Below are positions 1-64,000 of a DNA stretch of 64,000 nt, one piece after another. The stretch's first letter is position 1, and every line of letters starts with the position of its first letter. Source of the stretch: Pelosinus propionicus DSM 13327 (lineage in GTDB: Bacteria; Bacillota; Negativicutes; DSM-13327); the NCBI RefSeq assembly GCF_900114615.1, contig NZ_FOTS01000012.1:64001-128000 (forward strand). The letters run 5' to 3'. Below the pieces are notes generated by a model. It did not search any database. It saw only the letters and a list, made by a program, of their open reading frames with translations, and was not told where the DNA came from. The position numbers and the translations under genes were made by a program.

Positions 1-792
1 GGAAGGCGGGGAATCTATCATTATTTTATTTTCACCAAGCCTGACAAGGCGCATTTATTTAGTGCATTAGGATTTAAAGAAGTTGGGCGGGCAGATCCAT
101 ATGCGGTGCTTTTAGAAGCTGGTATCGGGTCGATTGATTCGTATTGCAAGGAAATGGCTGCTTTGACAGCGCATCTGCCTTCGGGAAAAAGAGCTGGTTT
201 AGTAGTAAACTGCAATCCTTTTACATTGGGACATCAAGCGGTAATTGCTAAAGCATCTAAGGAAAATGCAGCTGTGGTGGTATTGGTAGTCAGTGAAGAA
301 GGATCGGTATTCCCTTTTGACATCCGACTTTCTCTGGTCAAGCAGGGGTTAGCAGATTATGATAACGTAGTTGTATTGCCTGGAGGTAAATATATTGTGT
401 CGGCGGCTACGTTTCCTGGCTATTTCACCAAGGGAAATGAAACGGTAATGGCTCAGACAAGGCTAGATGCTACTATTTTTGCTAAGCATATTGCGCCTGC
501 TATGGGGATTACTTGCCGGTATGTGGGGGATGAACCTTATTGCCTAGTGACAAAGGCTTATAACCAAGCGATGTTCGATATTTTACCGGAGCATCAGATT
601 GATGTGCTGGAAATGCCAAGGATCTCTGTTCACGGAAATGCCGTGAGTGCATCTAGAGTTCGAGAACTCATTCGCCAGGAAGGATGGGAGGCGATTCGTG
701 CATTAGTACCGGATACGACCTATCAATTCCTTTGCTCTCCTGCAGCAATTCCTATTATAGAAAAAATACAAAGTAGTATATCGAGACATTAG
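1..792 (+). CDS. citC: citrate lyase ligase CitC (5' end outside window)
   Basis: [Citrate (pro-3S)-lyase] ligase activates citrate lyase by acetylating the thiol of the prosthetic group on its acyl carrier subunit, using acetate and ATP. The frame is open from base 1 and ends with TAG at 790-792, so the N-terminus lies upstream; 263 codons are visible. The first part (SALGFKEVGR) is the tail of a GNAT-like N-terminal domain. Then comes the nucleotidyltransferase domain with NCNPFTLGHQ, the TxGH nucleotide-binding motif, and near the C-terminus ISVHGNAVSASRVRELI, the counterpart of the ISxT motif. Other citrate lyase genes are presumably upstream. No strong terminator follows; a 5-bp GC hairpin at about 876-888 is weak. 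Confidence 0.9.
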   Translation, partial: GRRGIYHYFIFTKPDKAHLFSALGFKEVGRADPYAVLLEAGIGSIDSYCKEMAALTAHLPSGKRAGLVVNCNPFTLGHQAVIAKASKENAAVVVLVVSEEGSVFPFDIRLSLVKQGLADYDNVVVLPGGKYIVSAATFPGYFTKGNETVMAQTRLDATIFAKHIAPAMGITCRYVGDEPYCLVTKAYNQAMFDILPEHQIDVLEMPRISVHGNAVSASRVRELIRQEGWEAIRALVPDTTYQFLCSPAAIPIIEKIQSSISRH

Positions 793-973
793 CGTATAAG
801 ATAGACTGTCAGGAATGAATATAGGGATTGAATTATTTCTTGTGAAGGTTCTTTACCTATATTCTATTTCTCGCGGCTGCTTTGCAGCGAATAACTCTTA
901 TTTTATGTATAGAAAGGTATATTTTTTGTTTGCGAAATAGAAAGAATTTTGCAATAAATGAAAAAGAATAATG

Positions 974-1002
974 TATACAAAATACAATTGCCGTGCTATA
1001 AT
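974..1002 (+). promoter_or_regulatory. sigma-A-type promoter of aspA
   Basis: TATACA (974-979), a 17-bp spacer and TATAAT (997-1002), with TGC just before the -10 (extended -10). It lies 31 bp upstream of the aspA GTG start, which has a GGAGG ribosome site at about 1019-1023. Confidence 0.6.
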
Positions 1003-1032
1003 CAAATAAAAGAATAGTGGAGGTGCTGTTTT

Positions 1033-2436
1033 GTGCGCATTGAGCATGATTTTCTAGGAGAAATACAAATACAAGATGAAGTTTATTATGGAGTACAAAC
1101 GACTAGAGCGTTAGAAAACTTTGTTATTACTGGACATAGAATGAATACTGATTTTATTGCATCTTTTGGTATTGTAAAAGCCGCGGCAGCCAAAGCTAAT
1201 ATGAGAACTGGTCGTATGCCAGTTAAAATTGGAAATGCAATTGTGCAAGCAGCGCAAGAGATTATTGAGGGTAAATTGCATGATCAATTTATCGTTGACT
1301 GTATTCAAGGTGGTGCAGGGACTTCGATGAATATGAATGCTAATGAAGTCATAGCCAATAGAGCACTTGAGATTTTGGGTGAAGCAAAGGGAAATTATTC
1401 GATTATTTCACCTAATAATCATGTAAATATGGCACAATCTACTAACGATGTTATGCCAACAGCTATGCGCATTTGTACGATCACAAAAGCTAAAAAGCTG
1501 ATTGCTGCATTAGAAGATATGGCCGTGACTTTTACTGCTAAAGGAGATAGCTTTAATCATATCTTAAAAATGGGACGCACTCATTTGCAGGATGCTGTGC
1601 CGATTACGCTCGGGCAAGAGTTTTATGCATATGCTGAAGCTACGAAACGGGCAATTAAACGCATTAAAGAAAATGTAAAGAATATGCATTTTGTAAATAT
1701 GGGGGCTACTGCTGTTGGTACTGGTCTCAATGCTGAGCCAGAATACATTGCCTTCGTAGTGGAAGAACTTTCTCGTCTAACAGGCGAAGAGATTCATTCT
1801 GCGGATAATTTAGTGGATGCCACTCAAAATACAGATCAGATTGCTGAATTTTCCAGTGCTCTCAAAGTTACAGCATTAGCATTTTGCAAAATTGCCAGTG
1901 ATTTGCGACTGATGGCATCCGGACCACGGTGCGGCTTGGGAGAACTTTCTCTTCCGGCAAGGCAGCCAGGGTCATCAATTATGCCTGGTAAAGTAAATCC
2001 AGTCATTCCGGAAGTTGTCAATCAAGTGGCATATCAAGTGATTGGTAATGATTTGGTTATTAGCTTGGCTGTAGAGAACGGGCAGTTTGAGTTAAATGTT
2101 ATGGAACCAGTTATGGCATATAATCTTTTTAATTCTTTAACAATCTTAACAAACGTAGTAAATACATTAAATCATAAATGTGTGAAAGATATTGAAGCCA
2201 ATGAAGACCGCTGTCGTGAGATGATTGATAAAAGTGTAGGAATTGTTACGGCGTTGTTACCGCATATTGGGTATGAACAATCTTCTGCAATTGCAAAAGA
2301 GGCTTTAAAAACAGGCGCATCTGTTAAAGAATTAGTTATTGCTAACGGCTTATTAACGGCTGCTCAACTGGAAATTATTTTATCACCAAGTGAAATGACA
2401 CAGCCAGGTATTGCTGGCAAACAATTCTTAAAATAA
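1033..2436 (+). CDS. aspA: aspartate ammonia-lyase (aspartase)
   Basis: Reversible deamination of L-aspartate to fumarate and ammonia; cytosolic homotetramer of the fumarase/aspartase superfamily. 467 residues, the usual length. The GTG start is set by a GGAGG about 10 bases upstream. Visible signatures: QGGAGTSMNMNANEVI (aspartase version of the first conserved region), NNHVNMAQSTNDVMPT, and the superfamily signature GSSIMPGKVNP with the mobile-loop catalytic serine. The aspartase form QGGAGTSMN, not the fumarase C form, decides the call. It stands alone with its own promoter and a downstream hairpin, just ahead of the fumarase and succinate dehydrogenase genes, so it likely supplies fumarate to them. 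Confidence 0.95.
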   Translation: MRIEHDFLGEIQIQDEVYYGVQTTRALENFVITGHRMNTDFIASFGIVKAAAAKANMRTGRMPVKIGNAIVQAAQEIIEGKLHDQFIVDCIQGGAGTSMNMNANEVIANRALEILGEAKGNYSIISPNNHVNMAQSTNDVMPTAMRICTITKAKKLIAALEDMAVTFTAKGDSFNHILKMGRTHLQDAVPITLGQEFYAYAEATKRAIKRIKENVKNMHFVNMGATAVGTGLNAEPEYIAFVVEELSRLTGEEIHSADNLVDATQNTDQIAEFSSALKVTALAFCKIASDLRLMASGPRCGLGELSLPARQPGSSIMPGKVNPVIPEVVNQVAYQVIGNDLVISLAVENGQFELNVMEPVMAYNLFNSLTILTNVVNTLNHKCVKDIEANEDRCREMIDKSVGIVTALLPHIGYEQSSAIAKEALKTGASVKELVIANGLLTAAQLEIILSPSEMTQPGIAGKQFLK

Positions 2437-2454
2437 ATGAAATGAATTTGGTCA

Positions 2455-2501
2455 ATTTACGGTCAAGAAGTACATTTATAGTGTTCTTTTTGGCCGTAAA
2501 T
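2455..2501 (+). terminator. hairpin after aspA, probable terminator
   Basis: ATTTACGG(T)CAAGAA pairs with TTCTTTTTGGCCGTAAAT across a short loop. No strong T-run follows on the + strand, so termination may be inefficient. Confidence 0.45.
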
Positions 2502-2615
2502 CTTATACGACTGCTACATATATAGCAGTGTTTAGAGAAAAATAAATATATATCGCAAATATTCTATAAAATTTATATTATTGTGATAGAGTGAGTGGTT
2601 TACCTGAAAAGTTTG

Positions 2616-2624
2616 TGATATAAT
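2616..2624 (+). promoter_or_regulatory. extended -10 promoter of the fumarase genes
   Basis: TGATATAAT (TGn-TATAAT) with only a poor -35, typical of an extended -10 promoter; 30 bases upstream of the fumarase alpha start. Confidence 0.5.
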
Positions 2625-2654
2625 ACACTTGAATATTAGAATAGGGGGATGAGC

Positions 2655-3500
2655 ATGCGTACAATTGAGGTAGAGCAAATTACTCAGGCAATAGCAAAGA
2701 TGTGCATGGATGCTTGCTATTATTTGTCCGAAGACGTGTATGATGCATTAGTGTCAGCTGGAAGAAAAGAAGAATCGGACCTAGGTAAGGAAATTATTGG
2801 TAAATTAGTAGAAAATGCTAATATTTCTAAAAATGAACAAAGACCTATTTGCCAAGATACAGGTATGACAGTAGTTTTTATGGAAATAGGACAAGATGTT
2901 CATTTTGTGGGTGGTAGCTTAGAAGAGGCAGTTAACGCTGGTGTTGCCAAAGGTTACACCGAAGGTTATTTGCGTAAATCTGTAGTGGCCGAGCCATTAT
3001 TTAATCGTAAAAATACCACCAATAATACTCCGGCGATTTTACATACTAACATCGTGCCTGGTGACAAAGTTAAAATTAAACTAGCACCTAAAGGTTTTGG
3101 CAGCGAAAATAAAAGCGCATTAAAAATGCTTGTACCTGCTGATGGTGTTGAAGGAGTAAAAAAAGTTGTTCTTGATACAGTAAAAACAGCAGGACCTAAT
3201 GCCTGTCCTCCGATGGTCATTGGTGTAGGTATAGGTGGAACGATGGAAAAGGCTACTATACTTGCTAAAAAAGCTCTCTTGCGTTCTGTTAACAAACGTA
3301 ATGATCATCCTGAGTATGCAAAGTTAGAAGAAGAATTATTAGAGATGGTTAACAAAACAGGTGTTGGTCCTCAGGGATTAGGCGGAGTAACAACTGCTTT
3401 AGCAGTAAATGTTGAATATTTTGCTACCCATATTGCGGGTTTACCTGTTGCTGTTAATATTAATTGCCATGCCACACGGCATGCTGAAGCTGAACTTTAG
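2655..3500 (+). CDS. fumarate hydratase class I, alpha subunit
   Basis: Catalytic N-terminal part of the oxygen-sensitive [4Fe-4S] fumarase/tartrate dehydratase family, interconverting fumarate and malate. 281 residues from this ATG; an ATG at 2649 is also in frame, but the GGGGG ribosome site sits only about two bases before it and seven before the chosen one. Visible: RPICQDTGM, which holds the first cluster-ligand cysteine, then RKSVVAEPLFNRKNTTNNTPA, NACPPMVIGVGIGG (second cysteine) and NINCHATRHAE (third cysteine region). The beta subunit starts 14 bases downstream, so the split two-gene form is complete. Tartrate dehydratase cannot be excluded from sequence, but the succinate dehydrogenase neighbourhood favours fumarase. 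Confidence 0.92.
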   Translation: MRTIEVEQITQAIAKMCMDACYYLSEDVYDALVSAGRKEESDLGKEIIGKLVENANISKNEQRPICQDTGMTVVFMEIGQDVHFVGGSLEEAVNAGVAKGYTEGYLRKSVVAEPLFNRKNTTNNTPAILHTNIVPGDKVKIKLAPKGFGSENKSALKMLVPADGVEGVKKVVLDTVKTAGPNACPPMVIGVGIGGTMEKATILAKKALLRSVNKRNDHPEYAKLEEELLEMVNKTGVGPQGLGGVTTALAVNVEYFATHIAGLPVAVNINCHATRHAEAEL

Positions 3501-3514
3501 GAGGTGTAGAGAAG

Positions 3515-4072
3515 ATGGCAGAAGTAAAACGTATTACCACTCCATTAACAAAAGAAATGGCTCGTTCCTTAAAAGCTGGTGATAGTGTGTTAATTACTGG
3601 AACGATCTTTAGTGCACGTGATGCGGCTCATAAGGTAATGACAGAAGCTCTTGATCGAGGCGAAACGTTGCCTGTAGATTTTACAAATCAAATCGTATAC
3701 TATTTGGGACCTACGCCTGCAAAACCAGGAGATCCTATTGGTTCAGCTGGTCCGACCACTGCTGGACGTATGGATAAGTATACACCCCAAATGATTGAAC
3801 AAGGTCTTAGTGGAATGATTGGTAAAGGATACCGCTCTCCGGAAGTAGTGGAGGCCATGAAAAAAAATAGTACTGTGTTCATGGTAGCTATTGGTGGTGC
3901 AGCAGCTTTGATTGCGAAAACCATTAAAGCCTATGAAGTATTAGCATATCCTGAATTGGGTGCAGAGGCATTGGCTAAGCTTACAGTAGAAGATTTCCCT
4001 GCAATTGTAGCGATTGACTGTGATGGCAATAATTATTACGAAGAAGGACAAAAGCCTTATCGTAAAATATAA
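3515..4072 (+). CDS. fumarate hydratase class I, beta subunit
   Basis: C-terminal-type swivelling domain of class I fumarase, completing the active site of the subunit encoded just upstream. 185 residues, normal for the split beta subunit. Recognisable segments are LKAGDSVLITGTIFSARDAAH, GPTPAKPGDPIGSAGPTTAGRMD (substrate-binding loop) and MVAIGGAAALIAKTIK. GGAGG lies just before the start, overlapping the end of the alpha gene, so the pair should be cotranscribed and translated together. About 300 bases without a gene follow before sdhC. Confidence 0.92.
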   Translation: MAEVKRITTPLTKEMARSLKAGDSVLITGTIFSARDAAHKVMTEALDRGETLPVDFTNQIVYYLGPTPAKPGDPIGSAGPTTAGRMDKYTPQMIEQGLSGMIGKGYRSPEVVEAMKKNSTVFMVAIGGAAALIAKTIKAYEVLAYPELGAEALAKLTVEDFPAIVAIDCDGNNYYEEGQKPYRKI

Positions 4073-4139
4073 TTGTCAAATTGAGTTATAGAGCGCTCTT
4101 GAGTCGGACAAGCTAAAATAGCTGAAAAGTGTTTATAAA

Positions 4140-4223
4140 CAGAAAGGGCCAAGGTGCACTTAGGAGTACTGCTGATAAAGGAGAAGCCTAGGGCTGCTTG
4201 GCCCCATAAGATAAAACTTTCTG
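4140..4223 (+). promoter_or_regulatory. nested three-tier hairpin upstream of sdhC
   Basis: Three nested complementary blocks: CAGAAAG (4140-4146) with CTTTCTG (4217-4223); GGGCCAAG (4146-4153) with CTTGGCCC (4197-4204); CTTAGG (4159-4164) with CCTAGG (4187-4192, one G-U). The stem is too elaborate for a simple terminator and no T-run follows. It may be a cis-acting leader RNA of the sdh operon, or a small intergenic repeat element. No riboswitch family was recognised. Confidence 0.5.
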
Positions 4224-4320
4224 CTTCGTAAAACGACATATGCGAATAAATTCACATTTATGTAAAATTATTAAAGGAAAAAGTGATGCAATGTCGAAAT
4301 AGCTTTATTTGTACAGTGTG

Positions 4321-4341
4321 TTGGTATGTATTTTATACCAA
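4321..4341. promoter_or_regulatory. perfect inverted repeat before sdhC, possible operator
   Basis: TTGGTAT, seven bases, ATACCAA; it ends 28 bases before the sdhC ATG. Arm length and spacing suit a dimeric repressor or activator site; it does not match FNR, Rex or cre consensus sequences. A short mRNA hairpin is the alternative. Confidence 0.4.
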
Positions 4342-4369
4342 CTATGTAAATATTACAGGAGGTAAAAGC

Positions 4370-4984
4370 ATGAAGAATTTTGATTTTTGGATTCGTCGTA
4401 TTCATTCTCTATCTGGTGTTATAGCATTGGGTGCATTTTTATTGGAGCATATATTTACTGTATCAACAGTAATGGGGGGCCCTGCGAATTTTGATAAATC
4501 CGTAGCGGCACTTGCAGCTATGCCTTTTTTGGTTCCAATTGAAATAATCGCAATCGGACTACCAATTGCTTTTCATGGCATTTTAGGTGTAGTGTATGCT
4601 TTAAAAGCGAAAAATAATCCACTTCGTTATGGTTACTGGAACAATTGGATGTTCTACTTACAACGCATTACTGCTTATATTGCCTTTATTTTCATTATCT
4701 GGCATGTATGGACATTGCGTATTGTCGGTAAAGCAATGGGTGGTCACTTAATTGGCTATGATTTTATGCACAAGGTGTTATCCGACCCTCTAACTTTTGG
4801 ATTTTATGTAATTGGTTTGTTATCTTCCGTCTTTCATTTTACCAATGGTTTGTTTGGTTTTTCAATTACTTGGGGAATCGTATCAGGACCACGCGGACAG
4901 CGTGTCGTGAGTATAGCAACCTTGGCATTATTTGTACTCATTTCTAGTGTAGGACTTACAGCTCTTACGCATTTTGTGAAATAA
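4370..4984 (+). CDS. sdhC: succinate dehydrogenase cytochrome b subunit SdhC
   Basis: Membrane anchor of the succinate:menaquinone oxidoreductase / fumarate reductase complex, of the B. subtilis type with a single polytopic subunit binding two hemes b. 204 residues (the B. subtilis protein has about 202). The ATG at 4370 follows AGGAGG at the right distance; the frame is open further upstream but lacks a ribosome site. Five hydrophobic segments are visible, with candidate axial heme histidines in RRIHSLSG, LLEHIF, AFHGIL, IWHVW and VFHFTNG. Start of sdhCAB: sdhA follows after 22 bases, sdhB after 17 more. Needs menaquinone and heme, for both of which genes occur later in the window. Confidence 0.93.
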   Translation: MKNFDFWIRRIHSLSGVIALGAFLLEHIFTVSTVMGGPANFDKSVAALAAMPFLVPIEIIAIGLPIAFHGILGVVYALKAKNNPLRYGYWNNWMFYLQRITAYIAFIFIIWHVWTLRIVGKAMGGHLIGYDFMHKVLSDPLTFGFYVIGLLSSVFHFTNGLFGFSITWGIVSGPRGQRVVSIATLALFVLISSVGLTALTHFVK

Positions 4985-5006
4985 TTTAAAGTAAGGAGAG
5001 AGCTTA

Positions 5007-6758
5007 GTGAAAAAGAAAATTATAGTTGTTGGCGGCGGTTTATCCGGCCTTATGGCAACACTTAAAATTTGTGAAGCTGGCGGAGAAGTTGAATTATTCT
5101 CGTATTGCCCCGTAAAACGTTCTCATTCCCTTTGTGCACAAGGCGGTATGAATGCTTGTATGGATACTAAGGGGGAAAATGATTCTGTCCATGAGCATTT
5201 TGATGATACTGTTTATGGTGGTGACTTCCTTGCTGACCAGACAGCAATAAAAGGCATGTGTGAAGCCGCTCCGAAATTAATTAAAATGTTTGATCGTATG
5301 GGTGTTACATTTACTCGTACTCCAGAAGGCTTACTTGATCTTCGTAATTTTGGTGGTCAGAAAAATAAGCGTACTTTATTTTCTGGTTCCACAACAGGTC
5401 AGCAGCTTCTTTATGCACTTGATGAACAAGTTCGCGCATGGGAAGTAAAAGGTGCTGTTAAAAAATATGAATTCTGGGAATTCATTAAAATTATTAAAAA
5501 TAAAGAAAATGTTTGCCGTGGTATCGTAGCACAAGACATGAATTCTATGGAAGTAAGAGCTTTTCGTGCTGACACGGTTATCCTTGCAACAGGCGGTCCT
5601 GGCATGGTATTCGGTAGATGTACTGCTTCGACAATCTGCAATGGTTCAGCAGTATCTGCTGTATATCAGCAAGGCGCTCTTATTGGTAACCCTGAATTCA
5701 TTCAGATTCATCCAACAGCTATCCCTGGTTCAGATAAAAACCGTTTAATGTCTGAAGCTTGCCGTGGTGAAGGTGGACGTGTTTGGGTTTATAAAGATGG
5801 TAAACCATGGTATTTCTTAGAAGAAATGTACCCTGCGTATGGTAACCTTGTACCTCGTGACGTAGCATCTCGTGCTATTTACGATGTATGCGTAAATCAA
5901 AAACTTGGTATTAATGGTGAAAATAAAGTATATCTTGATCTTTCCCATATTCCTGCAGATTATCTTGAGCGTAAATTAGGCGGTATTTTGGAAATTTATA
6001 CGGAATTCGTTGGCGATGATCCACGTAAAGTTCCAATGCAGATTTATCCATCTGTTCACTACTCTATGGGCGGCATCTGGGTAGATGCAAAACATAACAC
6101 AAATATCCCTGGTCTTATGGCATCTGGTGAATGTGACTATCAATACCACGGTGCAAACCGTCTTGGTGCAAACTCACTTCTATCCGCTGCTTATTCTGGT
6201 ACTGTTTCAGGTCCGGAAGCTATGCGCTGGGCTAAAGAAGGCGAAAAAGGTTCCGAACTCACTGACGAAGAGTTAGCAAAAGCTGCAAAAGAATGTCGTG
6301 ATGAGTACGAAGCTATTTTAAAAATGAGTGGATCGGAAAATGCGCATGAACTTCATCATGAACTTGGTGATTTAATGAACCAGTACGTCACGATTGAGCG
6401 TGTGAACAAAGACCTTGATTATTGTTTCGACGAAGTAAAGAAAATTCTTAAACGTTGGGATAATATCGGTATAGTTGATAAAGCAGGCTGGGCAAACCAA
6501 GAAGGTATGTTCGCAAGACAGCTTCGCAATATGATTCTTTACGCTTTAGTTGTAACAAAAGCAGCACGTATGCGTGATGAAAGCCGTGGGGCTCACTACA
6601 AACGCGAATTTCCAACCCGTGATGACGAACGCTTCATGAAAATAACAATTGCTGAGTATGATCAGGCAACAGAAGAGCCTAAGATCAGTTATGATGATTT
6701 TGATCATTCATTGGTTAAACCCCGTCCACGTAACTATGCTGTTGCGAAGAAAGAGTAA
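5007..6758 (+). CDS. sdhA: succinate dehydrogenase/fumarate reductase flavoprotein SdhA
   Basis: FAD-containing catalytic subunit. GTG start after AAGGAGAG; 583 residues. N-terminal dinucleotide fold VVGGGLSGL; the covalent FAD-histidine signature RSHSLCAQGG lies around residue 40; the substrate region HPTAIPG and the capping-domain segment with SEACRGEGG follow; HYSMGGIWVD, SGECDYQYHGANRLGANSL close the FAD domain. Direction of catalysis cannot be told from sequence; with aspartase, fumarase and a presumed anaerobic lifestyle, fumarate reduction is as likely as succinate oxidation. Codon usage is noticeably cleaner than in neighbouring genes, as in a highly expressed gene. Confidence 0.95.
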   Translation: MKKKIIVVGGGLSGLMATLKICEAGGEVELFSYCPVKRSHSLCAQGGMNACMDTKGENDSVHEHFDDTVYGGDFLADQTAIKGMCEAAPKLIKMFDRMGVTFTRTPEGLLDLRNFGGQKNKRTLFSGSTTGQQLLYALDEQVRAWEVKGAVKKYEFWEFIKIIKNKENVCRGIVAQDMNSMEVRAFRADTVILATGGPGMVFGRCTASTICNGSAVSAVYQQGALIGNPEFIQIHPTAIPGSDKNRLMSEACRGEGGRVWVYKDGKPWYFLEEMYPAYGNLVPRDVASRAIYDVCVNQKLGINGENKVYLDLSHIPADYLERKLGGILEIYTEFVGDDPRKVPMQIYPSVHYSMGGIWVDAKHNTNIPGLMASGECDYQYHGANRLGANSLLSAAYSGTVSGPEAMRWAKEGEKGSELTDEELAKAAKECRDEYEAILKMSGSENAHELHHELGDLMNQYVTIERVNKDLDYCFDEVKKILKRWDNIGIVDKAGWANQEGMFARQLRNMILYALVVTKAARMRDESRGAHYKREFPTRDDERFMKITIAEYDQATEEPKISYDDFDHSLVKPRPRNYAVAKKE

Positions 6759-6775
6759 GAAGGAGGTAGATAATA

Positions 6776-7534
6776 ATGGCAGAAACAAAGAAAAAAGTAC
6801 ATTTTATCATAGAAAGACAAGATGGTCCTAATTCACAACCCTATACAGAAGAGTTTGAAGTTGACTATCGCCCTGCGCTAAATGTTGTTGCATCTCTTAT
6901 GGAAATTCAAAAGAACCCAGTAACAAAAGATGGCAAAAAGACAACTGCTGTTGTTTGGGAATGTAACTGTCTGGAAAAAGTTTGTGGCGCTTGCATGATG
7001 GTGATCAATGGTAAAGCTCAACAGGCTTGTGCTGCTCTAATTGATCATCTGGAGCAACCAATTCGTTTAACTGCTGCTAGAACCTTCCCTGTTGTCCGTG
7101 ACCTTATGATTGACCGTTCGGTAATGTTTGAAAGTCTAAAAAAGATACACGGATGGGTAGATGTAGATGGAACCTGGGAAGTTCATAATGATGCTCCGCG
7201 TCAAAATCCAAAGACTGCAACGATTGCTTATGAAATTTCTCGTTGCATGACTTGCGGTTGCTGCATGGATGCTTGCCCAAATGTAAATCAGAGTTCTGAA
7301 TTTATCGGACCTGCTCCTATGGCGCAAGCACATCTCTTTAATTTGCACCCAATTGGTGAATATCAGAAAGAAGAGCGTCTAGATGCTTTAATGGAAAAGG
7401 GCGGATTAGCAAGCTGCGGTAATAGCCAAAATTGCGTACAAGCATGCCCTAAAGAAATTAAGTTGACTGAGTATATTGCGAAATTAAATCGTGACACGAA
7501 TAAACAAGCACTTAGAAACTTGTTTAATAAGTAA
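6776..7534 (+). CDS. sdhB: succinate dehydrogenase/fumarate reductase iron-sulfur subunit SdhB
   Basis: Carries electrons between the SdhA flavin and the SdhC hemes/quinone. 252 residues, ATG after GGAGG. The N-terminal ferredoxin domain has the [2Fe-2S] motif ECNCLEKVCGAC followed by a fourth cysteine in QQAC; the C-terminal domain has CMTCGCCMDACPNV and CGNSQNCVQACPKEI, which supply ligands for the [4Fe-4S] and [3Fe-4S] clusters. Last gene of the sdhCAB operon. No convincing strong terminator follows; only a 5-bp stem and a short T-run at about 7593-7614. Confidence 0.95.
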   Translation: MAETKKKVHFIIERQDGPNSQPYTEEFEVDYRPALNVVASLMEIQKNPVTKDGKKTTAVVWECNCLEKVCGACMMVINGKAQQACAALIDHLEQPIRLTAARTFPVVRDLMIDRSVMFESLKKIHGWVDVDGTWEVHNDAPRQNPKTATIAYEISRCMTCGCCMDACPNVNQSSEFIGPAPMAQAHLFNLHPIGEYQKEERLDALMEKGGLASCGNSQNCVQACPKEIKLTEYIAKLNRDTNKQALRNLFNK

Positions 7535-7622
7535 GCCAGTATAGACGTCATAGGAAGATCTCATATTTCTACAAAGTAATTAATTTACCCTTAAGATATT
7601 TGCAGATCTTTTAAAAATGTTA

Positions 7623-7695
7623 TTGACATAATAAACTAATTATGTTATTATAGTATTTGTGAGTTGGCTGTAGCCGAGGAAATTGCTCGGCTACA
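7623..7695 (+). promoter_or_regulatory. promoter with a hairpin at the predicted transcript 5' end
   Basis: TTGACA (7623-7628), 17 bp, TATTAT (7646-7651). About 16 bases after the -10 begins a perfect 10-bp inverted repeat, CTGTAGCCGA (7668-7677) with TCGGCTACAG (7686-7695), extendable by G-U pairs. No T-run follows. This is a second promoter ahead of the tRNA operon or that of a small RNA. Confidence 0.5.
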
Positions 7696-7740
7696 GTTGA
7701 TTTATGAGTAAACATAAAAAAATACTTTGAAAAAAAGTGT

Positions 7741-7769
7741 TTGACAATTTTACTGGAATATATTATAAT
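7741..7769 (+). promoter_or_regulatory. consensus promoter of the tRNA Pro-Gly-Arg operon
   Basis: TTGACA (7741-7746), 17-bp spacer, TATAAT (7764-7769): a perfect sigma-A consensus, 15 bases before tRNA-Pro. Confidence 0.85.
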
Positions 7770-7784
7770 AGATAATGTGATTAA

Positions 7785-7861
7785 CGGGGCGTGGCTCAGC
7801 TTGGTAGAGCACCTGGCTTGGGACCAGGGGGTCGCAGGTTCGAATCCTGCCGCTCCGACCA
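7785..7861 (+). tRNA. tRNA-Pro(TGG)
   Basis: Cloverleaf with acceptor CGGGGCG/CGCTCCG, anticodon loop CTTGGGA (anticodon TGG), T-arm GTTCGAATC and encoded CCA. First gene of a three-tRNA operon. Confidence 0.97.
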
Positions 7862-7885
7862 TTAGAATTAGTATTTAATTTATCT

Positions 7886-7959
7886 GCGGGTGTAGCTCAA
7901 TGGTAGAGCGCTAGCCTTCCAAGCTAGTTACGAGGGTTCGATTCCCTTCACCCGCTCCA
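7886..7959 (+). tRNA. tRNA-Gly(TCC)
   Basis: Acceptor GCGGGTG/CACCCGC, anticodon stem CTAGC/GCTAG with loop CTTCCAA (anticodon TCC), T-loop GTTCGATTC, encoded CCA. Confidence 0.97.
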
Positions 7960-7977
7960 TTTATTTCAAAAAAATAT

Positions 7978-8055
<78 letters not shown>

Positions 8056-8496
8056 TGAATTCAATGGCTCTAGCGTTTACGTTAGGGTCTTTTCTGTGTT
8101 TATAGGCTAAGTTTCTGCAATAGAAGAAAGTTCTGCATTTCAAAAAGAACTAGGTGACAGTGATATTGCACTGAGCCAATGACTTCCATAAATCGCCTGT
8201 GTTGAATTTTAAGCAGTGTTCCATAGGAATATATCAAAGGCTTCTTTAGTGATAATTGGAGGCACAGAATACAAGGGATAATAGCCTATGAATTGCAGAA
8301 ACTGCCCATAGTTCTGCTGGTGAATTTCTAAGGGTACAGTGATATTTCTATTCCTAACATGGGAGCTTGCATGCCCATAAGTGGGCATAGGTATACAGGG
8401 ATAACTTTGTACTTAATACAGTTACCCCTTTTTCCACTGATTACTACTTGTGGTTACCAAATGACCAGTACTGACGGTGAGTCAAAGGTTTATATG
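8056..8496. other. non-coding left end of the element with repeats
   Basis: No credible gene. It holds a weak hairpin CTAGCG-TTTA-CGTTAG (about 8074-8089) with TCTTTT that may now serve as terminator of tRNA-Arg; a 31-bp dispersed repeat (8181-8211); GGGTACAGTGATATTT (8332-8347), a relative of the repeats near 23.7 and 27.0 kb; a TGCCCA-TAAG-TGGGCA hairpin (8372-8387); and TACCAAATGACCAGTACTGA near 8456, which recurs almost identically near 11749. Confidence 0.6.
8181..8211 (+). repeat. 31-bp dispersed repeat, copy 1
   Basis: Begins GACTTCCATAAATCGCCTGT. Matches 27138-27168 with one difference, matches 13137-13167 in inverted orientation with four central differences, and in part 20346-20366. 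Confidence 0.85.
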
Positions 8497-8685
8497 TTAT
8501 TTGGGATTCCAATCAATGTTATATCCTAATACATTAAGAATCTTTTCAACATCATAATATTTTAAGCTATCTCGGCTTAACTTATTATGCAATGCGTTGC
8601 CGCTCCAATTGAGTCGCAAAGCTAATTCTTCAATAGTCATACCTTGATTATCTAACAATGGTTTAATCCGTTCTTTAATAGTCAT
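8497..8685 (-). CDS. small helix-turn-helix repressor of the element
   Basis: 62 residues from the ATG at 8685, which has AAGGTGG eight bases upstream; a GTG four codons earlier is possible. The sequence MTIEELALRLNWSGNALHNKLSRDSLKYYDVEKILNVLG, here described by its parts, has the helix-turn-helix layout of Cro/CI-like regulators (EELALRLNWSGNALHNKL). It is transcribed divergently from the element's early genes, and three copies of one palindromic operator lie in the gap, so it is the probable lysogeny-type repressor. It is very short and has no separate dimerisation or cleavage domain, so induction by RecA-type self-cleavage is unlikely; an antirepressor would be needed. Confidence 0.75.
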   Translation of the reverse strand: MTIKERIKPLLDNQGMTIEELALRLNWSGNALHNKLSRDSLKYYDVEKILNVLGYNIDWNPK

Positions 8686-8716
8686 TGAATATTCCACCTT
8701 TACGATTTTTAAATAT

Positions 8717-8746
8717 ATAATATCACGAAAACGTGTGGTTAGTGAA
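8717..8746 (-). promoter_or_regulatory. repressor promoter overlapping operator O1
   Basis: On the minus strand: TTCACT (8746-8741), 18 bp, TATTAT (8722-8717). Operator O1 occupies most of the spacer, suggesting autoregulation. Confidence 0.55.
8722..8737. promoter_or_regulatory. operator O1 (imperfect palindrome)
   Basis: ATCACG-AAAA-CGTGTG, two outer mismatches from the perfect palindrome of O2/O3. Confidence 0.75.
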
Positions 8747-8808
8747 GCATTTTAGAGAATTTTGTATATAACATACCTAAAACAAAGAAGTAAAGACTTT
8801 ATTCGGCA

Positions 8809-8837
8809 TTGAGACACACGAAAACGTGTGATAAGAT
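8809..8837 (+). promoter_or_regulatory. early rightward promoter containing operator O2
   Basis: TTGAGA (8809-8814), 17 bp, TAAGAT (8832-8837). The 16-bp operator O2 fills the spacer, so repressor binding should exclude RNA polymerase. Confidence 0.6.
8815..8830. promoter_or_regulatory. operator O2 (perfect palindrome)
   Basis: CACACG-AAAA-CGTGTG, identical to O3 and 36 bp from it. Confidence 0.85.
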
Positions 8838-8850
8838 TCAAATATAGAGA

Positions 8851-8866
8851 CACACGAAAACGTGTG
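8851..8866. promoter_or_regulatory. operator O3 (perfect palindrome)
   Basis: Second perfect CACACG-AAAA-CGTGTG, downstream of the -10 and before the first early gene; 36 bp between O2 and O3 starts. Confidence 0.85.
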
Positions 8867-8890
8867 AACACATGAGAGGAGATTATTGAA

Positions 8891-9127
8891 ATGAAAACAG
8901 CGCAAGAGAAATTCGAAGAATTAGCAATGGAGGACTTTGAATCAAACCAAGAAATTTATGAAACTGAGGTTAAGGTGCAAACAACATATGATATACTCAG
9001 GGTAGCTCTTCCAATGGAATTATGGAGTGTTCTAGCACATCTTGATGGGGTTTACGGTGATCGCCAATTTCAATGGCAACAAAAAATGTACTTAGATGGA
9101 TTCAAAGCAGGTCTAGAAGCTAGATAG
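8891..9127 (+). CDS. hypothetical protein, first early gene
   Basis: 78 residues, ATG after GAGGAG. Mostly helical by composition and acidic at the N-terminus; no family recognised. Being the first gene of the repressed rightward transcript places it where phages and satellites keep early regulators or antirepressors; that role is inferred from position only. A strong terminator follows directly, so it may form a transcription unit of its own. Confidence 0.6.
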   Translation: MKTAQEKFEELAMEDFESNQEIYETEVKVQTTYDILRVALPMELWSVLAHLDGVYGDRQFQWQQKMYLDGFKAGLEAR

Positions 9128-9132
9128 AAATG

Positions 9133-9160
9133 AGGTAGGCAATACGCCTACCTTTTCTTT
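9133..9160 (+). terminator. rho-independent terminator
   Basis: AGGTAGGC-AATAC-GCCTACCT followed by TTTCTTT. Confidence 0.8.
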
Positions 9161-9167
9161 ATAACTA

Positions 9168-9186
9168 TTTAAGTTAAAAATATCAA
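9168..9186 (+). repeat. AT-rich intergenic motif, copy 1
   Basis: TTTAAGTTAAAAATATCAA, a variant of the 18-mer found at 9634, 9871 and 10314. It lies between a terminator and the next gene. Confidence 0.6.
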
Positions 9187-9254
9187 AATTTGTATTGACT
9201 AAGATAAAATATTGAATTATACTGAAATTAATAACAAACAACGGAGGCACAACA

Positions 9255-9590
9255 ATGGACACAGGGAATAAAATGAAAGACTTTGGTACTCGCTTAGCAT
9301 GGCTTCGTGCAAAACGAGGTATATCTCAGGTTGAATTTGCCAAACTTATAGGAAAATCGCAAGGCAGTGTTGCCTATTACGAAAAAGGTGCAGGCAAAGT
9401 AATGCCCGATGATACAACTTTAGCTAAAATGGCTGCTGCACTGGAAACTAAGGTTGGATCGTTAATGGGAGTCAATGACTTTATTATTGATCGCTTTGAC
9501 GATGTTGTTGCACAATGGTTAATGAATCCTGAATCAACATCGTACGTCAAGGAAGCCTTTGTGAAATGGGCTACCGACAAGGCCAAATAA
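9255..9590 (+). CDS. XRE-family helix-turn-helix protein
   Basis: 111 residues, ATG after GGAGG. Residues about 10-65 are a Cro/CI helix-turn-helix (LAWLRAKRGISQVEFAKLIGKSQ, split here as RGISQVEFAKLIGKSQGSVA, then YYEKG). The C-terminal half (about 75-111) is helical and unrecognised. A second DNA-binding regulator in the early region, possibly the Cro counterpart of the repressor at 8497. Preceded by AT-rich motif copy 1. Confidence 0.8.
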   Translation: MDTGNKMKDFGTRLAWLRAKRGISQVEFAKLIGKSQGSVAYYEKGAGKVMPDDTTLAKMAAALETKVGSLMGVNDFIIDRFDDVVAQWLMNPESTSYVKEAFVKWATDKAK

Positions 9591-9633
9591 TAAGGTGTAT
9601 TCAAGGATTGCCTTTGTTTCCTTGTATCCTTCG

Positions 9634-9651
9634 TAAGTTAAAATTATCAAT
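9634..9651 (+). repeat. AT-rich intergenic motif, copy 2
   Basis: TAAGTTAAAATTATCAAT, 16 bases before the next ATG and directly before its AAAGGAGG site; identical to copy 3. Confidence 0.75.
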
Positions 9652-9667
9652 GAAAGGAGGTTAGTTC

Positions 9668-9847
9668 ATGGCAGAGACAGCGTTCTATACACCTTTAGAA
9701 ACTGCGGCATACCTTGGCGTTCCAGTGTCACAGGTGTATGCATTAGTTAAGACCAAGGGATTTCCCGTTAAACGAATCGGGCGACATTACAGAATCAATA
9801 TTAAATCTCTTCAACAGTGGTCTACAGATTTTAGTGAGGGCATTTGA
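9668..9847 (+). CDS. excisionase-like HTH_17 protein
   Basis: 59 residues, ATG after AAAGGAGG. The chain reads FYTPLETAAYLGVPVSQVYA, then LVKTKGFPVKRIGRHYRINI: the MerR-like winged helix-turn-helix of excisionases/AlpA-type regulators (helix-turn-helix, then the RIGRHYRI wing). Candidate Xis for the integrase at 29128 or an AlpA-like activator. One of six genes with this fold in the element. Confidence 0.8.
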   Translation: MAETAFYTPLETAAYLGVPVSQVYALVKTKGFPVKRIGRHYRINIKSLQQWSTDFSEGI

Positions 9848-9870
9848 AGACTTATTTATTATACCTAGTT

Positions 9871-9888
9871 TAAGTTAAAATTATCAAT
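9871..9888 (+). repeat. AT-rich intergenic motif, copy 3
   Basis: TAAGTTAAAATTATCAAT, identical to copy 2, 37 bases before the next gene. Confidence 0.75.
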
Positions 9889-9924
9889 ATATTAAACAAA
9901 TTATTAATAAGAGGGTGGGCAAAT

Positions 9925-10263
9925 ATGAAAAAAGAAATAGAGAAAATTACAGATGAAACAATGATTCGCATTATCTTAAAAGGAATCAATAAGGATGGAC
10001 AGGACGGCCAAGACATGTCTAATCCTCAGACTTCATTCATAAAATCAGAGCCTATATCTAATAGCTCTTGCATAGCAATTTATCAAGCCAACGTTAATAA
10101 TGCCTATGCGTATGATAATGAAGAACTCCCAGATTTCAGTAAGTATACCTATAATGTTTTTGTGTTTGACGATTCTGTATTAACGATACATAAGAACTGC
10201 ACAGAGGTAGAGGCAAGGGCGGTCTATAAGGAATGTGGTGTTAAGTTTTGGTTAGATAGGTAA
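9925..10263 (+). CDS. hypothetical protein
   Basis: 112 residues, ATG after GAGGGTGGG. No family recognised. Hydrophilic, no signal peptide or membrane segment. It sits between the excisionase-like gene and the winged-helix gene in the early block. Confidence 0.6.
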   Translation: MKKEIEKITDETMIRIILKGINKDGQDGQDMSNPQTSFIKSEPISNSSCIAIYQANVNNAYAYDNEELPDFSKYTYNVFVFDDSVLTIHKNCTEVEARAVYKECGVKFWLDR

Positions 10264-10313
10264 TAAGGGTATAATGCCTATTTGAGTCTAAGGTTTCTTT
10301 GTTATGCCATTGC

Positions 10314-10331
10314 TAAGCTAAAATTATTAAT
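10314..10331 (+). repeat. AT-rich intergenic motif, copy 4
   Basis: TAAGCTAAAATTATTAAT, two differences from copies 2 and 3, 18 bases before the next ATG. Confidence 0.7.
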
Positions 10332-10349
10332 GGATGAAAGGAAGATGAA

Positions 10350-10925
10350 ATGAGAATAGATTCGGATATCAATGAGGAGTTATTGTATAGTGTGAAGGGA
10401 AAACTTAGAAATACATTGATTTATCTATATAATCTAGCTAGGGGTAGCAAAGATGGCTACTTTCATTTAGACATAGAGCAGTGTGTTAGAGACTTAGGTG
10501 TATCTGAGAGTACTATATATCGTCATTTGAACAAATTCAAGGAACTCAATATTGTCTTTCGAGTTTACAATGGCACACGGAATCCTAATGAGTTAGCTTT
10601 AGAATTATTAAAGGATGCAGGGAAAACAATTAAGGGCATAGGCAGTCTTTACTATTTTCCTGTGGGCTCTATAGACTCACAACTTAAGAAAGACATTGCT
10701 ATTTTGAAGTATTGCTTTGGTTGGCAAGGGGTCAAGTCAAAGCATTATCAATGGTGGTGTGATGCTGAGAACCTCATTTATGATGATAATAGCAATGGAT
10801 TTTCTAAGGTTACAAAAGACCGCTTAGCACAATTTTTTCAATATGTGGTACATGGGAGATTTGAATGGAATCATGATAGGTATGATTGCTATATGGAGAG
10901 GTTTGAGAAACTAAGGACTTGTTAA
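10350..10925 (+). CDS. winged-helix protein, candidate replication initiator
   Basis: 191 residues, ATG after GGAAG. Residues about 18-75 read as a winged helix typical of phage/plasmid replication initiators and transcription regulators (LRNTLIYLYNLA, then DLGVSESTIYRHLNKFKELN). The C-terminal 100 residues are rich in aromatic residues and unrecognised. It is followed by about 1.4 kb of non-coding, repeat-rich DNA, the usual place for an origin next to its initiator. Role as initiator is inference; a plain regulator is the alternative. Confidence 0.6.
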   Translation: MRIDSDINEELLYSVKGKLRNTLIYLYNLARGSKDGYFHLDIEQCVRDLGVSESTIYRHLNKFKELNIVFRVYNGTRNPNELALELLKDAGKTIKGIGSLYYFPVGSIDSQLKKDIAILKYCFGWQGVKSKHYQWWCDAENLIYDDNSNGFSKVTKDRLAQFFQYVVHGRFEWNHDRYDCYMERFEKLRTC

Positions 10926-12307
10926 CATAATAAAAATGACACTCTATTATATATATTCTATGAGTTTACTATGGGATGAATATAGCATGACACAAAGTAC
11001 TGACTATATGAGCTATCATAGCTATTCATATGGTATCTATGGTTACCTGTGGAAAGATTTATCACAGTATTTCATAGTGTCATATGGTAACTATGATGCT
11101 TTAGGGTATCTTAGGATAGTTATGCTAAACATAATCCTATATCCTCGCTATGCTTCGGTATAGGAACACGATTGGCATAGGATAAAGATTACGATATAGC
11201 ATACAAATAATGAATACTATTATGTATGTTAATCGTTTGGCTGTAATTGTATGTAAAACCCTTATCGCCTCAGCGAGCGAAAGCAACGTTCCTTGTTTTG
11301 ATCTTTATCTCAGTGCTATACATAACTATCTAAGGCTAACATTGAATACCTCACCAATGACTATCTTAGAACCTATGTATAACACTGTACCCTTACTAAT
11401 ACATGAAGGATGCATAGACAACTTAACCAACATTGGAAGCCGTGAAAAGCACTTACACGGAATTACAATGTATACTAAGACAACTATGTCAATCTTCGAA
11501 GCTCTAAAATCCATAGCAGTACAAAGTCAATTTTATGGAATTTACATGGCATGAACCCTTGATTTACATAGCTTCAATTATTACTAAAGTACGTCATTGG
11601 ATACTTAGTATTCAAAGCTGCATAGATTCAATACAGCGCAAATATGAAGCTAGGATTACAGGCAGATTTATCGGGCTTAATTTTAAGCTGGTTCGTAGCT
11701 GACCTTAGAATCAAGGACACCTAGAGGCGTTACGAGATTCAGCGTATACCAAAGTGACCAGTACTGAGCTTAATTTTCAGATTAGTGCATTGAACCTGCT
11801 CGACATTGAATGTCTACCCTTAGTCCCCTGTTACAAGGTGTGACATTGCCATCATAGCTAAACTAATACCGTCCCTTGCAGTACAAGGACTCACGATGTT
11901 TTAACATAGGTGTTACAAGTGAGTTTCTAAGGTGTTATAAAGGTGTTATAAATCACGATATATTCTTTGTAGATATAGTGAAGCTGATGAATATTCTTTG
12001 TTGCTATATAACAGTGAATACTAGGAATTGCCTGGATGCTGTGGTTATCGGTGTGGCATTGGAAGCTATGAATATAATACTGTTTTAAAGAATGTATACC
12101 ATCGTAGAGTTATGGGCAACAAATAATTATTATTGATTAACATTGTATCATATCATATTTACAACAGTGGTGCAATGTTTTAATGACAAAAAGCTATACC
12201 AAAGGACACAAAAGAAACCATAGAGCTAACATTAGATAGCCAGTGTTGATGTTCACTAGCACCAATGATTGCCTATGGTTTCAAAGTTGTCCAATTTAGA
12301 TATATAA
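10926..12307. other. 1.4-kb non-coding region, candidate origin or RNA locus
   Basis: Two open frames here (about 10936-11163 and 11210-11554) lack ribosome sites and have odd compositions, so I do not call genes. The first 250 bases are dense in CTATG/CATAG words. A stable hairpin CTATGC-TTCG-GTATAG with a UUCG loop lies at 11148-11163. Other items are TACCAAAGTGACCAGTACTGA (about 11748-11768, also near 8456), tandem AGGTGTTATA words near 11930-11953, and a long inverted repeat at 12215-12281. A replication origin, a non-coding RNA or decayed phage DNA would all fit. Confidence 0.5.
12215..12281. terminator. long inverted repeat downstream of the minus-strand gene
   Basis: AAACCATAG (12215-12223) pairs with CTATGGTTT (12273-12281) around a loop that itself contains CTAAC/GTT-type stems. 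It lies 27 bases past the stop of the gene at 12308-12889 and may end that transcript, though it is longer than a simple terminator. Confidence 0.4.
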
Positions 12308-12889
12308 CTACTGTACGGTAACAGTAACTATTTTACTATTCTTCATAACTTCAGCGAGTGTTTCATTTGTAACTTGTAAATCAGTGTCACTTTCCACAGC
12401 TACCTGAAATTTTGTGCCAGTAGGAATGTTTTGATTTGAACCACGTAAAAAACCAGAAAAAACTCCAAAAGCTATCACTCCTAGTACCATATTAGCACCG
12501 CCACCACTTTTTTGAGCATCTAAGGTAAGAGGCACTTCTATTCCGTTAAGAGTTTTAATACTTTTGGCAGCCAATTCAAGCTTTCCACCTTTACCCCAAG
12601 AACCTGCTGGGGTCGCCTTGGTGACTATTGCTTCTCCAGTAGTTCCTTTAGGAATAACTTCAACACCATTAATCACAATTGATTCTGTAGTCTTAAATAG
12701 CACTATGTCATTTACTTTGTTTTTACCTGAATTAATAGGAGTTATGATTTCTGTTTTCAAAAGCGTTCCTTTGGGAATGTAAACATCACCTGGTATTAGA
12801 TTAGATACTTGTGGAGCATTGGCAAAACCGACCAAATTACAGCTAAAAACCATTAGTACAGCAATTACTAGAATTTTAGGAACTTTCAT
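12308..12889 (-). CDS. secreted envelope protein of unknown function
   Basis: 193 residues from the ATG at 12889, which has GGAGG about ten bases upstream; the longer frame lacks a site. Signal peptide at residues 1-25 (MKVPKILVIAVLMVFSCNLV...FANA). The mature part is glycine- and beta-rich: IPKGTLLKTEI, VEVIPKGTTGEAIV, GSWGKGGKLELAAKSI and GIEVPLTLDAQ, a pattern seen in the outer part of periplasmic or envelope proteins with repeated IPKGT-type strands. A hydrophobic glycine stretch (MVLGVIAFGVFSGF) follows. Its orientation is opposite to surrounding genes, so it looks like cargo (a moron) with its own expression. Confidence 0.7.
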   Translation of the reverse strand: MKVPKILVIAVLMVFSCNLVGFANAPQVSNLIPGDVYIPKGTLLKTEIITPINSGKNKVNDIVLFKTTESIVINGVEVIPKGTTGEAIVTKATPAGSWGKGGKLELAAKSIKTLNGIEVPLTLDAQKSGGGANMVLGVIAFGVFSGFLRGSNQNIPTGTKFQVAVESDTDLQVTNETLAEVMKNSKIVTVTVQ

Positions 12890-13607
12890 TTCGCAAAAAC
12901 CTCCAAATTTTTCTATATTAGAACGATAATACCAATTCAATTTAATAATAGGTAATTCCTTTAAAAAATAGAGGTAAAATAATAATTATTTATTATTAGA
13001 AGAATAAAGCTACGCTAGGCAACTTTGAAAATCACTGGAAAGCCAGAAAATCCAAATTGACACCTTATGAAGCATTGATTTTCCTTGTGTCAATTATTAC
13101 TAGAATAAGCTTTGATACTAACTATAGGTCAGGGCTTAAAATTCAACACAGGACAAATATGGAAGTCAAAAGATGTAAACATTGTTTATTACCTGCTTGA
13201 TAGGTAATGATGTATTTCACAAGTGGCAGCTCAATTTTGTGCCACCAATTATTTATAAGTCGCTCCGCAAAAATCCCGAGCCACTTTCAAGATATTTTCT
13301 ATAGATTTTCATGATGTAAACGTGAACCTACAACGCATTGGGTGACACCGTAACTTATGGGGTCATAGATTCCCAGACCCAAAATATGCACTGTGAAGCC
13401 TTAGTATTGCTGGGGTTTGTCTAAGGAATGCCATTTTTTGCACTGTAGTTGAGGGATATTTTAAGTTTAACAAGCGGATATTCATTGATTTTATGGTGTA
13501 ATCTTTGAAACCTGCGAGACAAGGAGATACATGGGATACAAAGGTGTCTTGGTTATCAAAATTCAACTTTTTGCCACTGTTAGTAAGGAAAACTTTAAGA
13601 CATTTCT
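12890..13607. other. non-coding stretch with an inverted copy of the dispersed repeat
   Basis: No credible gene. 13137-13167 carries the 31-bp repeat in inverted orientation (TAAAATTCAACACAGG... to ...ATGGAAGTC, four central differences from copy 1). Confidence 0.6.
13137..13167 (-). repeat. 31-bp dispersed repeat, inverted copy
   Basis: On the minus strand it starts GACTTCCATA and ends CCTGTGTTGAATTTTA; only the middle six bases differ from copy 1. Confidence 0.8.
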
Positions 13608-13640
13608 AGTCTTAGCTTAAATGCTAAGGCTATTTTTTTT
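13608..13640 (+). terminator. rho-independent terminator
   Basis: TAGTCTTAGC-TTAAAT-GCTAAGGCTA followed by eight T. Confidence 0.75.
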
Positions 13641-13650
13641 AGTATGTGTA

Positions 13651-13668
13651 CTATCAAATGATTGTTGA
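13651..13668 (+). repeat. repeated leader motif, copy 1
   Basis: CTATCAAATGATTGTTGA, directly after a terminator and just before the AGGAGGTGG of the next gene; the same motif with one change precedes the following gene. Confidence 0.75.
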
Positions 13669-13683
13669 AGGAGGTGGGATAAA

Positions 13684-13875
13684 ATGAAACCAGTGCTATC
13701 CAAATTAAAACTAAAAAGGCTCTTGATGTGCAAAACACAACAAGAGGTAGCAGACAACATTTCTATCAGTAGATCATACCTAGCTGCTATTGAGAACAAC
13801 AGGGAAAGAATGACTGGAGAATTATTGAAGAAGTTCACATCATACTACAATTGCCAATCTACAGAGCTAATTTAA
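13684..13875 (+). CDS. small XRE-family regulator
   Basis: 63 residues, ATG after AGGAGGTGG. Nearly the whole protein is a Cro/CI helix-turn-helix: LMCKTQQEVADNISISRSYL, then AAIENNRERMTGELLKKF. It opens the second rightward gene block, which leads to the nuclease and tape measure genes, so it could control late expression. It is framed by terminators on both sides, which makes it a self-contained unit. Confidence 0.85.
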   Translation: MKPVLSKLKLKRLLMCKTQQEVADNISISRSYLAAIENNRERMTGELLKKFTSYYNCQSTELI

Positions 13876-13903
13876 GGCAGTCTTATGGACTGTCTATTTT
13901 TTT
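13876..13903 (+). terminator. rho-independent terminator
   Basis: GGCAGTC-TTATG-GACTGTC followed by TATTTTTTT. Confidence 0.85.
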
Positions 13904-13913
13904 GGTCTGTACA

Positions 13914-13931
13914 CTATCAAATGTTTGTTGA
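13914..13931 (+). repeat. repeated leader motif, copy 2
   Basis: CTATCAAATGTTTGTTGA, one base different from copy 1, again between a terminator and a gene. Confidence 0.75.
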
Positions 13932-13961
13932 GGATTAACTCAAGGAAAGGATGGATGAACA

Positions 13962-14174
13962 ATGAACGAAGCTACAGAAAAGATTTACCAAGACCTCATA
14001 TCAGAATGCATGTGCATGGAAATCGTACTCGAAGGAAGCAGGGAATATGAGCTTGCAGAGAAATATCGAGAAAAAGGGCAGGAACTCATTGAGGAATTTG
14101 AATATCTGAAGACTCTAGAAGGCTGGCAAAGATACCTAGAACATCAAAGGGAGGCTGGCAAAGACAGTCAATGA
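13962..14174 (+). CDS. small acidic helical protein, hypothetical
   Basis: 70 residues, ATG after GGAAAGGATGG. Glu/Lys-rich and almost certainly helical throughout; no family recognised. Head of a compact four-gene run (13962-15544) with short gaps. Confidence 0.6.
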   Translation: MNEATEKIYQDLISECMCMEIVLEGSREYELAEKYREKGQELIEEFEYLKTLEGWQRYLEHQREAGKDSQ

Positions 14175-14211
14175 TAGAGACTCAGTATATTACTAGGAGG
14201 TCGATGCTTAT

Positions 14212-14571
14212 ATGGAAGAAACTGAGTTTGATGATGAGGAAGTTACCGATTCAATGGAAGAATCTTTAGATGAGCTCAGGGAACTGGAATCTGAGGAAAT
14301 CACTGCAAACGATGATTACAATCTCGATGATCAAGAAAACCTTAGTTCCGAAGTCATTCTGACTCCTAAGAAGACCAGAAGGAAGAAACTTGTAATACCT
14401 TTATCGGCAACACCCTTAGAGGTATTCATGTTAACCTATGATTTCACGATTGCTGAAGTTGCATCAGTTACAAAGTTATCTCAAGATACTTTGCTTGATA
14501 TCATCCGTGGCGATATGCCCACAGAATACCAAAAGCAAAGAGTTAGGCTCACTACAGGGGTGAAACTTTGA
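14212..14571 (+). CDS. hypothetical protein with acidic N-terminal tail
   Basis: 119 residues, ATG 11 bases after AGGAGG. Residues 1-50 are strongly acidic and probably disordered; a KKTRRKK basic patch follows; residues 65-119 (FTIAEVASVTKLSQDTLLDI) resemble a small HTH. The stop overlaps the start of the next gene. No family recognised. Confidence 0.6.
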   Translation: MEETEFDDEEVTDSMEESLDELRELESEEITANDDYNLDDQENLSSEVILTPKKTRRKKLVIPLSATPLEVFMLTYDFTIAEVASVTKLSQDTLLDIIRGDMPTEYQKQRVRLTTGVKL

Positions 14572-15023
14572 TTAAAAGAGTAAAAGCCATTATTAGCAAA
14601 GCTGAGCTAAGAAATCATATACAAGCAAAGCGGAATGCCAAGGAAGAATATGAAATGTCAAAGGAGTGTGTAACGATGGACAGCATTGAATATATGCAAG
14701 CAATAGCAAGGGTGATAAACGGAGGTGATGAATTTGCCATACAGTCATTGCGCGAACACTTTGAACGCGATGCAGCTATGGAATTCGACACAGACAGAAT
14801 GATTGCAATTCAGGCTGTGCGTATAGTCCTTGAAGAACTAGGGTATAACTCTGAGCCCATTGCAGACTATGAGATGGCCGACGCTTCAGAGTATTCAAAG
14901 TTAGTTCTAGCAATTCACCGATATATGTCTAAGGCAGGAGTAAAGCACAAAGATATCCGCTATATATTTGACCAATACCGAGTAGGTGGAGAAGAATATA
15001 ATACCGCAGTGGGTAGTCAATAA
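14568..15023 (+). CDS. hypothetical protein
   Basis: 151 residues if translation begins at the TTG at 14568, overlapping the previous stop by four bases with GGGGTG just upstream (translational coupling). An ATG at 14676 with its own AAAGGAG is an alternative (115 residues) and may be the real start. Helical, acidic, ends in a segment VKHKDIRYIFDQYRVGG. No family recognised. Confidence 0.55.
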   Translation: MIKRVKAIISKAELRNHIQAKRNAKEEYEMSKECVTMDSIEYMQAIARVINGGDEFAIQSLREHFERDAAMEFDTDRMIAIQAVRIVLEELGYNSEPIADYEMADASEYSKLVLAIHRYMSKAGVKHKDIRYIFDQYRVGGEEYNTAVGSQ

Positions 15024-15047
15024 CCAGACTGGTAAGCACTGAGACCT

Positions 15048-15070
15048 CCTCATAATTGAGGATATTTTTT
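15048..15070 (+). terminator. hairpin with T-run overlapping a ribosome site
   Basis: CCTCA-TAAT-TGAGG followed by ATATTTTTT. The 3' arm TGAGG is also the only ribosome-binding sequence of the nuclease ATG at 15071, so the structure could end the previous transcript or limit translation of the nuclease. Confidence 0.55.
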
Positions 15071-15544
15071 ATGCCAAAATTAACATTGAAAGGTGTGTTA
15101 CGCCTGGAAGACTATGTAATTATCATTGACACCAGAGAGAAAACAACATTGATGCAAGAGTACTGTGATACTATAGGTATCCCTTGGAAGAAAAAGAAGC
15201 TCAACTATGGTGACTATGGACTTGAGTGTAACGGTGAAATCATGAAGTTCACAGTAGAAAAGAAGTATGGACACGATGAACTGGCAACGAATTTCCTCCC
15301 TAAGAATATTGAACGATTCAAACGAGAATTTGAACGCAGTGCAGGGAATATGGCAGTAGTAACCATAGGGAATCGTGAAGACATTGCAGGACGTAATTAT
15401 TCCCATGGACTGGCACCGAAGTTCTACCTTGCAAAGCTTAAGCAATTCGAGAAATCCTACGGTACAGAGTTTTACTTTGTTACTGAGCATACCGCGAATT
15501 TCATAGTGTCGTTGCTGTTCGAGGGCAACAAGGCAAATCAATAA
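15071..15544 (+). CDS. ERCC4-type nuclease
   Basis: 157 residues from ATG 15071 (TTG at 15056 also in frame). The fold is read from VIIDTREKTTLM (the D-T-R-E motif), LNYGDYGLE and FTVEKKYGHDELATNF (the acidic E plus K of the V/I-E-R/K-K core) of XPF/ERCC4 nucleases. In phage genomes such proteins act in recombination or branched DNA processing. The gene is directly upstream of the tape measure gene, a place where replication genes are not expected. Catalytic residues D, E and K appear intact. Confidence 0.75.
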   Translation: MPKLTLKGVLRLEDYVIIIDTREKTTLMQEYCDTIGIPWKKKKLNYGDYGLECNGEIMKFTVEKKYGHDELATNFLPKNIERFKREFERSAGNMAVVTIGNREDIAGRNYSHGLAPKFYLAKLKQFEKSYGTEFYFVTEHTANFIVSLLFEGNKANQ

Positions 15545-15555
15545 ATAACATGAGT

Positions 15556-15589
15556 AGGGCGAAGGTAAAATACTTCGCTCTTTTCTTAT
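15556..15589 (+). terminator. rho-independent terminator
   Basis: AGGGCGAAG-GTAAAATA-CTTCGCTCT followed by TTTCTT, between nuclease and tape measure genes. Confidence 0.8.
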
Positions 15590-15614
15590 GTACAAATAAG
15601 GGGGGTATAGATAA

Positions 15615-18600
15615 ATGGAAAATATGAACAATGTAATAAGTACTAGAATTGTCGTAGATGTTAAACAGGCACTTGCAGAAATTCAACAATTGAAGACTGC
15701 GCTCAATGGTATAAGGAATCAAAGCGAAGCCTCTGGAAGCTCTAAACTTAGTCAAGGGTATGTCCAACAAATTAATCAAATGACTCTTGCTGCTCAGAGG
15801 CTACATCAGCAATGGCAAACTACGGGCAGCACAACAGCACTCTCCCAGTATCAAGCACTCATTCCCAAGATACAGACATTGAATGCACAATATCAGAATT
15901 TTAATAGGTCTCTTGGACTCGCAGGTAATTCATTGTCTAGCTTTGGGCAAAGCTTAAAGAGCCACTTAGGATTCATAGGCACTAGCCTTGCCATTGGTGG
16001 AGTCATTGGAGCAGTGCACGCATTGACATCTTTGGAAACAGAGTTTCATAATCTAGCAACGGTTATCCCTAGCATGCACGAGAACACTACGAACTTTAAT
16101 GGAGTCATGGAAGATAGTTTTCACCTTGCTGAGAGATACGGTCAAAAGATCGAGGAAGTCACAGAGAGTCTTCGACTCATGGGGCGTGGTTATAAAGATT
16201 TATCCACTGTGGAAAAGCTAAGTGAGATATCGATGAAACTTGCAGTGGCAGACAATTTCTCTGCGGAACAAGCCACGAGAGCCATTGAAAGTACAGTAGC
16301 AGCCTATGGTAAGCAAGCAAATGCCATTCAATTCGCTGAACATGTCATGGACTCAATGACTGCCGTGTCTCACACTGGTATGATTAGTGCCAATGATTTA
16401 TCCGCAGCATTACAAAGAAGTGCCAGTGCTGCTCATACTGTAGGCGTGTCATACGAGGAACTTACAGCAATGATTGGCAGTATCTCAAGATCTACAGCAC
16501 TCAGCGGAAGTACAATAGGGATGGGTATAAAGTCAATCCTTAACTCAATCCACTCTGACAAAGCCATTGGAGAGCTTGATAAAATGGGTGTTGCAGTATA
16601 CCAAATAGGCACCAATGGAGAAAAAGAATTCCGCAAGATATCTGATGTACTCCTAGACGTTTCCTTAAAATCGAAGGTAGCAGGGAAGGACGTAGAAACA
16701 GCGTTCCGAAGTTTGGCAGGAGGCAAGTTCCAGGTTTCGAAGCTCTCTGCCCTATTGGGAGATCCTCAAGAATACATTAGGCTCATGGGCGTTGCAGTGA
16801 ATTCTGCTGGCTTCACAAATAAACAATTAGAAATCCAATTAAACACCATCTCAAGGAAATTTACTACATTAAAAACTCAGTTCGAAGAACTCATCGTAAT
16901 CGGTGGGCAAAACAGTGGTCTTACTTCAGGCATCAAGGATTTACTCGATGTAATAAACCAAGTCATTAAGGGATTCAATAACCTTGATCCTAGTATCTCA
17001 GCGATTACAGGCAGTACCACAAAGTGGCTCATTGGTCTTATGGCTTTGAAGTCTTCTGTAGGATTCTTAGTCAATACCTATACAATACTGAGGACTACAA
17101 TCGTTTCAGCCACAACAGCACAGACAGCATTGAACGTTGCCACCGCTGCTAATCCGTGGGGTGCATTTGCTAGAGTAGTACTCATTGCTGCCTCTGCATT
17201 ATCGACGTATGCCTTTTTTAGTGGTTCGGCATTGGAAGCCCAGGATAAGCTAAGTCAAGCTCAGGAAGATGCAATAACGCAGAAGCAATCACAGATTTCT
17301 CAGATTGGGCAGCAAGTGCAATTCATGAGCACACTAGGAAAAACATATGCGCAGTTGCAAGACCAGTTAGTGGAATATGCCGATGACGAAGCCAAGGTCA
17401 CTGAGATAAAAAAGACAATGAAAACAGTCGTAGAACAGCTTACTGCCATTATTGGTAAAGAAGCAACAGACAGAGTCCTTGCATCCGATGATATTCAAGC
17501 TGCTCTTAAGGAAGAAATGAAGATTCACGGTAATAAAACCACAGCTATCCAAACTGAGCTGGATAATCTTAGTGCTGCACAGAAAGCCAATGCACAAAAT
17601 ACGATTGACATGTCAAATGCTCGCATTGAGGCTATGACCAACGAAGCCAATGAATCTATAAAATGCATAAACGCTATTGGAGAAGCATTGGGTGGACTTA
17701 GTAAAATGAAGTACCAGTATTACCAAGGCAAGGCAGACCTTATGAATAGTACTGCTGAAATGCTACAATCCGCAGAAGCCGAGGATTTACCTTGGTATGC
17801 ACAGTTAGGTTACCAGCAAATGGCACAGGATACAGGGATATACAGCAGTGATCAAGCCAAGGAAGAGGCACAAGCTGCCCAAGCTCAAGCCGATGCAATA
17901 CGCCAGGAAGCCATAGATAAAGAGAACGCCAGGAAAGCCAAGGCACAAGGCGTAATAGTCCCAGAGTTAACAAAGGGCATAGATACTGGGAGATCTACAG
18001 GCACCGTGGATACCGATGAAGGAACCAAGAAAAAAGGGAAAGGCATTGCATCACCTAAAATGCCAGACAGTTCCAATGAGGTATTTAGGCTTGAAGTAGG
18101 CAGGGAAGTCGCAGCAATGTTTAGTGAACAAAAAGTTGCAGGGGATAGGTATGAGCAAACCCTAGACTTCTTAAATACACAGTCGTCCATTCTTGGTAAA
18201 ACTGAAGAACGTAACAATGCTATATTAAAGCTTAAAAATGAGAGAACCCTAGACCTCTTAGCGACAAGTATGGAATATACTGACCAAGCCAATGAGTATC
18301 AAAGAACCATTGATATCACCATAGCTGGAAACTCTGAACTCCAAGAACAACTTAAAAATCTAGGTGTGTTGTGGAGCTCTTTGACCAAAGAAGAGCAGAA
18401 GGAGTTTCTTGCTAAAAACAAGGGTTATGTGGAGGATGAGAAAAATATAAGTAAACTCATGGGACTCGTTGACAAGCTGAGAGAACATGCAGCCTCTGCC
18501 AGTAAAGAAGCGTCGAAGCTGGGTACTTCGGTAATCACTGATACCAAGGCGAATAAAGCAGATGCTTATAGTAAGTCTATGGCTAATGTAGAAAGTGATT

Positions 18601-19619
18601 CTACTCTTGCCATTGCAGAGCTTGGATACAATCCCGATATACTCGCCAAGAAACAGGAAGAACTTCGTGCAGTCACAGAAAAACTATATCTTGCAAAGCT
18701 GAGACTCAAGGAATTAGAAGATGAGCCTTCTACCACAGTAGAAGATCTACAAAAGCAGAAGATTGCCGTACAAGAATTGACTAACGAAGTTTCAAAAGCC
18801 ATGAATGTAGACAAAGATAAAATAGTCAATAGCTTTGTGGATGTGTTGGATTCCTTACTGCTTGAAGGCGAGAAATTCAACAACATATGGAAAAAGTTAT
18901 GGCGTAGTCTTGCCGTTGATGCACTGAGAGATATTGCGACTCATGGAAAGTCTCAGCCTACTAGCCTACTAGGGCAGCTATTGAATGCACAAAAGAGTAT
19001 TACACAAGCCCCCAGTGCTGGCAGCGGTTCCAATGTCAGAACCAACACTTCCTCAGCCTTATTCCCTAGCAACAAAGACTGGCTAGGAATGGCAGCATCA
19101 GTCTATGGCACCAGTGCTACTCAGAAAACTTCCACAGACAACACAGATAAGCCTAAGACCACAGACTACTTGGGGCTTATAGGGCAATTCTCTAAGCTAT
19201 TCAAGTTTGCCGATGGTGGCGTAGTATCCAAGCCAACCAATGCACTCATTGGTGAAACTGGGGAAAAGGAAGCAGTGATTAACCTTGGAAAACTCCAAAG
19301 AGGTGACAAGAGACAAAAGGGACTCCTTGCATATGCTAATCAGCACCAAGGAACCCATGTAACTGCCAACGTTTCTCAGAGAACCATGGATACAGCGCAG
19401 CAGATATCACAAAATGCAGCGGTGAGCAGGGAGCACGTCACGGAACTACAAAAGTCCAACGTACTCATGCAGAAACAGTTGCAAGTCATGACATACATGG
19501 CAAACCAGAGTGGCAACAGCAAAGGTACTGTGACGCAGCCAATTATTATGCCACAGGCACAGTCCGATGAAGCCTTGTTTGCTCAGATGCAACGAATGAA
19601 AGCCAATGGATATACGTAG
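15615..19619 (+). CDS. phage tail tape measure protein (lone virion-type gene)
   Basis: 1334 residues, ATG after AGGGGGG. The N-terminal 100 residues are coiled-coil; hydrophobic segment at about 119-140; the TP901-type tape measure core at about 140-450 has the typical repeated pattern (RATRAIESTVAAYGKQA-like heptads, STIGMGIKSILNSI, LDKMGVAVYQ). A large hydrophobic zone follows at about 470-545, then long helical stretches, and near residue 1196 the usual C-terminal FADGGVVSKPTNALIGETGE. In siphophages and myophages this protein sets tail length and helps DNA entry. Here none of its normal partners (tube protein, chaperones, distal tail) is recognisable. The frame is intact, which argues for selection rather than decay. 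Confidence 0.88.
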   Translation: MENMNNVISTRIVVDVKQALAEIQQLKTALNGIRNQSEASGSSKLSQGYVQQINQMTLAAQRLHQQWQTTGSTTALSQYQALIPKIQTLNAQYQNFNRSLGLAGNSLSSFGQSLKSHLGFIGTSLAIGGVIGAVHALTSLETEFHNLATVIPSMHENTTNFNGVMEDSFHLAERYGQKIEEVTESLRLMGRGYKDLSTVEKLSEISMKLAVADNFSAEQATRAIESTVAAYGKQANAIQFAEHVMDSMTAVSHTGMISANDLSAALQRSASAAHTVGVSYEELTAMIGSISRSTALSGSTIGMGIKSILNSIHSDKAIGELDKMGVAVYQIGTNGEKEFRKISDVLLDVSLKSKVAGKDVETAFRSLAGGKFQVSKLSALLGDPQEYIRLMGVAVNSAGFTNKQLEIQLNTISRKFTTLKTQFEELIVIGGQNSGLTSGIKDLLDVINQVIKGFNNLDPSISAITGSTTKWLIGLMALKSSVGFLVNTYTILRTTIVSATTAQTALNVATAANPWGAFARVVLIAASALSTYAFFSGSALEAQDKLSQAQEDAITQKQSQISQIGQQVQFMSTLGKTYAQLQDQLVEYADDEAKVTEIKKTMKTVVEQLTAIIGKEATDRVLASDDIQAALKEEMKIHGNKTTAIQTELDNLSAAQKANAQNTIDMSNARIEAMTNEANESIKCINAIGEALGGLSKMKYQYYQGKADLMNSTAEMLQSAEAEDLPWYAQLGYQQMAQDTGIYSSDQAKEEAQAAQAQADAIRQEAIDKENARKAKAQGVIVPELTKGIDTGRSTGTVDTDEGTKKKGKGIASPKMPDSSNEVFRLEVGREVAAMFSEQKVAGDRYEQTLDFLNTQSSILGKTEERNNAILKLKNERTLDLLATSMEYTDQANEYQRTIDITIAGNSELQEQLKNLGVLWSSLTKEEQKEFLAKNKGYVEDEKNISKLMGLVDKLREHAASASKEASKLGTSVITDTKANKADAYSKSMANVESDSTLAIAELGYNPDILAKKQEELRAVTEKLYLAKLRLKELEDEPSTTVEDLQKQKIAVQELTNEVSKAMNVDKDKIVNSFVDVLDSLLLEGEKFNNIWKKLWRSLAVDALRDIATHGKSQPTSLLGQLLNAQKSITQAPSAGSGSNVRTNTSSALFPSNKDWLGMAASVYGTSATQKTSTDNTDKPKTTDYLGLIGQFSKLFKFADGGVVSKPTNALIGETGEKEAVINLGKLQRGDKRQKGLLAYANQHQGTHVTANVSQRTMDTAQQISQNAAVSREHVTELQKSNVLMQKQLQVMTYMANQSGNSKGTVTQPIIMPQAQSDEALFAQMQRMKANGYT

Positions 19620-19621
19620 AA

Positions 19622-19650
19622 AAGAGAGCCTTACTTGGCTCTCTTTAGTA
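19622..19650 (+). terminator. rho-independent terminator after tape measure gene
   Basis: AAAGAGAGCC-TTACTT-GGCTCTCTTT, then AGTATTT. Confidence 0.8.
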
Positions 19651-19681
19651 TTTCTAAGATAAACGAAGGAGGCAACGATAA

Positions 19682-20350
19682 ATGAAGATCATTGATAGAA
19701 ACTCTGTGACATACGAAGTTACACCACCAATAGTAAAGGATAGTATGGCAATTACACAGTTACTTCCTAAAGTTATTGATATGCTAGCGGTAACCCAGCA
19801 ATTAGAGGATAAAGGGATTTCCTATGGCAGCCGTACTTATACATTAGATGAACAATATTCAGCATTGGTCGAGATGCTAAGTATAGTTACCAAAGGTAGC
19901 AATGTTGAAGCCTTTGACATAAGCATGGCAAGAAAGGTTATATTGCACGTTCTAGGTCTGGATAAGCCACCTATGCCACCATTGCCTATCCTTGCATCCC
20001 TGGATAGAGCAGGTGCATTAGATAAGATTATAAAGGCAAACAAAGGAGACGTGGCAACTATGGAAAAAGAGATTACTACAGGGACACCTATTATCGATAG
20101 GAACGGAGATTCACATATTGCATATAGTTACCTTATTAAAGACTTTCAAGTCGCAATGGAGCTCTTGGAAAAAGTCAATGTCTTTAATATGCTGGAGAAC
20201 CATGATAAAGAATCCTATGAGGCTATGATAAAAATCGTGTACTTAGCATTGAACAAACGTTATACAGAGAAAAAGCTATTGAAGTTCGTTGATGCAGAGT
20301 TTATTCAGAAGGCTATTAGGTGCTACTATGGTTTGCCACAGGTATCATAA
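19682..20350 (+). CDS. hypothetical protein downstream of tape measure
   Basis: 222 residues, ATG after GGAGG. Soluble, helical; no family recognised. Segments such as KVIDMLAVTQQLEDKG, LDEQYSALVEMLSIV and the C-terminal FIQKAIRCYYGLPQ are reminiscent of tail assembly chaperone-type proteins, but those normally precede the tape measure gene, so this is a weak suggestion. Position makes a role with the tape measure protein plausible. Confidence 0.55.
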   Translation: MKIIDRNSVTYEVTPPIVKDSMAITQLLPKVIDMLAVTQQLEDKGISYGSRTYTLDEQYSALVEMLSIVTKGSNVEAFDISMARKVILHVLGLDKPPMPPLPILASLDRAGALDKIIKANKGDVATMEKEITTGTPIIDRNGDSHIAYSYLIKDFQVAMELLEKVNVFNMLENHDKESYEAMIKIVYLALNKRYTEKKLLKFVDAEFIQKAIRCYYGLPQVS

Positions 20351-20366
20351 ATCGTCTGTGTCGAAT
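20346..20366 (+). repeat. partial copy of the 31-bp dispersed repeat
   Basis: ATAAATCGTCTGTGTCGAAT, two differences from the middle of copy 1; it begins inside the stop codon region of the preceding gene. Confidence 0.5.
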
Positions 20367-20465
20367 ATGAAGAGGCTTTGAATACTAAGTGTTCACTGGG
20401 TAAATTGAGTAATCATTGGAGCCTTGTACATCAAGGGTTTTACTATATAAACTGCATAAGACTGA

Positions 20466-20500
20466 AGAGTACTAGTGTAAAATCTAGTGCTCTTTTCTTT
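20466..20500 (+). terminator. rho-independent terminator
   Basis: AGAGTACTAG-TGTAAAAT-CTAGTGCTCT followed by TTTCTTT. Confidence 0.8.
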
Positions 20501-20518
20501 GTCTTGAAAGGATGATCG

Positions 20519-20677
20519 ATGAAAAACGTTGTTTGTCCCAAGTGTGGGTATAGCCAGACTTTCCCCGAAGCAGTCCTAGAAGATTATTTCAAATACAAAT
20601 GCAAAGTTATTTATTGTGGTCAATGTTACTGCAATGGTGAACAGAATATTATATGTGAAATACAGGAGGCAAAGTGA
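20519..20677 (+). CDS. small zinc-ribbon protein
   Basis: 52 residues, ATG a few bases after AAAGGATG. VVCPKCGYS at residues 4-12 and YCGQCYC at 32-38 give the two knuckles of a zinc ribbon; further cysteines occur at 28 and 46. The stop TGA is directly followed by the ATG of the next gene, so the two are translationally coupled. Function unknown. Confidence 0.65.
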   Translation: MKNVVCPKCGYSQTFPEAVLEDYFKYKCKVIYCGQCYCNGEQNIICEIQEAK

Positions 20678-20902
20678 ATGATTAAAATTGTATTCGTAGG
20701 AGATACAGAGCGTAAGATATACATTGGGAAAAAAGAAGTCTATGACTCTTGGCATCCACCGACAATCAATGAATTATCACAGATTCTTAGAGCCTATGAA
20801 ATCACTGAAGGCTTTGGCAATCTATACCACTACATTGTAAACGGAGGCGTATATCAAGGGAACCTTAAAGTAACTGCGAGTTACGAAGGTGGTAATTATT
20901 AA
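20678..20902 (+). CDS. hypothetical protein
   Basis: 74 residues, ATG immediately after the stop of the zinc-ribbon gene, with AGGAGG inside that gene. Beta-rich start IKIVFVGDTERKIYIG; no family recognised. Confidence 0.6.
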   Translation: MIKIVFVGDTERKIYIGKKEVYDSWHPPTINELSQILRAYEITEGFGNLYHYIVNGGVYQGNLKVTASYEGGNY

Positions 20903-21007
20903 GATAGTATTGAACTACGGGTGTATATTTTAAAAAAAGTATAATATTTATAGTATATGGGTAAATATCAAATACAGGCAATTAAGTTATGGTTTGCATA
21001 ATAATGC

Positions 21008-21035
21008 TTGTATATATGAAAGGAAATGATATAAT
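21008..21035 (+). promoter_or_regulatory. promoter of the toxin-antitoxin pair
   Basis: TTGTAT (21008-21013), 16 bp, TATAAT (21030-21035) with TGA before the -10. Transcription would start near 21042, which excludes the upstream in-frame ATG at 21036 and supports the start at 21087. Confidence 0.65.
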
Positions 21036-21086
21036 ATGGATAACAAAGAGGATAAGAGATCTACAACAGAAAAAGGAGGTGCCACG

Positions 21087-21251
21087 ATGGCAGTTTCAAT
21101 TTGTAACTTTCCAATAATTCGTGGAGATGCAGCAAAGAAGCTAAGAGATGAATTTATAAATCCAACCCCAGACCAGAAAAGAAATCATGAAGACACGTAT
21201 ATGAGAGCTCTTCGACTACGCAGGGCTAATGCATTAAAAACTAATAAATGA
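21087..21251 (+). CDS. putative antitoxin partner of the GNAT toxin
   Basis: 54 residues, ATG after AAAGGAGG. Its stop overlaps the next start (ATGA), the usual arrangement of antitoxin and toxin. Sequence features: VSICNFPIIRGDAAKKLRDE followed by a helical, basic C-terminus. It lacks the ribbon-helix-helix domain typical of TacA-type antitoxins, so it may neutralise the toxin without binding DNA. Call rests mainly on context. Confidence 0.6.
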   Translation: MAVSICNFPIIRGDAAKKLRDEFINPTPDQKRNHEDTYMRALRLRRANALKTNK

Positions 21252-21862
21252 ATACACAGAATACATATCAAATTTGTGATATTACAGACGTTGGACAATC
21301 TCTTATCCAAATATTTGATTGTAATAGTCCTAAGTCTACTATGACGGATTTCTTTATAGATACGAACTATGCATATAAGCACCACAAAAAAGGCGAAGCC
21401 ATTACAAAGGTTCTAGTTGACACAGAAAAAGACTGTATAGTAGGTTATTTTACATTGAAGTGTTCTAGCTTACAATGGGAATACGAAGATGAATTTACCA
21501 ATAAAGAAGTTAAAGATGCTCTTCCAGCTATTGAAATTTCCCGTTTTGCCATAGATAAAAATTATCAAGGAAAGAAATGTCCTATTGTAGGTTACGAAGA
21601 ATTAAATTTTTCCGATTATTTATTTGATAACATAATGGATTTTATTATAATAATTCGTGAAACGTTCGCAGGTATATCGGGAATTATTTTGTATTCTGTA
21701 GATGATGCTAAAGCTTTATCTTTCTATAAACGTCAAGGTTTCAATGAAATTTGTGGTTCATATTCAGTGTATGAGCCAACTGATACCATTGATTGTATTC
21801 CAATGTATAAGTTTGTTATTACTCCTGATAATTTAGAACAATCAAAAGACTTTTCCTTTTAG
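21248..21862 (+). CDS. GNAT acetyltransferase, TacT/AtaT-like toxin candidate
   Basis: 204 residues. Visible GNAT features: GYFTLKCSS (beta strand 4), AIEISRFAIDKNYQGKKCPI (acetyl-CoA loop, degenerate Q/RxxG), and DDAKALSFYKRQGFNEI near the C-terminus. The order 'EISRFAIDKNYQG ... AKALSFYKRQGF' is that of toxins that acetylate aminoacyl-tRNA. The overlapping small upstream gene supports a toxin-antitoxin pair, an expected stabiliser of a mobile element. Other GNAT substrates are possible. Confidence 0.72.
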   Translation: MNTQNTYQICDITDVGQSLIQIFDCNSPKSTMTDFFIDTNYAYKHHKKGEAITKVLVDTEKDCIVGYFTLKCSSLQWEYEDEFTNKEVKDALPAIEISRFAIDKNYQGKKCPIVGYEELNFSDYLFDNIMDFIIIIRETFAGISGIILYSVDDAKALSFYKRQGFNEICGSYSVYEPTDTIDCIPMYKFVITPDNLEQSKDFSF

Positions 21863-21911
21863 TGAGGAGAAGTTTATTTTATGTTATAGTAGAATCTAAG
21901 CTTTATAAAAT

Positions 21912-21966
21912 AGCACTGGTTTATCATAGATTTTTTTCTATGGTAGGCTGGTGCTTATTTTTGTTT
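21912..21966 (+). terminator. terminator between convergent genes
   Basis: AGCAC...ATCATAG pairs with CTATGGTA...GTGCT (several G-U pairs), followed by TATTTTTGTTT; it separates the toxin gene from the minus-strand HTH cluster. Confidence 0.6.
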
Positions 21967-21996
21967 CTAGGGATTCCCAAACTAACAAAGTACCTA

Positions 21997-22185
21997 TTAG
22001 TAATTCCTATTCTTAATTTGATCAAGTATCCATTTATCGAGTTTATCTTTGTGTATTTTCCAGCGTCCACCTACTTTGAATGCAGGAAACCCTTTGGATT
22101 TTGCAAGAGAATACATAGTAGATTCATTTGACTTTAAGTACTCCGCAGCTTCTTTCATGGTAAATACTGGACTTTCAAATGGCAT
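21997..22185 (-). CDS. excisionase-like HTH_17 protein (third of three in tandem)
   Basis: 62 residues from the ATG at 22185, eight bases after GGAGG. FTMKEAAEYLKSNESTMYSL, then KSKGFPAFKVGGRWKIHKDKLDKWI: helix-turn-helix plus wing as in excisionases and plasmid regulators. Closely similar to the two genes upstream; tandem duplication is the simplest origin. Confidence 0.8.
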   Translation of the reverse strand: MPFESPVFTMKEAAEYLKSNESTMYSLAKSKGFPAFKVGGRWKIHKDKLDKWILDQIKNRNY

Positions 22186-22199
22186 AATCTTAGCCTCCA

Positions 22200-22403
22200 T
22201 TAATAGCATTGTTTTATAGTCTTATTCTTTAGTTCCCATTCGATCAATTCTTCTAGTTCAAATTTATGTATTTTCCATGAGCGCCCAATCTTTAACGCAG
22301 GGATATCATTAGAAGCAATTAGCCTATATATGGTTTCTTTGGAGAATCTAAGATACTCTGCTGTTTCTTTTACGGTCATGAGAGGACTTTGTTTAGTCTC
22401 CAT
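22200..22403 (-). CDS. excisionase-like HTH_17 protein (second of three in tandem)
   Basis: 67 residues, ATG at 22403 after GGGAGGG. TVKETAEYLRFSKETIYRLI, then SNDIPALKIGRSWKIHKFELEELIEW, the best match of the group to the HTH_17 consensus. The start overlaps the end of the gene upstream by 11 bases, so the cluster is one transcript. Confidence 0.82.
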   Translation of the reverse strand: METKQSPLMTVKETAEYLRFSKETIYRLIASNDIPALKIGRSWKIHKFELEELIEWELKNKTIKQCY

Positions 22404-22620
22404 GTTGTTCCCTCCCTCTTAGTGGGGCTCGAAGTTCCGCCAAAAATTCTGGATTTTCTTTTACCCATTCATCAAGTTTTTCTTTATGGATTCTCCAGTG
22501 ACTACCAAATTGAATCGCAGGGAACTTGATACCTCCAACTGCCCATGCAGCTCTAGATAATGGTATATTCAAATATTCCGCAGTTTCTTTGACATTAAGA
22601 AATGGACTTTTGATTGGCAT
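22393..22620 (-). CDS. excisionase-like HTH_17 protein (first of three in tandem)
   Basis: 75 residues from the ATG at 22620, preceded by GTGAGG; an upstream ATG at 22653 has no ribosome site. LNVKETAEYLNIPLSRAAWA, then GIKFPAIQFGSHWRIHKEKLDEWV. The C-terminal tail (ELRAPLRGREQHGD) is longer than in the other two. Confidence 0.78.
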   Translation of the reverse strand: MPIKSPFLNVKETAEYLNIPLSRAAWAVGGIKFPAIQFGSHWRIHKEKLDEWVKENPEFLAELRAPLRGREQHGD

Positions 22621-22646
22621 AAAGATTACCTCACTTATTCTATGAG

Positions 22647-22666
22647 TTGTCATATCATTGTCATAT
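22647..22666. repeat. tandem TTGTCATAT repeat, possible operator
   Basis: TTGTCATAT at 22647-22655 and 22658-22666, an 11-bp period (one helical turn), in the gap between the divergent HTH cluster and the small ORF at 22707. Confidence 0.6.
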
Positions 22667-22706
22667 ATTTACTTTATAATAAATACAAAGAAAGAAGGTG
22701 CGAATC

Positions 22707-22775
22707 ATGCTACATACTATTGCAACTATAGCCGTCTTTGTATTTGCTTTAGGATTGTTAGATTTTCGATATTAA
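22707..22775 (+). CDS. 22-residue hydrophobic peptide
   Basis: MLHTIATIAVFVFALGLLDF and two more residues; ATG nine bases after AGAAGG. A single membrane span with a short charged end. It could be a type I-like toxin or a small membrane regulator, or a chance ORF. Divergent from the HTH cluster across the TTGTCATAT repeat. Confidence 0.4.
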   Translation: MLHTIATIAVFVFALGLLDFRY

Positions 22776-22862
22776 ATGGATAGTCAAGCCAATGTTAATT
22801 ATAAAAGATTCTTTGAAATGCAATTCTATTTATAGAAAGAAACTCCGTCATATTCACAAGTC

Positions 22863-22932
22863 TTGACTATTGACACCGATAAAACACTGTAGTAAAATAA
22901 GGATATAGAACGGTGTCAAAACTTATAGTCAA
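22863..22932. promoter_or_regulatory. resolvase promoter inside nested inverted repeats (res-like site)
   Basis: Promoter TTGACA (22870-22875), 17 bp, TAAAAT (22893-22898). TTGACACCG (22870-22878) is inverted as CGGTGTCAA (22911-22919); further out TTGACTAT (22863-22870) is mirrored by ATAGTCAA (22925-22932). Such paired sites upstream of a serine recombinase suggest its crossover or binding site with autoregulation. Confidence 0.6.
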
Positions 22933-22953
22933 AACGATGTGGAGGTTTTTGAT

Positions 22954-23523
22954 ATGATATATGGATATGCGAGGGTATCAACAGTTCATCAAGCGAACAA
23001 TGGTAATTCATTAGAAGGACAGGTCGAACAATTACAACGTGAGAACTGTGAAGTTATCATTCAAGAACAATACACTGGCAAGACTACAGACAGACCTAAG
23101 TTTTCGGAGCTAGTCAACAAACTACAGACAGGTGACAAGTTGGTCGTTACTAAGCTAGATCGCTTTGCTAGAAACGTCACTGAAGGTATAGAGGTTGTAC
23201 GTCAATTGTTTAGCAAAGGTGTTAAGGTTCATGTGTTAAACGTTGGTTTACTCGAAGACACTGCAATGGGTAACTTCTTTTTAACGACATTGTTAGCAGT
23301 TGCAGAGCTTGAGAGAAGTATGATCGCTGAGCGCACACAGGCAGGCAAAGAAATTGCTAAGACTAAAGCAGGGTTCAGAGACGGTAGACCTCCCAAGTAT
23401 ACAGAGTACCAACTTCAGAACGCTATGAAGTTATTAGAAGATCACTCATATACGCAGGTGGAGAAGTTAACTGGTATTAGTAAATCTACACTCATACGTG
23501 AGAAGAGACAACAAAAAGCATAA
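22954..23523 (+). CDS. serine recombinase, resolvase/invertase family
   Basis: 189 residues from the ATG at 22954, eight bases after GGAGG. YGYARVSTV carries the catalytic serine; Q(L)EGQVEQL, TKLDRFARN (conserved arginines), and the long E helix with AELERSMIAERTQAG are as in Tn3/Hin-type enzymes; the C-terminal helix-turn-helix is QLQNAMKLLEDHSYTQVEKL, then GISKSTLIREK. Small resolvase size, so it resolves multimers or inverts a segment rather than integrating the element. A terminator follows. Confidence 0.92.
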   Translation: MIYGYARVSTVHQANNGNSLEGQVEQLQRENCEVIIQEQYTGKTTDRPKFSELVNKLQTGDKLVVTKLDRFARNVTEGIEVVRQLFSKGVKVHVLNVGLLEDTAMGNFFLTTLLAVAELERSMIAERTQAGKEIAKTKAGFRDGRPPKYTEYQLQNAMKLLEDHSYTQVEKLTGISKSTLIREKRQQKA

Positions 23524-23542
23524 GCATATCATAGATAAACGT

Positions 23543-23590
23543 AGAGTACTAAAGGTTAGCAAAGGCTAATACTGTAGTACTCTTTTATTA
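23543..23590 (+). terminator. rho-independent terminator of the resolvase gene
   Basis: AGAGTACT...GGTTAGC-AAA-GGCTAAT...AGTACTCT followed by TTTATT. Confidence 0.85.
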
Positions 23591-23738
23591 TGTAATAGCT
23601 ATGCCTTGCCTCGTATACTATGGCATGTACACTGTTTAGGCTATGCAACATCTATGATATGCACTGTTCTACTTGGTGTCCTCTGCTCTCATAGGTGTAC
23701 TGTGTGCTCGATGTATAGTATATATGTACACTGTGATG

Positions 23739-23830
23739 GGGTACGGTGATATTTCACCGCCAAAGTGCCCTTTTATATAAGGTACGGGGCGCGGTATTAC
23801 CTCAGCCTACTGTGAACGCCAAAATATCAC
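23739..23830. repeat. hairpin-forming repeat GGGTACGGTGATA, copy B
   Basis: GGGTACGGTGATATTT at the left, AAAATATCAC at the right end, so the ends can pair; GGTGA-TATT-TCACC is a small palindrome at the left. It lies in a 375-base gap without genes (23524-23898). Related to 8332-8347 and 27039-27102. Confidence 0.6.
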
Positions 23831-23898
23831 TGGAATCCTATGCCACACATAGACCCCCCTGGGTGATTTTTCGATATGCCTTTTACATTGGAGGTATT

Positions 23899-24105
23899 CT
23901 ATATTTGGGGGTAGGCATTGCTATAACGCTTTTCTATGTATCTTAGTACTTTGGCTTCATCGAATCTCCAAGAGTTCTTTATTTTAATTGCAGGGATCTT
24001 GCCATTTCTTGCAAGTCTAGTGATGCAACTTGGAGTAAGGGATAAAAGGTCGGCAATGCGTTGTGCATTTACATAAATTGGTTGCTTTCTAGTTTGCGTA
24101 GTCAT
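23899..24105 (-). CDS. excisionase-like HTH_17 protein
   Basis: 68 residues from the second of two adjacent ATGs (24105), after AGGAGG. VNAQRIADLLSLTPSCITRL, then RNGKIPAIKIKNSWRFDEAKVLRYIEKRY. More like the two domains of the next gene than like the 22-kb cluster (shared RIADLL, WRF, YIEK). Confidence 0.78.
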   Translation of the reverse strand: MTTQTRKQPIYVNAQRIADLLSLTPSCITRLARNGKIPAIKIKNSWRFDEAKVLRYIEKRYSNAYPQI

Positions 24106-24155
24106 CATTCTCCTCCTATGTATGATGTGATTATTAAATTCCTAAATGTTAATTC

Positions 24156-24641
24156 TTATGTATTGCTTTTCCTTTGGCGATTGTGTAGAAAACGACGGTC
24201 ATTTATTTTATGTGTATATCCACTTGTACTATCATAATAATTACTAAAAACTTTCTCGATATACTCTATCACTTCTGATTCGTTGAATCTCCAAGCACCG
24301 CCAATCTTTAAAGCAGGGATTTGGTCTTCATTTGCTAGTTTTATGACGCTAGCTATAGAAGTTGATAAAAGGTCTGCAATGCGTCGTGCGTTGGTATAAA
24401 TAAAGGTAGCTTCTTTGTAAAGATTGTCTTTTAAAACAGGTGTTTCATCCATGCTGATATAATTTGTAAAATACCGTTCCTCTAGACATTTAAGAACTTT
24501 GATTTCATCGAACCGTATTATGCTTCCAATTCTTAAGGCAGGGATTAAATGACAACCTGCGAGTCTTAGTATGCTTGCTTTTTTTATTCCAGTGATTTCT
24601 GCGATGTGTATAGCTTTTACATATTTAGGCTTTACTTCCAT
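24156..24641 (-). CDS. protein with two tandem HTH_17 domains
   Basis: 161 residues from ATG 24641, after AAAGGGAG. Domain 1 at about residues 8-60 (VKAIHIAEITGIKKASILRL ... IPALRIGSIIRFDEIKVLKCLEERYF) and domain 2 at about 80-138 (TNARRIADLLSTSIASVIKL ... IPALKIGGAWRFNESEVIEYIEK). A fusion of two copies of the fold found singly elsewhere in the element; it could bind a double site as a monomer. The C-terminal 25 residues are basic. Confidence 0.78.
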   Translation of the reverse strand: MEVKPKYVKAIHIAEITGIKKASILRLAGCHLIPALRIGSIIRFDEIKVLKCLEERYFTNYISMDETPVLKDNLYKEATFIYTNARRIADLLSTSIASVIKLANEDQIPALKIGGAWRFNESEVIEYIEKVFSNYYDSTSGYTHKINDRRFLHNRQRKSNT

Positions 24642-24659
24642 AATATCACTCCCTTTCAT

Positions 24660-25134
24660 TTTCTATGATTATAAACGACGAACTCCTCGCAGCAGCTTCA
24701 TAGCGAGGCTTTATTTTGATTTACATAGTAATGCATAGGTGCATATTTGAATTTTAGCCTAAGAAAATCATGATTGCAATAGTTTATACTAAATAACAAT
24801 AATTATCAAAATTTATCAGAAATTATTAAAGGAGGTATGCAACGATAGGACGAGGGCAAAGTTTCGGTGATATCCTTAACAAGGGAGAGGATACATACAA
24901 AGACAATGAACGGTAATAAAGTTGCATAGCGAATTATCCATGTATAAACAAATGGCATTAACGAATGTCAATGAGTAGCCTCGTAAACGTTGCTAACGAT
25001 GAAACCACAATAGAGTCTCGGCTGGTTGCGGATAATTTTGGAAACGATTCATAGACATGTCTTAGAAAATAAAGGTTTTTTGTAAAACAATGTATAAATG
25101 ATAGATGTAGAACTTTTTAAATGGAGATAAATAT
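24660..25134. other. non-coding gap of 475 bases
   Basis: An AAAGGAGG at about 24830 is followed by ATGCAACGATAG, a four-codon frame; an adjacent frame without a usual start runs 23 codons. No gene is called. The stretch to 25030 contains several short complementary words but no structure I can name. Confidence 0.4.
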
Positions 25135-25800
25135 ATGGAGAAAATCGTCAAGTTTTGGAAGGATGCGGTTTGGTCGAAAATAATTGCTACTGCTATTTGG
25201 GAGAATAAAGGAGCTTTAGTTACAATTACAGTAACTATAATAAGCATAACTGTTCCGTGGCTTCGTGAAAATTGGTATATCCCTACAATTAGTATCGCAG
25301 TAGTTCTTATCATATTTCTAAGTATAAAAAACAAGTCACTAAAAAAACAAGTTAAGTCGGTAAAAGAAGAGAATGCTAATTTATTGAGGCAGGTGGACAA
25401 GCTCAATATACAAGTAGATAGTTTGAATATCCAAAATACAAATCTAATTCAAGAGTCAAGTAATATTAAGAATCAAATAAATAGTACGCCACCCACGGGG
25501 TTAGATTGGTTGAAAAAAGAAGACCTTTCATGTTATGAGGGGCTATTTTGGTTTAAAGTAAAAAATAGTATAAAAGGAAGAAAAAGTTACCATCAGGAAT
25601 TGGAGGATAATCCTCAATTTCGAAAATTATTAAATAATGGTGTTCTTACGAAGATTCAAATTCATGGTTATGAAATAACCCCAGAAATTTTTGATTATTT
25701 GGACGACGAGTTCAATAAATTAGATCTGGAACATAGAAAAGAATTAATAAGGTTACTTACATTTACAGGTGGAGAGTTTGACGCATACTTTTTAGCTTAA
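25135..25800 (+). CDS. membrane coiled-coil protein of unknown function
   Basis: 221 residues, ATG after TGGAG. Two hydrophobic segments at about residues 27-45 (ALVTITVTIISITVPWL) and 49-65 (IPTISIAVVLIIFL), then a coiled coil at about 68-112 (SLKKQVKSVKEENANLLRQV), then a soluble C-terminal domain. This layout is common among membrane-anchored sensors and effectors of phage defence, but no specific family is recognised. The next gene follows in the same direction after 66 bases. Confidence 0.65.
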   Translation: MEKIVKFWKDAVWSKIIATAIWENKGALVTITVTIISITVPWLRENWYIPTISIAVVLIIFLSIKNKSLKKQVKSVKEENANLLRQVDKLNIQVDSLNIQNTNLIQESSNIKNQINSTPPTGLDWLKKEDLSCYEGLFWFKVKNSIKGRKSYHQELEDNPQFRKLLNNGVLTKIQIHGYEITPEIFDYLDDEFNKLDLEHRKELIRLLTFTGGEFDAYFLA

Positions 25801-25866
25801 AGTATATATTGATAAAAATAAAAACAATTTGTAGCAGTTTAAAGATAAAGAGTAGGGGAATTTTAT

Positions 25867-26736
25867 ATGAAAGAATTTGAAGATGTTGTGCAGCCGATTA
25901 CTCCTGAAATTGCCAAGTTACTCACTGATGGAAGTAAAATACTTGATGAAGGACTTAGATATGGAGTATATTTATATGAAATAATCTATGAAAGCAACCA
26001 CAGTAGAACTAGGGTTGCCGATATGGTATTGGGACTTATGTTCCGTGAAGTTTTAGAAGTTGTTGATGGAATCAACATCTTATTAAAATCTAGTTGTGTT
26101 GTGGCTTCAAAACCTTTAGTTAGAACACTATTAGAATTATACGCTCAAATGAAACTCATAATAGAAGGAAATTCTGAGAACAACGCGAGGGCGTACATGG
26201 TTTGCCATATTCATTTACAAATAGATACTTTTCAGAAACCTGACAATGAAGGAGTGAGCGAGAAGGAAGAAGATGCAGAAATAATTAAGAATTTGCTTAA
26301 GGTGCTACATAGCTCAGAATATAAAGAGATTGATAGTAGATGGATAAAGCTGTATAAGAAAAAGGGTTATCATCCTAATTGGTATAATATTATTGAAAAA
26401 CCTCGTAAGAGTATAAATGCACTCTTGGAGGCTATTAATGATGATGAAACGTGCAGAATTGTTTACGGATATTTGTCTATGAGTGCTCATGGTTTTACAG
26501 CTTTTAATAAACTAGAAGTAGTAGGGGATCAATATGAAATGACTCAGTTAAGACATCCAAACAGTTTTGCTAGTACCACTAATTTTGCGATGATATTACT
26601 TTGTGATATTTACCATTGCTTAATAGAGAGATATCTATCCAAGGAAGATGAAGAAAAATTTACAGAATGGTTCGAAGAAAGAATGGTATTGTGCAATGAA
26701 TTAGCTGCGTATGAAAAGAGTTATTTAAAGTACTAA
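25867..26736 (+). CDS. DUF5677-like protein
   Basis: 289 residues, ATG after AGGGGAA. Helical throughout. KPLVRTLLELYAQMKLIIEG and GYLSMSAHGFTAFN match my recollection of the DUF5677 pattern (RxxxE ... S.H). Such proteins are frequent on mobile elements, often near defence genes; function unknown. Forms a probable two-gene unit with the membrane coiled-coil gene. Confidence 0.65.
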   Translation: MKEFEDVVQPITPEIAKLLTDGSKILDEGLRYGVYLYEIIYESNHSRTRVADMVLGLMFREVLEVVDGINILLKSSCVVASKPLVRTLLELYAQMKLIIEGNSENNARAYMVCHIHLQIDTFQKPDNEGVSEKEEDAEIIKNLLKVLHSSEYKEIDSRWIKLYKKKGYHPNWYNIIEKPRKSINALLEAINDDETCRIVYGYLSMSAHGFTAFNKLEVVGDQYEMTQLRHPNSFASTTNFAMILLCDIYHCLIERYLSKEDEEKFTEWFEERMVLCNELAAYEKSYLKY

Positions 26737-26959
26737 TAAGCCTCAAAAAATACAGTAAAACATACAGTGTCGGTAAAAGGACTACCTGGAACTACTACGA
26801 TACTGTATAAAATATCAATACAATTTCCCATGGATAAATAAATGGGAACCCTCGTAATCAAAGGTTTCAAAGTGGTCTATATAACTTAGGCATTTAAAGA
26901 CTATCGTTGATATTGAAGAGGCAGTTCGAGTCGGTCTAACTCCATCATCTAGGAAATAC

Positions 26960-26992
26960 AAGGCTTTCAGCGATATGCTTGAAGCCTTTTTG
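26960..26992 (+). terminator. rho-independent terminator
   Basis: AAGGCTTTCA...TGAAGCCTT followed by TTTTGATTTT, about 220 bases after the DUF5677-like gene. The 570-base gap 26737-27305 contains this, two repeats and a leader, but no gene. Confidence 0.75.
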
Positions 26993-27038
26993 ATTTTCCT
27001 GCATATATGATGCACTGTTTTAGTATGCCCTTGTAATA

Positions 27039-27102
27039 GGGTACGGTGATAATTCTGAGCCTAATGAGGGAACTGTTTCTCAGGTAGCTGTGGCATTATC
27101 AC
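27039..27102. repeat. hairpin-forming repeat GGGTACGGTGATA, copy C
   Basis: GGGTACGGTGATAATT at the left end and ATTATCAC at the right, with an inner TCTGAG...CTCAG pair; same left end as copy B. Confidence 0.6.
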
Positions 27103-27137
27103 TGTGTGCCATGGGTTACTAAGTTCTTAGGATATCC

Positions 27138-27168
27138 GACCTCCATAAATCGCCTGTGTTGAATTTTA
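27138..27168 (+). repeat. 31-bp dispersed repeat, copy 2
   Basis: Begins GACCTCCATAAATCGCCTGT; one difference from copy 1 at 8181. Similarity goes on for about 15 bases (AGTGT...TCCATAG). With copy 1 it brackets most of the element as a direct repeat. Confidence 0.85.
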
Positions 27169-27224
27169 GAGAGTGTGTCCATAGTAAAGTATAGGTGGTT
27201 ATATTCCGATGTAGCGATGATTTG

Positions 27225-27274
27225 AAATATTCAAAGGGAAAATAAAGGAAAATGTCAGTTTATGCCTAAGTAAT
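27225..27274 (+). promoter_or_regulatory. duplicated leader L1 with a five-codon ORF
   Basis: About 50 bases nearly identical to 28126-28176 (two substitutions, one indel). Contains AAAGG followed by ATG TCA GTT TAT GCC TAA (MSVYA), 5' of a secreted-protein gene. Confidence 0.6.
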
Positions 27275-27305
27275 AAGGGTAGATTTGTAAATGGAGGAAT
27301 ATTAT

Positions 27306-28004
27306 ATGTTTAGAAAAGCACTTATCATTTTAGGTATCGTTTTCAGCTGTATGTATACAACGGTTTTTGCGGCATCACATGTTGTGATTAATGATGTGGA
27401 AACAAAGGAAGTTAAAAACTACATAATTGAAAAACTGGCACTCAGTGGATCTAATTGGATAATTGAACAGGCTAGTGATAACAATTTAGTTTTATTAGCT
27501 ACAAGAACACAAAATGCAGGTTTATTTGGTCAATATACTTGGTCATACGAAAATAGGTTAGGGTTTGCTTTTGTACAAAAAGATAAGGATGTTATTCTAT
27601 CTGTTAGTGAAACATGTACCTCTCATGCACCTAATGGAGCGACTACTATTACCCCTGTCGGTACTGCAAATACTGAAATACCTTATTTGCAAAATGTAAA
27701 AGGATATTTTAATGGAATGTATCTATTTGGTTTTAACTGTAGTAGCAAAAAAGAAAATGGTGGTTTTCCAATCACGGATATTTCACCATTTGGCGCATTT
27801 GAAAAAGAAGGAATAAGGATTGGTGATGTATTAATTGCTGTTAATGATGTTAAGTTAAAGAAAGCTAGGAATAGCGATGCTATTGACGGATTATTCTTTG
27901 ATAAAACTAGACAAACAACATTGAAGTTTTTAATTAAACGTGGTGAAGTTGAGAAGATCCATAGCATAACATCAGAGTACATGCCACCTGAATTTAAGAA
28001 ATAA
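27306..28004 (+). CDS. secreted protein with C-terminal PDZ-like domain
   Basis: 232 residues from ATG 27306, eight bases after TGGAGG. Signal peptide at 1-23 (MFRKALIILGIVFSCMYTTV...FAA). The C-terminal third (ISPFGAFEKEGIRIGDVLIA, then VNDVKLKK) is a PDZ fold as in HtrA or signalling proteins; the middle region is beta-rich and unrecognised. No protease motif. Cargo-type gene with its own leader. Confidence 0.72.
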   Translation: MFRKALIILGIVFSCMYTTVFAASHVVINDVETKEVKNYIIEKLALSGSNWIIEQASDNNLVLLATRTQNAGLFGQYTWSYENRLGFAFVQKDKDVILSVSETCTSHAPNGATTITPVGTANTEIPYLQNVKGYFNGMYLFGFNCSSKKENGGFPITDISPFGAFEKEGIRIGDVLIAVNDVKLKKARNSDAIDGLFFDKTRQTTLKFLIKRGEVEKIHSITSEYMPPEFKK

Positions 28005-28125
28005 GACAAAAATAATTTTAGTTTCAAGCAATTCATATCGTTTTCTTTAAATATAAACGCTAGTTTGTACATTGTTATAAGTGTATAGGCTAGCGTATTT
28101 CTATTTGTAGTTCAGATATTATTTT

Positions 28126-28176
28126 AAATATTTAAAGGGAAAATAAAGGAATAATGTCAGCTTATGCCTAAGTAAT
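28126..28176 (+). promoter_or_regulatory. duplicated leader L2 with a five-codon ORF
   Basis: Second copy of the leader at 27225; the tiny frame reads ATG TCA GCT TAT GCC TAA (MSAYA) after AAAGGA. A GTATAATAAT lies shortly after it. Confidence 0.6.
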
Positions 28177-28209
28177 CTTTGTATAATAATGTAAACTGGA
28201 GGCAGTACA

Positions 28210-28488
28210 ATGGAAATATTTATTCCTGCTTTATTCCTTGGTCTAATCCCTGGAGTCATAGCAAAATCAAAGGGACGTAGTTTCTTTTCGTGGTACGTGT
28301 ATGGAGTACTGTTATTCATAGTTGCATTGATTCATTCTATTGTTATTAAGTCTACAGTAGAGCACAAGGAAAAAGAAATGCTTGAAGCTGGCATGAAGAA
28401 GTGTCCATTTTGTGCGGAGATGATCAAGCCTGATGCAAAAGTATGTAGATATTGTGGTAGAGATTTAGTTGAAGTAAGAGCAGAGTGA
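28210..28488 (+). CDS. small membrane protein with C-terminal zinc ribbon
   Basis: 92 residues, ATG after TGGAGG. Hydrophobic segments at about 3-17 and 28-48, then a zinc ribbon KKCPFCAEMIKPDAKVCRYC with both CxxC knuckles. The pattern is common in superinfection-immunity-like and other small membrane proteins of phages and bacteria; no specific function. Confidence 0.75.
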   Translation: MEIFIPALFLGLIPGVIAKSKGRSFFSWYVYGVLLFIVALIHSIVIKSTVEHKEKEMLEAGMKKCPFCAEMIKPDAKVCRYCGRDLVEVRAE

Positions 28489-28538
28489 TTATTAGTTGTT
28501 AGCAAAGTCATGCCTATATTTAAAAAGGAGTTATATTT

Positions 28539-29048
28539 ATGACAAATTATAAGGAAAGCGTAAAAATGATGATTGATACTAATATCTATGATAAACTCTT
28601 TGAGGATGATATTAGCAGAGATAGACTTATAGAACAAATCAAAACAGGGAATATAAAATTATATAGCAACAAGATTATTGAAGGCGAGTTAGAAGCAATA
28701 GATTTAAATAGGTATCCTGAGAAGACGGATAAGAAAGAGTGGCTATTGAAGTTTCTTAATGAGTTTACAGAAAATGTTGCAACAGAAGTCTTTGCATATG
28801 ATGTTGTAGGATCGGGCTATGACGAATCTAAGTGGATATCTTCTGAGAATGAAAAATTATACTCGAACATTAAACCAGATGGCGATCCTAAAAATGATAT
28901 AAAAGATCGAATAATTGCACTAACTGCAAATGCTGATGTTGATATATTAGTTACAAATGATCACATTAAACAGAGCGTAGAAGAAGTAATATCCATTAAA
29001 GTGCTAGACTATAAAAATTTTATTGATTACATTAATAATATAAGGTAA
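28539..29048 (+). CDS. PIN-like nuclease domain protein
   Basis: 169 residues, ATG after AAGGAG. MMIDTNIYDKLF carries the first PIN aspartate near residue 13; later acidic positions are E in EGELEAID, D in DIKDRIIALTA and VDILVTNDHIK, fitting a metal-dependent RNase fold. No antitoxin gene lies next to it (the upstream gene is the membrane zinc ribbon), so either it is not a classical VapC or its partner is elsewhere. Confidence 0.65.
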   Translation: MTNYKESVKMMIDTNIYDKLFEDDISRDRLIEQIKTGNIKLYSNKIIEGELEAIDLNRYPEKTDKKEWLLKFLNEFTENVATEVFAYDVVGSGYDESKWISSENEKLYSNIKPDGDPKNDIKDRIIALTANADVDILVTNDHIKQSVEEVISIKVLDYKNFIDYINNIR

Positions 29049-29127
29049 TCTGAGTTTTAAACATATAGACCCTTGTCTTTTTCTGCAGAAATATATATAA
29101 TAGCCTTAAGGAAGGCGGTGGAATTTT

Positions 29128-30432
29128 ATGAAAAGAAAGGAAGACTTAGTTAATAATGGAGATGTAGCAGCCAAAAAGAAGAAAACCAAAAGCCGGCAGA
29201 ATGGCGAGGGTACAATCTATGACAAGGTAGTCAAGAAGAAACGTAAGAATGGCGAAGAGTATGAGCTAAAGTATGTCGAAGCTCAAATAATGATCAATAA
29301 CAAAAGGTGCACCAAGACCTTCAAAGGTAAAAGAGAAGCCTCTGCATGGCTACAAAAGAAACGTGAAGAAGCCAGCAAAGGAATATACATAGTATCGAAC
29401 AAGGTGAAATTCAAAGAGTTCGCTGATACATGGCTAAAGGATAAGGAGATTGAAGGTAAAAAAGAAACAACATTGTCAGGTTGGAGATTATACCTGGATA
29501 ATCATATATTGCCTTCATTGGGTTCTATAGCATTGAAGGATATAACCACAGAAAAACTAAATAGTTTCTATAGTGAAAAGATGGGAACTAATTCTCAAAG
29601 AAAAAGAGATAGCAAAACTGAAGAAAAGAAGAATGAACCAATCAGCCCAAATACAGTAATACATTTCCATCGTATAATCCATAATATCCTGAATCATGCT
29701 ATAAAACATAGGATACTAGCCTATAATCCTGCTACTGCTTGTAGTAAGCCCAAAGCAGTAAAACCACAGATTAATATTCTAACTGTCGAAGAGGTTGTGA
29801 AACTACTAGAAACAGCTAGGCTATATAATATCAAGAAGAACGGTGAAATTAACGAAAAAGTGAATCAAAGCTATTATCCTGCATTGGTAGTCGCTGTGTA
29901 CACTGGACTTAGGCGTAGTGAACTAATGGGACTTAAATGGAAGTATGTTGATTTAGATAATGGTATACTAACCATTACAGAAACGTTATTACAAATTACT
30001 GGTAAGAAAGCCTACCAAGAAGATGACACTAAAACATACGCAGGTAAACGAACAATAGCAGTACCATCCGAAGTTATTGAGATTTTAAGTAAACATAAGG
30101 AATACATGGGTGATACCGAATATGTATTCTGCAATAATAAAAGGGGAACGCCAGACCCACATAACTTTAATAGATTCTTTGAGAAATTACTGGTGAAGGC
30201 TGGCATAGAAAAACATGTAAGGATACATGACCTTCGTCATACAAATGTTTCTATGATGGTTCTACAGGGCGTCAATCCCAAAGATATATCCAAGCGAATA
30301 GGTCACTCCTCGTATTCCTTCACAATGCAGACCTATGCACACATAATGCCTGAGACAGATATGAAAACCGCTGAAAAACTATCTGAATTACTACAGAAAT
30401 CCACGGAAAAACCTACGGAAATAAAGGGTTAA
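29128..30432 (+). CDS. int: tyrosine integrase of the element
   Basis: 434 residues, ATG after GGCGG. N-terminal arm-binding region rich in lysines (TKSRQNGEGTIYDKVVKKKR), SAM-like core-binding domain at about 90-200, catalytic domain with R in YTGLRRSELMGLKW, HDLRHTN (HxxR), GHSSYSFTMQTYAHI (H/W position and the tyrosine nucleophile). All catalytic residues are intact. The gene reads toward attR, 183 bases away; it should recombine the tRNA-Arg 46-bp core. Confidence 0.95.
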   Translation: MKRKEDLVNNGDVAAKKKKTKSRQNGEGTIYDKVVKKKRKNGEEYELKYVEAQIMINNKRCTKTFKGKREASAWLQKKREEASKGIYIVSNKVKFKEFADTWLKDKEIEGKKETTLSGWRLYLDNHILPSLGSIALKDITTEKLNSFYSEKMGTNSQRKRDSKTEEKKNEPISPNTVIHFHRIIHNILNHAIKHRILAYNPATACSKPKAVKPQINILTVEEVVKLLETARLYNIKKNGEINEKVNQSYYPALVVAVYTGLRRSELMGLKWKYVDLDNGILTITETLLQITGKKAYQEDDTKTYAGKRTIAVPSEVIEILSKHKEYMGDTEYVFCNNKRGTPDPHNFNRFFEKLLVKAGIEKHVRIHDLRHTNVSMMVLQGVNPKDISKRIGHSSYSFTMQTYAHIMPETDMKTAEKLSELLQKSTEKPTEIKG

Positions 30433-30614
30433 TAAGTATAAAAAGTTTCTGCAAAGTTTCTGCTACGCCACCGAATTTAACCAAGAAAACCTAGTGTGAT
30501 GAATAACAACGACAAGTGGAATATTGTACTGTAAATGTGATTAATCCAGTAATATCAATGGCTAATGGGGAATATAAGGGTTCGTGAAAATGTCTAAAAA
30601 TATCGCCCATCACA

Positions 30615-30660
30615 CTTCTAAGCCGTGGGTCGCACGTTCGAATCGTGCCAGGCACACCAT
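30615..30660 (+). repeat. attR: 46-bp copy of the tRNA-Arg 3' part
   Basis: Identical to 8010-8055. The 5' half of the tRNA is missing here, so this is not a second tRNA gene. Confidence 0.95.
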
Positions 30661-30669
30661 GAAATGTTT

Positions 30670-30699
30670 AAGCTTGCATACATTTATGCAAGCTTTTTT
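30670..30699 (+). terminator. original terminator of tRNA-Arg, now beyond attR
   Basis: AAGCTTGCAT-ACATTT-ATGCAAGCTT with TTTTTT: a 10-bp perfect stem ten bases past the tRNA 3' end copy. Confidence 0.85.
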
Positions 30700-30918
30700 A
30701 GTGTATAAATGTGTAAATCAAGATGTAAAAGAGTAAAGTTAAAAACTAAATTTAATTAGACTTCCATATTAGAAGGTCATATTTCTTTTATCGAGTGGTC
30801 ATAATAACTATATCTGTAAATGAAAGTTTGATCATGCTGTTAAAAGTATTTTTTAATGCTTATAATAAGTTGCTTTATATGCAAATGCAGATTAATAGCT
30901 AGCAGGGAGGGACTTGTA

Positions 30919-31131
30919 GTGGATAACAAAATTAATAGATATAAAAACAATGATAAAGTATCTTTTGAGAAGCGAACATTATTTGGAAGCTCTTTAGTGA
31001 AAGGGGTTATTGTTAGTTATCGATTTCTTAATTACAATTGGATATATTTAGTTGAATGCGGTGATGATAAAAAATTGATTGTTGTTCCAGAAGATGAACT
31101 TTGGTTATTAGAAGAGAGCAGTGATGAATAA
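30919..31131 (+). CDS. hypothetical protein
   Basis: 70 residues from a GTG at 30919, eight bases after GGGAGG; the longer frame has no site. Beta-rich, acidic C-terminus (VPEDELWLLEESSDE). Reads like a small SH3-type barrel (KVSFEKRTLFGSS, IVSYRFLNYNWIYLVECGDD), but no family is assigned. First host gene after the element. The following 350 bases hold no gene apart from the terminator at 31360. Confidence 0.6.
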   Translation: MDNKINRYKNNDKVSFEKRTLFGSSLVKGVIVSYRFLNYNWIYLVECGDDKKLIVVPEDELWLLEESSDE

Positions 31132-31359
31132 TAGTTGAGAAGTCGTTATGCTTTAAATTTCACAACTGAATATAATGAAGTAAAAATAAGAATTAATGAG
31201 CGATACTGCTCGATTGTACTCTATTGATTTTATTTTGAATATTCTATATAATGTTAGTACATTTATTAAGCTTATAGTACAAGAGATGTATGTTGAATTT
31301 GATATTTTATCCTTAGATATATCTTTAGATCTTAGTAATCTATATAGATAAAGAAAGGA

Positions 31360-31392
31360 AGGTGGAGTCTGTATAGAAGGCTCTGCCTTTTT
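31360..31392 (+). terminator. rho-independent terminator
   Basis: AGGTGGAGTC...GGCTCTGCCT with TTTTTG. Confidence 0.75.
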
Positions 31393-31484
31393 GTTTAAAC
31401 GAAGCATAGCAAAGACGGCAGCATGTCGATTTTACAAGGTTTTATAGGGGAAGATATTATATCGAAACATTAGGAGGTACTATT

Positions 31485-32084
31485 ATGAGAATACTAGGGT
31501 CCATTATCGTCTTGTTGGTATTAGTATGCAATCAGGCTTTTGCCATAGCCCTTATTAATCGAGAAGAAATTAAAGCAGCGCAGCAATATGGTGAGAAGCA
31601 TGCTAACATGGAATGGGAAGCGTTTTTAATGCCATGGATTTCTTATGAAGAGAAAACCCCACGACTTAACGAATTTTCTGAGAAAGCGTACCTATATACA
31701 AAGTTTTTATTATTGGCTACAGATGCAAGAGAGAAGAGTCTAAGAGGAGTAAGCCCTCAGTTAGAGGATAGTGAAGATATATTAACAAATTATAATGGTT
31801 ATCTTACCTTCAGTGTGACGTTGTATGGTTCGCAAGAAAAGTTTGGGCAGAATGCTATTGCTAGTTTAAAACAAGGTGATGCTTCCATTCAGGCGTATCA
31901 GATTGTCATACCCCCTATGGCAGAAAAAATGGCAAAGAGTATTGAGAAACCTACATATAGATTACAATGCTATATATATTTTTTAGAAAAAAAGATAGCA
32001 ATTGATAAACCGGTTATATTATCAATTACTACAAAAGATAAACGGGAGCATAATTTCTATTTTGATTTTGCGCAGGTGAGATAA
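31485..32084 (+). CDS. secreted protein of unknown function
   Basis: 199 residues, ATG after TAGGAGG. Signal peptide at about 1-20 (MRILGSIIVLLVLVCNQAFA). The mature part has no cysteines in motif arrangement and no recognised domain; alternating helical (KAAQQYGEKHANMEWEAF) and beta stretches. Possibly periplasmic or outer-envelope. Confidence 0.7.
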   Translation: MRILGSIIVLLVLVCNQAFAIALINREEIKAAQQYGEKHANMEWEAFLMPWISYEEKTPRLNEFSEKAYLYTKFLLLATDAREKSLRGVSPQLEDSEDILTNYNGYLTFSVTLYGSQEKFGQNAIASLKQGDASIQAYQIVIPPMAEKMAKSIEKPTYRLQCYIYFLEKKIAIDKPVILSITTKDKREHNFYFDFAQVR

Positions 32085-32162
32085 AATCTAAAAAATTAAA
32101 TAGATAAATGAATGATGTAATTGATTGTGAAGCACGTAATGTTATGCGACGGAGGGAATAGT

Positions 32163-33242
32163 ATGGATACTACAATTCTAGAAGTGGATTTAGATAAAAT
32201 TATATATAATACCTCTCAAGTCGTTGCACGATGCCATCGTTTGGGAATCTCAGTATTGGGAGTAACTAAAGGATTTAGCGCAATGCATCAGATCGTTTCA
32301 GCTATGGTAGAAGGAGGGGTTGATGGATTAGCGGATGCTAGACTTGAAAACATCATAGAGCTTCGCAAACGAAACTTTAATCAGGAAATAACCTTATTGA
32401 GGCTTCCGAGATTAAGTAATATTGAAACAATTGTTCAGTACGCCGATATAAGCATTAATTCGGAAATGGCAGTAATCCAAGCTCTATCGGAGACTGCCAA
32501 AAGGGTTGGAAAGAAACACAATATAATTTTAATGGTAGATGTAGGAGATCTTAGGGAAGGATTGATGATTGATCAAGTTCTTGATGCCGTGATACAAATT
32601 TCAAGTCTAAGCGGAGTACATTTATTAGGCTTGGGAACTAATATGGGGTGTTTTGGTGGAATTTTGCCGAGTCCGGAGAATTTAGGGGTTTTAGTTACTT
32701 TAGCTAATGCAATAGAGAAAAAAATCGGAATAGCGCTAGAAGTGATTTCTGGTGGTGGAACTTCCAGTTTATCATTAGTAGAGAAGAACAATGTTCCGTT
32801 GGGAATTAATCAATTGCGTATTGGTGAGGGAATTTTGTTAGGTACGGATACCACCCATAATCGCAGAATACCTTGGCTGTTACAGGATGCTTTTCTTCTT
32901 AGAGCTGAGGTGATTGAAGTAAAATGTAAACCTTCTGTACCGACTGGAGATATTGGTAGAGACGCATTTGGGAATATACCTCAATTTATTGATAAAGGAG
33001 TTCGAAATCGAGCAATTTTAGCTTTAGGAAAACAAGATGTGGATGTAGAAGGTATATTTCCAGTAGAAAAAAGTATTAAAATTATAGGGGCAAGTAGTGA
33101 CCATTTAATTCTTGACATTACAGAATGTGAAAAGGAAATAAAGGTAGGAGACGATGTTGAATTTTCCTTATCTTATTCTGGATTGCTTTCGGTGAGTGAT
33201 TCTAGTTATGTAACAAAGAAATTTAAAAGAGGGATAGTATGA
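32163..33242 (+). CDS. PLP-dependent alanine/ornithine racemase family enzyme
   Basis: 359 residues from the ATG at 32163 (after GGAGGG). Fold type III: LGVTKGF carries the PLP lysine near residue 37; GLGTNMGCFGG and VISGGGTSSL, RIGEGILLGT bind the phosphate. The family contains ornithine racemase (Orr) and uncharacterised amino acid racemases; the GEGILLGTDTTHNRR segment and YSGLLSVSDSSYVTKKF end favour the Orr group. The GNAT gene overlaps by four bases (ATGA), suggesting a two-step conversion of a D/L amino acid. Confidence 0.78.
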   Translation: MDTTILEVDLDKIIYNTSQVVARCHRLGISVLGVTKGFSAMHQIVSAMVEGGVDGLADARLENIIELRKRNFNQEITLLRLPRLSNIETIVQYADISINSEMAVIQALSETAKRVGKKHNIILMVDVGDLREGLMIDQVLDAVIQISSLSGVHLLGLGTNMGCFGGILPSPENLGVLVTLANAIEKKIGIALEVISGGGTSSLSLVEKNNVPLGINQLRIGEGILLGTDTTHNRRIPWLLQDAFLLRAEVIEVKCKPSVPTGDIGRDAFGNIPQFIDKGVRNRAILALGKQDVDVEGIFPVEKSIKIIGASSDHLILDITECEKEIKVGDDVEFSLSYSGLLSVSDSSYVTKKFKRGIV

Positions 33243-33706
33243 TTGAATTAGTAAAAAATGTTGAGCCAGATTTAGTTAAGCGGCTAGTAGAGTTAGAAAT
33301 AAGCGCTTTTGATGATGGTGGGTTGAATAAATGGCATTTGGTTCCACTTATAAGGCATGGACGTGTTTTTATTATTCGCAAGGATCAGGAGGTTGTTGGT
33401 TTGATCCAATATATGCTGGATTGGGATTGTCCTCAAAGAGCATATATGGTTGGTGTATCTACGGATAAAAATTTTCGGGGGAAAGGGTTAGGAACCAGAT
33501 TGATTGAAGAAAGTTTTAAGAGTTTGTATCGAGAAGATATTACAGAAATTGAATTAACAGTCGATCCGAAGAATGCTGCAGCTGTTGCAATATATGAAAA
33601 AAAGTTGGGATTTCAAATTATAGAACTGAGAGAGAATGAATATGGACCAGGCGAAAATAGGCTGATAATGAAACTGCAGCTTGACAATTTTATGCAGAAA
33701 TTGTAG
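33239..33706 (+). CDS. GNAT-family N-acetyltransferase
   Basis: 155 residues, overlapping the racemase stop by four bases. GNAT motif A VGVSTDKNFRGKGLGTRLIEE (RGKGLG acetyl-CoA loop) and motif B NAAAVAIYEKKLGFQ are clear. The translational coupling to an amino acid racemase suggests acetylation of the same or a related amino acid. Confidence 0.85.
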   Translation: MIELVKNVEPDLVKRLVELEISAFDDGGLNKWHLVPLIRHGRVFIIRKDQEVVGLIQYMLDWDCPQRAYMVGVSTDKNFRGKGLGTRLIEESFKSLYREDITEIELTVDPKNAAAVAIYEKKLGFQIIELRENEYGPGENRLIMKLQLDNFMQKL

Positions 33707-33720
33707 ATAATAAAAAAGTA

Positions 33721-33749
33721 TTGACATAACAGATTAAAACCATTATACT
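33721..33749 (+). promoter_or_regulatory. promoter of tRNA-Arg(ACG)
   Basis: TTGACA (33721-33726), 17 bp, TATACT (33744-33749). Confidence 0.8.
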
Positions 33750-33773
33750 ATTTAAGTAAGGTAATTGAACAAT

Positions 33774-33850
33774 GACTCCGTAGCCCAGCTGGATAGAGCG
33801 CTTGACTACGAATCAAGAGGTCGCAGGTTCGAATCCTGCCGGGGTCACCA
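33774..33850 (+). tRNA. tRNA-Arg(ACG)
   Basis: Acceptor GACTCCG/CGGGGTC, anticodon loop CTACGAA (anticodon ACG, the A34 normally deaminated to inosine), encoded CCA. Confidence 0.97.
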
Positions 33851-33861
33851 TTAGGTATTTG

Positions 33862-33895
33862 AAGGTTTTACGAATTTTTCGTAAAGCTTTTTTGT
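33862..33895 (+). terminator. terminator of tRNA-Arg(ACG)
   Basis: TTTACGAA-TTT-TTCGTAAA with AAG/CTT below, then TTTTTTG. The next 400 bases to the chemoreceptor gene hold no gene; an extended -10 (TGTTATAAT, 34132-34140) is the likely promoter of that gene. Confidence 0.75.
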
Positions 33896-34131
33896 TTTAT
33901 ACGACTGAAATGTGTGGCGGAGATTAGAATGCTTCTTTGATTAGGTTTATTTTGGCCGTGGACTGGTCGAATTCGGCTAGGATAAGGAATTCTTATGAAA
34001 GATAATTAGTTTAGTCTTAAGACTTTCCTTTAAGATTTTATTTTAATTATGGTATTCACTAGAAAAATGAGTGATAATTGTGAATTGAATAATAATTGTC
34101 GTTGCTTTTTGTAGTTTTACAGAAGTTGGTA

Positions 34132-34140
34132 TGTTATAAT
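34132..34140 (+). promoter_or_regulatory. extended -10 promoter of the chemoreceptor gene
   Basis: TGT-TATAAT with weak -35; 160 bases of leader before the ATG. Confidence 0.4.
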
Positions 34141-34300
34141 AACGAGCAATATCAAATTTTGTAAGCAATCTTCTTTTTTTATAAGAATAGGCAGGAAATG
34201 GGAAAAAAAGTTAGAATAGTAGTAGTGGTTATAAAGCTCTCATTGCATAGAAGAAAGAAGAGCTATTGTTAAATAAGTAGAATGTAGAGAGGGGATTATT

Positions 34301-36268
34301 ATGTTTAAGGGAAATAGTTTAAGAACCAAGTTGATTATATTCTTTATATTATTTGCTGTTATTCCTGCGGCAATTGGTGGAGCAATCAGTATTTATAAAA
34401 GCGTAATAACGACGAAAGAGGCAGTGATACATAGCAATAATAATACCGCTTCCCAAATTGCCAAACAAATTGAAATTATGTTAGATGACTCTATAGGGAT
34501 GACTGAGGGGTTGGCCGCAAGTCCGACAGCACGTTCTCTAGACGGGATTGCCTTACGTGATATGATTATAAATTTCCAACAAAAAAACCCTCAATTTGAA
34601 TTGATCTATGTAATGGATGCAAGTGGTATGCAAGTTGCAAGAACAGCTGGTACGTTAGCAAATCGTGCAGATAGGCCTTATTTTAAAGAAGCGATGAAGG
34701 GAAGTACTTTTTTTACTGATATTTACATATCTTCTTTTACAAATGCTCCAAGTATAACGATTTCTGTTCCCATTAAGAGTCCTACAGGAACAGTTCTAGG
34801 TGTATTTGCTGCAGATATTGGCTTGCAAAGCCTCTGGGCAATTGCTGATAATGTTAAGGTAGGTAAAAATGGATATGTTGAAATTGTTGATCACAATGGT
34901 GTCGTGATTGCTTATCCGGATCATGAAAAGGTACTAAAAAAGGAAAGCTTTGCAGCAGTTGAATATGTAAAAAAAGTAATAGAAGGTCAAACTGGAACAA
35001 TAGAAGCTGTTTCTAGTCGTGGTGACAAGACGATTAGTGCTTTTATACCAGTAGCTAAGTATCAATGGGGCGTTATTGTAAATGAACCGCTTAAAGATGT
35101 TTATGATGGAGCGATCACAGCATCCTATATTATAATTGGAATTTTACTTATTTCTTTGATATTAGCTGCAGTTACAGCATTTTATATAGCTCGTAGCATC
35201 GTTACTCCGCTGCAGAAAGTAGTTCATTCTGTTGAATTAGTAGCCGGAGGAGACTTATCGCATACTTTAGTTGCCGATGGAGTTTTAGAAGTAAATCAGT
35301 TGGTGCAAGGTGTAAATCAAATGACAGTTGCTTTACGAAAAATTATTCTGCATGCAGCTTCCGTTGCTGAATCTGTAGCTGCTTCTGCCGAAGAGTTAAC
35401 GGCATCAGCTACAGAAGTGGGAAGAGCTTCGGAAGAAGTTACGGCCACAATTCAGGATGTGGCGCAAAGTGCTACGACTCAAGTTCGGTTGTCGGATGAA
35501 TCCTCTACTATAATGATAGAAATGCAAGCGGGTATTGCGGATGCAGTCCAAGCGGCCTGTGAAGTGGCTGGCGTTTCAGAGAGAAGTGAACAGTCAGCTG
35601 AAGGTGGATTAAAACAAGTCAATCAGGCTGTACAGTTGATGAATAATATTCGTCAAGATGTGGGGAATGCAGCAGAAAAAATAAATATTCTTGGTGAAAA
35701 GTCAAGGCAGATTGGACAAATCGTTGAAGTAATTACAAATATTGCAGGACAAACGAATCTGTTGGCGTTAAATGCTGCGATTGAAGCTGCAAGAGCTGGA
35801 GAACAAGGACGAGGTTTTGCAGTGGTAGCGGATGAAGTGCGAAAATTAGCTGAACAATCGCAGGAAGCAGCAAAAGAAATTGCTGAGATTATCGGTGCAA
35901 TCCAAAGTGAGACAGTACAAGCGGTAGATGCAATGGATAAAGGAAGTAAAGAGGTAGGAGAAGGCGTTAAAGTGGTCTCTGCTTCAAAAGTAGCATTTGA
36001 GGAAATTTACGTAGATGTAAAGGAAATGAGAAGGCAAGTAGACAGTATTTTAGCATTAATGGATTCGCAGTTAACTGGAAGTGGACAAGTTGGTCAATCG
36101 ATTACTGGTATTGCAGATGCATCAAGAACGAATGCTGCGAGCTCTCAAGAAGTTGCAGCAGCTAGTGAAGAACAAAATGCTTCTGTGCATGAAATCGTAA
36201 CAGCTGTTTCTGGTTTAGCAACCATGGCTAGTGAACTGCAAGAAGTTGTTCATAAATTTAAAGTATAA
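34301..36268 (+). CDS. methyl-accepting chemotaxis protein with Cache domain
   Basis: 655 residues, ATG after GAGAGGGG. TM1 at about 11-32 ([20 protein letters not shown]); periplasmic double Cache domain at about 35-275 ([36 protein letters not shown]-type segments); TM2 at about 278-302; HAMP; methyl-accepting signalling domain with the conserved hairpin tip ([20 protein letters not shown], then [20 protein letters not shown]). Ligand unknown. Single-gene transcript with terminator. Confidence 0.95.
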
Positions 36269-36275
36269 AATTGGC

Positions 36276-36315
36276 AAGGTACGATGCTTCTATTATGTCG
36301 CATTGTACCTTTATC
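36276..36315 (+). terminator. rho-independent terminator of the chemoreceptor gene
   Basis: AAGGTACGATGC...GCATTGTACCTT followed by TATCTTATT. Confidence 0.75.
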
Positions 36316-36550
36316 TTATTAATCCATTTTTTATAAGAGATTGCAAGATAAAGCTTATTTTTTAAAAAAAATATAGTAAACATGAGAAATAAAGAGAAAA
36401 GAAGAGAAATAGGATAATTTATTAATATAATCAAATAAAATAACCTAATGTAACAATTGTATATCTATAAATGATTTGATATACTAATGAAGTTGTTGAG
36501 AGGCGATAAGCGAGTTAACTGATTAAAAGAAAAAAACTTTTAAAAAGTGC

Positions 36551-36579
36551 TTGACATAACAAGGTAGACATGATACAAT
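36551..36579 (+). promoter_or_regulatory. promoter of the tRNA His-Gln-Lys-Leu operon
   Basis: TTGACA (36551-36556), 17 bp, TACAAT (36574-36579) with TGA before the -10. Confidence 0.8.
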
Positions 36580-36625
36580 AAATCTTGTCGCTAGGGGATG
36601 TTAAGAGGAAATATCGCAGATATAT

Positions 36626-36702
36626 GGTGGCTGTGGTGAAGCGGTCAACACGGCGGATTGTGGTTCCGTTATTCGAGGGTTCGATCCCCTTCAGCCACCC
36701 CA
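36626..36702 (+). tRNA. tRNA-His(GTG)
   Basis: Extra 5' G (36626) opposite C73 as required for histidyl-tRNA synthetase; acceptor GTGGCTG/CAGCCAC; anticodon GTG; encoded CCA. Confidence 0.96.
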
Positions 36703-36725
36703 TTCATTAACTCTAGTAACAATAT

Positions 36726-36801
36726 AGGGGTATAGCCAAGTTGGTAAGGCACGGGACTTTGACTCCCGCACGCGTTGGTTCGAGTCCAGCTACCCCTGCC
36801 A
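36726..36801 (+). tRNA. tRNA-Gln(TTG)
   Basis: Acceptor AGGGGTA/TACCCCT, anticodon stem CGGGA/TCCCG with loop CTTTGAC (anticodon TTG), discriminator G, CCA. Confidence 0.96.
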
Positions 36802-36805
36802 TTAT

Positions 36806-36881
36806 GGTTCACTAGCTCAGTTGGTAGAGCACCTGACTTTTAATCAGGGTGTCCCGCGTTCGAGCCGCGGGTGAGCCACCA
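36806..36881 (+). tRNA. tRNA-Lys(TTT)
   Basis: Acceptor GGTTCAC/GTGAGCC, anticodon stem CCTGA/TCAGG with loop CTTTTAA (anticodon TTT), CCA; only four bases after tRNA-Gln. Confidence 0.96.
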
Positions 36882-36895
36882 TTTAACTTAATTAT

Positions 36896-36979
36896 GCGGG
36901 AGTGGCGGAATGGCAGACGCACCAGACTTAGGATCTGGCGCCGCAAGGTGTAGGAGTTCAAGTCTCCTCTCCCGCACCA
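36896..36979 (+). tRNA. tRNA-Leu(TAG)
   Basis: 84-base class II tRNA with long variable arm; acceptor GCGGGAG/CTCCCGC, anticodon stem CCAGA/TCTGG with loop CTTAGGA (anticodon TAG), CCA. Confidence 0.96.
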
Positions 36980-36990
36980 TTCAAAGATGT

Positions 36991-37022
36991 AAGGCTTCAG
37001 AATTTTCTGGAGTCTTTTTTTG
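36991..37022 (+). terminator. terminator of the four-tRNA operon
   Basis: AAGGCTTCAG-AATTTT-CTGGAGTCTT followed by TTTTTTG. Confidence 0.8.
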
Positions 37023-37090
37023 TGTAGACGATCTGCGTATTTTATACCTCTACACCCTTTAGAGTGCCTGTATCGTATTTCTGCTAACAT

Positions 37091-37136
37091 AAAAGGAGAC
37101 AAATCATAACTGTAAGGTAATGATTTGTCTCCTTTT
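37091..37136 (-). terminator. terminator of the CotF-like gene
   Basis: A perfect 17-bp stem: AAAAGGAGACAAATCAT (37091-37107) with its complement at 37120-37136. Confidence 0.75.
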
Positions 37137-37151
37137 ATGTAGTGTATAGTA

Positions 37152-37631
37152 TTAGGATTGTGTATTATACATACCGTGGCTTTGCATGTATTGGAAGATC
37201 CCTTGACCATGTCCTTGTTCTTCTTTTTGTATGTGGTTGAGAGCTTGACGTACATTGGGATCAGCAAATTCGAAGATTGCTGTATCATAAGCTCCAGAAA
37301 CGAATTTTTCAGTCATTAGCATATCCGTACAGAGAGTGCTATCGTTTTTATTGGCAACAGCTCCTTGTGAGGATGATGGAGTTGTTGTTGAGGTACTTTG
37401 GCTGGATTGCTGATTTTGTTGTGAAGTCATGTTGGGAATTTGACCGTTTAACATTTGGTTTACAGTGTTTAGATGCTGCTGTTCTTGTCCGGCATAGGAG
37501 TTAAATAACTGTTTTAGAGTAGGGTCTTGGGCTTGGTTTGCATAGGATTGGTATTTTTCTATACAAATTTGCTCATGCTTCTTTTGATCTTCTAACAAAG
37601 ATTTTTCTTTTGGGGTTAATTGCAGTGTCAT
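37152..37631 (-). CDS. CotF-like spore coat protein
   Basis: 159 residues from the ATG at 37631 following AGGAGGTGAT. Ferritin-like helical bundle of the CotF/YhcQ family: KEKSLLEDQKKHEQICIEKY and AGQEQQHLNTVNQML in the first half, EFADPNVRQALNHIQKEEQG in the second, separated by a Gln/Ser/Thr-rich linker (about 75-95). Family members coat endospores or attach to the germ wall, which fits a spore-forming host. Monocistronic. Confidence 0.85.
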   Translation of the reverse strand: MTLQLTPKEKSLLEDQKKHEQICIEKYQSYANQAQDPTLKQLFNSYAGQEQQHLNTVNQMLNGQIPNMTSQQNQQSSQSTSTTTPSSSQGAVANKNDSTLCTDMLMTEKFVSGAYDTAIFEFADPNVRQALNHIQKEEQGHGQGIFQYMQSHGMYNTQS

Positions 37632-37713
37632 ATATATCACCTCCTTTTAGTATTTTGTTTCAAAACTTCAATTTTATTCATAGTTGCAAAAAGTAAGGAA
37701 AACTATAAAAAGA

Positions 37714-37759
37714 CACAGAGAGTACAACGAATATATATATATTCGTTGTACTCTCTGTG
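37714..37759 (-). terminator. 46-bp perfect palindrome, terminator of the transporter gene
   Basis: CACAGAGAGTACAACGAATA continues into its own complement with no mismatch. On the minus strand it follows the transporter stop by about 55 bases and is followed by TCTTTTTATAG. Confidence 0.75.
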
Positions 37760-37814
37760 GTACTTAATAATGCGTATCTGTTTTGATGCCGTACTATTTG
37801 TTTAAGATCTATAT

Positions 37815-39659
37815 TTATTTTTGCAAATGGAATGGAATAGTAGTTACGATAACATTTTCTCTTAAAATTAATAGTGTGCGAAGTATCCAACCTGTTTGGT
37901 TGTGTAATAAGCGATGCCACCATTTTTTTGTTTGAAACTCAGGAATTAGAATTGTAATATAATCTTCTGGATTTTTTTGACGTTCCAAATTGATAATGTA
38001 GTCTAGTATGGGCTGGATTACCAAACGATAAGGAGAATATACAGTTACAAGTTCAATTCCAGGATTCCAGCCGCGCCATTTGTCTTCTACTTTTCTTCCG
38101 ATTTCCTCGTCTGTTGCAATGTGCAGTGCTACTACGTCGTTGCTAATACTTTTAGCATACTTAAGTGTTTCAGCTACAACACTGGTGGGGGTTGCGATGG
38201 GGACGATTACTACATTTCTGCCTGTTTTTAGATTAGCTTTAATATTTGGATTGAAATCTTCTAGGGGGAGATGTAATTGATCGGCCATATCATTATAATG
38301 AGAGCGAATTTTTTTAAAAATACAAATCATAATGGGAATAAATATTAAGACAAGCCACGCGCCATAAAAAAACTTAGTAATAGCAATAATTAAGACAACG
38401 ATTCCGGTAACGGTGGCACCTATGGTATTCACTGTAGCGCGTAGATGCCAACCACGAGTTCTTTCTTTTTTCCAATGCACCACCATGCCTATTTGCGCAA
38501 TCGTAAAGGAAAGAAAAACACCAATAGCATATAATGAGATCAAATGTTCTGTATTTCCTTGATAAATTAGGATTAAAATACCAGCAACAATACTAAGTAG
38601 CACAATTCCATTAGAGAAATTTAACCGTTCTCCTCTTACTCCCAGATAACGCGGCATATAGCCGTCTCTAGCAAGGATAGATAATAAAAGAGGCAATCCG
38701 TTGAAAGAAGTGTTGGCAGCCAGATAGAGGACTAACATAGTGGTAATTTGTATATAATAATATGCCCAGCCACGACCAAAAGTGAGTTCGGCAATTTGGG
38801 ATAAGGCTGTTATATCGTGTAAAGGCAAAATGTGAAAATGCATAGTTAAAAATGAAGTGCCAATAAACATGATGCCAAGGATTCCTGACATCCAATAAGT
38901 AGTGATTGTAGCATTGCGTGCTCCTGGAGAACGGAACATGGGAACACCATTAGAAATTGCTTCAAGTCCTGTCATGGAACTACAGCCATTTGCAAAGGCT
39001 CGAAGAACAAGAACCAGAATCGTCCAATCCATTTGTTTTTCGAGTGATGCAGGAGGGAAAATAGGTGCTTGATTCGTAAGTGATTGATAAATTCCTGTAC
39101 CAATTAATGCGATAATGCCAAGGATGAAACCGTAGGTAGGAAATACAAATGCGGTGGAAGATTCGCGGATGCCGCGTAAATTTACTAACATTAGGACTCC
39201 AAAAAGAATAAATAAATCCATTGCAACTTCGTGTTGAGCAAAATTGGGGAAAGCTGAGATAATAGCAGCAGTTCCGGCAGAGACGCTTACAGCAACCGTA
39301 AGTGTATAATCCGCAAACAAGGCAGCTGCTGCGGTGAGCGCTGGCATTTCTCCTAAATTCGTAATGGCAACAGAATACGAACCTCCGCCTCCCGGATTAA
39401 CCTTAGCTACTTGTACATACGAAATGGTAACGATCGCCAAGAGGGCAAGAATAGCCAGAGATATAGGTGCCAAATAGCCGTAAGCTAACATACCAGGAAG
39501 AGTTAGCATGAGCATAATTTGTTCTGGGCCGTAAGCTACAGAGGATAAGGCATCAGAAGAAAAAATGGACAGAGCCTTCCATTTTGGAAGTTTTTCATTA
39601 TGTATCTCTTGATTGTGTAATGGTTTGCCAATAAGGATTCGTCGAACGAATCGCATCAT
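37815..39659 (-). CDS. APC-family potassium transporter, KimA-like
   Basis: 614 residues with about 12 membrane spans and a cytosolic C-terminal part (from about 460), the size and plan of B. subtilis KimA (YdaO). WKALSIFSSDALSSVAYGPE is the recognisable N-terminal segment; NPGGGGSYSVA and SSMTGLEAISNGVP lie in the conserved core. Uptake of K+ with protons is the family role, often controlled by c-di-AMP at protein and riboswitch level. ATG at 39659 lies 11 bases after GGAGG. A structured leader precedes it. An amino acid permease is the less likely alternative. Confidence 0.78.
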   Translation of the reverse strand: MMRFVRRILIGKPLHNQEIHNEKLPKWKALSIFSSDALSSVAYGPEQIMLMLTLPGMLAYGYLAPISLAILALLAIVTISYVQVAKVNPGGGGSYSVAITNLGEMPALTAAAALFADYTLTVAVSVSAGTAAIISAFPNFAQHEVAMDLFILFGVLMLVNLRGIRESSTAFVFPTYGFILGIIALIGTGIYQSLTNQAPIFPPASLEKQMDWTILVLVLRAFANGCSSMTGLEAISNGVPMFRSPGARNATITTYWMSGILGIMFIGTSFLTMHFHILPLHDITALSQIAELTFGRGWAYYYIQITTMLVLYLAANTSFNGLPLLLSILARDGYMPRYLGVRGERLNFSNGIVLLSIVAGILILIYQGNTEHLISLYAIGVFLSFTIAQIGMVVHWKKERTRGWHLRATVNTIGATVTGIVVLIIAITKFFYGAWLVLIFIPIMICIFKKIRSHYNDMADQLHLPLEDFNPNIKANLKTGRNVVIVPIATPTSVVAETLKYAKSISNDVVALHIATDEEIGRKVEDKWRGWNPGIELVTVYSPYRLVIQPILDYIINLERQKNPEDYITILIPEFQTKKWWHRLLHNQTGWILRTLLILRENVIVTTIPFHLQK

Positions 39660-39697
39660 AGTTGAATCTACCTCCGATATTTATTGTGAAATGTGTT

Positions 39698-39776
39698 TTA
39701 TCCGATGACTACTAAACCGCTTTAAGAATCCCGTCTTCTATAAACGGGAGCTAAAGCGGCTAAGTCCAAAGGATAA
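39698..39776 (-). promoter_or_regulatory. structured leader of the KimA-like gene
   Basis: Read on the minus strand: TTATCC (39776-39771) with GGATAA (39703-39698); CCGCTTTA with TAAAGCGG inside; CCCGT with ACGGG inside that. Three nested helices with unpaired segments TTTGGACTTAG and TTTAGTAGTCATC between the first two. It ends 38 bases before the start codon. It does not look like the ydaO c-di-AMP riboswitch I know. Riboregulation or an intergenic repeat family are both possible. Confidence 0.6.
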
Positions 39777-40046
39777 GTGCGAATAATAATGCCATAAGAT
39801 TCTTGATTGTAGCTGGCTGAGGGATGATAGGCTATTTGGCATAGAATCAATTATACAGTAGTTATAGTAAAAGGAAAGGACGATTTTGAACCATTTAGTA
39901 ATAAATAACAATAATTTATACCAAATAAAATAGCTATCATCAATATCCTTGAGATTAAGACTATTTTCTTTTGTTTAGCTCTATTTACAACAATTATGAT
40001 GCAAATAGGGCAGTAAAATGTAGAAAAAGTTCTAAATATCTAAATT
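39777..40046. other. gap without a gene
   Basis: AT-rich, no gene, no clear repeat; presumably contains the promoter of the KimA-like gene on the minus strand. Confidence 0.5.
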
Positions 40047-40076
40047 TAAAGGCACCGGAGGTATCCAGTGCCTTTA
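40047..40076 (-). terminator. terminator of the radical SAM/peptide operon
   Basis: TAAAGGCAC...GTGCCTTTA hairpin about 45 bases past the peptide stop. Confidence 0.65.
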
Positions 40077-40120
40077 AAGTGTATATGCTTAAGGGAGTGG
40101 GAAAGCTTTGCTAAGAAGTT

Positions 40121-40420
40121 CTAATCGCGACGAGGCCAGCAAGAATTTGGATTGCAAGGACGGGGCCAGCATTGCTGACGAGGCCAGCATTGCTGACGGG
40201 GCCAGCATTGTTGACGAGGCCAGCATTGCTGACGAGGCCAGCATTGTTGACGAGGCCAGCACTGCTGCTGACGGGGCCAACAAGAAGATGACGGACCGCA
40301 CCCTATAATAACAACTCGTTCATCATCGTCATCATCATCCCACTCAGACATTTCTGGTCGATCCCATTTAGGTCTTTGTTCATTATCATAGAAATCATCA
40401 TCATCATCGTCATAATACAT
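40121..40420 (-). CDS. RiPP precursor candidate with eight CWPR repeats
   Basis: 99 residues from the ATG at 40420 (AAGGAG nine bases upstream; ATG 40426 is too close to it). Residues 1-45 are a leader with two runs of six aspartates (MYYDDDDDDFYDNEQ and SEWDDDDDDERVVIIGCG). The rest is a core of eight CWPR units: six spaced by QQ (one by QQQ), then CWPRPCNPNS, then a final CWPRRD. The 18-base DNA repeat (TGCTGACGAGGCCAGCAT on the + strand, with variants) shows it grew by tandem duplication, while silent third-base changes and strict conservation of C-W-P-R point to selection. It lies 40 bases downstream of a radical SAM maturase on the same strand. W-P-R suits a three-residue cyclophane; the cysteines suit thioether formation. 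Confidence 0.75.
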   Translation of the reverse strand: MYYDDDDDDFYDNEQRPKWDRPEMSEWDDDDDDERVVIIGCGPSSSCWPRQQQCWPRQQCWPRQQCWPRQQCWPRQQCWPRQQCWPRPCNPNSCWPRRD

Positions 40421-40465
40421 ATGCATATTCTCCTTTTTAAATTAATGATATTCGCTATATCTAGG

Positions 40466-41698
40466 TTACCACTCGCCGGTATAAGGGTTATAAGAGCAGG
40501 CAGCAGGAGGGGCCAGCCATGACTTATTAGGATCGTTGCCTTGAGCTAACGGACGACAATCCGTGCAAGCATAGCGATATTCACAATCCTTACATTTTTC
40601 AATTTGATTTTTATTCGTGTGCCAGCATTGTTGTAATGGCGAATCTGTAAGTACCTCAGCTAATGAATGTGTGAGAATATTGCCGCATACTTGATTTCTT
40701 GCAAAGATGCAAGGTATGATATCACCTGTGGAGGTAATCGCAAGTTTTCCTGCCAGGCATTGGCAGTAAGTTTGAGAAGCCATAAAAGAAGTTTCATCGG
40801 TGTAAAAAGGTGGCTTAATAGGCGGCTTGGTATAAGTAGTTGGAAGTAAATGCTGATCGTCCCCTCTGCCGGTGGGGCGAATCACATCGGGATATGCATC
40901 AGGCATACCCAATTCTTCATATAACTTAAGGATATTAGGCACTTCATGTTCATTAGCTTTCATAATAATAGAAGCGATGCGCAAAGGAATCTTGGCTTCT
41001 AGTAGTTTCTTGATAGCATTCATGGTTTTTGTAAAACTATTAGGATGCAAGGTCACGCTGTCATGGACGGAGGCGTTATTAGCATAAATAGTTGTGGCGA
41101 TGCTTACATTATATTGCTTAAAGAAATCGATACAGTCATCATCAACTAATGTAGCATTTGTAAAGATTTCGATGTAGTCATAACCGATTTCATAAGCTTT
41201 GATGACTAAGTCACGCCATTTTGGATATAGTAATGGCTCACCGCCAATGAATTGAATATCGGTAGCTCCTGCTGCTTTTGCCTCTTCTATTAAGGAAAGC
41301 CAGCGGTGATGAGGTACGAGATCTAATTCCTTGCGTGAAGGACCGCTTTCAGAGTAACAGTGCAAACACTTGCTGTTGCAGGCTGCTGTTAGTTCTAACC
41401 ACAGAAACTCAAGTTTGACGGGGGAGTCTGGCAAGGAGCGCTCTGGCAAAGATGCGGAAGATGTTTCGTCAAAGAATCCTAAATCTTTTTGTTCTAATTT
41501 ATTTAAGAAAGTCATGTATTGAGTGCTTTCGCTAGAAGACATATCCCAAAGATCTTCCAATGCGTTGTTCTGGCAGGCACTGAGTAGCCCGGCTGCACTT
41601 TGGTTAATGGAATGAACCTTTCCTGTTTTAAAGTCGTAGATTGCAGCACGAGTAGCACCTTTTACTAATTTGCAGTGTTTTTGTAAGTTATAATACAA
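40466..41698 (-). CDS. radical SAM/SPASM peptide maturase
   Basis: 410 residues; TTG start at 41698 eight bases after GGAGG. The first 100 residues (KGATRAAIYDFKTGKVHSIN) resemble a PqqD-like peptide recognition element. The radical SAM core has C107-x3-C111-x2-C114 (TAACNSKCLHCYSES) for the SAM cluster and the GGEPLLYP motif. The C-terminal SPASM/twitch region is cysteine-rich: QTYCQCLAGKLAITSTGDII, CIFARNQVCGNI, CWHTNKNQIEKCKDCEYRYA, CTDCRP and a final AACSYNP, enough for auxiliary Fe-S clusters. Enzymes of this kind install C-C or C-S cross-links on ribosomal peptides. The adjacent peptide is the probable substrate. No protease or exporter gene is next to it. Confidence 0.88.
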   Translation of the reverse strand: MYYNLQKHCKLVKGATRAAIYDFKTGKVHSINQSAAGLLSACQNNALEDLWDMSSSESTQYMTFLNKLEQKDLGFFDETSSASLPERSLPDSPVKLEFLWLELTAACNSKCLHCYSESGPSRKELDLVPHHRWLSLIEEAKAAGATDIQFIGGEPLLYPKWRDLVIKAYEIGYDYIEIFTNATLVDDDCIDFFKQYNVSIATTIYANNASVHDSVTLHPNSFTKTMNAIKKLLEAKIPLRIASIIMKANEHEVPNILKLYEELGMPDAYPDVIRPTGRGDDQHLLPTTYTKPPIKPPFYTDETSFMASQTYCQCLAGKLAITSTGDIIPCIFARNQVCGNILTHSLAEVLTDSPLQQCWHTNKNQIEKCKDCEYRYACTDCRPLAQGNDPNKSWLAPPAACSYNPYTGEW

Positions 41699-41786
41699 CA
41701 GATCAGCCTCCTTTTATGGATTTATTACATAATATGCAAAAAACGGTATCTTGGTGTGTGCCATCTTTCAAAAAAACAATCGAATG

Positions 41787-41815
41787 TTGACAAAGAATAA
41801 GATTACATATATAAT
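41787..41815 (+). promoter_or_regulatory. promoter of tRNA-Gly(GCC)
   Basis: TTGACA (41787-41792), 17 bp, TATAAT (41810-41815): perfect consensus. Confidence 0.8.
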
Positions 41816-41849
41816 TAACAACGTTGTTAATTAAAGTTAAATATAATAT

Positions 41850-41924
41850 GCGGAAGTAGCTCAGTGGTAGAGCATCGCCTTGCCAAGGCGAGGGTCGCGA
41901 GTTCGAATCTCGTCTTCCGCTCCA
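41850..41924 (+). tRNA. tRNA-Gly(GCC)
   Basis: Acceptor GCGGAAG/CTTCCGC, anticodon stem TCGCC/GGCGA with loop TTGCCAA (anticodon GCC), CCA. Single-gene unit. Confidence 0.97.
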
Positions 41925-41935
41925 TAGAAATTTTG

Positions 41936-41963
41936 AACTCGGCAGTTATTGCTGGGTTTTTTG
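41936..41963 (+). terminator. terminator of tRNA-Gly(GCC)
   Basis: AACTCGGCA...TGCTGGGTT with two G-U pairs, followed by TTTTT. Confidence 0.75.
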
Positions 41964-42151
41964 CATATATCTTGTTTTTGTTATTTACTTATGGTATCAT
42001 ATGGGGTATGACATTCTAAAGTGTAGTGATTTATGTCTAAAGTAAGGAATTTATTTGAACTAACATAGAAAACATGTTAAAAATGGTAATACTATTTTTG
42101 GCGTTACACATAATGTCGCCAACTAATTACATAGGGAGGATACAATACGAA

Positions 42152-43441
42152 ATGAAAGCAACAATGGAGAAAATAGACAATCATAAAGTGGTCTTTGAAA
42201 TTGAAGTACCTCAAGTGGAAGTAGCAAAAGCAGTTGAAAAGGCATATCGTAAATTATCTAATAAAGTGAATATTCCGGGGTTCCGTAAAGGAAAAACACC
42301 TCGTCGCATTTTAGAAATGCATATTGGTAAAGAAGCTTTATTGGATGAAGCTTTTGAAATCATGGCTAGCCCTGCGTATGCTCAAGCTCTTGAAGATAAT
42401 AAAATTGAACCAGTAAGCCGTCCTCATATTGATGTTGTTACTTTAGCTGAAGATAAAGATTTACTATTTAAAGCTACTGTAGTGGCAAAACCAGAAATTA
42501 CTTTGGGACAATATAAAGGATTGAAGATTGCTGCAGCAGTAGAAGAAGTTACAGAAGAAAAAATCAGCGCAGAAGTAGAAACGATGCGTAATAGCCATGC
42601 AAAAATGGTAGTAGCAGAAGATGCGGTTATTGAAGATGGTGATTTTGCTATTATTGATTTTGAAGGGTTTGTAGATGGTGTGGCTTTCCCTGGCGGAGAC
42701 GGCAAAGCTTATCCGCTGCAAATTGGATCGAACACTTTCATTCCTGGCTTTGAAGAACAAGTAATTGGTGCAAAAGCCGGTTCTGAAATTGATGTAAATG
42801 TAACCTTCCCTGCGGAGTATCACGCTGCTGATTTGGCAGGCAAAGAAGCTGTATTTAAAGTAAAAGTTCACGATGTAAAACGCAAAGAACTGCCAGCATT
42901 AGATGATGAATTTGTTAAAGATGTAAGCGATTTTAATACAGTTGAGGAATTAAAGGCTGATATTAAGAATAAATTAGAAAAGGCTGCTAGTGATAAAGCG
43001 GATCGTGATTTCCGTAATGAAGCGATTAAGCAAGCTGTGGAAAATGCCACAGTGGAGATTCCTGACGTTATGGTAGAAGACCGTATTTCAAAGATGATTG
43101 AAGACTTAGGTGCCAACTTAGAAAGTCGCGGAATGAAGCTGGATGATTATATGAAGTACATGAATACAGATATAGCGGCATTACGTCAAAATTATCATGA
43201 ATCAGCTGTAGCAAATGTTAAAACTGATTTACTGCTTGAAGCTATTGTAAAAGCTGAAGCATTAGAGGTAAGTGTTGAAGAAGTTGATGCTGAAATTGCT
43301 ACGATTGCTAAAGGATACGGCGCTGAAATCGAAGATGTAAAAGCGATTATCAACGGACAAGGAAAGATGTCTACTGTATTTGATTCTATATTACGTAAAA
43401 AAGCAGCTCAACTGATTATTGACAGTGTAGAAAAAGAGTAA
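42152..43441 (+). CDS. tig: trigger factor
   Basis: Ribosome-bound chaperone and peptidyl-prolyl isomerase acting on nascent chains. 429 residues from ATG 42152 after GGGAGG, the usual length; a longer frame upstream has no ribosome site. The ribosome-binding domain shows the signature NIPGFRKGKTPRRILE (residues about 40-55); the FKBP-type domain lies at about 160-245 (GDFAIIDFEGFVDG, PGFEEQVIGAKAGSEIDVNV); the C-terminal domain is helical. Followed by clpP after 31 bases and clpX after 14 more, the common tig-clpP-clpX order. Confidence 0.97.
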   Translation: MKATMEKIDNHKVVFEIEVPQVEVAKAVEKAYRKLSNKVNIPGFRKGKTPRRILEMHIGKEALLDEAFEIMASPAYAQALEDNKIEPVSRPHIDVVTLAEDKDLLFKATVVAKPEITLGQYKGLKIAAAVEEVTEEKISAEVETMRNSHAKMVVAEDAVIEDGDFAIIDFEGFVDGVAFPGGDGKAYPLQIGSNTFIPGFEEQVIGAKAGSEIDVNVTFPAEYHAADLAGKEAVFKVKVHDVKRKELPALDDEFVKDVSDFNTVEELKADIKNKLEKAASDKADRDFRNEAIKQAVENATVEIPDVMVEDRISKMIEDLGANLESRGMKLDDYMKYMNTDIAALRQNYHESAVANVKTDLLLEAIVKAEALEVSVEEVDAEIATIAKGYGAEIEDVKAIINGQGKMSTVFDSILRKKAAQLIIDSVEKE

Positions 43442-43472
43442 TAGAATAATAAATCAATAGAGGTGTTATGCT

Positions 43473-44078
43473 ATGAATTTTGTACCAATAGTAGTAGAGC
43501 AATCAAGTCGCGGGGAAAGGTCCTATGATATTTTTTCCAGACTTCTAAAAGATCGAATTATATTTATTGGTGGTCCCATTGATGATAATGTGGCGAATCT
43601 TGTCATTGCCCAATTACTGTTTTTGGAATCGGAAGATCCTGAAAAGGACATTCATGTGTACATTAACAGTCCAGGTGGTGTAGTGACAGCTGGATTGGCT
43701 ATCTATGATACCATGCAGTATATTAAACCAGACGTTTCTACTATTTGCCTCGGTTCAGCGGCAAGTATGGGGGCTCTTTTGCTTACTGCAGGTGCAAAAG
43801 GAAAGCGTTATGCACTTCCTTATGCCCGTATCATGATTCATCAGCCTTTGGGTGGTACTCAAGGGCAGGCTACCGATATTGAAATTCATGCTAGAGAAAT
43901 ATTGCGACTTAGGGAACTTCTTAACGGGATTCTTATTCAACACACTGGACAGACAAAAGATAAAATTGAGCATGATACAGAACGTGATTTCTTTATGTCT
44001 GCTGAGCAGGCTAAAGAATATGGTCTTATTGATGCTGTAGTTGTCCGTGGAGAAAAACGTCATGAAAGTCCCAAATAA
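43473..44078 (+). CDS. clpP: ATP-dependent Clp protease proteolytic subunit
   Basis: Tetradecameric serine peptidase, works with ClpX (next gene) or other Clp ATPases. 201 residues, ATG after GAGGTG. Catalytic triad: serine in [11 protein letters not shown], histidine in MIHQPLGG, aspartate in the [18 protein letters not shown] region. N-terminal [20 protein letters not shown] is the typical processed pro-region and axial loop. Confidence 0.97.
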
Positions 44079-44092
44079 AGAGGTGATATAGT

Positions 44093-45355
44093 ATGTTAAA
44101 ATTTGGGGATGACAAAGGTCAACTCAAATGTTCTTTTTGCGGTAAGTTGCAGGAACAAGTTAAAAAATTGGTAGCTGGTCCTGGTGTATACATTTGTGAT
44201 GAATGTATTGAACTGTGTAATGAGATTATTGAGGAAGAACTAAGCGGAGAAATTGATATTGAGCTTCGTGATGTTCCAAAACCTAAAGAAATAAAAGATA
44301 TTCTTGATCAGTATGTAATTGGTCAGGATGCTGCTAAAAAAACGATGGCTGTAGCGGTGTATAACCATTATAAACGTGTCAATTTTGGCAGTAAAATGGA
44401 CGATGTAGAATTACAAAAATCCAACATTGTAATGCTTGGACCAACTGGTAGTGGTAAAACACTATTGGCGCAAACATTAGCTAAACTACTAAATGTACCT
44501 TTTGCTATTGCTGATGCTACATCACTTACAGAGGCTGGATATGTTGGAGAAGATGTAGAAAATATTTTATTAAAACTTATCCAAGCGGCTGATTATGATG
44601 TGGAGAAAGCAGAAAAAGGAATTGTCTACATTGATGAAATTGACAAAATTGCCCGTAAATCGGAGAATCCGTCAATTACGCGTGATGTATCTGGAGAAGG
44701 TGTGCAGCAGGCACTTTTAAAAATTCTTGAAGGTACAGTAGCGAGTGTTCCTCCACAAGGAGGACGTAAGCATCCTCATCAAGAGTTTATTCAAATTGAT
44801 ACAACCAATATTCTGTTTATTTGTGGTGGTGCATTTGATGGCATTGATAAGTTGATCAGTGCTCGCACTGGTAAGAAGAATATGGGCTTTGGTGCTGAAA
44901 TAAGAAGTAAAGGTAAAAAGAACATCGGTGATTTGCTGCAGCAAATTCTACCGGAAGATCTTTTAAAGTTTGGTCTTATTCCAGAATTTGTTGGCCGTTT
45001 GCCAGTAGTGGTAACATTAGATGCTCTAGATGAACAAGCGCTGGTACGTATATTGTTAGAGCCTAAAAATGCCCTAGTAAAGCAATATCAGAAATTCTTA
45101 GAGATTGATAATGTGCAGCTTGAATTTAAAGAAGATGCATTAGATGCGATTGCTAAAGAAGCTTTGAAGCGTAATACGGGAGCACGGGGGCTTAGAGCGA
45201 TCATTGAAGGTATTATGTGCAATGTGATGTACGAAGTACCGTCTCGTGCTGATGTTGCTAAATGCACTGTAACAAAAGAAGTGGTTTTAAATAAAGAAGA
45301 GCCGATATTAGTTACGGTTGACCGTAAGTCTAAGAAAAAAGAAGAGTCCGCATAA
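44093..45355 (+). CDS. clpX: ATP-dependent Clp protease ATPase ClpX
   Basis: AAA+ unfoldase that delivers substrates to ClpP. 420 residues, ATG after GAGGTG. N-terminal zinc-binding dimer domain with [11 protein letters not shown] and CDECIELC; Walker A GPTGSGKT; Walker [11 protein letters not shown]; the IGF-type ClpP-binding loop position reads MGFGAEI here; sensor and C-terminal small domain with [10 protein letters not shown] strong terminator follows. Confidence 0.97.
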
Positions 45356-45368
45356 AGATAGCGAATGC

Positions 45369-45397
45369 AAAGGGGAGACAATGTCTCTCCTTTTTTA
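45369..45397 (+). terminator. terminator after clpX
   Basis: AAAGGGGAGAC-AAT-GTCTCTCCTTT followed by TTTATTT. Confidence 0.85.
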
Positions 45398-45483
45398 TTT
45401 ACTGTTTTTTACAGGATAAAATCAGGTTGTTTGCCTATACTAAAATTAGAATCAGAATTGTTGGGGAGGAGGTTTTTGAATCA

Positions 45484-47160
45484 GTGGATTATGCGATAAA
45501 CATTGTCACTGTGATACAATTCTTTTTTGCAGTTGTTATCGGGTTGTATTTTTGGAATTTACTGCGATCACAGCAAGGAAACCGAGTAGCAGTTGAACGA
45601 GAATCAAAAAAAGAAATTGACAAGTTGCAGAAATTAAGATCAATCTCTTTAACGGAACCTTTATCAGAAAAAACTCGACCTACGACTTTTGCTGAAATTG
45701 TTGGGCAAGAAGATGGTTTAAAGGCATTAAGAGCAGCTTTATGCGGGCCTAATCCTCAGCATGTATTAGTGTATGGGCCGCCTGGGGTTGGTAAGACAGC
45801 AGCAGCAAGATTGATACTAGAAGAGGCCAAGCGCAACAGTCTGTCACCCTTTTCGTCTAGTGCAAAATTTATTGAAATGGATGCAACGACCGCTCGATTT
45901 GATGAACGTGGAATTGCAGATCCGTTAATTGGTACAGTTCATGATCCTATTTATCAAGGTGCAGGTCCTTTAGGGGTTGCTGGCATTCCTCAGCCAAAAG
46001 CTGGAGCGGTAACGAAAGCTCATGGCGGATTATTATTTATTGATGAAATTGGTGAGTTACATCATATCCAAATGAACAAGCTGCTAAAAGTACTAGAGGA
46101 TCGCAAAGTATTTTTAGAAAGCTCCTATTACAATAGTGAGGATACCAACATTCCAAGTCACATCCATGATATTTTCCAGAATGGTTTGCCGGCTGATTTC
46201 CGGTTAGTAGGTGCAACGACACGCATGCCTCAGGATATCCCTCCAGCTATCCGCTCTCGATGTGTAGAAATATTCTTCCGTCCAATACTAGCGGAAGAAA
46301 TAAGTAGAATTGTATACAATGCTGCTAAAAAACTTAATTTTCCGATTGAGGATAAAGCTGTTGAAGTAATTAAACAATACTCTACCAATGGGCGTGATGG
46401 TGTTAATATTGTACAAATCGCGGCAAGTGTTGCAATTAATGAGTGCCGAGAGTCTATCACTTGTAAGGATGTGGAATGGGTCATAAATTTTGGACATTAT
46501 AGCAAACGACCAGAAAAGAAAGTTCCTGATGCTCCCCAAGTGGGATTCGTGAATGGATTGGCAGTGCATGGGGCTGATATAGGGGCAATTACAGAAATAG
46601 AGGTAACGGCTGTTTCAGGGACGGGTAAACTTACTATAACCGGAGTAGTTGATGAAGAAGAATTAGATGTACCAGGGCGTACCATACGGCGTAAAAGTAT
46701 GGCAAAATGTTCTTTGGAAAATGTTATGACTGTACTTTCTAATTGTTTTAAAATGGATATACATAGCTATGATATCCATGTGAATTTCCCAGGTGGAGGT
46801 CCTGTGGATGGTCCTTCAGCAGGAGTAACAATGGCAGTTGCAATCTATTCTGCCATTAAAGGGATTCCAGTTGATAACAAAATAGCTATGACAGGAGAAC
46901 TTTCTATTCGAGGATTAGTAAGACCTGTGGGTGGAGTAAGTGCCAAGATCTATGCAGCAGAATTGGCCGGAGCATCCAGGGTATTAATACCAAAAGACAA
47001 CTGGCAAGAGTCCTATCAGGGGTTATCAGTCCAAGTCATTGCAATTGAATCCCTTGAGGAAGCTATCGAGCACGCTTTATTAAAAACAGTTGATAGACTT
47101 CACAAAGATGCCATAATGCCTCAGTCCGAAATTTTAGCAGCGGCAGGCATGGAAATTTAA
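45484..47160 (+). CDS. lonB: membrane-anchored ATP-dependent protease LonB
   Basis: 558 residues from the GTG at 45484, about ten bases after GGAGG; this start gives the short N-terminus and the membrane helix (VIQFFFAVVIGLYFWNLL) expected of B. subtilis LonB, whereas an upstream TTG has no ribosome site. AAA+ domain with [12 protein letters not shown] (Walker A) and HGGLLFIDEIGEL (Walker B); C-terminal Lon-type protease domain with serine in GPVDGPSAGVTMAVA and lysine in GLVRPVGGVSAKIYAA. In Firmicutes LonB acts in sporulation, in the forespore. A small DUF378 gene follows. Confidence 0.93.
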   Translation: MDYAINIVTVIQFFFAVVIGLYFWNLLRSQQGNRVAVERESKKEIDKLQKLRSISLTEPLSEKTRPTTFAEIVGQEDGLKALRAALCGPNPQHVLVYGPPGVGKTAAARLILEEAKRNSLSPFSSSAKFIEMDATTARFDERGIADPLIGTVHDPIYQGAGPLGVAGIPQPKAGAVTKAHGGLLFIDEIGELHHIQMNKLLKVLEDRKVFLESSYYNSEDTNIPSHIHDIFQNGLPADFRLVGATTRMPQDIPPAIRSRCVEIFFRPILAEEISRIVYNAAKKLNFPIEDKAVEVIKQYSTNGRDGVNIVQIAASVAINECRESITCKDVEWVINFGHYSKRPEKKVPDAPQVGFVNGLAVHGADIGAITEIEVTAVSGTGKLTITGVVDEEELDVPGRTIRRKSMAKCSLENVMTVLSNCFKMDIHSYDIHVNFPGGGPVDGPSAGVTMAVAIYSAIKGIPVDNKIAMTGELSIRGLVRPVGGVSAKIYAAELAGASRVLIPKDNWQESYQGLSVQVIAIESLEEAIEHALLKTVDRLHKDAIMPQSEILAAAGMEI

Positions 47161-47179
47161 GTTTATAAAGGTGGTTAGG

Positions 47180-47380
47180 ATGGTTATGGATAGAATTGCT
47201 TTAATACTGGTCATTGTAGGTGCTCTTAATTGGCTGTTAGTTGGGTTATTTAAAGTGGATTTAGTAGCTGCGATTTTTGGTGGGCAGACTTCTTTCTTAA
47301 GTCGTATTATCTATGTACTAGTAGGCTTATCAGGCATCTGGTCCATCAGCTTTTTAAATAGAGGTAGAAGGTCAGCATAA
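47180..47380 (+). CDS. DUF378 small membrane protein
   Basis: 66 residues from ATG 47180, close to AAGGTGG (GTG 47171 and ATG 47186 are alternatives). ALILVIVGALNWLLVGLFKV then a second span IIYVLVGLSGIWSISFL is the DUF378 pattern (two spans, GALNWLLVG). Function unknown. A bidirectional terminator follows. Confidence 0.85.
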   Translation: MVMDRIALILVIVGALNWLLVGLFKVDLVAAIFGGQTSFLSRIIYVLVGLSGIWSISFLNRGRRSA

Positions 47381-47392
47381 GATATTGCAAGT

Positions 47393-47432
47393 TAGCAAGA
47401 TAGCCTTCTAAATAAAGAAGGCTATCTTGCTA
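47393..47432. terminator. bidirectional terminator
   Basis: 17-bp perfect stem TAGCAAGATAGCCTTCT with its complement, between convergent genes. Confidence 0.85.
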
Positions 47433-47438
47433 TTAAAA

Positions 47439-48920
47439 TTAAGATGTTGTTGCCAATAATAATCTAAAGTCATCACCATCCAGATATTCTTTTTCTAACA
47501 ATAAGGTGACTGCAGCTTGTAGGGTGGCTTGGTGAGTTAAAAGAAGAGTGTAAACATAACGTTCTACTTCCTTTAAAATGCTTGTTATAGTAGCATGTAA
47601 AAGATCTTTTGCGAGATCTTCTGCGGATATGATGCCTAATGTTGACAAGCCATTATGAATAATTTCTTTTGCTAAGTCGATTGCCTGCTTAAAATCATTG
47701 GATGCGCCTGTACTACGATTGCCTAAGTTTATTTCTTCAGCGATGGCACCAGCTAGTGCTACTGCAATTTTATTTTTAATTACATCTAATGTGTATAAAT
47801 ACGTATCATCTAATGTTGTTTGCCTTACATAACCTAAGGCATTACTGCGAGAGGCAATGTTGATTGTCGCTACAGAACCAGGCCGTGTGATTTCGCTTAC
47901 TAATGCATGTCCTGCTTCATGAATAGCAATACGTTCTTTTTCAAGTGTGTTTGGCCTTCGATCTAATTTTTCACCCATGATGACTTTATCAATTGCACTT
48001 TGAAAGTGTTCAGATGTGATGGTTACCTTTTCTTCACGCAGAGCCAGAATGGCTGCTTCATTCGTTAAGCTTTCTAAATGGGCTCCTGAAAAGCCAAAGG
48101 TATTTCTGGCAAGTGTTTCTAATGAGACGTCTGATGCTAAGGGCTTATTTTTAGTATGCAGTCTGAGGATATGCAAACGTCCTTTTTTATCAGGCAGTTC
48201 TACTTTTACGTGTCTGTCGAAACGTCCTGGGCGCAGTAAGGCCGAATCTAGAATATCTATACGATTGGTAGCGCCAATAATTAATATCTTAATGCTGTCA
48301 TCAAAAGATAGTCCGTCCATTTGCACCAAAAGTTCATTTAGGGTTTGGTCATATTCTGCATTTCCTGCATTCTGCCCCCGTTTTCCTCCCAGAATATCCA
48401 GTTCATCAATGAAAAGAATTGCACTATCTTTGCGTTGCTGCTTAGCGAGAGATTTGGCAGATTGGAACAATTCACGAACACGCTGAGCACCAACTCCGAC
48501 ATACATTTCTACGAATTCAGAGCCGCTAGCCGAAAGAAAAACAGAATCTGTAAATTGAGCAGCTGCCTTTGCTAAAAGAGTTTTTCCGGTACCTGGCGGA
48601 CCATTTAATAACACTCCTTTTATTGGGCGGATGCCTAAATGACTGAGACGAGATGAATCTTTTATAAACTCTACAGCTTCCCGCAATTCTTGCTTTGCAA
48701 CTTCTTGGCCCCCAATATCATCAAATTGAATGAGGGTAGAGGCAGATCGTTTCTTCTTATTCACAGCAAAAGACCTCTTAGTACCATTAGCGTAATAAAA
48801 GTAGATTCCAGTAACAGCGAGTACAACAATAAAAAATAGTAGGATGCTGTCATATCCCTGCCAAAGCATAAAAAGGAGAAGACCTGTGGTTACACCTATA
48901 CCCAACTCCGTTAAATACAT
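47439..48920 (-). CDS. FtsH-like membrane AAA+ zinc metalloprotease
   Basis: 493 residues, shorter than housekeeping FtsH (about 600-650) because the periplasmic domain between the two N-terminal spans is missing (spans at about 9-20 and 26-42). AAA+ domain with GPPGTGKT at 107-114, Walker B AILFIDELDIL at 167-177 and SRH ATNRIDILDSALLRPGRFD; zinc protease motif HEAGH at 334-338. The start codon follows directly after the stop of the upstream small membrane protein. Probably a specialised FtsH paralogue with that protein as partner. Confidence 0.88.
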   Translation of the reverse strand: MYLTELGIGVTTGLLLFMLWQGYDSILLFFIVVLAVTGIYFYYANGTKRSFAVNKKKRSASTLIQFDDIGGQEVAKQELREAVEFIKDSSRLSHLGIRPIKGVLLNGPPGTGKTLLAKAAAQFTDSVFLSASGSEFVEMYVGVGAQRVRELFQSAKSLAKQQRKDSAILFIDELDILGGKRGQNAGNAEYDQTLNELLVQMDGLSFDDSIKILIIGATNRIDILDSALLRPGRFDRHVKVELPDKKGRLHILRLHTKNKPLASDVSLETLARNTFGFSGAHLESLTNEAAILALREEKVTITSEHFQSAIDKVIMGEKLDRRPNTLEKERIAIHEAGHALVSEITRPGSVATINIASRSNALGYVRQTTLDDTYLYTLDVIKNKIAVALAGAIAEEINLGNRSTGASNDFKQAIDLAKEIIHNGLSTLGIISAEDLAKDLLHATITSILKEVERYVYTLLLTHQATLQAAVTLLLEKEYLDGDDFRLLLATTS

Positions 48921-49460
48921 CTATCTCACCTCTTTATCCTCTAATTGTCTGGGAATTACTTGGTAGAGATTCCCTGTTGCAGTGGTGAGCTGTATATATA
49001 GATAATTCGTATCTATATATACCTGTGCTTTTATATCAGCAGCAATGGCTTTTTCTTGAATACTGTTATGCATGCTGCTAAAGTTTCCTGTGGCGAGCCC
49101 TTCAAATATTTGATGATGAATAGAATAATAAAAATTCTCTAAGGAGGGAGTCTTATGGTCATGAAGGATGAGTTTATATTGCTTAGCTCCGATATTCGTC
49201 CTAATGGCGTGATTGATAGTCTCGTAAGTTGTTTGCAGATTATTGAGATTGCTAAGAGTCACATGAATTTCTAAAATGCTTTGGGATTTGTCTTGGTTGT
49301 TTAAGGTTACAGCTTCTACACCTTCAATGTCTTCTATGGCCAATATTAATGGTTTTGTCATTGTGTGCTGCTGCCAAAAATAATAGCTGCTGCTGGCAGC
49401 TGCGAAGGTGAAGAGGACACTGATGATAATAATTGACCAATTATATTTTTGCCAATTCAT
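48921..49460 (-). CDS. membrane-anchored protein, partner of the FtsH-like protease
   Basis: 179 residues from ATG 49460 after GAGGGG. One N-terminal span (WSIIIISVLFTFAAASSSYY), then an extracytoplasmic domain with ILAIEDIEGVEAVTLNNQD (alternating strands) and no recognised family. Stop and the next start are adjacent, so the two genes are coupled. It may supply the periplasmic part that the FtsH-like protease lacks. The 268-base divergent gap to lon holds no gene. Confidence 0.7.
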   Translation of the reverse strand: MNWQKYNWSIIIISVLFTFAAASSSYYFWQQHTMTKPLILAIEDIEGVEAVTLNNQDKSQSILEIHVTLSNLNNLQTTYETINHAIRTNIGAKQYKLILHDHKTPSLENFYYSIHHQIFEGLATGNFSSMHNSIQEKAIAADIKAQVYIDTNYLYIQLTTATGNLYQVIPRQLEDKEVR

Positions 49461-49728
49461 ATATTTTTCCCCTCTCAAATCCATGCCTTGTGTTCTGATA
49501 CGAGCATCTGACTTAGCTATTGGGCTAAATTAGTGAATAAAGAATATCTAGTTAACATAATATATTATACTATTGATTACAAATGGTGTAAAAGGTAAAA
49601 TTCTACTATTTTATACGTTTTTTATTTTCTACAAAAAGGATTTTTGCAGAGTAAATAAGAATATTTATAAATGTTAAGGATGAAAATAATAGTAATAGGA
49701 TAAGGACAATTTAAAGGAGATTAATTTT

Positions 49729-52050
49729 ATGCTAAATAAAGTACGCACCATACCGCTACTGCCCCTTAGAGGCATCTTAGTTTTCCCATATATGATTATC
49801 CATCTTGATGTGGGGCGTGAAAAGTCAATTAGCGCATTAGAAGAAGCCATGGTAAATGACCGTTTCATTATGCTTGCTACACAAAAGGATGCGCAAAATG
49901 ATGCACCAACGCCTGAGGAGATTTTTACATTTGGAACAGTAGCCGAGGTTAAGCAATTATTAAAGCTGCCTGGAGGTACGATTCGAGTACTAGTAGAAGG
50001 ATTACACCGTGCTGAAATAATAAAGTATACGGATTCGGAGAACTTTTATCAAGTAGAAGTAAGGGAATTTGATGAGCCAGAAATACGTACTTTAGAAATA
50101 GAAGCCTTAACTCGTACAGCCATTGCGCATTTTGAGCAATGGGTGAAGCTGAGCAAAAAGATTCCACCGGAAACATTGGTTTCAGTTGTAGTGGTTGAAG
50201 AGCCAGGTCGTTTAACAGACCTAATCGCCAGCCATCTATCTTTGAAAATTGAAGACAAACAAGCATTACTTGATGCAGTTGATGTGAAAGAGCGTTTGGA
50301 AAAGTTATGTGAAATTCTCGGGCGTGAAATGGAGATTCTTGAACTGGAAAAGAAGATCAGCGTTCGTGTTCGTAAACAAATGGAGAAAACGCAAAAAGAA
50401 TATTATTTGCGCGAACAATTAAAGGCAATCCAAAAAGAATTAGGTGAAAAAGACGATCGTGCAGCTGAGGTGGAAGAGTATAGAAATAAACTCAAAGAGC
50501 AAGAGTTTCCTAAGGAAGTTGCAGAAAAAATTAATAAAGAAATTGAACGTCTTGAAAAAATGCCGGCAATGGTAGCAGAAAGCGCTGTTATCCGTACCTA
50601 TCTTGATTGCTTATTGGCATTACCTTGGACCAAAGAGACTGAAGATATGCTAGAGGTTAATAACGCTGAAAAAATATTAAATGAAGATCATTATGGTCTA
50701 GAAAAAGTAAAAGAACGCATATTAGAATATTTATCGATTCGCAAATTGACAGAAACGATGAAAGGACCAATTCTCTGCCTTGTGGGACCTCCCGGAGTAG
50801 GAAAAACGTCTCTGGCTCGTTCGATTGCTAAAGCAATGGATCGAAAATTTGTTCGAGTTTCTTTAGGTGGTGTAAGAGATGAAGCCGAAATTCGCGGTCA
50901 TCGTCGTACTTATGTTGGAGCCTTGCCCGGTCGAATTATTCAAGGAATCCGTACTGCAGGTTCGAAAAATCCAGTATTTTTGCTAGATGAAATTGACAAA
51001 ATGAGTGCAGATTTTAGAGGTGATCCGTCTGCTGCTTTGTTAGAAGTTTTAGATCCGGAACAAAATAATACTTTTAGTGATCATTATGTTGAAGTGCCTT
51101 ATGATCTTTCCCGAGTTTTATGGGTAGTAACGGCGAATGTGATGCATACCATTCCTCGCCCTCTGCTAGATCGTATCGAAATTATTAATATTCCTGGTTA
51201 TACGGAAGAAGAAAAAATTGAGATTTCAAAACGCTATTTAGTCCCTAAGCAAGTTCGAGATCATGGCTTGACGGATAAACAAATTGTTTTCTCTGACACT
51301 ACCCTGCAAAAGATCATTGGTGATTATACTCGGGAATCAGGAGTACGTGGTTTAGAGCGAAATATTGCTACGTTATGCCGTAAAGTTGCGCGCCAAATTG
51401 TACAAGAAAAGCGTACGAATGTGAAAGTAACTGCTCAAAATTTGCACACATATTTAGGTGCTCCTAGATATCGTCATACGCAGGCCGAGCGTCAGCCGCA
51501 GGTAGGAGTAAGTACAGGCCTGGCTTGGACCGAAGTAGGCGGGGATGTTCTTGCTATTGAGGTTTCTGTTATGAAGGGAAAGGGAAAACTACTCCTGACA
51601 GGGCAGCTGGGCGAGGTCATGCGAGAATCAGCACAAGCAGGCTTTAGCTACATTCGTACTCGTGCTCAAGAATTGGGGATTGATGGGAATTTTCAAGAGG
51701 AAACGGATATTCATATTCACTTACCAGAAGGTGGTATCCCTAAAGATGGACCTTCAGCAGGCATTAGTATGTCTACAGCAGTCGTATCAGCGTTGACGAA
51801 CAGAGCTGTACGGAGTGATGTTGCGATGACAGGAGAAATCACCTTGCGAGGGCGAGTTTTGCCTGTGGGTGGCATAAAAGAGAAAGTCTTAGCTGCTCAT
51901 CGTGTTGGTATTAAGACGATCATCCTGCCAAAAGAAAATAAGCGGGATATAGATGAGATACCTGCAAATGTAAAACGGCACTTGGAGTTTATATTAGTAG
52001 AACACATGGATGAGGTGCTAAAAGCGGCATTGGTGAGCAAAAGTGAATAG
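49729..52050 (+). CDS. lon: ATP-dependent Lon protease (LonA)
   Basis: 773 residues, ATG after AGGAG. N-terminal LAN domain ([20 protein letters not shown]); coiled middle ([20 protein letters not shown]); AAA+ with [14 protein letters not shown] and [10 protein letters not shown]; protease domain with the serine in [11 protein letters not shown] and the lysine in [10 protein letters not shown]. engB overlaps its end by eight bases, the common lon-engB order. Confidence 0.97.
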
Positions 52051-52678
52051 TGAAGTAATAAAGAAAGATATGAATATCACCAGTGGACAATATATCGCTT
52101 CAGCTGTAAAAATTGATCAATATCCCGAAGGGGAGCTGCATGAAATTGCGTTTATAGGGCGATCTAATGTAGGTAAATCTTCCTTGATCAATTCATTATC
52201 AAGACGTAATGGATTAGCGCGTACAAGTGGCAGTCCAGGAAAAACACAAACCCTTAACTTTTATAAGCTGATGGCTAAATTAAGTGACACGGATAAGCGT
52301 GATTTTTTCCTCGTAGATTTACCTGGATATGGTTATGCCCGTACAGGTAAGTCCAATCGGCAGCAATGGGCGAAGTTTATAGAAGAATATTTATTAAAGT
52401 CTTCCAGACTGCAGCTGGTATGTCAATTAATTGATATCCGCCATGACCCAATGCAGAGTGATATTAACACCTATAAGTGGCTAATTGAAAAGGATGTACC
52501 AGTACAAGTAATTGCAACCAAAGCTGATAAACTCAATCGTATGGCTGTGAAAAAGAATGTGGAAGCAATACGTAAGGGGTTAGGAATGAAAGGTGATCAT
52601 ATTATTGCCTATTCTTCAGAAAAAGGTTTAGGGCGTCCAGAGTTACTTGACGTAATTGGGCAGATTCTGTTAAAATGA
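52043..52678 (+). CDS. engB: ribosome biogenesis GTPase EngB/YsxC
   Basis: GTPase for 50S subunit maturation. 211 residues; the GTG at 52043 lies inside the lon end with GGTGAG upstream; ATG 52070 is possible. G1 [12 protein letters not shown]3 DLPGYG, G4 TKADK, G5 SSEKG. A good terminator follows. Confidence 0.94.
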
Positions 52679-52689
52679 AATATAAATGC

Positions 52690-52723
52690 AAAGGGAGAAT
52701 AGCATAGGCTGTTCTCCTTTTTG
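52690..52723 (+). terminator. terminator after engB
   Basis: AAAGGGAGAA...TTCTCCTTT with further T. The 250 bases up to 52969 hold no other gene. Confidence 0.8.
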
Positions 52724-52969
52724 ATGAAATAACTAACAATTCACTGCTGATTTTGAGCAAAGGAGTGGACTTGGTGCAATCCAGGTTTTTTTCTTTTAAG
52801 GCATATCGAATTGCTTTTGTGGATAAATAAACTAAAAAATGAATAGGTTTACTTATATAATATCATCAGAATGTTATCTATTGCTATACGCCGTTACACT
52901 TACCATGTTATGGCATTCTGACTGTTGCATAGGGGTATCTGGTAAAAAATAAATAAAAAGGAGTTGTTT

Positions 52970-53422
52970 ATGCTTACTGCATTTGATAAGAGTTTATTGA
53001 ATATCATTCAAACGGATTTATCTTTTGAGAAGCGTCCTTTCGCATTAGTGGCAGAAAAACTAGAAACAACGGAAACAATTGTCATTGAAAGACTAAAGTT
53101 CTTAAAAGAGCACGGATTCATCCGTCGTATTGGTCCTTTTTTTGATTCTACCAAGCTTGGTTATATTGGGACCTTAGTGGCATTAGAAGTAAAAGCGGAG
53201 TATATTTCTCAAGTTGCAGAAGTTATTAATTCTTATTATGGGGTTACCCATAACTATGAACGGGAAGCAGATTTAAATTTGTGGTTTACGCTATTGAGTC
53301 CAAACCTTTTGAAACAAGATGAAATATTAGAAACAATTCGTAATCTTGAGGGTGTCGTGCGATTGCTTAATTTACCAGCTACGCAAAAGTTTAAAGTGAG
53401 TGTACAGTTTTCTTTAACCTAG
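52970..53422 (+). CDS. ahbA: siroheme decarboxylase subunit AhbA
   Basis: 150 residues from ATG 52970 after AGGAG. Lrp/AsnC-like fold: N-terminal winged helix (FALVAEKLETTETIVIERLK), HGFIRRIGPFFDSTKLGYIG, and the diagnostic VTHNYEREADLNLWFTL of the AhbA/NirD group. With AhbB it turns siroheme into 12,18-didecarboxysiroheme in the alternative heme pathway of anaerobes. Lrp regulators lack these histidine/arginine segments. The partner follows after 46 bases. Confidence 0.85.
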   Translation: MLTAFDKSLLNIIQTDLSFEKRPFALVAEKLETTETIVIERLKFLKEHGFIRRIGPFFDSTKLGYIGTLVALEVKAEYISQVAEVINSYYGVTHNYEREADLNLWFTLLSPNLLKQDEILETIRNLEGVVRLLNLPATQKFKVSVQFSLT

Positions 53423-53468
53423 AAAATGTGAGATCGTACTTTAAAATAAGCTGGAAAAGAGGTGACTT

Positions 53469-53939
53469 ATGTTAGACGAATTAGATAAAAAGATTATTGT
53501 GATTATGCAGGAAGACTTTCCCTTAGTGGCTAAACCATATCTGGAAATAGCAGAAAGATTAGGGATTGATGAAGATGAACTTTTAGAACGATTGAAGGGA
53601 TATCGTCAATCAGGTAAGATTCGCAAAATGGGAGCTGTTCTAAGACATCGGGAAGTTGGTTATGCAGCGAATGCTTTATGTGCCTGGATTGTTCCTGAGG
53701 AGCGTATTGATGAAATTGGAAAATTACTAGCAAAAGATGCAGTAGTATCTCATTGCTATTCCAGAATATCCCAGCCTGGTTGGCCCTATAATTTTTATAC
53801 AATGCTTCATGCTCATACCCGTAAGGACTGTAAGGTGCTAGCAGAAGATATCGCTAAGCGTACAGGATTGCAGGAATATGTTATGCTATTTAGCACTAAA
53901 GAATGGAAAAAAATTAGCATGCAATATTTTAAAGATTAA
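53469..53939 (+). CDS. ahbB: siroheme decarboxylase subunit AhbB
   Basis: 156 residues, ATG after GAGGTG. KIRKMGAVLRHREVGYAANA and VVSHCYSRISQPGWPYNFYT, then MLHAHTRKDC are the AhbB/NirL-type signatures. Completes the heterodimer with AhbA. The heme made this way is needed by SdhC in the same window. Terminator follows. Confidence 0.85.
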   Translation: MLDELDKKIIVIMQEDFPLVAKPYLEIAERLGIDEDELLERLKGYRQSGKIRKMGAVLRHREVGYAANALCAWIVPEERIDEIGKLLAKDAVVSHCYSRISQPGWPYNFYTMLHAHTRKDCKVLAEDIAKRTGLQEYVMLFSTKEWKKISMQYFKD

Positions 53940-53957
53940 TTATTAGTAATAAACCGT

Positions 53958-53998
53958 AGCAGCAGCACATGGGGTGTACATGTGCTGCTGTTATTTTT
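53958..53998 (+). terminator. terminator after ahbAB
   Basis: AGCAGCAGCACATG-GGGTGTA-CATGTGCTGCTGTT followed by ATTTTTT. Between here and lldP (54289) there are two AGGAGGTG sequences with frames of under 15 codons, not called. Confidence 0.85.
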
Positions 53999-54288
53999 TG
54001 GATCAGAGTGATATTTTATAGTGAAAGAAGTAACTTATTGTTGTGTATCAGAAAAAAGAGGGGATTTATATATAAGTGTAGAAAAAAGTAAATATGTGAA
54101 AATTCTGCATTTTACAACAATCGCTATACAGACATTATTTGTTTAGGAGGTGCATAACTTGTAATGATTTATATAAAACTAAACAGGGAATGAGGAGGTG
54201 GTAGTAATTATTACTTGCTTAACTCATATGGAATTATTGTATCCTTCATCTGATAGTTAATAGGGTAAAAAGAAAGGGGTGTTACTGA

Positions 54289-55917
54289 ATGAATTGGACG
54301 CAAGTATATGATCCTATGCAAAATCTTGCTCTTTCATCATTATTGGCAGCTATTCCGATTATCGTAATTTTTTATTTATTAGCTATTCGACGGTCTCCTG
54401 GACAAATTGCTGGTGCATTGGCGTTAGTTTCTGCTATATTAGTAGCCATTTTTGTTTATCAAATGCCTCCAGGGTTAGCGATTACCTCAGCTGCTATGGG
54501 AGCTTTATATGGAATATTTCCTATTTTTTGGATTGTTATTACAGCTATCTTTATTTATAACCTTACAGTAGAGACAGGACAATTTCAAATTGTCAAAGAT
54601 TCTATTGCAACGATTACTGATGACCGGCGCCTGCAAGCTCTCTTAATTGCTTTTGGCTTTGGTGCTTTCTTGGAAGGAGCAGCAGGATTTGGAACACCTG
54701 TGGCGATTTCTGCTGGAATGTTGGTGGGGCTCGGCTTTAATCCTTTATATGCAGCAGGATTATGTTTGATTGCCAATACTGCTCCAGTAGCTTTTGGCGG
54801 CATTGGTATTCCTATCATTGTTGCTGGCCAAGTTACTGGCCTCGATACTATGAAAATCAGTTCTATGGTAGGAAGACAACTTCCGTTTTTATCTATTATT
54901 ATTCCGATTTGGTTAGTGGTATTGATGTCGGGCTGGAAAGCTGCAAAAGAAGTTTTACCAGCATGTTTAGTGGCGGGTATATCCTTTGCCGGCATACAAT
55001 GGTTTTCATCTAACTATATTGGGCCAGAACTTCCTGATATTTTATCTTCACTTGCTTGCATCATTGCCTTAACTATATTTCTAAAATATTGGAAGCCTGC
55101 CAATATCTGGAGATTTGAAAATGAACCAGCACCAACTCTTGTTGCAGATCGAGCTGCTTTGACTTTTGGAAAAGTGTTAAAAGCATGGTCTCCTTTTATT
55201 ATATTAACGGTAATGGTTATCTTATGGGGCTTAAAACCTGTAGTAGCAGTTTTAGACTCTGTAACAATTAAATGGCTCGTTCCAGGGTTAGATAAACTGG
55301 TGACGCAGGTTGCTCCAATTGCAAAGCAGCCAGTGGCATTAGCTGCTCTTTACAAAATCAATTGGTTAAGTGCAGCAGGGACAGCGTTATTTATTGCTAG
55401 TATACTGACTTCTGCTGTCCTAGGAGTGGGGATCAGTCGGTTTATCTCTATCTTTATAAAAACGTTTAACCAATTATTGAAACCTTTAATTACTATTCCT
55501 TGTGTTCTAGGCTTAGCTTATGTGATGAATTACTCTGGAATGAGTTCTACTCTTGGTCTATTTCTTGCCGGTTCAGGTTCATTATTTCCATTTTTCTCGC
55601 CATTTTTAGGATGGTTAGGTGTATTTTTAACTGGGTCGGATACTTCTGCTAATGCTTTATTTGGCAACCTTCAATCTGTTACGGGACAACAGATTGGTGT
55701 TGATCCAATTTTAACTGTAGCAGGTAATTCATCAGGTGGTGTCTGCGGCAAGATGATTTCTCCGCAAAGTATTGCTGTAGCCACTGCAGCTACAGGATTA
55801 GTTGGCAAAGAGGGTGACTTGTTTAGTTTCACCGTAAAGCATTCACTAGTCTTGGCTGTAATTGTGGGTCTCATAACCTATGTCCAGGCATATTGGCTCA
55901 GTTGGATGATACCTTAA
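54289..55917 (+). CDS. lldP: L-lactate permease
   Basis: 542 residues, ATG after AAAGGGG. LctP family with about 12-14 membrane spans. GFGAFLEGAAGFGTPVAISA is the family signature; APVAFGGIGIPIIVAGQVTG and GSDTSANALFGNLQ likewise. Imports lactate (or glycolate) with protons. Lone gene with a clear terminator. Confidence 0.94.
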   Translation: MNWTQVYDPMQNLALSSLLAAIPIIVIFYLLAIRRSPGQIAGALALVSAILVAIFVYQMPPGLAITSAAMGALYGIFPIFWIVITAIFIYNLTVETGQFQIVKDSIATITDDRRLQALLIAFGFGAFLEGAAGFGTPVAISAGMLVGLGFNPLYAAGLCLIANTAPVAFGGIGIPIIVAGQVTGLDTMKISSMVGRQLPFLSIIIPIWLVVLMSGWKAAKEVLPACLVAGISFAGIQWFSSNYIGPELPDILSSLACIIALTIFLKYWKPANIWRFENEPAPTLVADRAALTFGKVLKAWSPFIILTVMVILWGLKPVVAVLDSVTIKWLVPGLDKLVTQVAPIAKQPVALAALYKINWLSAAGTALFIASILTSAVLGVGISRFISIFIKTFNQLLKPLITIPCVLGLAYVMNYSGMSSTLGLFLAGSGSLFPFFSPFLGWLGVFLTGSDTSANALFGNLQSVTGQQIGVDPILTVAGNSSGGVCGKMISPQSIAVATAATGLVGKEGDLFSFTVKHSLVLAVIVGLITYVQAYWLSWMIP

Positions 55918-55938
55918 TCTTTTAAAGCATAAGAAAAG

Positions 55939-55975
55939 ATACTGGGTTGAGAGTTTTCTCCACCCAGTATTTTTA
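55939..55975 (+). terminator. terminator after lldP
   Basis: ATACTGGGT...ACCCAGTAT followed by TTTTAT. Confidence 0.85.
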
Positions 55976-56147
55976 TGGCAGTACTAAAGTGGATTTAATA
56001 AGAATAATTGCTATTTTATATGAGAATTTGGTATATTGTGTGAAAAGAAATCTCGAATGTTGTCATAAAATTAAAAAAAAGCAATAGACGTAAAGACGGA
56101 TAATAGTGTATTATAGTAACAGACTTTGCGTGTAGGTGATTAAAATA

Positions 56148-57116
56148 GTGAATAAAAAATCGATGTTTGATGTTGTTAAAAGCGATTTAATGTTATTGGA
56201 AACGGAATTACTTTCTGTTATACACTCTCCCGAAAAATTAATAACGGATATTAGCAAGCATTTAGTAGAAGCTGGTGGGAAACGATTGCGTCCCGCTTTA
56301 TACTTTATGTGCACCAAAGGCCGAGTAACCGATATGGAAAAAATAATGCCAATGGCAGTTGCTATTGAATTAATCCACATGGCTACTTTGGTTCATGATG
56401 ATGTAATTGATAACGCAGCAACTCGTCGCGGGAAAGCAACTGCTAACTCTTGTTGGGGCAATCATTCATCGGTATTAATTGGTGATTATTTATTTGCAAA
56501 AGCTTTTTCGTTAGTAGCAAATAAGGTTAGTAATGAAATGCTTAAAGTATTGACAGATGTTATCTGCTCTATGTGTGAAGGTGAAATTAACCAAAATCGA
56601 AGTACATTTCATGCAGACCAAAAAGAAAGTGACTATTTAGGGCGCATTGAACAAAAAACTGCGAATTTTATTGCTGCTAGCTGTGAATTGGGTGGGTTAG
56701 CAGTGGGATTACCTATAGAAGAAACGAAAGCTTTACGGGAATATGGATACTCATTAGGAATGGCTTTTCAAATTACAGATGATATTTTAGATGTTACCGC
56801 ATCTTCTGAACAAATTGGTAAACCTGTTGGTAATGATTTACGGCAGGGAATTGTAACATTACCTATCATTTATGCTTTGGAGCATAGTCTGCATAAGGAT
56901 GAACTACATGAGATTGTCCAAACTAAAAATATGTCAGAAGAAAAAATTAAACGTGGATTGACGATCCTGCATGAAACCGATGCAATTGAGTATTCTTATA
57001 GCCGTGTTGCAGATTACTTAAAATATGCGCGTGAGGTTATACCTGCAAACATAGTAGGAGATCATCGGGAAGCATTTATTGCAGTAGCTGATTTTGTAGG
57101 TTTGCGTAATTATTAA
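56148..57116 (+). CDS. trans-polyprenyl diphosphate synthase (menaquinone side chain)
   Basis: 322 residues from the GTG at 56148, seven bases after AGGTGAT; another GTG at 56136 is too close. First aspartate-rich motif HDDVID, second TDDILD; GGKRLRPAL is the substrate arginine-lysine segment. Chain length (hepta- or octaprenyl) cannot be set from the sequence alone; no HepS-like small subunit is adjacent. The UbiD/UbiA genes nearby suggest menaquinone. Confidence 0.88.
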   Translation: MNKKSMFDVVKSDLMLLETELLSVIHSPEKLITDISKHLVEAGGKRLRPALYFMCTKGRVTDMEKIMPMAVAIELIHMATLVHDDVIDNAATRRGKATANSCWGNHSSVLIGDYLFAKAFSLVANKVSNEMLKVLTDVICSMCEGEINQNRSTFHADQKESDYLGRIEQKTANFIAASCELGGLAVGLPIEETKALREYGYSLGMAFQITDDILDVTASSEQIGKPVGNDLRQGIVTLPIIYALEHSLHKDELHEIVQTKNMSEEKIKRGLTILHETDAIEYSYSRVADYLKYAREVIPANIVGDHREAFIAVADFVGLRNY

Positions 57117-57158
57117 ATTTTGTAGTATTTATTATGAAGGATTTTGTGATCAGTGCGG

Positions 57159-57190
57159 AAGACTTGGTGAGAGCCAAGTCTTTTCTTTTA
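57159..57190 (+). terminator. terminator after the polyprenyl synthase
   Basis: AAGACTTGG-TGAGAG-CCAAGTCTT followed by TTCTTTT. Confidence 0.85.
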
Positions 57191-57251
57191 AGATAATTTT
57201 AGGTATAATAAGTAAGTAAGTAAGTTCTACTTTGAAAGGGGTTATGTATCG

Positions 57252-57428
57252 ATGTTTAGTTTCAGCATGCCTGAATTAGTATTAATTTTAGTAATCGCGC
57301 TTGTGGTTTTTGGTCCTGGAAAACTTCCGGAAGTTGGTAAAGCGCTTGGGAGAGGGATTCAGGAATTTAAGAAAGCTACAACTGGAGAGATAAAACAAGA
57401 AGAGAGTAAGACAGAAGAAAAGAAGTGA
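57252..57428 (+). CDS. tatA: Sec-independent translocase protein TatA
   Basis: 58 residues. Short N-terminus, single span [20 protein letters not shown] (FGPGKLPE hinge), then amphipathic helix [14 protein letters not shown] and a charged tail. Forms the pore-forming part of the Tat system with TatC, 10 bases downstream. Below usual ORF cut-offs but unmistakable. Confidence 0.93.
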
Positions 57429-57438
57429 GGAATACCCA

Positions 57439-58188
57439 ATGTCTGATATAATAAATATGGATAAGGATGATGATCAGCCGGACAATGCTGCTATTGATGA
57501 TGGAATGTCTTTAGTAGAACATCTGCAAGAATTGCGGCGTAGGCTGATTATTATCATTATAGCTGTGGCTGCGGGGAGTCTGATTAGTTATTTTTATGCT
57601 GCCGAGTTAGTACAATATATTACGGCTCCTGCTGGTAAATTGTATTACATGAGTCCGGCAGAAGCCTTTTTTACATATATAAGAGTATCTGTTTTTGCTG
57701 GTTTCTTACTAGCATTGCCAATTGTACTGTACCAAGTTTGGGCATTTGTTGTGCCAGCGCTAACGAAGAAGGAGCATATGGCTTCTATTATTTTAGTGCC
57801 TTCCTCGGTGCTGTTATTTTTTATAGGAATTACTTTTTCTTATTTGCTTGTATTGCCAGCTGGAATTAAGTTTTTTATGGGATTTGCTACAGACAATCTA
57901 CAACCATTGCTATCCTTAGGTGAGTATTTATCGTTTGTCATTTCTTTTTTACTTCCTTTTGGCTTTATCTTTGAGTTGCCGTTGTTTATCATCGTCATGG
58001 CTAAATTTGGTCTCATAAGTTCGAGTTTTTTAACTGGCAAGCGTAAACATGTTTTGGTATTATCATTTGTGGTAGGTGCTGTTATTTCACCTACTCCAGA
58101 TGTTTTTTCTCAGACGATGGTAGCTGTGCCCGTAATTGTATTATATGAACTTAGTATTTTGATTGTAAAATATCTTTTAAAGAAATAA
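57439..58188 (+). CDS. tatC: Sec-independent translocase protein TatC
   Basis: 249 residues. SLVEHLQELRRRLIII is the signal-peptide-recognition end, then six spans (VFAGFLLALPIVLYQVWAFV, YLLVLPAGIKFFMGF, and others). Recognises twin-arginine signal peptides. Continues with the UbiD gene 33 bases on. Confidence 0.95.
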   Translation: MSDIINMDKDDDQPDNAAIDDGMSLVEHLQELRRRLIIIIIAVAAGSLISYFYAAELVQYITAPAGKLYYMSPAEAFFTYIRVSVFAGFLLALPIVLYQVWAFVVPALTKKEHMASIILVPSSVLLFFIGITFSYLLVLPAGIKFFMGFATDNLQPLLSLGEYLSFVISFLLPFGFIFELPLFIIVMAKFGLISSSFLTGKRKHVLVLSFVVGAVISPTPDVFSQTMVAVPVIVLYELSILIVKYLLKK

Positions 58189-58221
58189 TATTCATGAAAA
58201 GCCAATGAAAGGAAGTTGTAT

Positions 58222-59682
58222 ATGGCATATACTGATTTACGTGAATTCATTCATGCTCTAGAAGAGCGAGGTTGGCTAAAGCGCATTCAAGAAGAAGTAG
58301 ATTGTGATCTTGAGATTACAGAGATCACAGACAGGGTATCAAAAATGTCTGGTGAGAAAAATGTAGCGTTACTTTTTGAAAATGTAAAAGGATACAATAT
58401 GCCTGTACTTATGAATGCTTTTGGGAGTATGGAGCGTATGGCGTTGGCTTTAGGCGTAGATAAGCTTGATGATATTGCAGCAGAAGTTAAAGAAATATTC
58501 AAACTACCTTATATTTCTGTGCAGAATAAATTAGATTTACTGAAGATTATTCCTACCGCTAAGCGTGCGATAAACTTTCCTAAGTATGTAAAGAGCGGGC
58601 CATGTAAAGAAGTCATTATTAAAGATCAGCCTTCGTTAGATAAATTTCCTATCTTAAAATGTTGGCCGGGTGATGCTGGAAACTTTATTACATTACCTTT
58701 AGTATTTACTAAAAATCCTTTGAATGGCAAGCGAAATGTGGGAATGTATCGTTTGCAAGTCTATGATGGACAAACGACAGGTATGCATTGGCATATTCAT
58801 AAGAATGGGGCAGAAAATTATCGGGCTCATCAGGCATTAGGTAAAGATCGTATTGAGGTGGCTGTAGCTATTGGTACTGATCCGACTCTTACCTATGCAG
58901 CTACGGCTCCTTTGCCGAAAGATATTGATGAAATGGTATTTGCAGGATTTCTGCGTAAAAAATCTGTAGAAATGATTAAATGTGAAACGGTAGATGTTGA
59001 AGTACCAGCACATTCGGAAATTGTCCTAGAAGGATATGTGATGATTGATGAATTGAGAAGGGAAGGACCTTTTGGTGACCATACGGGTTATTATTCCCTT
59101 GCTGATGATTATCCTGTGTTTCATATTACTTGTATTACTCATCGTAAAGATCCTATTTACCCAGCTACCATCGTAGGCAAACCGCCAATGGAAGATTGTT
59201 TCTTAGCAAAGGCTACAGAACGTATTTTCTTGCCTGTATTGCAAATGAATCTGCCGGAAATCATCGATTTAAATCTGCCTTTAGAGGGCGTTTTTCATAA
59301 TTGTGCCGTAGTTTCGATAAAGAAAACCTATCCCCAGCAAGCCAAAAAAGTAATGCATGCGATATGGGGTATGGGGCAAATGATGTTTACTAAAATGGTT
59401 ATTGTCGTGGATGAACATGTCAATGTGCAGGATATGAATGAAGTATGGTGGCGCGTGTATAATAACATTGATGCTCGCCGTGATATTGTAATGGTGGATG
59501 GACCACTGGATGTACTGGATCATTCCTCACCGATGCCAAACTGGGGAACAAAAGTGGGGATTGATGCCACAAAAGCTTGGGCTGCGGAAGGCTATACCCG
59601 AGAATGGCCGGATGAAATTGAAATGTCAGCTGAAATTAAAGAAATGGTTGACAAGAAATGGAAGGGATTAGGCCTTGAGTAA
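58222..59682 (+). CDS. UbiD-family decarboxylase, probably for menaquinone
   Basis: 486 residues from ATG 58222 after AAAGGAAG. UbiD fold with prenyl-FMN; segments NVGMYRLQVYDGQTTGMHWH, GDHTGYYS, THRKDPIYPATIVGKPPMED are typical, including the E and R/D catalytic positions. It overlaps a UbiA-family gene by eight bases, as in UbiD/UbiA pairs of ubiquinone or futalosine-menaquinone pathways (MqnL/MqnP); an anaerobe would make menaquinone. UbiX is not in the window. Confidence 0.88.
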   Translation: MAYTDLREFIHALEERGWLKRIQEEVDCDLEITEITDRVSKMSGEKNVALLFENVKGYNMPVLMNAFGSMERMALALGVDKLDDIAAEVKEIFKLPYISVQNKLDLLKIIPTAKRAINFPKYVKSGPCKEVIIKDQPSLDKFPILKCWPGDAGNFITLPLVFTKNPLNGKRNVGMYRLQVYDGQTTGMHWHIHKNGAENYRAHQALGKDRIEVAVAIGTDPTLTYAATAPLPKDIDEMVFAGFLRKKSVEMIKCETVDVEVPAHSEIVLEGYVMIDELRREGPFGDHTGYYSLADDYPVFHITCITHRKDPIYPATIVGKPPMEDCFLAKATERIFLPVLQMNLPEIIDLNLPLEGVFHNCAVVSIKKTYPQQAKKVMHAIWGMGQMMFTKMVIVVDEHVNVQDMNEVWWRVYNNIDARRDIVMVDGPLDVLDHSSPMPNWGTKVGIDATKAWAAEGYTREWPDEIEMSAEIKEMVDKKWKGLGLE

Positions 59683-60523
59683 AATTAAAGCACATCTTGA
59701 TAATATTGTATTATCGCATACTGTATTTGCCTTACCTTTTTCCTATATTGGTGCTATATTAGCATCTGGCGGTATGCCTACAGGCAGAGAATTCTTCTGG
59801 ATTACTTTGGCTATGGTGGGCGCACGCAGTGCAGCTATGGCATTAAATAATTGTATTGATCTAAAGTATGACAAATTACAGCCAAGGTTTGCAAACCGCC
59901 CCATGGTAACCGGGGCGGTTAAGCCTTGGGAGGCAATACTTTTAACATTAGCCAGTTTGGGACTATTTGTTTGGGCTGCAGCTAATTTGCATCCGTTATG
60001 CTTACAATTGGCTCCCTTGGCAATACTCCCTCTAGTCATTTATCCTTATATGAAACGATTTTCCTGGACTTGTCATTTAGTTTTGGGACTGGCGTTATCT
60101 ATTGCACCCATTGGCTCTTGGGTAGCGATACGGGGTGATCTTACTATGCCTATCATTCTGCTTGGGTTAGCTGTTGGGGTATGGATTGCTAGTTTTGATG
60201 CGATTTATGGCTGTCAAGATGTTGCTTTCGATAAAAAAAATGGGCTGCATTCTATGCCAGTGCACTTTGGCATACCAAGAACATTGCTTATATGTAAAGT
60301 GATGCATATGCTTAGTATTATAGGCTTTTTCTTAGTAGGACAACTTATGAATATGCATGGAATCTATTATGCAGGTGTAATACTTGCTGGATTTGTATTA
60401 ATTTATCAGCATTCTATTGTCACCCCTACTGATTTTCGCTTAGTGACTCAAGCTTATTTTATGCGTAATGGATTAGTAAGTATTGCCTTATTAGTATTTA
60501 CTGTAATTAGTATTCTGGCATAA
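59675..60523 (+). CDS. UbiA-family prenyltransferase (MqnP-like)
   Basis: 282 residues, TTG start overlapping the decarboxylase gene. Eight or nine membrane spans; first aspartate motif NNCIDLKYD and second DAIYGCQDVAFD bind the prenyl diphosphate. Attaches the polyprenyl chain to the aromatic acid. Context suggests 6-amino-6-deoxyfutalosine-derived menaquinone; 4-hydroxybenzoate-type substrates cannot be excluded. Confidence 0.88.
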   Translation: MSKIKAHLDNIVLSHTVFALPFSYIGAILASGGMPTGREFFWITLAMVGARSAAMALNNCIDLKYDKLQPRFANRPMVTGAVKPWEAILLTLASLGLFVWAAANLHPLCLQLAPLAILPLVIYPYMKRFSWTCHLVLGLALSIAPIGSWVAIRGDLTMPIILLGLAVGVWIASFDAIYGCQDVAFDKKNGLHSMPVHFGIPRTLLICKVMHMLSIIGFFLVGQLMNMHGIYYAGVILAGFVLIYQHSIVTPTDFRLVTQAYFMRNGLVSIALLVFTVISILA

Positions 60524-60591
60524 AGAAGATCGGATTAAGGCAGAAATAATTCTTCTGCACCAGAAAGATAAACAGCACGGGGGGATGTCAT

Positions 60592-61461
60592 ATGACAGCA
60601 ACATTATTAGAAGGTAAAGTTTTTGCAGCAGAAATAAAAAAGAACGTGCAAGAGGAAGTTAAGAAACTGAAAAGGTCACAAGGAATTACGCCTGGATTGG
60701 CAGTAATCATTGTTGGTGAGAATGCTGCTTCAAAAGTATACGTAGCTAATAAACATAAGGCTTGTGAAGAATTAGGCATTTATTCAGAAGTGATACGTAT
60801 GCCGGCAAGTGTAACTAAGCAAGAATTATTAGCGCAGATTGATATCTTGAATAATAGTACTGCCATTCACGGGATCCTATTACAATTACCATTGCCTGAT
60901 GATTTAAAACATGATGAAACAGAGCTTTTAAAAGCAATTCACCCTGATAAAGATGTGGATGGATTTCATCCTGTAAATGTTGGAAAATTAGCAATTGGTG
61001 AAGAACATCTTGTACCGTGCACACCTGCTGGCTGTATCAAAATCTTGGAGCTTGCCAATATAGAAATTGCGGGTAAACATGCAGTTATCATTGGGCGGAG
61101 TAATATTGTTGGTAAACCTATGGCAAATTTATTATTATCCCGTCATGCTACCGTAACCATCTGCCATTCTCGGACTGCCAATTTATCCAGCATCACTTCT
61201 CAAGCGGATATCTTAATCGTCGCAATTGGAAAAGCTCATTTTGTGACTAAAGATATGGTAAAACCAGGTGCCGTAGTAATTGATGTGGGGATCAATCGTC
61301 TTGCAGATAAAAAATTAGTGGGTGACGTTAACTTTGACGATATAAAAGAAGTGGCAGGAGCCATTACCCCTGTGCCAGGAGGCGTTGGTCTTTTGACCAT
61401 TGCGATGCTCCTTAGTAATACGGTAACAGCTGCTCAGTTGCAGTGTAATAAAGATAGGTAG
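60592..61461 (+). CDS. folD: bifunctional methylene-THF dehydrogenase/cyclohydrolase FolD
   Basis: 289 residues. Interconverts 5,10-methylene-, methenyl- and 10-formyl-tetrahydrofolate. SKVYVANKHKACEELGI carries the active-site lysine; GILLQLPLP, PVPGGVGLLTIAMLLSNT are family signatures; NAD(P) fold GRSNIVGKPMANLL. Followed by fhs after a structured gap. Confidence 0.96.
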   Translation: MTATLLEGKVFAAEIKKNVQEEVKKLKRSQGITPGLAVIIVGENAASKVYVANKHKACEELGIYSEVIRMPASVTKQELLAQIDILNNSTAIHGILLQLPLPDDLKHDETELLKAIHPDKDVDGFHPVNVGKLAIGEEHLVPCTPAGCIKILELANIEIAGKHAVIIGRSNIVGKPMANLLLSRHATVTICHSRTANLSSITSQADILIVAIGKAHFVTKDMVKPGAVVIDVGINRLADKKLVGDVNFDDIKEVAGAITPVPGGVGLLTIAMLLSNTVTAAQLQCNKDR

Positions 61462-61480
61462 ATCATTATTCGGTAGTGTT

Positions 61481-61534
61481 ATAGCCAAATGATGCTTGAA
61501 CGAAGCGACTGTATCAAGTAATCAATTTGGCTGT
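61481..61534 (+). promoter_or_regulatory. hairpin before fhs
   Basis: ATAGCCAAAT (61481-61490) with ATTTGGCTGT (61525-61534); inside, CTTGA (61495-61499) with TCAAG (61514-61518). No T-run. Sits just before the AAGGAGG of fhs; may be a processing or attenuation structure. No known folate riboswitch recognised. Confidence 0.5.
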
Positions 61535-61557
61535 AATTATATAAGGAGGTATATAAA

Positions 61558-63225
61558 ATGAAAAGTGATGTTGAAATTGCGCAAGAGGCGCATATGATAC
61601 ATATTGAAGAAGTGGCCAGTCAGCTTGGTATTACTCAAGATGACCTTGAACTTTATGGGAAATATAAAGGGAAGGTAGCATTACAAACTTGGGAAAAGAT
61701 CAAAACTCGCCCTGATGGAAAGTTAGTACTGGTTACCGCCATTAATCCTACAGCAGCGGGAGAAGGAAAAACAACGACTACTGTCGGTCTTGGCGATGCG
61801 TTACATCAAATTGGAAAAAAAGTGGCTATAGCCTTGCGGGAGCCATCTTTAGGACCCTGTTTTGGCATGAAAGGTGGTGCTGCTGGTGGCGGATATGCGC
61901 AAGTAGTACCGATGGAAGATATTAATTTGCATTTTACTGGAGATTTTCATGCAATTACAACGGCTCATAATTTATTAGCCGCTATGATTGACAATCATAT
62001 TCATCAAGGAAATGAACTCGGTTTAGATCCTAGGCGTATTACCTGGCGCCGTGTAATGGATTTGAATGAACGTTCACTACGCTCGATTATTTGCGGACTA
62101 GGCGGAAAAATAAATGGTATACCTCGGGAAAGCGGTTTTGATATTACAGTTGCTTCTGAAATGATGGCTATTTTATGTTTAGCCAGCGATTTAGACGATA
62201 TGAAGGCTCGTATTGGCAAAATTATTATTGGCTATACCTACGAAAATGAACCAATTACTGCTGAAGCACTAAATGTTACTGGAGCTTTGACCTTATTGTT
62301 TAAAGATGCAATAAAACCTAATCTAGTGCAGACATTAGAACATACTCCAGCTTTTGTCCATGGTGGACCTTTTGCTAATATTGCTCATGGCTGCAATAGT
62401 ATAATGGCGACTAAATTTGCATTAAAATTGGCTGACATTTGTGTTACAGAAGCTGGTTTTGGTGCCGACTTGGGTGCTGAGAAATTTTTAGATATTAAGT
62501 GTCGGTTTGCGGGGATTAAACCGGATGCAGTGGTAATTGTTGCTACTGTTCGTGCTCTAAAAATGCATGGTGGTGTACCTAAAACAGAGTTAGTGGGAGA
62601 AAATATGCCAGCTTTAGAAAAAGGCTTGGCGAATTTGACAAAACATATTGAAAATATGCAGAAATTTGGTTTGCCTGCAATCGTTGCTATTAATGCATTT
62701 CCTGCAGATACTCCTCAAGAACTTGAATTTGTAAGACAAAAATGCATGGAGTTGGGCGCTGAGGTTGCATTATCAGAAGTTTGGGCTAAAGGCGGTCAAG
62801 GTGGTATAGAACTGGCCCAAAAAGTTCTTGCAGCTTGTGAACAGCCCGGCAATTTCAATTATTTATATGATGTGAATGCATCGATTAAGGATAAGATTGC
62901 AACTATTGCCAGGGAAATATATGGGGCTGAAGGGGTCAGCTACACTCCACAAGCAGAGAAAACAATTAGAGAACTTACAGCTTTAGGTTTTGATAAGACA
63001 CCCATATGCATGGCAAAGACTCAATACTCTTTGAGTGACGATATGAATCAATTAGGACGGCCTACTGGTTTTACCATCACTGTGCGTGAGATTCGAGTAG
63101 CAGCAGGAGCGGGATTCCTAGTAGCTCTGACAGGTGAAGTGATGACCATGCCAGGACTGCCCAAACGTCCAGCGGCAGAAAAAATGGATATTGATAATGC
63201 AGGAAAAATTGTTGGCTTGTTTTAA
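61558..63225 (+). CDS. fhs: formate-tetrahydrofolate ligase
   Basis: 555 residues, ATG after AAGGAGG. ATP-dependent formylation of THF with formate. Nucleotide loop [54 protein letters not shown] near the end. With FolD it makes the first half of the methyl branch of the Wood-Ljungdahl pathway or serves purine synthesis. Confidence 0.97.
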
Positions 63226-63282
63226 GACAAACAAGAAAAAGACAGTTTTCATTATAAATAATGAATCATAATTGATTAAGTA

Positions 63283-63310
63283 TTGACTTATCATGAGAAA
63301 ACGATAAAAT
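63283..63310 (+). promoter_or_regulatory. promoter of the NfnA-like gene
   Basis: TTGACT (63283-63288), 16 bp, TAAAAT (63305-63310); 115-base leader. Confidence 0.55.
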
Positions 63311-63424
63311 TAAAGACATTGTTACCAATAAAATTTGGACTATTATTTGCATTGCGATTCGAGAAGATTCTGGAAGGGTAAAATCGGTAAGGGCTTTACT
63401 TTTCCTTAATTAAGGAGGTTTCTT

Positions 63425-64000
63425 GTGTATAAAATTCTTGTGAAACAGCAGCTGGCGCCAAGTGTTCAACTTTTTGAGGTGGAGGCGCCTCTTATTGCAA
63501 AAAAAGCAAAACCAGGACAATTTGTTATTTTGCGTGTAAATGACCATGGGGAACGTATCCCTCTAACGATTGCCGATTTCAATCGGGAAAAGGGCAGTGT
63601 TACTCTTATTTTCCAAGAAGTAGGCGCTTCTACTCTTGAGTTAGGCCGCTTACAGCAAGGAGAATTCTTATTAGATTTAGTTGGCCCATTGGGTAAGCCT
63701 ACTCATATTGAAAAGTTTGGTACTGTGGTCTGCGTAGGCGGCGGTATTGGCATAGCACCGGTATATCCTATTGCTCGAGGTTTAAAAGAAGCAGGTAATG
63801 AAGTGATTTCCATTATTGGTGCTCGTTCTGAAGAGATTTTAATTTATGAAGAAGAAATGGCGGCAGTCAGTGATCAATTGATTATTACAACAGATGATGG
63901 ATCAAAAGGGATTAAAGCTTTGGTTACCCAGCCACTAAAAGAGTTATTAGACTCCGATAAAACAATCAGTCTAGTCGTAGCGATTGGTCCTGTTATTATG
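63425..64000 (+). CDS. NfnA/SudB-like FAD/NAD-binding subunit (3' end outside window)
   Basis: 192 codons visible, GTG start after GGAGG. Ferredoxin-NADP reductase-like fold: FAD motif RIPLTIAD (RxPxTI/S), PLGKP, then NAD fold VVCVGGGIGIAPVYPIAR and IIGARSEEILIYEEE. It is the small subunit of NADH-dependent ferredoxin:NADP oxidoreductase (NfnA) or sulfide/dihydroorotate dehydrogenase electron-transfer subunits; the large subunit should follow outside the window and would decide. Confidence 0.85.
   Translation, partial: MYKILVKQQLAPSVQLFEVEAPLIAKKAKPGQFVILRVNDHGERIPLTIADFNREKGSVTLIFQEVGASTLELGRLQQGEFLLDLVGPLGKPTHIEKFGTVVCVGGGIGIAPVYPIARGLKEAGNEVISIIGARSEEILIYEEEMAAVSDQLIITTDDGSKGIKALVTQPLKELLDSDKTISLVVAIGPVIM

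Follow-up and report, generated by a model that had tools for sequence, protein, structure and literature searches.

A radical SAM maturase and Cys-x-Pro repeat peptides form a probable sporulation-linked RiPP-like system in spore-forming Negativicutes

The maturase-peptide locus

We analysed a 64,000-nucleotide stretch of Pelosinus propionicus DSM 13327 DNA (hereafter the window) and confirmed two adjacent open reading frames (ORFs) on its minus strand, one for a radical SAM/SPASM enzyme and one for a small repeat peptide. The initial annotation had placed such a maturase next to a CWPR peptide, and this is borne out by the ORFs, by the Pfam domains of the enzyme and by eight CWPR units in the peptide. 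The genes and their signals are:

40466-41698, minus strand: maturase with radical SAM and SPASM domains and a predicted RRE, 410 aa, TTG start
41707-41712, minus strand: ribosome-binding site AGGAGG of the maturase, read from the sequence
40121-40420, minus strand: CxP-repeat precursor peptide, 99 aa, stop codon included in the coordinates; an alternative ATG at 40426 would give 101 aa
40430-40435, minus strand: ribosome-binding site AAGGAG of the peptide, read from the sequence
40301-40420, minus strand: leader region with PKWDRPEMSEW and acidic runs, the leader being kept in relatives
40124-40300, minus strand: core of ten Cys-x-Pro units, eight of them CWPR, from the sequence
40159-40267, minus strand: 18-base tandem repeat coding CWPRQQ (TRF, period 18, 6.1 copies)

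The gap from the maturase stop to the peptide start at 40420 is 45 nt. We consider the second ATG (40420, 99 aa) the better peptide start because it lies 9 nt behind AAGGAG and is the sole Met in relatives. The pair is flanked by an amino-acid permease gene and tig. Among the neighbouring ORFs, we found no exporter, transporter or immunity gene adjoining the pair and no ATP-grasp ligase, and no leader protease for the CxP peptides was identified. A scan for sigma-70 promoters and terminators gave no informative result for the maturase-peptide unit.

The Cys-x-Pro rule of the peptide family

The two units of the window peptide core that are not CWPR are CGP and CNP. TRF found a single array in the whole window, that at 40159-40267, and its CWPRQQ units differ synonymously only (CCT/CCC, CAA/CAG); ORFs on the opposite strand over the array are low-complexity shadows. 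The window has 942 stop-to-stop ORFs with a length of 30-260 aa; this peptide is the one CxP-rich ORF among them, and it is conserved in relatives with a varying number of units. Hence, the ORF is not a chance product, and the variation in unit number between strains that the initial annotation had proposed to look for is present. In two close Pelosinus relatives, one drifted unit reads CSPH, with C and P retained and W and R gone. In P. fermentans JBW45 (loci L008/L221, genome G003), the CCCC run of the array has one C fewer, which breaks the frame after the second CWP, by either a frameshift or a sequencing error.

Across 33 non-redundant peptides of the family, we found Pro at +2 of 465 of 470 Cys, compared with a mean of 111 and a maximum of 132 after permutation; the family ORFs were chosen by CxP count, which favours CxP, yet this choice did not require x-Pro after every Cys. 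In the leader of these peptides, PKW[DE]xPE[IM]xxW stands ahead of an acidic stretch; the core is a series of Cys-x-Pro units (CWPR, CFPR, CYPR, CNPN, CSPN, CRPR and others) with freely varying residues between and after them. Freyrasin-type CX3D/E repeats are not the core motif. Judged from these counts, the invariant of the family is C-x-P, not C-W-P-R. The initial annotation had taken each CWPR for a modification site; each repeat unit is indeed a probable site, but CWPR is not the essential unit, the constant part being Cys-x-Pro. The refuting outcome named in the initial annotation, another conserved substrate in place of CWPR, holds in part: most homologues of the maturase have CxP peptides without CWPR. 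The aspartate runs had been proposed to bind metal or the maturase, and the comparison does not support this proposal: the acidic patch varies, and the conserved part of the leader is W[DE]xPE[IM]xxW.

The same counts bear on the chemistry first suggested for the peptide, the formation of aromatic-x-Arg three-residue cyclophanes at W-P-R. Such rings would fit the window peptide and the CFPR/CYPR repeats of part of the family. However, Trp directly follows only 45 of the 470 Cys, an aromatic residue stands at +1 of 196 and Arg at +3 of 188, and on these frequencies we rejected the W-P-R cyclophane as the general chemistry. C-x-P is what stays constant, even in the CSPH unit that has neither W nor R, and CNP/CSP/CRP peptides with few aromatic residues are served by 60%-identical enzymes. 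In addition, no cyclophane-maturase model exceeded its cut-off among the best 25 NCBIfam models for the enzyme. We regard cyclophane formation as extremely unlikely.

NCBIfam and Pfam searches with ten further CxP peptides gave no family above cut-off. One CxP peptide matched the elgicin lantibiotic model at 29.7 bits (cut-off 40), which we took as a chance match of low complexity. Near position 1790 of locus L121 (G027), a second peptide type with CWPWRGGGGG repeats lies beside a CWPRRRPPCSP peptide.

The maturase resembles thioether-forming enzymes

The enzyme exceeds the Pfam cut-offs for Radical_SAM (68 bits) and SPASM (32.8 bits), and its parts are:

41453-41698, minus strand: predicted N-terminal RRE domain, residues 1-82, PqqD-like, from a separate AlphaFold model and its fold matches
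41357-41380, minus strand: radical SAM CxxxCxxC motif, C107/C111/C114, invariant in 32 homologues
40490-40765, minus strand: SPASM domain, residues 312-403, with seven conserved Cys, from Pfam and the homologue alignment

The SPASM cysteines (C314, C330, C369, C372, C378, C381 and C401) are likewise invariant across the 32 homologues, and the domain is expected to bind two auxiliary Fe-S clusters. In NCBIfam, no model among the best 25 exceeded its cut-off. The top model, the grasp-with-spasm family TIGR04193, reached 119.1 bits against a cut-off of 175, chiefly over the SPASM half; with this score and no ATP-grasp gene nearby, we rejected membership. No family in NCBIfam or Pfam matched the maturase-precursor pair, in keeping with the earlier suggestion of a pathway that lacks a described family.

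The AlphaFold model of the whole maturase has a mean pLDDT of 82.6. Its closest whole folds are SkfB (Z 23.7, rmsd 3.1, 255 aligned residues), CteB (Z 23.2, rmsd 6.6, 362 aligned) and SuiB (Z 21.8). The N-terminal 92 residues, modelled alone (pLDDT 85.2), best match the RRE of lasso B1 protein 6jx3 (Z 10.7, rmsd 2.0, 76 aligned), followed by TbiB1 (5v1u, Z 9.8), 5v1v (Z 9.6), PqqD (5sxy, Z 8.5) and the PbtF RRE (Z 7.9). Foldseek gave E-values of 0.007 and weaker for this domain; its top matches were nonetheless RREs. From these models, residues 1-82 are a predicted PqqD-like RRE, which probably binds the leader.

SkfB and CteB are both thioether synthases, and Cys is conserved in the core of the CxP peptides as it is in ranthipeptides and sactipeptides. 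By analogy, from fold likeness and Cys conservation, the chemistry in the CxP peptides is probably thioether formation. Related SPASM enzymes also make C-C, C-O, epimerised and cyclopropane products, and the modification could instead be another one centred on Cys or Pro, such as a C-C bond at Pro, epimerisation or desaturation. Pro is as invariant as Cys, the chemistry of SPASM enzymes is diverse and the fold matches include the epimerase EpeE (Z 18.2), all of which suits such a reaction. Nevertheless, the nearest whole-protein folds are those of thioether enzymes and Cys is the invariant residue of the donor type, and we consider a modification other than a thioether somewhat unlikely. A Cys-centred cross-link in the CxP peptides is the likely outcome.

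The maturase and CxP peptides occur together

The maturase is 96% and 94% identical to two P. fermentans records, and orthologues are present in nearly all relatives. Of 300 Negativicutes genomes, 50 have an orthologue of at least 50% identity, nearly always a single one (G008 has two). A CxP peptide gene lies 10-75 nt downstream of the maturase at 34 sampled loci; at five others the distance is up to about 4.5 kb. Where a genome has the maturase and no adjacent peptide, a profile search located a CxP peptide elsewhere. At L087 (G110), the adjacent peptide stops soon after the leader, and other CxP peptides remain in that genome.

In a second profile search of 79 genomes, 48 of the 50 genomes with the system gave peptides, in many cases more than one, and the 29 maturase-negative controls gave none. 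G142, in which a contig end truncates the maturase, is not among these 50; G009, an 85% complete genome with peptides and no detected maturase (perhaps due to that incompleteness), is. Both misses were resolved, G025 by a peptide from the earlier profile search and G122 by a peptide adjacent to its maturase, which gives 50 of 50. The source genome has five peptide loci (the window locus and those on contigs C69, C103, C49 and C92), and by eye there was no obvious recurring partner gene beside its scattered peptides.

We found no maturase relatives in viral contigs, and a search of 398 genomes across the phylum gave no orthologue and one distant homologue besides the source genome's own. Distant maturases of about 30-32% identity (G134, G078 and G116), together with the homologue in G405, also adjoin CxP peptides, with unrelated leaders. 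Hence, CxP is what the enzyme appears to act on, because these distant maturases also adjoin CxP peptides (in three separate clades, at about 30% identity where measured) and 22 other radical SAM loci had no CxP-rich ORF nearby; this is the strongest evidence that we have. We found the core element IGCxP[ST]x[ST]PCxP in 22 of 39 Negativicutes peptides; the GG-leader peptides beside distant maturases, of which up to about nine stand in a row, have it too.

Such rows, with the leader xNVEKLTDExLDKVSGG and CxP cores, lie at L106 and L108 (G134 and G078) and resemble a secreted version of the system. At L105 (5213-5789), the G405 homologue adjoins two CDP-type repeat peptides (CDPxxPSCDPTNPTCSPD); this genome is outside the Negativicutes sample.

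On these gene patterns, the maturase and the CxP peptides almost certainly form a pair. Cys-rich coat and exosporium proteins are present in other spore formers, so the CxP peptides could likewise be unmodified coat proteins, disulfide-joined or metal-binding, with the maturase acting on some other target. That reading is very unlikely in view of the operon pairing, the strict co-occurrence that includes the scattered cases, the RRE domain, the conserved leader and the independent pairing in distant clades.

The system follows spoIVA and has a sigma-K-type promoter

We compared the maturase with spoIVA in the 300 Negativicutes genomes and found both in 47, the maturase only in 3, spoIVA only in 5 and neither in 245, counts that ignore phylogeny. 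By family, the maturase occurs in 18 of the 19 families with spoIVA and in zero families without it. The system is absent from three spoIVA-positive genomes (G014, G032 and G048). Hence, sporulation as such does not depend on it.

Upstream of the maturases, we found CAC-N16-19-GCATATTATGTA or a close variant. In the window the element is:

41726-41756, minus strand: putative sigma-K-type promoter, -35 CAC/AC and -10 CATATTAT within GCATATTATGTA, from family comparison and a genome promoter search

The same element precedes most of the scattered peptide genes, 40-64 nt from the start. We counted AC-N15-18-CATAnnnT in 41 of 49 upstream regions of maturases and 23 of 27 of scattered peptides, compared with 2.5 and 1.2 in shuffles. 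At the -35, AC stands before 34 of 35 maturase genes, 21 of 24 genes for scattered peptides and none of 18 spoIVA genes; all 18 spoIVA genes, from the same clade, have ATA there. In C. difficile, sigma-E has -35 ATA and sigma-K -35 AC, and CATATTAT is described as a canonical mother-cell -10 (PMC3789822); there and in B. subtilis, the two factors have a common -10 and differ at the -35 (PMC3789822, PMC517825). From these sequences, the maturase and the scattered peptides have a common promoter of sigma-K type, whereas that of spoIVA is of sigma-E type, and we infer that sigma-K itself is used.

When the promoter alone was used to search the source genome, six sites came up, against none in the reversed control. 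One belongs to the maturase and three to CxP peptides; of the other two, one is a further site next to one of these peptides and one belongs to another small gene. The CxP peptides on C49 and C92 were first found in this way. Hence, sporulation very likely controls both the maturase and the CxP peptides. The sporulation link, the additional scattered peptides and their common sigma-K-type promoter were all missing from the account in the initial annotation.

Two small genes behind the same promoter element are candidates for other late sporulation proteins: one at G000:C58:74485 (L163), which begins MNIIQRKKVAV... and further on encodes the Gly/Ile-rich peptide MGLGFGGGRNGFGGSGCIIIIII..., and one at G000:C83:22467 (L159), MSGSCGCGDKCGCMFSE....

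The sigK gene of the source genome appears to be in two parts (G000:C78:180450-180866 and 186134-186385), about 5.3 kb apart, as if a skin-like element lay between them. It also appears split in G003 and G008, and it is unsplit in the spoIVA-positive, maturase-negative G014, G032 and G048.

The promoter type also bears on another reading, in which the CxP peptides would serve as antimicrobials or signals: RiPPs that are produced late in sporulation and then released or borne on the spore, as with the sporulation killing factor. In its favour, the nearest fold is that of SkfB, and distant homologues are paired with bacteriocin-like GG-leader peptides. Yet no transporter or immunity gene stands beside the pair, the substrates are scattered and diverse and are kept in 18 spore-forming families, and the promoter is of sigma-K type, in contrast to the early timing of the killing factor. 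We therefore consider an antimicrobial or signalling role unlikely.

Discussion

Our results make it reasonably likely that the locus belongs to a sporulation-specific, RiPP-like maturation system of spore-forming Negativicutes, in which one maturase introduces a Cys-centred modification into the CxP family for the spore envelope. Late in sporulation, sigma-K would transcribe in the mother cell the maturase and a family of small peptides, of which one is usually in the maturase operon and the others are scattered over the chromosome. The RRE of the maturase would bind the common W[DE]xPE[IM]xxW leader, and the radical SAM-SPASM core would modify successive Cys-x-Pro units, with the SPASM cluster region holding the Cys thiolate while the 5'-deoxyadenosyl radical takes a hydrogen from a nearby carbon. 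The outcome would most likely be one oxidatively formed bond from Cys sulfur to carbon (a thioether) per unit, at -2 Da each, with Pro as a possible acceptor or as the residue that sets the turn. With their high content of Cys, Pro and, in many cases, Arg, the products would become part of the spore coat or exosporium.

From the regulation, the products are probably a component of the spore envelope; a protein that is assembled within the mother cell, on the forespore, would not be expected to have an exporter in its neighbourhood, and there is none. Tentatively, we suggest that part of the envelope may consist of radical-SAM-cross-linked Cys-x-Pro peptides, with one late mother-cell maturase acting in trans on scattered, fast-evolving substrates to give a polymer of small Cys-Pro-centred rings.

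Most known RiPP-type maturation yields antibiotics, signals or cofactors. In this case it appears linked to the building of a spore, in a class for which little is known of coat composition, and the apparent co-activation late in sporulation suggests a chemically cross-linked spore-envelope material that is undescribed in the databases and papers searched. The C-x-P invariant amounts to a simple rule for substrates that is open to testing in E. coli. An enzyme that has many natural substrates with differing units would suit work on peptide cross-linking chemistry, and the promoter and leader rule together predict new sporulation genes in Negativicutes.

The architecture of the enzyme is already known; the C-x-P substrate class, the use of one maturase for several scattered genes and the late-sporulation regulation are new in that we did not find them in the databases and papers searched. 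Our literature searches gave nothing that joins Negativicutes, radical SAM and a precursor peptide, and nothing relevant on spore coat with radical SAM or on CxP motifs; subscription journals and preprints were mostly outside the search, so an earlier description is possible.

The ranthipeptide and sactipeptide synthases CteB, SkfB and PapB likewise combine RRE, radical SAM and SPASM domains and act on a small Cys-containing precursor. PapB is also reported to act on repeated Cys motifs, in a CX3D/E repeat peptide (PMC9413430). The present system differs from these in its motif, which is C-x-P rather than CX3D/E or six-Cys, in having one maturase for several scattered precursors, in its sigma-K-type control and in its lack of an exporter. 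The grasp-with-spasm family provides the best-scoring model, but the substrates here are CxP peptides and there is no ATP-grasp partner. Triceptides and other three-residue cyclophane RiPPs share the SPASM maturase and short ring motifs in the precursor, but here no aromatic-x-x motif is conserved; Cys and Pro are. In the TvgB/TvgA poly-cyclopropylglycine pathway, a radical SAM enzyme likewise acts on a tandemly repeated core motif, but the repeat is TVGG, the chemistry is another and the cluster has five genes; that survey mentions neither CxP nor Pelosinus nor Sporomusa (PMC9062424).

Bacilli and Clostridia have Cys-rich coat and exosporium proteins that resemble the CxP peptides in their narrow distribution and repeats, and in the late mother-cell expression and cross-linking proposed here. 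Spore coats are cross-linked by transglutaminase, and for the coat proteins covered in the same source no radical enzyme is mentioned and no RiPP-type leader is described (PMC3533761). The coats of other firmicutes probably hold further unidentified proteins (PMC3533761).
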